Source: a virus. Taken from it: DNA of 27,071 bases. Within the stretch, counting starts at the first letter, position 1; every line of letters begins with the position of its first letter. This document shows, piece after piece, positions 1 to 27,071 of this stretch. The translations under genes and the position numbers were made by a program. The notes under the pieces are model-generated. The model worked only from the letters and a program-made list of their open reading frames with translations. It made no database searches and was not told the DNA's origin. The stretch lies in the IMG/VR virus record IMGVR_UViG_3300042154_000126, positions 1 through 27,071 of that record; one strand, 5' to 3'.

Positions 1-1444
1 GTTCTCTTAATTTATTAGCTGATTCTTGGTCAAAAGTATCAGTTATTCTTATTTTTAATTTTTTATCATAGATATTTCCAGTATCGTCAACCAAATATTC
101 GTTTCCTAAAAAATCCACAGATTTACCGCCAACATAACCAACTCCTCTTGTATCTGTTCTTTCTAATTCTCTTTGAGCTTGAGTTTGTCTTAATTGTTCT
201 GCTCCTTTTTCTCCACTAACTGTAGTAGCTAATTGGTTTATTCTATCTACAAATCCATTCCAAGTATTTCCAGCTGTTTCCTTTATTCCATAACCTAATC
301 CACTCCATCCTTCAGTTTTTCCATCATAAATGTCTTGAAGTTTTTGTTTATTTCTATCATCAGATTCTTTTAGTTTTTTAGATAAAGTAGGCATGCTTGT
401 ATCTATATAATTAAGGTACTGATCCTTATCAAATGTTTGCTTTAATTCTTCTTCGTTTATTTTATATGTAATAGGATCTATTTCTTTTATTTCTGATATT
501 TCTTTATTATATTCTTTTCTTTTTAAGTCTCTAGATATAATGTCATTTAGATATAAATCTAACATTCTTTTTTTCTCTAACTCAACAGCTACTTGTAGTT
601 TATATGGATTAGCACCTGTTTCTTCAAACACGCCTAATTCTCTTTTTTTCAAATAATCAGATTTATATCCTTTCTTATTTAAAAAACCATCAAAGTCTTT
701 TGGATTTACCCCAATGGATAATAAGTTATTTTCTCCATAAATCTGATCAACTAAAGAATCATCAGTATCTTTTGAGTAAAATAAATATGGGTTTTTTATG
801 TTTAAGTCAGTAGCCTTTACTACTTCTGCTTTGTAGTCAGCTAAGTCTTTAGGTGCTTTTGAAGTTATTCTCTCTACTTGTCTTTCTCCTACTGGACCTC
901 CTTTTAAAACATCTTCTGCTTTATATACATAATCTTCGAAAGATAAAGTTTCTCTTGGTCCTGCTTTTATTTTAGGAGCTTGCATAACTCCTTTCGCTAT
1001 AAGCTCAGAGTCTGGAGGTAATTCTCCTTCATTTTGAAGTCTTTTTAATTCTTGTGTATTATTGGTAGATACTAGTTCTTTTGCGTACTCTATTTTATTT
1101 GCTTTTTCCACAAATTTATCTACTGGAGCAGTTGGAATTTGAGCCGCAAAAGATGGTTTTAATGCCTCTTCTGGCGTTATATCAACACCAAGAGTACGCA
1201 TTTTAGGCTGTCCACCTAAACCATCCAAAGCCTGTTGCGTTGGAACTTGACCTGTATCCGATAAAGTAGGAGTAACTTGAGTTTTTGTAGGAGATACCGA
1301 CTGCTTTTTTTGAACAGTAGGCTCGGAAACTTCTTTTTTTTTTACGCTTCCAAAGTATTCGTCTATTGCAATACTTATTTGCTCGTTAGTTACATTATCA
1401 TCAAATGTAAATGTTTTACCGTTTGCTTTTACTTTTTTTGGCAT
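1..1444 (-). CDS. Large virion/ejection protein, N-terminal part (cut by window edge)
   Basis: I translated this frame by eye. It is open from an ATG at 1444 to the window edge, giving 481 codons with no stop, so the protein is longer than seen. The first 35 residues contain GKTFTFDDNVTNEQI followed by AIDEYF. This is a short motif common at the N-terminus of phage internal virion proteins ('GKTF.FPD..TDEQI..AIDEYF'). The rest is hydrophilic, lysine- and glutamate-rich and probably helical, without a signal peptide or visible enzyme motif. It follows the 495-residue gene with only two bases between, and is fourth in a row that parallels T7 gp13-gp16, so it occupies the gp16 (ejection protein) place. 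In crAss-like phages, giant virion proteins including a virion RNA polymerase also lie near this point, and that cannot be excluded because the C-terminal part is missing. Confidence 0.75.
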   Translation of the reverse strand, partial: MPKKVKANGKTFTFDDNVTNEQISIAIDEYFGSVKKKEVSEPTVQKKQSVSPTKTQVTPTLSDTGQVPTQQALDGLGGQPKMRTLGVDITPEEALKPSFAAQIPTAPVDKFVEKANKIEYAKELVSTNNTQELKRLQNEGELPPDSELIAKGVMQAPKIKAGPRETLSFEDYVYKAEDVLKGGPVGERQVERITSKAPKDLADYKAEVVKATDLNIKNPYLFYSKDTDDSLVDQIYGENNLLSIGVNPKDFDGFLNKKGYKSDYLKKRELGVFEETGANPYKLQVAVELEKKRMLDLYLNDIISRDLKRKEYNKEISEIKEIDPITYKINEEELKQTFDKDQYLNYIDTSMPTLSKKLKESDDRNKQKLQDIYDGKTEGWSGLGYGIKETAGNTWNGFVDRINQLATTVSGEKGAEQLRQTQAQRELERTDTRGVGYVGGKSVDFLGNEYLVDDTGNIYDKKLKIRITDTFDQESANKLRE

Positions 1445-1446
1445 AA

Positions 1447-2934
1447 TTATTCTACTGTATATTTAATTCCACTTGATGTTGTTTGAGTTTTTGCAGGAGC
1501 ATTAAGTCCTTGTCTTTGAATAGTTTCCCATTTAGATTGTGCCTGTGGCTCTAAATAATCATAAAGTTCTTTATACCCTTTTAAATATCTTTTTCTAACA
1601 GGATCATATATATTTCTAGCTATCAAATCTATTTTAGATATATCAGGATTTATTGATTTTCCTTCTTTACTTTTTCTAATTTTATTAGAATATGTATTAT
1701 CAGATACAGTGGTAACTCCATCAACTACATTTTTTTCTTCTATAACTATTTGTAGTTCCTTACTTTCTGGATCTAAATAAATAGTCTTAAGATTTTGCGC
1801 AGCACCTGTTGATTTATCGATAACTGGAATATCCATTGTAAATCCAGATCTAGAAGTTTTTTTACCTGCTTTCTCTGTAGAAGAACTATATTTTATATCT
1901 TGAGTAGTAGGAATAACAGGAGTTGGTTTTTCTTCTCTAGGAGCAAATACTCTAGTCCCCTCTACTTGTTTTTGTTCGTAATTTATTTGAGAAACTAAAA
2001 ATTGTCTAACAGCCTTGTCTACATCTTCTTTCATTTTTGGAGTAATAACAGGTTCTTTTCTACCTGTACTAAGATTCCATTTAGTCTCTATTTTTTTCCC
2101 ATCTTCAGCAGTCTCTCCATATCCATAACCTCCAATAGTATCAGTTAAAATGCTAGCTTGTCTATATGAATTAGAAGCAATAGCGTTTGATATTTTAGTA
2201 GCTAGTTGTTCAAATCCTGGTCTAGAAACTGCATCATCTACTGTCCATATACCACCAGACGGCGGTCTTCCCATTACTTTTGTAAAACCTTTAATATCTT
2301 TAGAATAAGAATTAATTTCTTCTTCAACTTTTACTTTGGGATCAAAAAATGTTGGATTTGTTTTTAACCAAGAAGGGTCTTGTAAGTTTTGTTTATCTAT
2401 TGATCCGTCTGGTAATGTAGTGGTTAAATATCCTCTACCAGTAGACGGATCTATATACATTGACTTATTGCTAAGATTCATAGCGTCACCTTTTGTTTCT
2501 TGCATTAAATCAGCGAATGCAGATAATTCTCCTTTTTGAGACATTTCTATATACTTTGCGTAATCTGCTTGTAATGTCTTAGTTGATTCGTTTACATCGG
2601 AAAACATGCTAGACATATTTCCTTTTATAACATTTAATCTTTCTTTACTTATTTGACCAGAAGTATACATTTTATATGCTTCATTCAATATTTTTTTAGA
2701 CTGGTAACTTGCGTTCAATATAAACTCATTAGCGCTTTGACTTTGTCCAGTTGATATCTTACTCATCTCATTTGAAAGCTGATTAGTTTCAGTCTCCATC
2801 TTTTGACGAGTTGCTTCTCTAGTTGCTTCTTGGTCTGTTATTGTTTTTTGAACACCAGTTATTACCTTATTCCAATCTAATGTTGGATTAGTTCCTACTG
2901 TACTTGGGTCAACATATCCTCTATATTCTGGCAT
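1447..2934 (-). CDS. Putative internal virion (ejection) protein, 495 aa
   Basis: This 495-residue soluble protein has no signal peptide and no membrane segment. Residues 20-75 are rich in Gln, Glu and Thr and look like a helical or coiled-coil stretch. The middle part contains a GRGYLTTTLPDGS segment, and the C-terminal third is basic and Ser/Lys-rich. I see no catalytic motif and do not recognise a family. The evidence is positional: it lies between a gp14-like small coiled-coil protein and a very large partial protein, where T7 carries gp15. In T7, gp14, gp15 and gp16 leave the capsid and build a conduit across the cell envelope. A similar role is inferred, not shown. The ATG at 2934 is chosen because it lies seven bases after the upstream stop. 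Confidence 0.7.
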   Translation of the reverse strand: MPEYRGYVDPSTVGTNPTLDWNKVITGVQKTITDQEATREATRQKMETETNQLSNEMSKISTGQSQSANEFILNASYQSKKILNEAYKMYTSGQISKERLNVIKGNMSSMFSDVNESTKTLQADYAKYIEMSQKGELSAFADLMQETKGDAMNLSNKSMYIDPSTGRGYLTTTLPDGSIDKQNLQDPSWLKTNPTFFDPKVKVEEEINSYSKDIKGFTKVMGRPPSGGIWTVDDAVSRPGFEQLATKISNAIASNSYRQASILTDTIGGYGYGETAEDGKKIETKWNLSTGRKEPVITPKMKEDVDKAVRQFLVSQINYEQKQVEGTRVFAPREEKPTPVIPTTQDIKYSSSTEKAGKKTSRSGFTMDIPVIDKSTGAAQNLKTIYLDPESKELQIVIEEKNVVDGVTTVSDNTYSNKIRKSKEGKSINPDISKIDLIARNIYDPVRKRYLKGYKELYDYLEPQAQSKWETIQRQGLNAPAKTQTTSSGIKYTVE

Positions 2935-2940
2935 AATGTG

Positions 2941-3678
2941 TTATTTGTTAAGAAATTGCAACCCTGCTGGAAATGGATTGTAAGGACTAGGCTGTCCGTA
3001 TGAATATGGTGATTGATTTTGAATAAATCTTTGGCTTATTGGAGACTGAGCTTCTTTATTTACAAGATTCATTCCAGAGCCATTTCCTGTGGGATTATTA
3101 CTAACATTAGAATATTCAGGAATATTTCCTGTAAGCCCAGTTAAAATACCAGCTCCAGCACCTAAAGCATTCTGCAATTGAGCCATTCTAGTATTCTCAG
3201 CAATAGCCTCAGCTCGTTGAGCTCCAGTAAGTTCCTGTCCATAAATAGCAGCCATTTGATCAGCGGTTTGACCTTGCTCAATAGCTTGTAGTTTTTCTAA
3301 ATCAAATAATTCAGCCGCTAAATCTTCTCTTGTTTTTGCAGCTTGCTCACTAGCAACAGCCTGTACCTTGCCAATACCAGCCGCTAACATTCTAGGATCT
3401 GCTTCTTGTAGTGCTGAAACAGCCTGCATCTGTTGCGCCGTTCCTTCTCTAAACTCTCTTTCGTAAGCCTCTGTAGGTACTTGTAACGCTTCAAAGAAAT
3501 TTTGACTTTGTATTCTTTTTTGTTCAGCTGACGCTTGTTCAGCAGCTCTTTGAGCTGAACGCTGTAAATCTTTTTGCTTACTAGCTTCAACCAAACTCAT
3601 TCCTATATTTACAGCACCTAATCCAGCGGTTACCCAAGGTGTTGCTGTTGTTGCTGCACTTGCTGCTCCTGCTCCCAT
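2941..3678 (-). CDS. T7 gp14-like internal virion protein candidate, 245 aa
   Basis: The protein starts with a small-residue hydrophobic segment rich in Gly, Ala and Thr (residues 1-32). A long Ala/Gln/Glu helical region follows (about 33-170), then a second short hydrophobic patch, LGAGAGILTGLTG (172-184), and a disordered Asn/Pro/Tyr-rich tail. This build (hydrophobic N-terminus plus Ala/Gln-rich coil, about 200-250 residues) is typical of podovirus internal protein B, T7 gp14, which inserts in the outer membrane during DNA ejection. The start at 3678 is one base beyond the stop of the upstream GNAT-like gene (TAATATG), which suggests coupled translation. Function is inferred from build and place, since sequence similarity to T7 gp14 is not obvious by eye. 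Confidence 0.6.
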   Translation of the reverse strand: MGAGAASAATTATPWVTAGLGAVNIGMSLVEASKQKDLQRSAQRAAEQASAEQKRIQSQNFFEALQVPTEAYEREFREGTAQQMQAVSALQEADPRMLAAGIGKVQAVASEQAAKTREDLAAELFDLEKLQAIEQGQTADQMAAIYGQELTGAQRAEAIAENTRMAQLQNALGAGAGILTGLTGNIPEYSNVSNNPTGNGSGMNLVNKEAQSPISQRFIQNQSPYSYGQPSPYNPFPAGLQFLNK

Positions 3679-3679
3679 A

Positions 3680-4075
3680 TTATAATAATTTAATATATTC
3701 GTTAATTCCTTCTGATGATAATAAATAATTATTATCTGAAAATGTTTTCTTTAATATAGGAGTTCCACTAACTGTCATTATTAATCTACATCCGTTTTTT
3801 TTCATTTCAATCTCGACATAATTAATCAATAAACTTAATGCTCCTTTTCGTAATTCCTTAGCGCCGTCTTTGTTACCTGTTATAAATCCAATCCAACAAA
3901 GATCAGAATCTCCAATATATACTGGAATTGCATATAAGTCAACTCCTTCTTTACTAACCACGAATATTCTATCTGGAATAGATGTGTATGCAATGATTGG
4001 AAAATTCCATTTATACCACCATTCGCACAGTGTTCTGTAATAATCTTCTTTATGTTCTAATCTACACAGATGCAT
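3680..4075 (-). CDS. GNAT-fold-like small virion protein (T7 gp13-like candidate), 131 aa
   Basis: The 131-residue protein has the pattern of a GNAT-fold domain. A strand around 44-53 is followed by CWIGFITG (60-67), a long helix (73-95), a strand CRLIMTV (96-102), and an ending with a K-T-F...NNY...INEYIKLL pattern like the 'y.k.GF......y.K.L' end of acetyltransferases. The acetyl-CoA loop that normally reads Q/R-x-x-G-x-G/A is replaced by NKDGAKELRKG, so catalysis is doubtful. Known podovirus relatives of T7 gp13 (internal virion protein A) were also annotated as GNAT-like. The gene stands first in a gp13-gp14-gp15-gp16-like row. A perfect TAnnTTTG promoter box ends only four bases before its ATG. 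Confidence 0.55.
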   Translation of the reverse strand: MHLCRLEHKEDYYRTLCEWWYKWNFPIIAYTSIPDRIFVVSKEGVDLYAIPVYIGDSDLCWIGFITGNKDGAKELRKGALSLLINYVEIEMKKNGCRLIMTVSGTPILKKTFSDNNYLLSSEGINEYIKLL

Positions 4076-4079
4076 TATG

Positions 4080-4087
4080 CAAAGATA
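4080..4087 (-). promoter_or_regulatory. Bacteroidota -7 box TATCTTTG before the 131-aa gene
   Basis: On the minus strand the gap upstream of the 131-residue gene reads TATCTTTG, a perfect match to the Bacteroidota -7 consensus TAnnTTTG. A TTTA lies 20 bases further upstream and is a three-of-four match to the -33 TTTG box. The box ends only four bases before the ATG, so a transcript from it would be nearly leaderless. Confidence 0.45.
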
Positions 4088-4093
4088 GTAAAT

Positions 4094-4882
4094 TTAAGGA
4101 TAACTTTTAAATAGATTAGATCCTACACTAAATAACTCAACACGTGACGTACTATTGTTCTCTATTTCAAACTGCATATAGTAACCTAATGCTCCATATG
4201 ATTCAGCAATGCTATTTTTTATAAATAATATAAAATCAGTAACTAAAGGAATGTGTCCGTCAGTAACGGTTGTATCGATTGTTATAGTGTTTATTCCGTT
4301 AGTTCCAACTGGTATAGGACCAACTATAGGAACATACGATGTGTCTACTATTTTCCCTAGTTTTTGTAAGTTTCCATTATCATTCCTATAAGCTATATCT
4401 CCAACACTAACTATACTTGTAATAGTATATCCAAACGTAACCCTAACCGCTGCAGGTAATGTAGCGATAATTACAGAAGGCTTTCCAAGTCCTTGAGCAG
4501 AACGTAAATTCAAATCAACAGAATCGGCATTTCGTCTTATATACGCAAAGTAGTCTCCTTCTTTTAACACAAAATAATTGCTGTCTATAAAGCCAGTTGC
4601 CATATCTGTAGTTAATGTGCAGTACCAAGGAGCATCACTATTTAATGATATTGTCTTAAAGTTTTTAACGGTTGAAGACTCAGCATTAAACACAGACGTG
4701 ACCTTTGAATTATATTGTTGTCCATAAAATTCGTTTCTATTTTCATTTACATTATGACGATATAAGTTACCATCCTTAAATGTATAGAAATAAGAGTTCA
4801 TGCCAATCATTACCTCTGGTTTAAAAGAGAAAAATGATGTCCATCCTTTTGATGCTTCGCTAAATGATAGTGTATATTCCAT
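4094..4882 (-). CDS. Tail protein with GWTSF-type domain, 262 aa
   Basis: The N-terminal 75 residues follow a pattern I know from the end of large tail/stabilisation proteins of Bacteroidota and other podoviruses: YTLSFSEASKGWTSFFSFKP, then YFYTFKDGNLYRHN, then FYG, then VFNAESSTVKNFKTI. The remainder is beta-rich, with a Gly/Pro turn at GPIPVGTNG and a C-terminal LFSVGSNLFKSYP. There is no membrane segment or enzyme motif. It abuts the 130-residue gene (stop 4883, start 4882), which follows the 1494-residue nozzle-like protein. A structural role in the tail is likely. In relatives this domain may be fused to the large protein upstream, but here it is a separate gene. Confidence 0.6.
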   Translation of the reverse strand: MEYTLSFSEASKGWTSFFSFKPEVMIGMNSYFYTFKDGNLYRHNVNENRNEFYGQQYNSKVTSVFNAESSTVKNFKTISLNSDAPWYCTLTTDMATGFIDSNYFVLKEGDYFAYIRRNADSVDLNLRSAQGLGKPSVIIATLPAAVRVTFGYTITSIVSVGDIAYRNDNGNLQKLGKIVDTSYVPIVGPIPVGTNGINTITIDTTVTDGHIPLVTDFILFIKNSIAESYGALGYYMQFEIENNSTSRVELFSVGSNLFKSYP

Positions 4883-5275
4883 TTATGTACATGTTCCATT
4901 AATTGTTAACGTAAGCTCTGAACCAGTTAGTATAACACTGTCTGGTCTTGCACAAAATGTGCTTGCATCATAACCTCCAACTCCTCCTATTGTATCTTCT
5001 ACAAGAACATCAAAGCAGTCTATGTATGAATAATTTTGTCCAGATGATGAAGCGGTAGCTACTGTATAACTAACACAGTCTATTACAGGAGGAGGAGGAG
5101 GATATATTCCACATGTTATCTCTTCCAATAGTACTCCTAACGATTGCAGTCTATAAACACCATCAAACGAATAGTACCCGTCTGGCGCAATAATAGATAG
5201 GTTTACATCCATATATACAGCTGTTGCTGTGCTAAATGAACTTGAATTTATATAATATATTGTACTAACTGGCAT
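4883..5275 (-). CDS. Small tail-associated protein with four-cysteine module, 130 aa
   Basis: Residues 15-48 carry an STATAVYMDVNLS...APDGYYSFDGVYRLQSLG pattern seen in small Bacteroidota phage tail proteins. A five-proline linker (59-63) leads to a C-terminal module with cysteines at 67, 87, 108 and 129 in the order C-V-x-Y, Y-I-D-C, F-C and G-T-C. The same order and nearly the same spacing closes the 1494-residue protein encoded just upstream (C1435, C1455, C1473, C1492), so the two proteins share a domain. There is no signal peptide. The start at 5275 lies 25 bases after the upstream stop, in a very AT-rich gap without a Shine-Dalgarno sequence. The exact role is unknown; a tail accessory or tip protein is my inference. 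Confidence 0.65.
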   Translation of the reverse strand: MPVSTIYYINSSSFSTATAVYMDVNLSIIAPDGYYSFDGVYRLQSLGVLLEEITCGIYPPPPPVIDCVSYTVATASSSGQNYSYIDCFDVLVEDTIGGVGGYDASTFCARPDSVILTGSELTLTINGTCT

Positions 5276-5300
5276 ATTTTATTTTAATTTATATATTATT

Positions 5301-8300
5301 TTATACAGCGCAAGGACCTTCTTCTATGATTGTTATATCGTCAAAATTAGTTACTATTTCGTATCCACAAAATAAAACCGAAGTTTCTGCTGGAACTACT
5401 ATTGTATCTCTTATTCCACTACAGTTTATGTATGCTATTTCTGCAGTAGTTAATAGATTATTTATTGCTTGATATTCGACACACACAAAAGGAGCAGAAC
5501 AATCACAAGCAATCTCTGGACTAGTTTCGTCAAAACATAGTAATATTTCGTATGTTTTTCTGTAATCCCATACCAAATATAAATATCTTTTAAACGTAGG
5601 GTTGGTATAAGTAAATGATGATGAATACACTCCAGTATTTGGATTCAATATAGGAGTAGCTGTATTTAATAATGTAGACAATACTCCAATATCTGTATAT
5701 AAAGTATCTGATACTAAATATTTAAAGTTATTTGATAACTCATCAAAAACATATGTATCACCACTTAGTTTATTAGAGTTCATAGTTACAGTACTTCCAA
5801 ACGCTGGTAACGCACCACTTGATGCTGGTCCAGAATTTGCTTGATATAACGACACTCCGTCTTCTTCTAATGATATAAAATCAGTATTATAAGCACTAGA
5901 GTACGATCCAAGAGCCCATTTATAACTATTATGTATTAATTGACCCTCGTCTTGTGGAGAATTAAGTACTATTTTTATAACTTCTATCTCTTCAGTTACT
6001 GGACAAGAAAATGTAAGACCGTAAGACGCAGGAGTATATGTAAGCGTAACAGTTGCGTATGTAGGGTAATTAGACGTTTTAAGGAACGATAATGTACCTG
6101 TACCAGTTATAGCTTGATCAACTACAATAACATCTGCATAAGACACTTCTATTGTTATGTCGTCACCAATAGCTTCGTAATCTAGCGATACAGTTCCTAT
6201 TATTGGTTCTAGTTCAAGAGTAAATGTATAACTACCTACAACATCATCGAAATAAATAGTAGTTCCACATCCGTAGCTATCTAGCTCTCTAGGAAGTTCA
6301 GTATCTTTTAACGTTAGTACATACTCCTTTAAATAAGGATCGTAACCACCTAGCTTTTGCAAGTTAATTGATTCCTTAAAGTTATCTCTAAACCATCCAT
6401 TCATACCTAATTCAGATATAGCTGTCAAACTATCTGATTGAGCATCTCCACCTTTTAAGTTTATTACAGCAGTTCTCTTAGTGTCTGTGAAATAAATATC
6501 ACTTCCATAAACCGCAAAACTTTCAGGGTTATTACTTATTCCGTATTCTTCTATTCTAGCAATTTGCTTACCTAAAACCTCTGGGATAGAAGTAATAGCT
6601 CCACCGCCAGCAGAATCAGACAGCAAGTTCTTACCAACTAATACATAAGATATCTTATCTTCTTGAAGAACCAGCATGTCCGTTCTTCTACCGTAAAGTT
6701 TATTTATTGGTCCGAATGATTTTTCACAATCTTTCCAGTTAGCTAATGCAAGATTAAACTCGTTAGTTTTATTTATATTAGTTTCCTCATTGTATACACC
6801 ACTATAAGTAATTCCAGCATATCTATGAGCTTCCTTATAATCTTCTTGAGACACAGCCGTTACTCTGCTTCCTAAATAAAATGGATCTCCAACTAAAGAG
6901 TCGTTTATCTTATAGCTCTCAACTCCATTTCCAAAAGTAAAACAGTTGAAAAAGTTTAAATCTATGACAGCAGGAACTACTCCTAATTGATTAGTTACGT
7001 TTCCTTGATGATTTCCATTTATAATATCAAAGCTATCACTACCTTCAAAGTATATTTCTCCGTCAGCCTGTTCAGCTTCTGTTTCAAATATTATTAATGA
7101 TTCAGCTCTTTGTACGGTTATATCGCAAGATATTCTTGATTTAGGAGGTCCAGACCCTAAGAATGTTACACCATCACAATTTGGAGTTCCGCTAGCGCAA
7201 ACTAAAAATAATCTATCAGTTGCTACATCTATAAAAAACTGATATTGATTTTCATTTGGAATTATAGGTATTTCTGGATATACTCCAGTATATGTGCCTA
7301 ATGTAGTTATGAAATTATTAGTATTTACAGTGTCGTCACCACCACTAGTAATTCCAGCGGTAAGATCTATACCTTGTTCCGTTATAAAAGAATACATGTT
7401 GCTATAATCTTGAGACGCAACATATTGTTTTTCTAATAAATAATCCCTAGAACCACATCCTAATCCATCATATCTAAATACGTGTATATTAATTTTAATC
7501 AAACTACCAGCTGGAATATCATATATTTTATATGGTAAAGCACCTGGAGTTCCTGGATATAATTCATTAGGTATAAAACAATGGTATGCTATTTGACAAT
7601 AATTTGCTGCCGCAGATTTAACTCCTTCACTTATAAATGAATCTTTAGTGTATTCGGCAGAAAAATTAGAAGGTTTTAATTTCATATATAATCCTGCTGG
7701 TTCTAATATAGGATTTTCATTTTCATCAGTATTGTCGATTATAAAATCATCTGATTTAGATTCTAAAGCCAATACTTTAGCTTTAATCAACTGTTCTAAA
7801 ACTCCTCCAGAATCCGATTTTACAATTAACGTTTCATTGTCTCTTACCTTGTTTCTATTATCTCCTTCTAATTTAAACCACGTAAAACCAGTATCTTCTA
7901 TAAAATATTGATTTGTATAAATAGTTTCATATTTTGATTTAGAAGGCTTAACTACAAACTTATATTTAGTAGCCCAGTATGGAGCAATATTGTTTATAGT
8001 AGCTCTAATATAGTTTTTAGTATCTGAAGCTGAAGCTGGAATAAATACAGTATTTTCAGTATCTACTAAAGCAGTAGAACTTCTTCCATACTCATCCATA
8101 TAAACAATAGCAACCTCGTAATCTCTATTACTATGTAAACTTTTTTTAGATCCAAGTAGAGATATAGTAGCAGTAGTGATTGAATTTTTTAAGTATTCAT
8201 AAGCAAATACTCCTGGATTAGCATCGTCTTCAAATTTTATAGCTGGTATTTGTATGTTTAATATACTGTTATAAGGACTTGATGTTATTTCAAATTGTTG

Positions 8301-9785
8301 AATAGTATTGCTTATACCAGTTAACACTTTGGTCCATCCAGACTGTGCGTTTATTTCACAATTAAATAAATCAGTTATTGAATTTCCAGTACAAGAAGTA
8401 GCTAAAGAAAGGTGTGTCGATATAGCGTTTATAAACTCACTACTTGTAGCTAAATCATAAACAGTATCGTATGTATTTTGTATGTTAAATATAAAGCCAT
8501 TAATGAAGTTGTTTAATACTGTTGTGCCATAAGTAGGACTTCCTCCGAAAGAGTCGTGAACTAAATTAAAAGATATAGTAAGTATTGATCCTTGAGTTAA
8601 CGAAACTCCAGTTAAATCTATAGATATTGTTGATTCTGGTATAGTTGTAGATGTATCTATAGTATATGGAACACCGTCATTTAATTCTACTGGTAAAACA
8701 GAATAGCTTATGTCTTCGCTTATTACCTCTAAAGAATAGTTTAAATCTATACCAACTCCATTATCATCTACAATATCGTATCCATCTACATAGTTTCCAT
8801 ACATTAATCTATTGCCCATTACTGTTTGTGACTTAGCAATATGTGGCACATTGTCATAAAGTCTTAATAATTCGCTTTCAGTAAGTGTGGTATATATTTT
8901 TTTATTATTAAAAACAATAGTTTGATCGAAATTATTATACCACTGCTCTTCAGATTTATCATATTTTTCAATTACATTGATTATATTTGAATCTGACTCT
9001 TTAAAACATATGTCAATTCCTACTACATTTTTTCCTCCAGTATTAAATTTAACCTCAACAGAATTAAAAATATTCTGCATTCCTTTATTCCCATAGGTAG
9101 AATAATCAATATCAAAATTTCCAGGCTCAAATGCTATGTCGCTAAACTGAGACAATGCACTATATTCTCCGTCCTTATATTTATATCTATAAGCAAATGA
9201 TATGAACTTCTCTATGATATAATTCTCCTCTCCAGACACGTTTATTAACGTTATCTCTGGAGATGATAATGGAGGAGCCACTATTACGTTTAAATCCTCT
9301 GCAGTTATAATATCTACATCCATTACTGGATACGGATAGGATCTATCTATATTTATTTTTCGTGGAGGATTCAAGTTGTCCGTCCAAAATAAAAGATTAT
9401 CAATTAGGTTTATTCCGTTTATTAAATACTTTTCATCGAAGTTTAATACAGATGTAGAAATTACATGATATTGTAAACCATTAGTATTAGTACAATAAGA
9501 AACAATCATATCAACGGTTGGATGTGTTACAAACCAATAAATGGTTTCTTTGGATCCATCCTCAAAAGCTCCTATACATTTTGCACCAGTAAGTTCTACT
9601 CCGTTGTATTTTAATTCAGTAAGTCTTAAATTACCCTTTGCATTTTCTATTGCACCTATACTATTATTTTCTGTAGAACCGTTTCTAATATTTAATGCAT
9701 CGATATACTGACCTTGAGGAATCACTCGCTCATCAAAGTCTTTATTCATTTTACCAGCAATAAAGTTAACCTCTAAGTTTGCCAT
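5301..9785 (-). CDS. Large tail nozzle / stabilisation-type protein, 1494 aa
   Basis: This is the largest gene in the window. The N-terminus (residues 8-55) has FIAGKMNKDFDERVIPQGQY, then DALNIRNG and SIGAIENAKGN. This matches the general opening of podovirus nozzle proteins (P22 gp10 / T7 gp12 type), where a 'D..liP.GqY.dAlNv......G....e...GN' pattern begins the beta-rich body. The body is rich in beta strands, Asn, Thr and Ser, and includes an aromatic AYRYKYKDGEYSALSQFS segment. A beta-sandwich-like insertion (about 1200-1300) precedes a C-terminal four-cysteine module (C1435-C1492) shared with the next gene. It follows the two adaptor genes directly (two bases between), as expected for a tail assembly unit. 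I am fairly sure it is a tail protein and less sure which named protein it corresponds to. Confidence 0.7.
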   Translation of the reverse strand: MANLEVNFIAGKMNKDFDERVIPQGQYIDALNIRNGSTENNSIGAIENAKGNLRLTELKYNGVELTGAKCIGAFEDGSKETIYWFVTHPTVDMIVSYCTNTNGLQYHVISTSVLNFDEKYLINGINLIDNLLFWTDNLNPPRKINIDRSYPYPVMDVDIITAEDLNVIVAPPLSSPEITLINVSGEENYIIEKFISFAYRYKYKDGEYSALSQFSDIAFEPGNFDIDYSTYGNKGMQNIFNSVEVKFNTGGKNVVGIDICFKESDSNIINVIEKYDKSEEQWYNNFDQTIVFNNKKIYTTLTESELLRLYDNVPHIAKSQTVMGNRLMYGNYVDGYDIVDDNGVGIDLNYSLEVISEDISYSVLPVELNDGVPYTIDTSTTIPESTISIDLTGVSLTQGSILTISFNLVHDSFGGSPTYGTTVLNNFINGFIFNIQNTYDTVYDLATSSEFINAISTHLSLATSCTGNSITDLFNCEINAQSGWTKVLTGISNTIQQFEITSSPYNSILNIQIPAIKFEDDANPGVFAYEYLKNSITTATISLLGSKKSLHSNRDYEVAIVYMDEYGRSSTALVDTENTVFIPASASDTKNYIRATINNIAPYWATKYKFVVKPSKSKYETIYTNQYFIEDTGFTWFKLEGDNRNKVRDNETLIVKSDSGGVLEQLIKAKVLALESKSDDFIIDNTDENENPILEPAGLYMKLKPSNFSAEYTKDSFISEGVKSAAANYCQIAYHCFIPNELYPGTPGALPYKIYDIPAGSLIKINIHVFRYDGLGCGSRDYLLEKQYVASQDYSNMYSFITEQGIDLTAGITSGGDDTVNTNNFITTLGTYTGVYPEIPIIPNENQYQFFIDVATDRLFLVCASGTPNCDGVTFLGSGPPKSRISCDITVQRAESLIIFETEAEQADGEIYFEGSDSFDIINGNHQGNVTNQLGVVPAVIDLNFFNCFTFGNGVESYKINDSLVGDPFYLGSRVTAVSQEDYKEAHRYAGITYSGVYNEETNINKTNEFNLALANWKDCEKSFGPINKLYGRRTDMLVLQEDKISYVLVGKNLLSDSAGGGAITSIPEVLGKQIARIEEYGISNNPESFAVYGSDIYFTDTKRTAVINLKGGDAQSDSLTAISELGMNGWFRDNFKESINLQKLGGYDPYLKEYVLTLKDTELPRELDSYGCGTTIYFDDVVGSYTFTLELEPIIGTVSLDYEAIGDDITIEVSYADVIVVDQAITGTGTLSFLKTSNYPTYATVTLTYTPASYGLTFSCPVTEEIEVIKIVLNSPQDEGQLIHNSYKWALGSYSSAYNTDFISLEEDGVSLYQANSGPASSGALPAFGSTVTMNSNKLSGDTYVFDELSNNFKYLVSDTLYTDIGVLSTLLNTATPILNPNTGVYSSSFTYTNPTFKRYLYLVWDYRKTYEILLCFDETSPEIACDCSAPFVCVEYQAINNLLTTAEIAYINCSGIRDTIVVPAETSVLFCGYEIVTNFDDITIIEEGPCAV

Positions 9786-9787
9786 AA

Positions 9788-10705
9788 TTATTTAATCCAT
9801 TTATCCTTACCCCTCATATTCATCAATAATCTTCCAGGATGCATATTACTCAATCTAATTTTTGCGTTTCTTAGAAGGGCTGATTTGTCTTTTTTAGCTC
9901 TATTTACAATGTACTCTTGTACTCCTGTCTTAGAGTTAAGTATAGCATATTTGATATAAGAGTAGATATAGTCTTCAGCTAGTTTATTAAGACTAACTTT
10001 TGAATCGTCACCATCTTCCATTCCGTCAGAAATATACTCAAGAATACATAATTCTCCAGCCATTCCAGAACCAAAATTGATAACTCCTGATTTCTTGTCT
10101 ATTCTATATGTTGGATTTATATTAGCAGTTTCTGTGTTTAAACCATACATAGCTCCTATAGGATAATCAAAATACCAATTACCATCAGCAACATATCCTT
10201 CTTTGCCATTAAAACTACCGTCTCCAATGTACATTGTTCTTTGTTGATTAGTAATTCTGTCATAGTCTAATATAGATGTCCCTTCAAGAACATTGCCATC
10301 TTGATCAAATAATACTCTACAGTTATTATCCTGTAAATAGCTATTACTATAATTTGTTTGAATGTTTTCAGTAAGCGGTCGTAAAACTCCATTTTTATAT
10401 AATGATATCCTAACATAGTTTACATAGTTGTTCGGTAGTATAAATTTAAGATCGTCACAGATACTAATTTCTAGTACTTTAATTTCCTTTAACGCATCAT
10501 AATTTAATTCTTGAATACCTCTCTTTGCATGGAATAATACATTATATCTACTAACATTGTTGATTAACTTATCGTTACCAACATACATTAGCATAAAATT
10601 ATTTACTATATCACCAAGGGAAACATACTGATATGAACCCCAGTTTTCATTTTCTGGATTATTTCCAGAGTTTTCATAGTATTGATAACCAGTTAAGTAA
10701 GCCAT
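9788..10705 (-). CDS. Head-tail adaptor / tail tubular protein candidate, 305 aa
   Basis: The 305-residue protein contains an N-terminal alpha-helical part (about 25-85) with KRGIQELNYDALKEIKVLEI. A beta-rich centre follows, with LPNNYVNYVRISLYKNGVLRPL, a loop around TSILDYDRITNQQRTMYIG, and a helical C-terminus ending in basic residues (ALLRNAKIRLSNMHPGRLL). The helical bundle plus 'LP.dYV.y.ri.....G' strand pattern is what T7 gp11 / P22 gp4-like adaptors show. It sits between another adaptor candidate and the large nozzle-like protein, the position of tail tubular protein A before B in T7. Start at 10705, three bases after the preceding stop. The product is named from fold pattern and place. 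Confidence 0.6.
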   Translation of the reverse strand: MAYLTGYQYYENSGNNPENENWGSYQYVSLGDIVNNFMLMYVGNDKLINNVSRYNVLFHAKRGIQELNYDALKEIKVLEISICDDLKFILPNNYVNYVRISLYKNGVLRPLTENIQTNYSNSYLQDNNCRVLFDQDGNVLEGTSILDYDRITNQQRTMYIGDGSFNGKEGYVADGNWYFDYPIGAMYGLNTETANINPTYRIDKKSGVINFGSGMAGELCILEYISDGMEDGDDSKVSLNKLAEDYIYSYIKYAILNSKTGVQEYIVNRAKKDKSALLRNAKIRLSNMHPGRLLMNMRGKDKWIK

Positions 10706-10708
10706 TTA

Positions 10709-11401
10709 TTATCCTTGTATTTGTTTATCTTTTGCCTCTTCTCCGTTCGCGAATGTGTATAAATCTGTTTCTCTTATTGATATTCCTGCGTATTGCAGTA
10801 TCTTGGCAACTAAAGCAGGTTCATCTGTAATTGGAAGTTCAAAATCCTGATAGTCTAGTGCAGATTGATCAAATAATGGCTCCCCGCCTACGATCAAAGT
10901 ATAGGTCCACTTAGGATCTCTTGGTGATCTAACATACTGAGTGCTAATATTTGTAATTATACTTAATGGATATACAGTAATTTTATTTTCTTCAAGCACA
11001 TAACAAGGATATAAAGTAGAAGGAGCAGTTAGGTTTGAAGAAAGTAGGTTTAAAACTTTATCTTGCGAAACTCTATCAACCTCTTTTGATGAATTATATC
11101 TTATAGTATTTAGATAGTAATAATCTACTGGAAGCACAAACGAGTCAACACTGTATGCTAATGAAGCTGTGGTTGATAGACTATCTATAACTTCTTCTAC
11201 ATTCTTAACAATATCAGCATATCCACTACCAGATATTCTAGCGTTTTGTTTTGCTATCCAAGTATTATATTGATAGAAGTAATCTTCAAATATATCTAAC
11301 TGAGCTTGTTTTGCATATAAGTTAAAATCTTCAGGTGTAATATACCCAAAGTTATTCTTATTAGCTACTGACATTACAGTACTTCTTACCGAGTTTATCA
11401 T
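10709..11401 (-). CDS. Head-tail connector / adaptor protein candidate, 230 aa
   Basis: Residues 1-60 form helices (TPEDFNLYAKQAQLDIFEDYF). A beta region follows with SVDSFVLPVDYYYLNTIRY and CYVLEENKITVYPLSIITNI, then YVRSPRDPKWTYTL. A helical end (EPALVAKILQYAGISIRETDL) closes the protein. The 'P......i.vyP..i...i...YvR.P..PkWtY' pattern recurs in Bacteroidota podoviruses in the gene just after the capsid block. The gene opens the tail block, downstream of a clear terminator and a TACCTTTG promoter box, so it probably starts a new transcription unit. The ring adaptor beneath the portal is the likely place, by analogy with T7 gp11 or P22 gp4. Confidence 0.6.
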   Translation of the reverse strand: MINSVRSTVMSVANKNNFGYITPEDFNLYAKQAQLDIFEDYFYQYNTWIAKQNARISGSGYADIVKNVEEVIDSLSTTASLAYSVDSFVLPVDYYYLNTIRYNSSKEVDRVSQDKVLNLLSSNLTAPSTLYPCYVLEENKITVYPLSIITNISTQYVRSPRDPKWTYTLIVGGEPLFDQSALDYQDFELPITDEPALVAKILQYAGISIRETDLYTFANGEEAKDKQIQG

Positions 11402-11416
11402 TCTTAAAACTTTTTA

Positions 11417-11424
11417 CAAAGGTA
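11417..11424 (-). promoter_or_regulatory. Bacteroidota -7 box TACCTTTG before the tail operon
   Basis: The minus strand reads TACCTTTG 15 bases upstream of the ATG of the 230-residue adaptor gene, a perfect TAnnTTTG. A TCTG 21 bases upstream is a three-of-four match to the -33 TTTG box. It lies immediately after a rho-independent terminator, the layout expected where one unit ends and the tail unit begins. Confidence 0.55.
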
Positions 11425-11426
11425 AT

Positions 11427-11456
11427 AAAAAAAAAGCACTCCGTTCAGAAGTGCTT
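11427..11456 (-). terminator. Rho-independent terminator after the 245-aa capsid-neighbour gene
   Basis: On the minus strand AAGCACT is followed by a nine-base loop and AGTGCTT, giving a perfect seven-base-pair stem. An uninterrupted T run follows (nine T counting the last stem pairs). It lies seven bases after the stop codon of the gene at 11464-12201 and before a promoter box for the next gene. Confidence 0.8.
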
Positions 11457-11463
11457 ATTGTTA

Positions 11464-12201
11464 CTATAACTTATTTTCTAATAATCTGAGAACCTCAATC
11501 CCTTCATCAGTTTGAAGGTATGATGCCAATATGTAAATCTTATCCTCTCCATAAGGAACGGTAAGAAGTTTCTTCTTGTTTTGAGGTAAGTTAAAGTAAA
11601 TGTCGCGTCCCTTATTTTTAACTACTAATAATTCAAAATCAAAGAATTTAGCACAAGTATTTTGCAATTGCAACATTGGATCATTTAACATTTCAAGGAA
11701 CTGAATAGGATAGTTTTTAGAGTAAACTAAAACATCTCTCTTTAATTCAGCTGTAGACATCTTATCTATTCTTGAACCTAATAAAACTCTAGATACAGAT
11801 TCTAACATTTCAATACTTAAATCTCTAGCTGCTATTTGAGCATCTAGTTCATAATTTAATCTATCGATATCAGAAGTTGCATCTTTTTCAGTATTAATTT
11901 CTTCGAATACCATTCCATTACCAGGATGTAATTCTAAGAACTTTTGTAGAACAGGATTTGTTTTTGGAACCTTTAATGCACCATCTACGAATACGATAGG
12001 CTCTAATACAGAGTGACCGTCTTGTTCGTCTTCAAATGGACTTTTTTGATTCACAGCATATCTTAATGCTCTGTTTGATTTGCCATCAAAATATAATAAT
12101 GATGATCTGTGGGTATTTCTAGAAGAAAGCATGTAAGTTAATGGTTTGCTTTTCTTTTTTAACACGTAAATTTTGTCTGTTAAGACGGTTTCATTTTTCA
12201 T
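11464..12201 (-). CDS. Conserved protein next to the major capsid gene, 245 aa, unknown function
   Basis: I set the start at 12201, not at the ATG at 12306. The longer version would overlap the capsid gene, and its first 35 residues are encoded by the capsid terminator. The 12201 start also has the ATCAAATG context seen at three other genes. The protein has an N-terminal beta part with SSLLYFDGKSNRALRYAVNQKSPFEDEQ split around residues 33-60. It continues with FVDGALKVPK and LQKFLELHPGN, then a helical middle, and ends with EVLRLLENKL. Small proteins with the 'R.lRya.nq.spF.dEQ......f..G.l.v.k..p.Lq.FL..HP' pattern follow capsid genes in several phages. A capsid-associated or assembly role is inferred. 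Transcription is bounded by terminators on both sides. Confidence 0.65.
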   Translation of the reverse strand: MKNETVLTDKIYVLKKKSKPLTYMLSSRNTHRSSLLYFDGKSNRALRYAVNQKSPFEDEQDGHSVLEPIVFVDGALKVPKTNPVLQKFLELHPGNGMVFEEINTEKDATSDIDRLNYELDAQIAARDLSIEMLESVSRVLLGSRIDKMSTAELKRDVLVYSKNYPIQFLEMLNDPMLQLQNTCAKFFDFELLVVKNKGRDIYFNLPQNKKKLLTVPYGEDKIYILASYLQTDEGIEVLRLLENKL

Positions 12202-12220
12202 TTGATATAATTTAAAATTT

Positions 12221-12256
12221 AAAAAAAATAACAGGGGAGAGGTTATCCCCCCTGTT
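12221..12256 (-). terminator. Strong rho-independent terminator directly after the major capsid gene
   Basis: The minus strand reads AACAGGGG, an 11-base loop, CCCCTGTT, then A and eight T. This is a perfect eight-base-pair, GC-rich stem with a T tail, starting nine bases after the TAG stop of the capsid gene. It is the clearest terminator in the window. Confidence 0.88.
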
Positions 12257-12265
12257 TTTAATAAT

Positions 12266-13699
12266 CTAGATAGTGTTTCCTTCGAACAATACGAAGTTGT
12301 TAGCACCTAAAGTACATAAAGCTCTTTCTGATAAGAAATGTACTTCCATAGCATCTAAATCAGATGTTTGAGCACCACCAGCAGAACCTGTAATCCAAGT
12401 TTTGTAACGTCTATCTTCTGTTTCAGAAGCTCTATAACGTACGTGTAAGAATGGACGTTTAGCGTTTTTACCAAGAACTTGGTCATAAACTGAAGTAGAA
12501 CCAGCAGGTACTAAAACTCCATTTACAGTTCCACCAACGATTCCACCTCTTAAAGCAGCGTCATTTAAGTATTTCCAATCTGTTTTGTAGAAGTCGTAAC
12601 CTCTTGTAAATCCAGAGAAACCTAAGTTCAATGCCATCTCTTTGTCATTGTCGAACAATCCGTAAGAAGTTCCACCTGTACCGTAAGAGTTTTGAGCAGC
12701 TAACATATCATCAATATCAAAAGAGAACTGACGGTTAACGAACAATACGTTTTCTTGAATAGCTCCTTGTTTGTCAAGTCTTTGAATGATAGCATCAAAG
12801 TCAGTCAATGAAGTTGGGTTACCACCACCCCATACATTACCTCTTTGAGATACAGTATAGAATAAACCTTCAGAACCTTTGTTTCCGTAAACAGCATTTG
12901 CAGCAGCTCCAGAACCAGCTTCAGCAGGTACAGCTTCAATCATAGCCATCTCTAAGTAATCTTCGAATCTCAAACGAGTTTCGTGCTCAGACTTAATGTA
13001 CCATAAGTATCCAGTAGCTCCGTTTTCAGTAGTTACTTCAACCCATCCGATTTGAGCCATATCAGAACCAGAAACAGCATATTTATCTTTAATGATAATT
13101 GGGCTATTTTCGAAGATATCGTCATCAGCTTCTAAAGATTCAACCATTCCGTTAGTTCCTTTTTTGAACTCAGAACCATATACGAAACAAGTAAATGTTT
13201 TTCCAGCTCCAGCTACTCCAATACCAGCACCTTCGTAGAAAGCAACTGTGAAATCACTGTTAGCATAATCAACATCTGTGATGATTGCTTTGTTAGAGAT
13301 ATTAGAACCAGCAGTATTATCAGAGATAAATACAGTTTGTCCTTCTCTAAATGCAATACCAGTAGAAGATGTTAATGTAGGATTCAATACATCTCCAACA
13401 GAGAATGTAGCTGTATCAGCAGCTAAAGCAGCTGTTGTAGTACAGTTAGTGTATTTTGTATGCAAACGTCCTTGTTCAGCCCATTTAATAAGGTCAGAGT
13501 TAGACGGCATCTCAGCTCCAACTGCTCTTAAGAAAGATGCAACTGAGCGATTTCCGTAACGTTCAAATTCTTTTTCATAAGTATCAGGAAGATACTGATT
13601 CAAGAAATCAAAGTTAGTAATGTAGTTAGTGCTTAACGTTTGTTTTTGAGCACTTGGTTGTAACGCGTAAGTAGGCGTTGGGTTTAATTGACTTGCCAT
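12266..13699 (-). CDS. Major capsid protein (HK97-fold), 477 aa
   Basis: The length, place and composition fit a major capsid protein of an HK97-fold phage. The N-terminal arm (1-40) is Gln/Thr-rich. Then come FERYGNRSVASFLRAVGAE and WAEQGRLHTKY (about 46-83), a pattern I associate with Bacteroidota podovirus and crAss-like capsid proteins. A beta-barrel-like insertion (about 90-165) and a helical region with RLRFEDYLEMAMIEAVPAEAG follow. The C-terminal part has HVRYRASETEDRRYKTW and ends in FLSERALCTLGANNFVLFEG. It lies between the scaffold candidate and a small conserved protein, and is followed by a strong terminator, as expected for the most abundant virion protein. The start at 13699 has an A-rich leader and no Shine-Dalgarno sequence. 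There is no obvious separate maturation protease. Confidence 0.82.
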   Translation of the reverse strand: MASQLNPTPTYALQPSAQKQTLSTNYITNFDFLNQYLPDTYEKEFERYGNRSVASFLRAVGAEMPSNSDLIKWAEQGRLHTKYTNCTTTAALAADTATFSVGDVLNPTLTSSTGIAFREGQTVFISDNTAGSNISNKAIITDVDYANSDFTVAFYEGAGIGVAGAGKTFTCFVYGSEFKKGTNGMVESLEADDDIFENSPIIIKDKYAVSGSDMAQIGWVEVTTENGATGYLWYIKSEHETRLRFEDYLEMAMIEAVPAEAGSGAAANAVYGNKGSEGLFYTVSQRGNVWGGGNPTSLTDFDAIIQRLDKQGAIQENVLFVNRQFSFDIDDMLAAQNSYGTGGTSYGLFDNDKEMALNLGFSGFTRGYDFYKTDWKYLNDAALRGGIVGGTVNGVLVPAGSTSVYDQVLGKNAKRPFLHVRYRASETEDRRYKTWITGSAGGAQTSDLDAMEVHFLSERALCTLGANNFVLFEGNTI

Positions 13700-13721
13700 T
13701 TTTGTTGGTTTTTAAAAATTG

Positions 13722-14801
13722 TTATTTTCTATTACTTCTAATTTTTAGTCCACGTCCACTATCGCTATCACTTGCTGTTACTTTAAAACCTGATTGGCTA
13801 ATTGATTGAGGAGATGATCTTACCTCCATATCAATGTTTTTCATTTTTTGTACATTACCTAGTAACGCATCAGCCTTGCCTTGCTCGTAATAAAACTTTG
13901 CAAGTTTGTCAGGGTTCATAGCAGCCGCTAATGATTTGTGATAACCAACATGATCAGATATCATTCCATTCTCATCTAAATACTTAGATATGAAATTAGT
14001 TACATCTGACTGAGAAACCTTAGTCTCTTTTACATCTCCAGGTAAAAACTTAATAGACTTATCTCCTATATTGAAATCAAAACCTTTGAAATCATCAGAG
14101 AATAGTTCTTCTGTCTTTTTTTGAAAATACTCAGAGCGTCTAGAATTTTCTTGTTGTTGATTCTGTGACTCTTGAACATATGTCTTGTAAGCATTATAGT
14201 CTTCATCATTTACATTAGAAACAGGATTCCCTTTTGACTCAATAGGGATCTTATAAGTTTCCTTAGCATCTTCAAAATACTTTCTAGCTTTAGCAAGCTC
14301 TTTCTTCTTAGCTAATTCCTTTCTCTTGATGTCTTTTGGTTCATCAAGATCCTCATCATAAGCAAACTTTTCTTCGATCATATACGAGATATCATCTTGG
14401 TCTAGATCTTCTTCTGTTTGAGAATAGTACTCAGCTAATAATTTTTCTGGACTCATTGATTCGAAATCTCTGTTTAATTTAACAAAGTCTTCTATTCCTC
14501 TTCCAGTTTCTTTTTTATATTTAAAATAAGCAGATACATCACCAGGTAATTCCTCTACTTCTTCTCTTTTCTGAAACAATTCATCTATAGAATTTACTTC
14601 TTTATTATATCTACTTTTAATATAAGAAATAACATCGTCATCCTGTAATTCTTTAGTAGGTTCTTGAACTACTACTTCTGGCTCAGGGATTAATACTTGT
14701 TGTTGAGTTTCTTCGTGTTTTTCTAGTAACGCTTGTTCGATTTCTTGAACTGATTTTTGTTCAGCGACACCTAGGTCTCTGACAGCTGTAAAATTTTCCA
14801 T
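13722..14801 (-). CDS. Capsid scaffolding protein candidate, 359 aa
   Basis: The protein is highly charged and mostly helical. It has an acidic Gln/Glu N-terminus, a very acidic centre (about 110-160, with EEDLDQDDISYMIEEKFAYDEDLDEP split by short gaps), a Lys/Glu coiled coil (about 160-185), and a basic C-terminal end GRGLKIRSNRK. No enzyme motif is visible. Scaffolds usually lie just upstream of the capsid gene and have an acidic helical body with a basic capsid-binding tail, which is what is seen here, 22 bases before the capsid ATG. The start at 14801 has two tandem ATCAA units before ATG. In crAss-like phages the gene between portal and capsid is similarly placed and often called only 'gene 77'. 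The scaffold role is inferred. Confidence 0.6.
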   Translation of the reverse strand: MENFTAVRDLGVAEQKSVQEIEQALLEKHEETQQQVLIPEPEVVVQEPTKELQDDDVISYIKSRYNKEVNSIDELFQKREEVEELPGDVSAYFKYKKETGRGIEDFVKLNRDFESMSPEKLLAEYYSQTEEDLDQDDISYMIEEKFAYDEDLDEPKDIKRKELAKKKELAKARKYFEDAKETYKIPIESKGNPVSNVNDEDYNAYKTYVQESQNQQQENSRRSEYFQKKTEELFSDDFKGFDFNIGDKSIKFLPGDVKETKVSQSDVTNFISKYLDENGMISDHVGYHKSLAAAMNPDKLAKFYYEQGKADALLGNVQKMKNIDMEVRSSPQSISQSGFKVTASDSDSGRGLKIRSNRK

Positions 14802-14839
14802 TTGATTTGATTTATTTAATTTTTAACAATTCCACTTGT

Positions 14840-15001
14840 TTAATTCAAGTTTTTCAATTGCTGTATTTCTTCGTATACTTTTAAAAGTTCAGCTTCTTTT
14901 TCGGATATTAATTCTTCATCTGTTTTAATATCCTCTTCTACAAAGAGAGTTTCAATTAAACCAGAATCATCGTATATTTCGTGTCTTACTTGTATTTTCA
15001 T
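14840..15001 (-). CDS. Small coiled-coil protein, 53 aa, paralogue of the 52-aa gene beside the fibre
   Basis: Translated by eye: 53 residues starting MKIQVRHEIYDDSGLIETLF and ending EIQQLKNLN. It has a short N-terminal beta-like part with a YDDSGLIE turn and an acidic helix (about residues 27-52) with heptad-like Leu/Ile/Val positions. It aligns with the 52-residue protein encoded at 22233-22391 at about 35 identical positions of 50, with one single-residue gap. It follows a gene whose C-terminal domain is shared with the fibre, exactly as its paralogue does. The ATG is built from the end of an ATT/TAA repeat (TAATAATG). Possible roles are a fibre chaperone, a trimerisation helper or a minor fibre subunit. 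I do not recognise a family. Confidence 0.7.
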   Translation of the reverse strand: MKIQVRHEIYDDSGLIETLFVEEDIKTDEELISEKEAELLKVYEEIQQLKNLN

Positions 15002-15025
15002 ATTATTATTATTATTATTATTATT
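15001..15025. repeat. ATT trinucleotide repeat forming seven in-frame TAA stops
   Basis: Positions 15001-15025 are a pure ATT/TTA trinucleotide repeat of about eight units. Read on the coding (minus) strand, the 223-residue gene ends in TTACAA and is followed by seven consecutive in-frame TAA codons (15023 down to 15003). The repeat then merges into the ATG of the 53-residue gene. It replaces the usual A-rich leader of that gene. Confidence 0.9.
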
Positions 15026-15692
15026 GTAACATTACCATTGGAACACTCCCATTACTTAAAAACAAAGATGTAGGATCTGTAGGAATTGGATCAGTATATA
15101 AATAACCAGTTGTAACAAGAACAGTATATGTATTATTAGCATTCGCAGCAATACCAATTGACATTAGATCTGAAGATACCGCACTTCTTATAGATTGTGT
15201 TGAATTTGAAATTATACCAATCCAATAGGTTGTACCAGCCTCAAATGTATATACTGTATTATATGTTTTTGTACCAAGTGTAGAACAATCAAGATCTACA
15301 GATTCAATTAATAATCCATCTGGTCTGCCATTTACATTGGCGTAAATTAATATCTTTGATAAAGCTGAAGCTACACCAGTGGCTACTTGAATTGAAAGAT
15401 TTGATATTGTTAAATTCTTAGCTGGTATAAAAGGTGATAATGCCATTAGGTTTGGTGATTGCCCAGTATTAGATGGATTAGTTCCAGTTAAAGCAACTGA
15501 ATATTTTAATCCTGGAGATAATACTTGATTAATAGGCATATTAAATCCAGATGATCCAGAAGGAACAGAATCAATTATATCCTCAATAGTAAATGGTTGG
15601 GTTTCAGAGTTTATTAACGCTGATTTCTTTTCTACTAAATTAACATTAGATGCTATTCCTATAAACCTAGTTCCTGATGGTACTGTACTCAT
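15021..15692 (-). CDS. Fibre-like protein sharing the tail fibre C-terminal domain, 223 aa (head fibre candidate)
   Basis: Residues 1-40 look like a short virion anchor: TRFIGIASN, then EKKSALINSETQPFTIEDI. The ending FTIEDI resembles the FTIESL of the 70-residue anchor protein. Residues 60-223 align with residues about 1035-1196 of the large fibre. The match keeps PAKNLT, KILIY, NG-P--LL, DL-CSTLG-KT and GTTYW; the distance from KI to YW is exactly 43 residues in both. It sits between portal and scaffold, where crAss-like phages can carry a head fibre gene. A surface fibre on capsid or tail that binds host or glycans is therefore the best guess. Its own TAACTTTG box lies 13 bases upstream of the ATG. 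Confidence 0.65.
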   Translation of the reverse strand: MSTVPSGTRFIGIASNVNLVEKKSALINSETQPFTIEDIIDSVPSGSSGFNMPINQVLSPGLKYSVALTGTNPSNTGQSPNLMALSPFIPAKNLTISNLSIQVATGVASALSKILIYANVNGRPDGLLIESVDLDCSTLGTKTYNTVYTFEAGTTYWIGIISNSTQSIRSAVSSDLMSIGIAANANNTYTVLVTTGYLYTDPIPTDPTSLFLSNGSVPMVMLQ

Positions 15693-15705
15693 TTTATTTT
15701 TTTTG

Positions 15706-15713
15706 CAAAGTTA
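15706..15713 (-). promoter_or_regulatory. Bacteroidota -7 box TAACTTTG before the 223-aa fibre-like gene
   Basis: The 37-base gap between portal stop and the 223-residue gene reads TAACTTTG on the minus strand, 13 bases before the ATG. It is a perfect TAnnTTTG match. No TTTG is found at the usual 19-21-base spacing; the nearest is 27 bases upstream. A promoter here could allow separate expression of the fibre-like pair. Confidence 0.4.
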
Positions 15714-15729
15714 ATTATTAATTATTTAT

Positions 15730-18165
15730 TTATCTTGGCTCAAACTCAGCCATGTCAAATCCGTCCAACGAATCTTCATTTGATTCGAAGTTAACAGGAG
15801 GAAGATTGTTTTTACGCTGCTCTATAAGTTTTGATTGCTGTGTATTCTGTAAACTAATACGTTTATCTTTAGCCTCCTCTTTCATTGTTTCCTTGCCTTT
15901 AATAGCCTCTACTTCAATCCCTTTTAATTGCATTTGTAGATTAAACTCCATTTGCATTAACTGCATTTTAAGATTAGCCTCACTCTTCATTTTTTCAATT
16001 TCATAAGCGGACTCAGCTTGTTTAACCTGCATCTTAGATTGAGTTTCTGCTTGTATATTCTGCAATGCCATATCAGCCGACATTTGTTGTGACTGCATTT
16101 GTATCTGACCCTGCATTTCTTGTTTAGCCTTTTCATTCTTCTGAGCCTTATCCTCTTTCTTCTTTCTCTTAAGTTTAAGAAGTTGATTAGCTAACTTAAG
16201 ATTCTTCATCTCTCTAATATCAATAGCGTCTTCTAAATAGATAGAGTCTCTTGATAATGCCATTTGAATGTTTTGTTCTAACTGAGCTTTTTCTTCTGCG
16301 TCTGGAGCCACTTCGATAAATATACCAAAGTCGTATATATAAAGATCTTTAATATCTTCTAGTATTCCCACATTATACTTACCAATCTGCATTATAAATT
16401 CCTCTTTAAAATCAGAGTATTCTAATATATCTGCAATTCTATAAGATATAGCCTCAGCCATAGATCTGGTTATGAATAAACTAGATTCTAATATATGTCT
16501 AGTAGCTGTATTTGAATTAAGTGCTGCTAGTTTTTGTACACCAACTAATGAATTAGGATCTGGCATAGAACCGTCTCTTGCCTCATTAAGACCAGTAACA
16601 CTTCTTATCATTCCTAAATAGTGGTTATAACTACCTATTAAACTAGCTATCTTAGCCTGACCACTATTTGAGTTAAGTTCTTGAATTGGAATTCTTGCAT
16701 TGTTGAACTCACCGTCACCAGTATAACTTCTACCAATCACACTACCTGTTTGGAAATATAATCTTAAAGCGTCTTCTGGAGTATATGCATTACCTGTTCC
16801 AAGATCAACCTCGTTAATACCGTCAGCATCAATGAATACGCCGTCAGGAACTACCTTAGCAATAACTTGTTGTAGTTTTAAGTGAGTCATTTGAATTAAA
16901 TCAGCAAAAGGAATCATTCTTTTTACTATAGACTCTATTGTTCCTTTGTAAAGTTTAGGGGCAGATGCTATATAGTTAGGTATTGCATGTTGAGTAGCTG
17001 ACTTAGGACGAACCATATTTCTAGAAAGTTCCCATTTCAACATTATGTTTGTGCCCATAACCATTACTCCATCATACCAAACATCGATGGTTTTTTCTAT
17101 TTTTTCGAATCTACCCTCTTCCATCATCTCTTGAGGAGGATTGAACGTATCATCTTTTTCTATAATTTTAAATCCACCATTATCTAGGTGCTTCTTTTTA
17201 TAGACTATTTTTTTAGTTGTTTTATAATTAACGTAAAGTAAAGTAGCTGAATCTTTATTGAATAAACTATTGTTATAAAATTGGGATCCATTATAGTAAT
17301 TATACCACGATTGGCTATACTTAGAAATTTCTTGAAGTTGTTCATTTGTTAGAGTAGTATCTATTTTAACAAGTTCTGTTATTGGAACAGTTTTTATTTC
17401 TCCCCAATAGAAACAATCCTTAAAGTAAGGATCTTCAGTATAACTATAAACTACGTTAGCTGGATCAACATACTCTAATCTTACTCCATCTCCAGGTAAG
17501 AACATATGCTTTGCCATTCCAATTCCAAGTGTAACAATATCATTGTTTATCCTTGTCTTTATTTCTTCATATTTATTAGTCTCAAATACTGTGTTTATAG
17601 CTTCTTCTTCAGCTATTTCTATAGCTGGCTTGTAATTCAACTGCATGTATAATGACAGTTCGTCTTGAGTTTCTGGAAGTTCATCTGGGTTAGTATCAAA
17701 AGCATCAACTCCAAACTGTTCTTTTACTTGAAGAAGAATGTCTTTAGAGACCATGTCTGTTTGAAGCATTTCTTGGAACTTAGATCTTTTATCAGTTGAC
17801 ATAGCGTCTTGCGAGTATGCTTTAACCTTAAATAATCTATCATTCATTCCGTTAACTACAATATCTACAAACTTAGGTATAATAGGAACTGGAGTCCAGT
17901 CTAAATTAAGATGACTTAGATCTCCATCAACAGCCATTTCATTTTTATACTTGGCTACTGATTGTTCTCCTCTAGCATATAGTCTTAATCTATGAAAATC
18001 TCCCCATTGATTATAAAATCTACAGTTTTGTCCATCCTTTCGGAACCACTCATATTGCACAGCCTGAGAAATCTGTAATCCATATTCAAAAGATTCTTTA
18101 ACACTATCTGGTGCAAATTGATCAGGAAATCCAGTTGGATTTATATTAATAGTTACGTCCTTCAT
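15730..18165 (-). CDS. Portal protein, 811 aa
   Basis: The length (811) and place directly after TerL fit a podovirus portal. Residues 60-112 hold RLRLYARGEQSVAKYK and DWTPVPIIPKFVDIVVNGM, followed by DRLFKVKAYSQD, a block typical of Bacteroidota podovirus portals. Residues 228-250 carry VRLEYVDPANVVYSYTEDP. The conserved late block (about 523-558) has VTGLNEARDGSMPDPNSLVG. The C-terminus (about 655-790) is a long Gln/Met/Lys/Glu coiled coil, which may extend into the capsid as a barrel or contact the internal proteins. The start is one base from the TerL stop, and a TACCTTTG box lies 44 bases upstream within the end of TerL. Confidence rests on motif patterns plus context. Confidence 0.85.
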   Translation of the reverse strand: MKDVTININPTGFPDQFAPDSVKESFEYGLQISQAVQYEWFRKDGQNCRFYNQWGDFHRLRLYARGEQSVAKYKNEMAVDGDLSHLNLDWTPVPIIPKFVDIVVNGMNDRLFKVKAYSQDAMSTDKRSKFQEMLQTDMVSKDILLQVKEQFGVDAFDTNPDELPETQDELSLYMQLNYKPAIEIAEEEAINTVFETNKYEEIKTRINNDIVTLGIGMAKHMFLPGDGVRLEYVDPANVVYSYTEDPYFKDCFYWGEIKTVPITELVKIDTTLTNEQLQEISKYSQSWYNYYNGSQFYNNSLFNKDSATLLYVNYKTTKKIVYKKKHLDNGGFKIIEKDDTFNPPQEMMEEGRFEKIEKTIDVWYDGVMVMGTNIMLKWELSRNMVRPKSATQHAIPNYIASAPKLYKGTIESIVKRMIPFADLIQMTHLKLQQVIAKVVPDGVFIDADGINEVDLGTGNAYTPEDALRLYFQTGSVIGRSYTGDGEFNNARIPIQELNSNSGQAKIASLIGSYNHYLGMIRSVTGLNEARDGSMPDPNSLVGVQKLAALNSNTATRHILESSLFITRSMAEAISYRIADILEYSDFKEEFIMQIGKYNVGILEDIKDLYIYDFGIFIEVAPDAEEKAQLEQNIQMALSRDSIYLEDAIDIREMKNLKLANQLLKLKRKKKEDKAQKNEKAKQEMQGQIQMQSQQMSADMALQNIQAETQSKMQVKQAESAYEIEKMKSEANLKMQLMQMEFNLQMQLKGIEVEAIKGKETMKEEAKDKRISLQNTQQSKLIEQRKNNLPPVNFESNEDSLDGFDMAEFEPR

Positions 18166-20412
18166 TTATTTTAATATTTCACTATATCTTCCAGTATTAT
18201 TATACTTTGCAAAGGTAAAGCTAATTTTCGATTCTTTTTTTGGTGCTAGGTATACGTTTTTTTGATTAGCCATTATCGCTAATCCACTGCTAATTGCGGC
18301 ATCAAACTTGGTTCTATTATTTATATCGAACTTTGCCCACTCTTCTATTGTTCTTGTAAAATACATATCGCCCATCTCATCGGTATCACGATATGTTCCT
18401 TCAAGATCTAAACCTACATATTTTTCAATATAAGACTCTATTGCAGAAGCGTGAGACTGCTTAACATCTTCAGAAGAGTTAGGAATACCTCCAAGTTCTT
18501 TTTCTGTCTTAGAAAGCTTAGTAATGTGCTTATCTGGCCTGTTCATAGAAAAACCTCTATACCCTCTATTCTTAAAATGATACAATAGTCTTGGTTTATT
18601 ATTTTCAACCAAAATAGGCATTCCGTAAAAAATACACGCCATCAATACTTCCTCAAAGAATATCTCAGCAGTTTGTGGACGTGCTATATATTCTAAGAAA
18701 AAATGATTACTAGGAGCGTCATCCATGTTGAACTTTGTTAGTCCATGTAAAGATCCATTAGAGCCACCTCCTCCCACTGTTCCAGATATATCATATGGAT
18801 CACACCCAAACGCTCCTATGTGATCATTTCCAGGATATTTCATCCCGTTTTTGTAAATTACATTGTTTTGTAATGAATTATTAGGTATCCATGAAAGCAG
18901 GAATCTTCCTCTAGGATCAGGGGTCCAAATAACTCTAGTATCCTTTTCTCCGTTAAACCAACTAAACGATCCTCTGGTTAATACCCTATCTCTAATTAAA
19001 GAGTCATTATAGTCTATCTGTTGATAGATCTTTGTCAAGTTGAATATTGACGACTTACTCTCATCTCTAAACGCGTGAGACTCTGTTCTGGAGAACTGCC
19101 TATAAAATTCGTTTAAGGCATCTGCATCGTTTTTTAAAGACGCAACCTCATTCTCCCAATAGTCAATAGCTCCATTTTTAATCTCTCTTCCATCAATTCC
19201 AATTACTGGCTTCTCAGGCTTTCTAAAAACTGGCATTCCGTATCTGTCAATATATCCCTCAAAGTTCCACTCCATTGGTATATATAACGAGTACATGCCT
19301 GACTTTGTCTGACCATTTTCGTTACGGGTTTTTACATTTGATTCTTCGTATAGTTTCTTAAAGTTTCCTCCTCCTTTTGCTAGTGCATTTGGAGTAGATC
19401 CCATTAAGCATTTACCAACAATCTTGCTACCTAAACGCAAACATGTTTTAGTTACACGCCAGTTATTTAATATATTATCTGGCTTCTCCCATTTACCACT
19501 TTCGTCATGAATAAGTAATTTTAATTTTTCACCATCATAGGAGTTGTCTCCTGTATTCTTCCAGTCAATTGTGGTATCAAGTCCTTCTATTTCAGACTCA
19601 GCATCATCATACATGTTCTTCTTAGTAATCTTTGACGATGGAACACGAAACGCAAGCTCTGTCTTAGGCTTGTCCATACCATCCTGTATTGGTTTAAAAA
19701 AGAAAGGATAGTTGCTAATAATAGGAACTACTTTGTCTGTAAACATTTTCTTGGCATCATTACCAGTCTTTGATAGTATACCAAGTCTTGCATCTTTTGC
19801 AAGAGTTCCTATATTAGAAAGTTCTTCAGATCCCATGAATGAAAATCCAGAACGTCTAATCTTTAGGTAAACCATTCCAAAACATCTATCATCAGCCTTG
19901 CATGCCTCCCAGTAAATATAAAATATACGGTTAGCCTCTCTATAGTCAGGAAGTCCAACATCAATCTTTGTCCACTGAAGGTACATGTAATGAGATCCAG
20001 TGATATATGTCTCAACTCCATTATTCATAAAGAAGAATCCGTTCTCTCTTCTATCAAACTCTCCTTCAATATAATCAACCCACTTAGACTTAAAGTCTTT
20101 AGGCATTGTGCTCCATTGAAATATTGATTTTACTTTAGAAAGTTCTTTAGGATATTCAGCTGGTTCCCAGTACTGAAGTTCTTTTTTATTCTCGCGTTTA
20201 TACACTATGTCTGGTACAGAAGGAAGCGCAATAACAAGTCCATTTATTTCATAGAACTCGCCAATAGTACCGTCTTTAGAAATAATAACCATATCGTACT
20301 TGTCGTTATAACCATACTCCCAAGACTTAGCTCTGTTTTTTGACGTAACTACATTTTTTTGAACATAATCTTTTCTAAGTATGTATAAACTATTTTGATC
20401 TTTTTTCTGCAA
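18166..20412 (-). CDS. terL: Terminase large subunit (TerL), 748 aa
   Basis: The packaging ATPase and nuclease that moves DNA through the portal. ATPase part: KIRRSGFS (184-191) matches K-x-x-R-x-G-Y/F-S, the deviant Walker A of lambda gpA (KSARVGYS), instead of the usual G-K-S/T loop. Walker B with catalytic Glu is LKLLIHDE (297-304), and the coupling motif III is GSTPNALAKGG (338-348). Nuclease part: first acidic residue in GCDPYD (D538/D541), strand ILVENN (600-605), and a late Asp in KFDAAISSGLA (D704). There is an extra N-terminal region of about 100 residues. Its start overlaps the 95-residue gene by 23 bases, so the two are probably translated together. Confidence 0.9.
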   Translation of the reverse strand: MQKKDQNSLYILRKDYVQKNVVTSKNRAKSWEYGYNDKYDMVIISKDGTIGEFYEINGLVIALPSVPDIVYKRENKKELQYWEPAEYPKELSKVKSIFQWSTMPKDFKSKWVDYIEGEFDRRENGFFFMNNGVETYITGSHYMYLQWTKIDVGLPDYREANRIFYIYWEACKADDRCFGMVYLKIRRSGFSFMGSEELSNIGTLAKDARLGILSKTGNDAKKMFTDKVVPIISNYPFFFKPIQDGMDKPKTELAFRVPSSKITKKNMYDDAESEIEGLDTTIDWKNTGDNSYDGEKLKLLIHDESGKWEKPDNILNNWRVTKTCLRLGSKIVGKCLMGSTPNALAKGGGNFKKLYEESNVKTRNENGQTKSGMYSLYIPMEWNFEGYIDRYGMPVFRKPEKPVIGIDGREIKNGAIDYWENEVASLKNDADALNEFYRQFSRTESHAFRDESKSSIFNLTKIYQQIDYNDSLIRDRVLTRGSFSWFNGEKDTRVIWTPDPRGRFLLSWIPNNSLQNNVIYKNGMKYPGNDHIGAFGCDPYDISGTVGGGGSNGSLHGLTKFNMDDAPSNHFFLEYIARPQTAEIFFEEVLMACIFYGMPILVENNKPRLLYHFKNRGYRGFSMNRPDKHITKLSKTEKELGGIPNSSEDVKQSHASAIESYIEKYVGLDLEGTYRDTDEMGDMYFTRTIEEWAKFDINNRTKFDAAISSGLAIMANQKNVYLAPKKESKISFTFAKYNNTGRYSEILK
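18210..18217 (-). promoter_or_regulatory. Possible -7 box TACCTTTG inside the end of terL, before portal
   Basis: The minus strand within the last 50 bases of terL reads TACCTTTG, a TAnnTTTG match located 44 bases upstream of the portal ATG. No -33 box is seen at the normal spacing, and the sequence also encodes TerL residues. It may be chance. Confidence 0.25.
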
Positions 20413-20677
20413 AGCCTTGTATTTTAGGTTCAGATTTAGTAGGGCCTTCAGATTCCTCTTCTAGTTTTTCTCTTTCTAATTCTATACGATTAAGTATTTC
20501 AAAAGCGTCAAAGATTGCTAATTTTTTAGCACTAGCCGCGTTCTTTAATTTATCAGCAGCAAGATCAGATCCATCATCTATTGGCTTTAAGATTTGATCA
20601 GATGCAACCTTAATAAGTTCCATTACGGCCTTTTCCCCAGCCTCTATAATCTGTAATTTAATTTCTTTTAATTCCAT
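20390..20677 (-). CDS. Small protein upstream of TerL, terminase small subunit candidate, 95 aa
   Basis: The protein is all helical and charged. It has an N-terminal helix (MELKEIKLQIIEAGEKAVME), a centre with AADKLKNAASAKKLAIFDAF and then EILNRIELEREKLEEE, and a disordered Lys/Ser/Pro tail. I see no clear helix-turn-helix, which many TerS proteins have. The evidence for TerS is position and overlap with terL, together with the small helical oligomer-like build. The repeated 'AaKklAifDAFeIL.RIe' segment is conserved in small proteins next to TerL in Bacteroidota phages, as I recall. The start context is AATCAAATG, shared with three other genes here. Confidence 0.5.
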   Translation of the reverse strand: MELKEIKLQIIEAGEKAVMELIKVASDQILKPIDDGSDLAADKLKNAASAKKLAIFDAFEILNRIELEREKLEEESEGPTKSEPKIQGFAEKRSK

Positions 20678-21234
20678 TTGATTGTGATGTTATTTGTAAA
20701 CATTCTATACAGCTTTTCTCCATCAATATTAAATGGATACTCACTATCGGGCTCAAACGACACTTGATCTCCTACATTTAAACCAAGACTTAATAGCTCT
20801 TGATTTATATAGCTAATAGTACCCATCAAAGGCTCTTCTGTACCAGGCTTTTTTATGATAGAATCTTTACTATCCATCGGCTTAATGAAACAGTACTTAG
20901 AATGAGTAAACCATTGTCCGCCATGTTTATAAAGAAAGTATTGATCGTCTCCAACAAAGAATAGGTCGTCCTTAAAAAAGTTACCGCTACTCTTATCTCT
21001 TCCTCTCATATCATAGTATATCTTGAATACATTATGATGAACAAGTAGTATGTAGCCTATTGATATAGGTCCAACATATCCTATAGGAGTTTGTACGACC
21101 TCAGCAAACCTATTAGAAGCCATATGGTCCTCCTGTGACGTACTTGTTATGAAGTCAATATCTCCTATTTTTTTAATATTATCGTATCGTCTACCATCTA
21201 ATGGTCGAACAATAAAATCATAAGGTGATTTCAT
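20668..21234 (-). CDS. GroES-like co-chaperonin candidate, 188 aa
   Basis: The layout suggests a 10-kDa chaperonin-type beta-barrel with an insertion. The start DFIVRPLDGRRYDN resembles the 'ikPL.dRv' opening of GroES. The stretch from NRFAEVVQTPIGYVGP to GYILLVHHNVFKIYY resembles the barrel strand and 'Gd.viv..' loop. The C-terminal LNVGDQVSFEPDSEYPF followed by IDGEKLYRMF resembles the GroES 'vGD.V.f......e..idgeeylim' ending. The protein is longer than GroES (about 95 residues) because of an insertion (about 78-150). Phage co-chaperonins such as T4 gp31 help capsid protein folding. The gene sits in the packaging cluster. It shares one base with the next gene upstream and overlaps the TerS candidate by ten. 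The assignment is tentative. Confidence 0.45.
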   Translation of the reverse strand: MKSPYDFIVRPLDGRRYDNIKKIGDIDFITSTSQEDHMASNRFAEVVQTPIGYVGPISIGYILLVHHNVFKIYYDMRGRDKSSGNFFKDDLFFVGDDQYFLYKHGGQWFTHSKYCFIKPMDSKDSIIKKPGTEEPLMGTISYINQELLSLGLNVGDQVSFEPDSEYPFNIDGEKLYRMFTNNITIKWN

Positions 21235-21455
21235 TAGAAGTTTATATTGTATTCTATAGAAACAGGCATGTTATAGTTAAAACTCTTCCATAAGAATATT
21301 TCATTATCCTTTTCAATATATATATTAACCATGTCATCATTGTAATTGATATGATGAATAAAATATGTTTTATCCAATACAGGCTGTCCTACAAGAAAAT
21401 GCATAGCGTCGCTCTTGTAGTTAGCCCCTATAGATATTTTTCTAATATCAAACAA
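21234..21455 (-). CDS. Small hypothetical protein, 73 aa
   Basis: This 73-residue protein is mainly beta. It contains KSDAMHFLVGQPVLDKTYFI and ends with FLWKSFNYNMPVSIEYNINF. There is no signal peptide, membrane segment or catalytic motif. Its stop overlaps the ATG of the GroES-like gene (TAATG), and its start overlaps the preceding 70-residue gene by eight bases. It is therefore a real member of a tightly packed operon. I do not recognise the family; a small virion or assembly factor is possible. Confidence 0.6.
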   Translation of the reverse strand: MFDIRKISIGANYKSDAMHFLVGQPVLDKTYFIHHINYNDDMVNIYIEKDNEIFLWKSFNYNMPVSIEYNINF

Positions 21456-21660
21456 TTGATGTGATTAAGCCGTTAGTAACGGTAATTGTCTTGTCATCTT
21501 GAGATATGAATGTACCAGATACTCCAGTTTCAAGAGTTAACTCAATAAGACTTTCTATAGTGAAGTTTTTAGTCTCATTAGAAGTTTCTACATCTGTACC
21601 TATTAATAGGTCGTCTGTTGTTGGTACTGATATGTTTGGGTATTGACTAATTTTTGTCAT
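21448..21660 (-). CDS. Free-standing fibre anchor-like protein, 70 aa
   Basis: The first 40 residues match the N-terminus of the large fibre. Both begin MTKIS-x-Y, then have D-x-x-I-G-x-D, then N-x-TKNFT and a hydrophobic residue. In this protein the block reads DLLIGTDVETSNETKNFTIE. The rest (41-70) is a short beta segment ending ITVTNGLITSIV. It is thus a stand-alone copy of the part that probably fixes the fibre to the virion. It overlaps the genes on both sides (14 and 8 bases). Possible roles are a collar or plug subunit, or a competitor or placeholder at the fibre site. This is inference from the shared sequence only. Confidence 0.6.
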   Translation of the reverse strand: MTKISQYPNISVPTTDDLLIGTDVETSNETKNFTIESLIELTLETGVSGTFISQDDKTITVTNGLITSIV

Positions 21661-21874
21661 CTGTGATTTCTCCTGTAGTTAGATTAATACTTACATTTCC
21701 ATACTTTTCAACTAATGAAGTCTCTGCATCCATAAACTCTTTTGATAAAGACTCTAGGTCTCTAAAAAATTTATTTTTAGACAACTCAGCATCAGCAATA
21801 GCAATTTTTGTTTCGTTAAACTTTTGATGTAAAGTTCTTAAGTTTTCTAATTCTTCTTGTTCTACTTTTTTCAT
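21647..21874 (-). CDS. Small coiled-coil protein, 75 aa, unknown function
   Basis: Residues 1-55 form a continuous charged helix with Leu/Ile heptad positions (EELENLRTLHQKFNETKIAI and onward). A short ending follows, VEKYGNVSINLTTGEITDDK, in which a YG and a T-G-E-I turn are seen. Proteins of this build are common as single small genes in Bacteroidota phages, but I know no function. It is the first gene after a TATATTTG promoter box and has the AATCAAATG start context. A transcript leading into the packaging genes may therefore begin here. Confidence 0.6.
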   Translation of the reverse strand: MKKVEQEELENLRTLHQKFNETKIAIADAELSKNKFFRDLESLSKEFMDAETSLVEKYGNVSINLTTGEITDDKN

Positions 21875-21891
21875 TTGATTAAATTTTTTTA

Positions 21892-21899
21892 CAAATATA
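21892..21899 (-). promoter_or_regulatory. Bacteroidota -7 box TATATTTG before the 75-aa gene / packaging operon
   Basis: The 32-base gap upstream of the 75-residue gene reads TATATTTG on the minus strand, 17 bases before ATG, a perfect TAnnTTTG. A TTTA lies 18 bases upstream, close to the -33 position. It could start a transcript covering the five small genes, terL and portal. Confidence 0.5.
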
Positions 21900-21906
21900 C
21901 AAAAAA

Positions 21907-22230
21907 TTAATTATTACTAAAAGGAGGAGGTAATGTTACATAAACTGGATGAATTATTAATTCAATCTGTGCAGTAAGGTTTAATTGCATAGTAGGTACA
22001 TCCATCGTTTCTTCCATCCAAGCTACAACTTGGTTTTCGCTAAGTTCTGGATATGGTGTAAACGCATCAGGAGTAGGCGTTCCTACAGCTTGTGCTCCAT
22101 AAATCTCAGCAGATATTCCATCCTCGTTTGTACCATTGTATCTCCAATGTACAGTTGTTACAACATCTTGCATTCCATCTTCATCTACTCTGCAATCAAA
22201 TGCAGAAAAAATCCATTTGTAAGTAATCAT
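21907..22230 (-). CDS. Small conserved phage protein, 107 aa, unknown function
   Basis: The protein has a pattern I have seen in phage proteins of unknown function. WIFSAFDCRVDEDGMQDVV is followed by VHWRYNG, an acidic and Gly-rich part, FTPYPELSENQVVAWMEE (about 57-75) and a C-terminal hydrophobic strand. It ends with PPPFSNN. It is probably a small alpha/beta domain, without a signal peptide or catalytic motif. It lies next to fibre genes, and its start is two bases after the stop of the 52-residue gene. A virion or tail-assembly role is possible from context only. Confidence 0.6.
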   Translation of the reverse strand: MITYKWIFSAFDCRVDEDGMQDVVTTVHWRYNGTNEDGISAEIYGAQAVGTPTPDAFTPYPELSENQVVAWMEETMDVPTMQLNLTAQIELIIHPVYVTLPPPFSNN

Positions 22231-22232
22231 AT

Positions 22233-22391
22233 TTAGTTATTTTTTATTTGTTGTATCTCGTTGTAAATTTTTAATAATTCAGCTTCTTTTTCAGCGAGTA
22301 GTTCTTCTGAGGTTTTCTTATCCTCAACTTCTATAAATTGAACTTCAATAAGTCCATTATCATCATAAATTTCATTTCTAATTTGTGCCAT
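22233..22391 (-). CDS. Small coiled-coil protein after the fibre gene, 52 aa (paralogue of the 53-aa gene)
   Basis: Translated by eye: 52 residues starting MAQIRNEIYDDNGLIEVQF and ending EIQQIKNN. A short N-terminal beta-like part is followed by an acidic, Glu/Lys/Leu-rich helix. It is clearly related to the 53-residue protein at 14840-15001 (about 35 of 50 identical). The two also share a stretch GAAAAAGAAGCTGAA at DNA level. Its ATG lies four bases after the fibre stop. The arrangement (large fibre-domain gene, then this small gene) is the same at both sites, which suggests it serves the fibre C-terminal domain as chaperone, trimerisation aid or subunit. Confidence 0.72.
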   Translation of the reverse strand: MAQIRNEIYDDNGLIEVQFIEVEDKKTSEELLAEKEAELLKIYNEIQQIKNN

Positions 22392-22395
22392 AATA

Positions 22396-25300
22396 TTATG
22401 CTTTTGTTATTCCTATAAAAGGCATTGTTACTGTACTCCAAACCCCCGATGGAAATACTGATGGTGTTCCACTTGCAAAAGTAGAAATTGCTATATACGT
22501 GCCAACCGTTTGACCATTTGAAGCTAAATTTTTAAGAGGTAATAACGCTGATACTTGTACATTTGAAAATGCAGCCACTCCAGAATTAGTATGAACCACC
22601 ATCCAATATTTTGTACCGCTAATAAAATTAAATGTTACAGTTGCTGTTTTTTTGCCTATTGTAGATAAGTTTAAATCCGTACTTGTATAAAGTAAATTTT
22701 GGGGAACTCCGTTATTATCACTATAAATTGATATTTTAGCTAACGCGCCAGCAGCTAAAGTAGTTACATTAATAAATAAATTTAATGTTGTAATGTTTTG
22801 AGCTGGATAATAAAGTGTTGCTGTCATTCTATCTATCGTGTTTACAACAGATGTTAATGATACTGCGTTTACTGTAAAAGAAGTAACCTCGTTGCTTATT
22901 ATAGGTAAAATACTATGAACTCCAGACAAACCACCTCCGCCATTATATTGAGGTATATTCAATGTGCTACCTACTAAGGTAGCAGCTCCACTTGTGCCTG
23001 TTGTGGTTAATGTTATAGCGTCTTGTTTTGCATTCCAAGAAGTTGAGTTTCCTCCAGTTGCTGTTATAACTCCGTTAACGTCTAATTTAGTAGATGGACT
23101 TGTAGTTCCAATACCTACGTCTCCTTTTAAAGCAGTTTTAACTATTGAATCATTACCTAATACTACGGAATTTGAACCTAAACCTATTGCATTATATCCA
23201 ATAACAATTTGGTTTGTTTGACTATCTGCTAATGCTTTTGTTTCTGCCCCTAAATATATTGAGTTAGTTGAATTAATATTGGAAACAGAACCACCAGAAA
23301 TAAATCTTCCAGCTGCATTTCCTATTGCTGTATTAAAAGAGCCATTAATATTGTAGCCTGATAAATTTCCAAAGAAACTATTACCAGATGCAGAAATATT
23401 ACTATATCCGCTTCTATATCCAAAAAATGCGTTTTCATTTCCTAATGTGTTTACATATCCTGTATATGCTCCAAAAAATGAATTATTTAAACCTATTGTT
23501 GAAATAAGACCTGAATTATATCCTGCAAATGAATTATTAGGTGCGGTAGTATTAGATTGACCAGCACCGTTACCAATAAATAAGTTTCTAACTCCTGTGT
23601 TAATAGTATTGGAATTTCCAATCATTATATTTGATGCAATATTTCCTCCTCCTAATCCTATTTTTACTGAATTAATTAAAGCATCTCCGCCTACAATATC
23701 AAGTTTATAAGATGGATTTGTTGTTCCTATACCTACGTTTCCTCCTGAGGTAATACGCATACGTTCGGTTTGGCTTGTAAAAAATCTGTGTGTACCTGTA
23801 GAAATAGTTCCTGCCCAATACTGTATATCTGCTAGGTCTCCTAAGCCTAAACCATAAGTTTCCGTTGAAGATTTATAAAGATAGAATTTAAGTTTGTTAA
23901 AAGCATCTCCACCTGTTCTGTACGTATCATCTAATCTTATAGCTGTTGGTGTTGCAGCAGCTCCACTTAAACCACCAACTTGTAATATTTCACTCGGACT
24001 TGTTGTTCCAATACCCAATCTTTTATTACTGTCATCCCAAAAGAAATTAGCATTATCTTGGGCTATTGTTGTACCATTTGAAAATAAGACGGAACCAGCA
24101 GTTAATGATGGTAAATCAAATTTACTATTAAAAGTAGTCCAATCAGTTGAACTTAACGCTCCTCTATTTACTGACGATGCTGTTGGTAAATTAAATGTAT
24201 GTGTATCAACTAAACTATTAATATTAAAGTCTGTTCCGCTTGTTCCCACTGCTAAATATTGTGTATTTGCAGTCAATCCATTTAATGAAGTTACACCACC
24301 TGAAAATGTAGTTATAATTTCACATAAATGACTATTTTCTGTATGTAATGTTGCTGTTCTGCCTCCTGAATTATTAACGATATAAACCCTAATAGCAAGC
24401 CTATCTGTAACCAATAAAGGCGTTGTAGGTACCGCTAATGAAGTTAAATATAAATCAATACTTGTACCTCCGTTTATTGTTTCTGGAACTGCTGAATTGT
24501 TTGCAATAGTTGTAAAAGTTGCACCATCATATTTTAATAATTCAACATAAAAAGCAGGAGTACCTCCGTTTGAGGACATTGAAAAAAACATTTCAAAATT
24601 CCAAGCTCCACTGGGTATCTCTGTTCTATTTGGATTTCCAACATCAGTTAAAAACTGAGATATTAATCCATTTCCTGTTAATGTAAAATCCGTACCTGCA
24701 CCAATGATAGCTGTATTCGATAGTTGTTTATAAGTTGCTACCGATGCGTTAACACTTCCGTTTAAATAATAATTAACAGACGAGCCTCCCCCTCCACCAC
24801 TTGGCAAAGTTGCTAATTTACCATCCCCTCTAATATATTGAGCAGCTGTACCCGCTCCGCTAACAGTAATTGTCCCCGCCCCTGTAACTGGATTATTAGA
24901 TACAGTGAATGCAGGAGGCATTGATAAATCTACGGATGTAACAGTGCCAACACTCCATGTTCTATCTGCCGTAAGGTCGTACGCTGTTCCATTAATTGTT
25001 AATGTTCTACTTGTAGGAACATAGCCTGTTAAAGATGCGGATGTGATAAACCCATCTGGATTACTAGCTAAATAATAAGTATTAGTATCGTAAGATATTA
25101 CTCCAGCGTTTGATTTTACAAATCCAGTTCCTAGCAATGCGCTTTGCTTATTCATAAACGTTGTCCAATCCGATCCAGATAAATACCCGTTTATTCCATC
25201 ACTAGCTTTTGGAATTGATATGGCGTCAATAGTTCTAACTAAAGGAGAAGAAAAAGTCAATACATTCTCTTTTCCATTAAACGTATTCCAATCTGTAGAA

Positions 25301-25986
25301 CTTAAATAACCATCGGAACTTAATCCTGATTGATTAATTGTTATTGTCCCAGCGGTATCTACAAGCGGAGAAGTAAATATAAGAGCATTTGGTATGTCCT
25401 GAGCCGTTATAAACGGATAAATACCATCCTGACCATCATTTATAAGGTCAGATGTCTTTGTTGGTACAGCACCTTCATTTAAACTAACAAGAGATATCAT
25501 ATAATCCTTGTCCTCAAGCATCGATCCGTTCCCGTCAATATAATCAACGGTAAGTACAAAGAATGTAGGATCTAATATGTAGGGTTCTAGCGTAAGTATC
25601 TTATAAAAACCAAACTGATTGATATCATTTGATCTGTACAACAATACCTTCGATTCATTTAAGAAGTCAAGGAACTGACTTACATCGTTCTGTTTTGTTG
25701 TATACTTACTAAGCAAGAACGTTGTTATTGTAGAGAACGGAACCGAAGATCCTATCTCTGTCTCAAACGTTAATGTTCCAATAGGTCTAACCTCTAACGG
25801 GTCCAATGTGTAATACTTGTACTGTATAGGCATTCCTATATTTACAATTTGATTATCATTGAAGTATAACGCTAACTTGTCTGGCGTAAAGTTTTTAGTT
25901 CTGTTTTGATTTTGAATATCAGAACCAATCCATTTGTCACCACCAACTACGTCTTCATCTAAACTATATGTACTTATTTTTGTCAT
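22396..25986 (-). CDS. Modular tail fibre / receptor-binding protein, 1196 aa
   Basis: The modules in order are as follows. A virion anchor (1-45, MTKISTYS and KNFTPDKL) is shared with the 70-residue protein. A helical/beta neck covers about 50-200. Three spaced repeats of 'G-x-LS-x-x-DW-x-TF' lie at about 226-237, 267-278 and 610-621. A GTVTSVDLSMPP and GGGGG linker region lies at about 347-401, and a beta-rich jelly-roll-like domain at about 405-565. Three copies of GIGTT-x-PS (657-665, 752-760, 958-966) appear, with KLDI/KLDV after the last two. YadA-like head repeats such as NSFFG, GNENAFFGYRSG and NTAIGNAAG run about 790-945. The C-terminal domain (about 1030-1196) is shared with the 223-residue protein. 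Such repeats form trimeric beta structures. No S74 peptidase chaperone is visible at the end. The gene overlaps the spanin-like gene by ATGA. Confidence 0.82.
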   Translation of the reverse strand: MTKISTYSLDEDVVGGDKWIGSDIQNQNRTKNFTPDKLALYFNDNQIVNIGMPIQYKYYTLDPLEVRPIGTLTFETEIGSSVPFSTITTFLLSKYTTKQNDVSQFLDFLNESKVLLYRSNDINQFGFYKILTLEPYILDPTFFVLTVDYIDGNGSMLEDKDYMISLVSLNEGAVPTKTSDLINDGQDGIYPFITAQDIPNALIFTSPLVDTAGTITINQSGLSSDGYLSSTDWNTFNGKENVLTFSSPLVRTIDAISIPKASDGINGYLSGSDWTTFMNKQSALLGTGFVKSNAGVISYDTNTYYLASNPDGFITSASLTGYVPTSRTLTINGTAYDLTADRTWSVGTVTSVDLSMPPAFTVSNNPVTGAGTITVSGAGTAAQYIRGDGKLATLPSGGGGGSSVNYYLNGSVNASVATYKQLSNTAIIGAGTDFTLTGNGLISQFLTDVGNPNRTEIPSGAWNFEMFFSMSSNGGTPAFYVELLKYDGATFTTIANNSAVPETINGGTSIDLYLTSLAVPTTPLLVTDRLAIRVYIVNNSGGRTATLHTENSHLCEIITTFSGGVTSLNGLTANTQYLAVGTSGTDFNINSLVDTHTFNLPTASSVNRGALSSTDWTTFNSKFDLPSLTAGSVLFSNGTTIAQDNANFFWDDSNKRLGIGTTSPSEILQVGGLSGAAATPTAIRLDDTYRTGGDAFNKLKFYLYKSSTETYGLGLGDLADIQYWAGTISTGTHRFFTSQTERMRITSGGNVGIGTTNPSYKLDIVGGDALINSVKIGLGGGNIASNIMIGNSNTINTGVRNLFIGNGAGQSNTTAPNNSFAGYNSGLISTIGLNNSFFGAYTGYVNTLGNENAFFGYRSGYSNISASGNSFFGNLSGYNINGSFNTAIGNAAGRFISGGSVSNINSTNSIYLGAETKALADSQTNQIVIGYNAIGLGSNSVVLGNDSIVKTALKGDVGIGTTSPSTKLDVNGVITATGGNSTSWNAKQDAITLTTTGTSGAATLVGSTLNIPQYNGGGGLSGVHSILPIISNEVTSFTVNAVSLTSVVNTIDRMTATLYYPAQNITTLNLFINVTTLAAGALAKISIYSDNNGVPQNLLYTSTDLNLSTIGKKTATVTFNFISGTKYWMVVHTNSGVAAFSNVQVSALLPLKNLASNGQTVGTYIAISTFASGTPSVFPSGVWSTVTMPFIGITKA

Positions 25987-26393
25987 CTAAATTTATATAA
26001 TATATATCCTGGAATTAAAAGCAATAATAACCACCACCAATTAAACCCAGACTTTCGTTCTGTTTCTTTTTTAACGACAACTACTTTTTCGGTAACTTTT
26101 TTTGTGCTTAAATCAGACGTTATTTTATTTGAAACGATATTAGTATTGACTTTTCGTTTTTTGTAGCTTATTTTGGCGTTTATGTATGTTTTACCGTCTA
26201 TTACCATCGGCTTGACGGTGTCAATTGGCTCAATATATATCTCGCTAATACTATCTACTATTTTAATATCTATATTTTCTTTTGTCTGAATGTTATTTTG
26301 TATAACCTCAACCTTGTCTATCTTGACTTCTTCTTTTGCTACTTTACGTGTAGCGCAAGAAGTTAATAATAAGAGTACAAATAAATATTTCAT
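25983..26393 (-). CDS. Spanin-like lipoprotein with C-terminal membrane anchor (u-spanin candidate), 136 aa
   Basis: Residues 1-13 form a signal peptide with lipobox LLTSC (Cys13), so the mature N-terminus is probably attached to the outer membrane. Residues 14-115 are charged, rich in Lys, Val and Ile and probably extended or helical. Residues 118-133 (NWWWLLLLLIPGYILYK region) form a membrane segment followed by a short basic end. A lipoprotein signal plus C-terminal membrane anchor in about 130 residues is the build of unimolecular spanins such as T1 gp11, which join inner and outer membranes and fuse them at lysis. It directly follows an endolysin gene with ATGA overlap, which supports this. 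An unrelated envelope lipoprotein is the alternative. Confidence 0.6.
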   Translation of the reverse strand: MKYLFVLLLLTSCATRKVAKEEVKIDKVEVIQNNIQTKENIDIKIVDSISEIYIEPIDTVKPMVIDGKTYINAKISYKKRKVNTNIVSNKITSDLSTKKVTEKVVVVKKETERKSGFNWWWLLLLLIPGYILYKFR

Positions 26394-26803
26394 TTTATAT
26401 TCAGTATTTGTTTTCTATTCTTGCCTCCAGAAACATAAGACACATGAACCCAACTATAATTGTATTCGTTTATTAACTGGTCAAAGTCTAGGTTGTCTTT
26501 TATGTAATCAAAAATCATTTTGTTCGTAACCTTTCCTGTTCCTTGTATATCTATAGCCTGACCTTTAACATGCTGAGAAGTCTTAGAACCCCCAACAGAG
26601 TTGTTAAGTAGTAAACTTCTATAGAAACTCGACACCCTTAACGGAGTATCAAAGTGCTCTCTTACAACATCAAAAACTTTCGTGGCAACGAGCTGCATAT
26701 TTGCAAGCTCCTTATTACCTGGAGTATTTACTATACCCTTGCGTGTTGCTGTTTGGCTTGTAGTAGCTTCTAAGTAAGTTATATATTTTGATATATCTTT
26801 CAT
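26390..26803 (-). CDS. M15-type peptidase endolysin, 137 aa
   Basis: The protein cleaves peptide bonds in the peptidoglycan stem. Zinc site motifs of the M15 (VanY/Peptidase_M15_3 type) family are visible: S-x-F-Y-R-S at 58-63, SQHVKGQAIDI at 76-86 with ligands His78 and Asp85, and WVHVSY at 118-123 with His120. Glu113 or Asp108 may be the catalytic acid. The length of 137 residues is that of a single catalytic domain, without a wall-binding domain or signal peptide, so export depends on a holin. The gene overlaps both neighbours by ATGA, forming holin-like, endolysin and spanin-like genes in one translational chain. Confidence 0.82.
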   Translation of the reverse strand: MKDISKYITYLEATTSQTATRKGIVNTPGNKELANMQLVATKVFDVVREHFDTPLRVSSFYRSLLLNNSVGGSKTSQHVKGQAIDIQGTGKVTNKMIFDYIKDNLDFDQLINEYNYSWVHVSYVSGGKNRKQILNIK

Positions 26804-27033
26804 TTAAATGCTTTAAATATCAATGTAATTAACGCTCCGAAAAGAATTACAAATGCAACCTTGAACTGATTAATATATACAGAGATTTCATTCTTGAAAG
26901 TTTCCAAGTCTTCAACTCTTTCATCTATCTCTTTTACTTGAGACACCATTCCTTTGAAGTTATTGAATTCACTGCCTAATAAGGCTTGCTTTATCTCTTT
27001 TATATCTTGACTCAGTTGCTCTAGATTATCCAT
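26800..27033 (-). CDS. Holin-like small membrane protein, 77 aa
   Basis: Residues 1-55 are charged and form a probable coiled coil (DIKEIKQAL and QVKEIDERVEDLETFKNEI). Residues 58-74 are one membrane segment (KVAFVILFGALITLIFK), followed by a short Lys end. A soluble coiled coil plus a single C-terminal membrane segment resembles the XhlA-type hemolysin/holin-associated family. Its place just before the endolysin supports a holin or holin-helper role. The start is the ATG at 27033, which overlaps a preceding TAA stop (TAATG). Confidence 0.6.
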   Translation of the reverse strand: MDNLEQLSQDIKEIKQALLGSEFNNFKGMVSQVKEIDERVEDLETFKNEISVYINQFKVAFVILFGALITLIFKAFK

Positions 27034-27071
27034 TATTTTCTTAAACGTTCTACTATATTAGTAATTCCCTC
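27033..27071 (-). CDS. C-terminal end of an upstream gene (cut by window edge)
   Basis: On the minus strand one frame is open from the window edge and codes for 12 residues (ends VERLRK) before TAA. The other two frames hit stops at once. The stop overlaps the ATG of the holin-like gene as TAATG, as at other joins in this operon. Nothing can be said about function. Confidence 0.5.
   Translation of the reverse strand, partial: EGITNIVERLRK

Follow-up and report, generated by a model that had tools for sequence, protein, structure and literature searches.

A four-cysteine domain shared by the ends of a split crAss-type muzzle protein and its interposed neighbour

The window, that is, the whole stretch of DNA analysed here, comprises 27,071 bases and is identical with the whole virus record IMGVR_UViG_3300042154_000126. 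The two open reading frames described by the original prediction, of 1494 and 130 aa, are both present, and the four cysteines attributed to the end of each lie where they had been placed (residues 1435, 1455, 1473 and 1492 of the longer protein and 67, 87, 108 and 129 of the shorter one), in the claimed contexts CVxY, YI(N/D)C, FC and GxC and with the claimed first spacing of 20 in both copies. The remaining spacings are unlike, being 18/19 in the longer protein and 21/21 in the 130-aa protein. The accompanying remark that cysteines are otherwise rare does not hold for the 1494-aa protein, which has 22 of them, including 1417, 1427 and 1429 just upstream of the module; the 130-aa protein has the additional C55. 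A third gene, encoding 262 aa, has its ATG immediately behind the stop of the 130-aa gene and in frame with it. The features of the locus are listed in Table 1.

Table 1. Genes, domains and motifs at the muzzle locus of the window
Feature	Position	Strand	Basis
1494-aa muzzle (tail-tip) protein, body and C-terminal extension	5301..9785	-	PF25731, phrog_14478
Interposed protein of 130 aa, encoded between the muzzle body and the C-terminal part	4883..5275	-	Relatives in the same place
262-aa protein, muzzle C-terminal domain as its own gene	4094..4882	-	PF25729
Muzzle C-terminal extension, approximately residues 1158-1494, a slot that varies between phages	5304..6314	-	Comparison with fused muzzles
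Cysteine-rich lead-in LCFDETSPEIACDC (C1417, C1427, C1429) of the muzzle	5499..5540	-	Also in the muzzle ends of many relatives
Four-cysteine module, muzzle copy, residues 1435-1494	5304..5483	-	Profile match; AlphaFold model
N-terminal DGYYS module of the 130-aa protein, residues 1-55	5111..5275	-	Alignment, profile scan
Proline-rich linker GIYPPPPPVID of the 130-aa protein	5078..5110	-	Sequence reading
Four-cysteine module, 130-aa protein copy, residues 67-130	4886..5077	-	Profile match; modelled strands

Profile matches identify the 1494-aa protein as a crAss muzzle (PF25731, crAss_MUZ, 42.6 bits against a Pfam gathering score of 27, E 3e-11; phrog_14478, E 4.9e-268) and the 262-aa gene as its separated C-terminal part (PF25729, crAss_MUZ_C, 54.8 bits against a cut-off of 27, E 1.4e-14), the PF25729 domain thus residing in a separate gene and not in the same chain as the PF25731 body. 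Both neighbours had been called tail proteins; this description suits the 1494-aa protein as the tail-tip muzzle, and the 130-aa protein is a putative component of the virion. The MUZ_C profile matches residues 1200-1290 of crAss001 gp44 (single-sequence E 3.7e-12), immediately behind YDKNNNDVYFTYKD, which in gp44 is joined without interruption to the C-terminal domain at residue 1200. Where gp44 has this short uninterrupted stretch, the window contains approximately 340 residues followed by a stop, the 130-aa gene and the start of the next gene; the extension begins right after the motif YDPYLKEYVLT, as judged by comparison with gp44 and the elemo phages, and the split maps to gp44 residues ~1198-1200. 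The muzzle chain is therefore split exactly where the module and the interposed gene sit, which shows that a break of the chain between YDPYLKEYVLT and the KGWTSFFSF domain is tolerated. In one relative (locus L083) the muzzle, the DGYYS module and the four-cysteine module are fused in a single 1907-aa ORF, so that the interposed protein can be regarded as able to continue the muzzle. Translational read-through as a conserved device was considered and set aside, because the gap between the stop of the 130-aa gene and the following ATG differs in relatives (L011 versus L010). The nearest named records found with the muzzle and MUZ_C searches were MW202828, the Pachyviridae phage phi46:3 and the elemo phages. 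No relative was found by PDB searches with the muzzle and MUZ_C profiles, and the muzzle-body profile did not recover gp44 from the PDB set.

The module is, as modelled, a small all-beta domain of about 60 residues. The AlphaFold model of the muzzle copy, based on 46 aligned sequences, reached a pLDDT of 93.6 and a pTM of 0.75 and contains six strands (residues 2-8, 14-19, 25-30, 34-40, 42-45 and 50-57). The model of the whole 130-aa protein (pLDDT 84.2) has a pTM of 0.45, and its domain arrangement is for this reason unreliable; strands were modelled in its C-terminal half at residues 68-74, 80-85, 91-96, 103-109 and 121-128. The original prediction would have had to be given up if the copies had no common fold, and the models predict the same run of beta-strands in both. 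Ten module members matched nothing in PHROGs and Pfam better than E 0.24 and 0.11, respectively, the module profile gave a best E of 0.89 against PDB sequences, and NCBIfam gave no module match for six proteins. Being absent from the Pfam, PHROG, NCBIfam and PDB sequences searched, the module is, on these comparisons, an undescribed domain. Matches to PDB structures were weak (Foldseek, best E 0.59; VIA, best Z 5.3 with an rmsd of 2.9 over 57 residues). A Pfam scan with E up to 1 returned PF25731 only for the 1494-aa protein and nothing for the 130-aa protein.

The claim that the same module closes both proteins is upheld by a profile built from 20 relatives, from which the window and its sister L002 were left out and which matches both copies with 25.5 bits each. 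Because the profile seed had been chosen by a regular expression for the cysteine pattern, shuffles with fixed cysteines served as a control, and the best of these scored 11.2 bits (996 of 1000 reported) and 15.2 bits (998 of 1000 reported). A global alignment score of 41 between the copies, which are approximately 21% identical, was matched by none of 2000 full shuffles and by 5 of 2000 shuffles with fixed cysteines. Both C-termini are thus copies of one undescribed, extracellular-type domain, which is real and shared. That the similarity might instead reflect convergence of two unrelated cysteine-containing beta tails draws on a pairwise BLASTP of the two copies alone, which is not significant (E 0.13), and on a profile of muzzle-only relatives, which matches them weakly (11.0 and 9.5 bits; E 0.022 and 0.061 for 1000 proteins). 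The held-out profile and the shuffle controls favour homology, and the strand order is the same in the two models; convergence is largely refuted by the held-out test and is hardly credible.

A common origin leaves the question of how the pair arose, for which a short duplication between adjacent genes had been proposed. A recent duplication, by which one gene end was copied into the adjacent gene in this phage or in its direct forebears, would fit the exchange between the two slots that operates in relatives, where the interposed protein of L003 shares 77% identity with a repeat in the muzzle of that phage (in L004 up to 69%) and the muzzle end of L022 is 75% identical to the interposed end of L015. 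In the window, however, the copies share only about one residue in five, and in a tree of 34 copies grouping follows the gene slot and not the phage (3 label changes compared with a mean of 13.4 after shuffling), the muzzle copy of the window pairing with that of L002 (support 99/99). As a recent event the duplication is therefore not supported and is very improbable. The tree is short, with many forks open, and the 130-aa copy stands on a long branch with its placement unresolved, so the pair may still derive from an old duplication.

Shared stretches were also observed elsewhere in the window. A 223-aa protein (15021-15692, minus strand) and the C-terminus of a 1196-aa fibre-like protein (22396-25986, minus strand) have 82 residues in common (45% identical, BLASTP E 2.5e-17), which constitute another module within this phage. 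A 70-aa protein (21448-21660, minus strand) resembles the first 38 residues of the same 1196-aa protein (45% identical, E 3e-6), perhaps as a shared attachment start. At 26390-26803 (minus strand) a peptidase M15 family protein (PF08291, E 6.7e-19), likely lysis-related by its family assignment, adjoins a short lipoprotein-like ORF.

A search for the module in other phages, as had been suggested, located it at 21 loci among the best 80 of 536 confirmed matches of the MUZ_C alignment scan, a sample that leans to close relatives and in which several of the module-bearing contigs are near-identical. It occurs at the muzzle end, in the interposed protein or in both: 9 loci have it at both ends, 6 in the interposed protein only and 3 at the muzzle end only, one is the fused muzzle-plus-interposed ORF of L083, and in two (L074, L075) there are internal copies on either side of the split. 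The interposed proteins mostly start with the DGYYS module of 58 residues; some muzzles (L040, L042-L044 and others) end in it as well. When ORFs with the module at E below 1e-3 were collected from all loci, with redundant contigs included and L001 left out, 90 were obtained, comprising 33 muzzles, 26 proteins with DGYYS, 3 with MUZ_C and 28 others; the domain is not muzzle-specific, because these 28 of 90 were not recognised as muzzle parts. Against 50,697 phage records, tblastn of the muzzle end gave no match, and that of the 130-aa protein matched a single record, in its N-terminal half only. The interposed protein of MW202828 (L006:8001-8552), only the first 59 residues of which match the 130-aa protein of the window, is annotated as a 'putative glycosidase', a name that nothing here supports. 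A single-sequence module scan of viral contigs returned 13 pattern stretches, none confirmed, and a search with a four-part module pattern gave no matches.

The extension is a slot that takes interchangeable, mostly cysteine-rich modules. Its alternatives in relatives include TSP1 (L003), TSP1 with VWA (L016), VWA (L028), Fib_succ_major (L027) and a cadherin-like domain (phi46:3), with 11 TSP1 stretches in the extension of L003 (PF19028, E 4.7e-137); five of ten extensions in the Pfam scan had no match. TSP1 repeat arrays were seen in the muzzle extensions at L003:554-7969, where the repeats are interleaved with a domain also present in the adjacent protein, and at L004:1291-7974, and one stretch each in L015 and L016. 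Cysteines per 100 aa amount to 0.77 in the body, 2.69 in the extension, 3.88 in the interposed protein and 0.62 in MUZ_C, and their density is higher in the extension than in the body in all 46 phages compared, for which the p value of 3.5e-9 overstates independence, the 46 being related. For this comparison 85 loci were scanned. Loci were dropped when the muzzle chain was incomplete (14), the motif missing (7) or the locus a near-duplicate (18); L002-L005, which are copies of other loci, had been excluded from the outset.

The module was also sought in host proteins with a profile (A5) that matched 8 of 8 phage records in a positive control, some of their modules being rows of the profile itself. 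Matches were obtained in 2 of 397 genomes of one bacterial family (that of G001), 4 of 301 of another (that of G002) and 2 of 391 of one class (that of G004), and 5 of these 8 look sound. Three (L168-L170) are short proteins that end in the module and have a leader that by eye resembles a signal peptide, while in L167 and L164 it ends, respectively, a long protein that has DUF5977 and a Big_9/cadherin protein. The partial match of L165, in an unrelated-looking protein, and the doubtful L171 and L172 were not counted as good. A larger search of one family, with a profile including host copies, returned 4 of 399 genomes, the same four as before, and a pattern search of bacterial genomes yielded 29 stretches, none with the module by profile. 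Given these low genome counts, host copies are rare. The genes of L168, L169 and L170, in three genomes of one bacterial family, adjoin a similar large membrane-protein-like gene. Copies on secreted proteins of the host would point to exchange between phage and host.

The original prediction left a choice between disulfides and metal binding, and of the two disulfides are favoured. The four conserved cysteines most likely pair up as two disulfide bonds after the virion has left the cell. Metal (zinc) binding, in a zinc-stabilised beta domain, could draw on the strand order, the topology of which would place all four cysteines near one sheet edge. The spacings of 20/18/19 and 20/21/21, however, contain no CxxC (or CxxH) metal knuckle, and Pfam reported no zinc finger. 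Additional cysteines tend to come two at a time: at model columns 7 and 13 both are present in 18 sequences and one alone in 2 and 3. The module occurs on secreted-looking host proteins, whose export would allow disulfides and thereby supports the same reading for the phage copies. Disulfides had been thought unusual for proteins assembled in a reducing cytoplasm, an argument weakened by those reported for the tail barrel and fibre hubs of crAss001 (PMC10172136). Loss of a single cysteine is tolerated, since the L083 module keeps C1, C2 and C4 and has lost C3; this counts against metal and is odd as well for two obligate disulfides. A cysteine-poor look-alike (interposed end of L015/L016, muzzle end of L022) with an apparent joint loss of C2 and C3 did not match significantly and was not used to infer pairing. 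Metal binding is highly unlikely on this evidence. The main rival to a contact function is a purely structural role, in which the module would be a disulfide-locked cap for the exposed ends of the split muzzle, clamping the interposed protein without a ligand of its own. In most muzzle and interposed proteins the module does lie at the very C-terminus, its site is where the chain of the muzzle is interrupted, and crAss001 tails are reported to use disulfides as staples (PMC10172136). Against such a cap, many relatives with a split muzzle have TSP1, VWA or other domains or no such module, and tandem copies of the module occur inside other long proteins; we regard this role as unlikely.

We consider it fairly probable that the module is a surface-exposed, disulfide-braced contact piece on the split muzzle of the tail tip and represents an undescribed extracellular-type domain. 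The crAss001 muzzle forms a hexamer at the tail tip that gates ejection and has been suggested to touch the cell surface, the suggested contact surface being the crass domain and the published IG2/crass span covering residues 318-1021 (PMC10172136); the docking idea for the muzzle is repeated in a review (PMC10136315). The interposed protein would ride on the split muzzle, and the two modules would be exposed around the hexameric tail tip, where they might touch the bacterial surface or help to select it. Swaps of modules would then change the contact properties and leave the gate-bearing muzzle body undisturbed. The slot may have a lateral position on the muzzle and not a terminal one, because the split at gp44 ~1198-1200 lies outside this IG2/crass span. 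A wider proposal, which we put forward tentatively and hold to be rather doubtful, is that a muzzle cut at one short loop carries an exchangeable tip, made up of the extension and a satellite protein, and that the tail tip is a modular adhesin platform borrowing from or imitating surface proteins of Bacteroidota. The satellite protein would consist of the DGYYS module, a linker and a variable domain, and the extension and satellite would be loaded with disulfide-braced modules, some of the same type as in secreted host proteins. A small domain that none of the libraries searched contains is described here as common to phage tail tips and secreted-looking host proteins, and its site in the muzzle, which acts as gatekeeper of crAss-like virions, is a clearly variable slot. 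Should this slot decide surface contact, the host range of environmental crAss-like relatives may be readable from a few interchangeable modules.

In the PMC full texts searched, nothing relevant was found on a described cysteine module or on TSP1 in such tails. The closest structural likenesses are two uncharacterised phage proteins in BFVD, A0A6J5NSF4 and A0A6J5M7Y7 (Foldseek TM 0.87 and 0.85 over 61-62 columns), which are 28% and 22% identical to the module with E values of only 5e-3 and 2.5e-2. The TSP1 repeats (PF19028/PF00090) in the muzzle extensions of L003 and L004 occupy the same slot in close relatives and are likewise small, cysteine-rich extracellular modules, but their motif and spacing differ, and TSP1 (PF00090/PF19028) is absent from the window proteins in the Pfam scan with E up to 1. 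Cellulophaga phage phi46:3 has a homologous muzzle and MUZ_C that are also split, with the cadherin-like domain in its extension, but lacks the interposed gene and the four-cysteine module. In the Flavobacterium elemo phages the homologous muzzle and MUZ_C form one ORF without an extension, with approximately 20 residues between the same two landmarks. The crAss001 gp44 (PF25731/PF25729; PMC10172136) has the same body and C-terminal families, the C-terminal part of the window aligning to its residues 1200-1290. In gp44 the two landmarks are contiguous, without an extension that could hold the module, whereas the window has a split chain, some 340 additional residues and the 130-aa gene as an extra gene in between.
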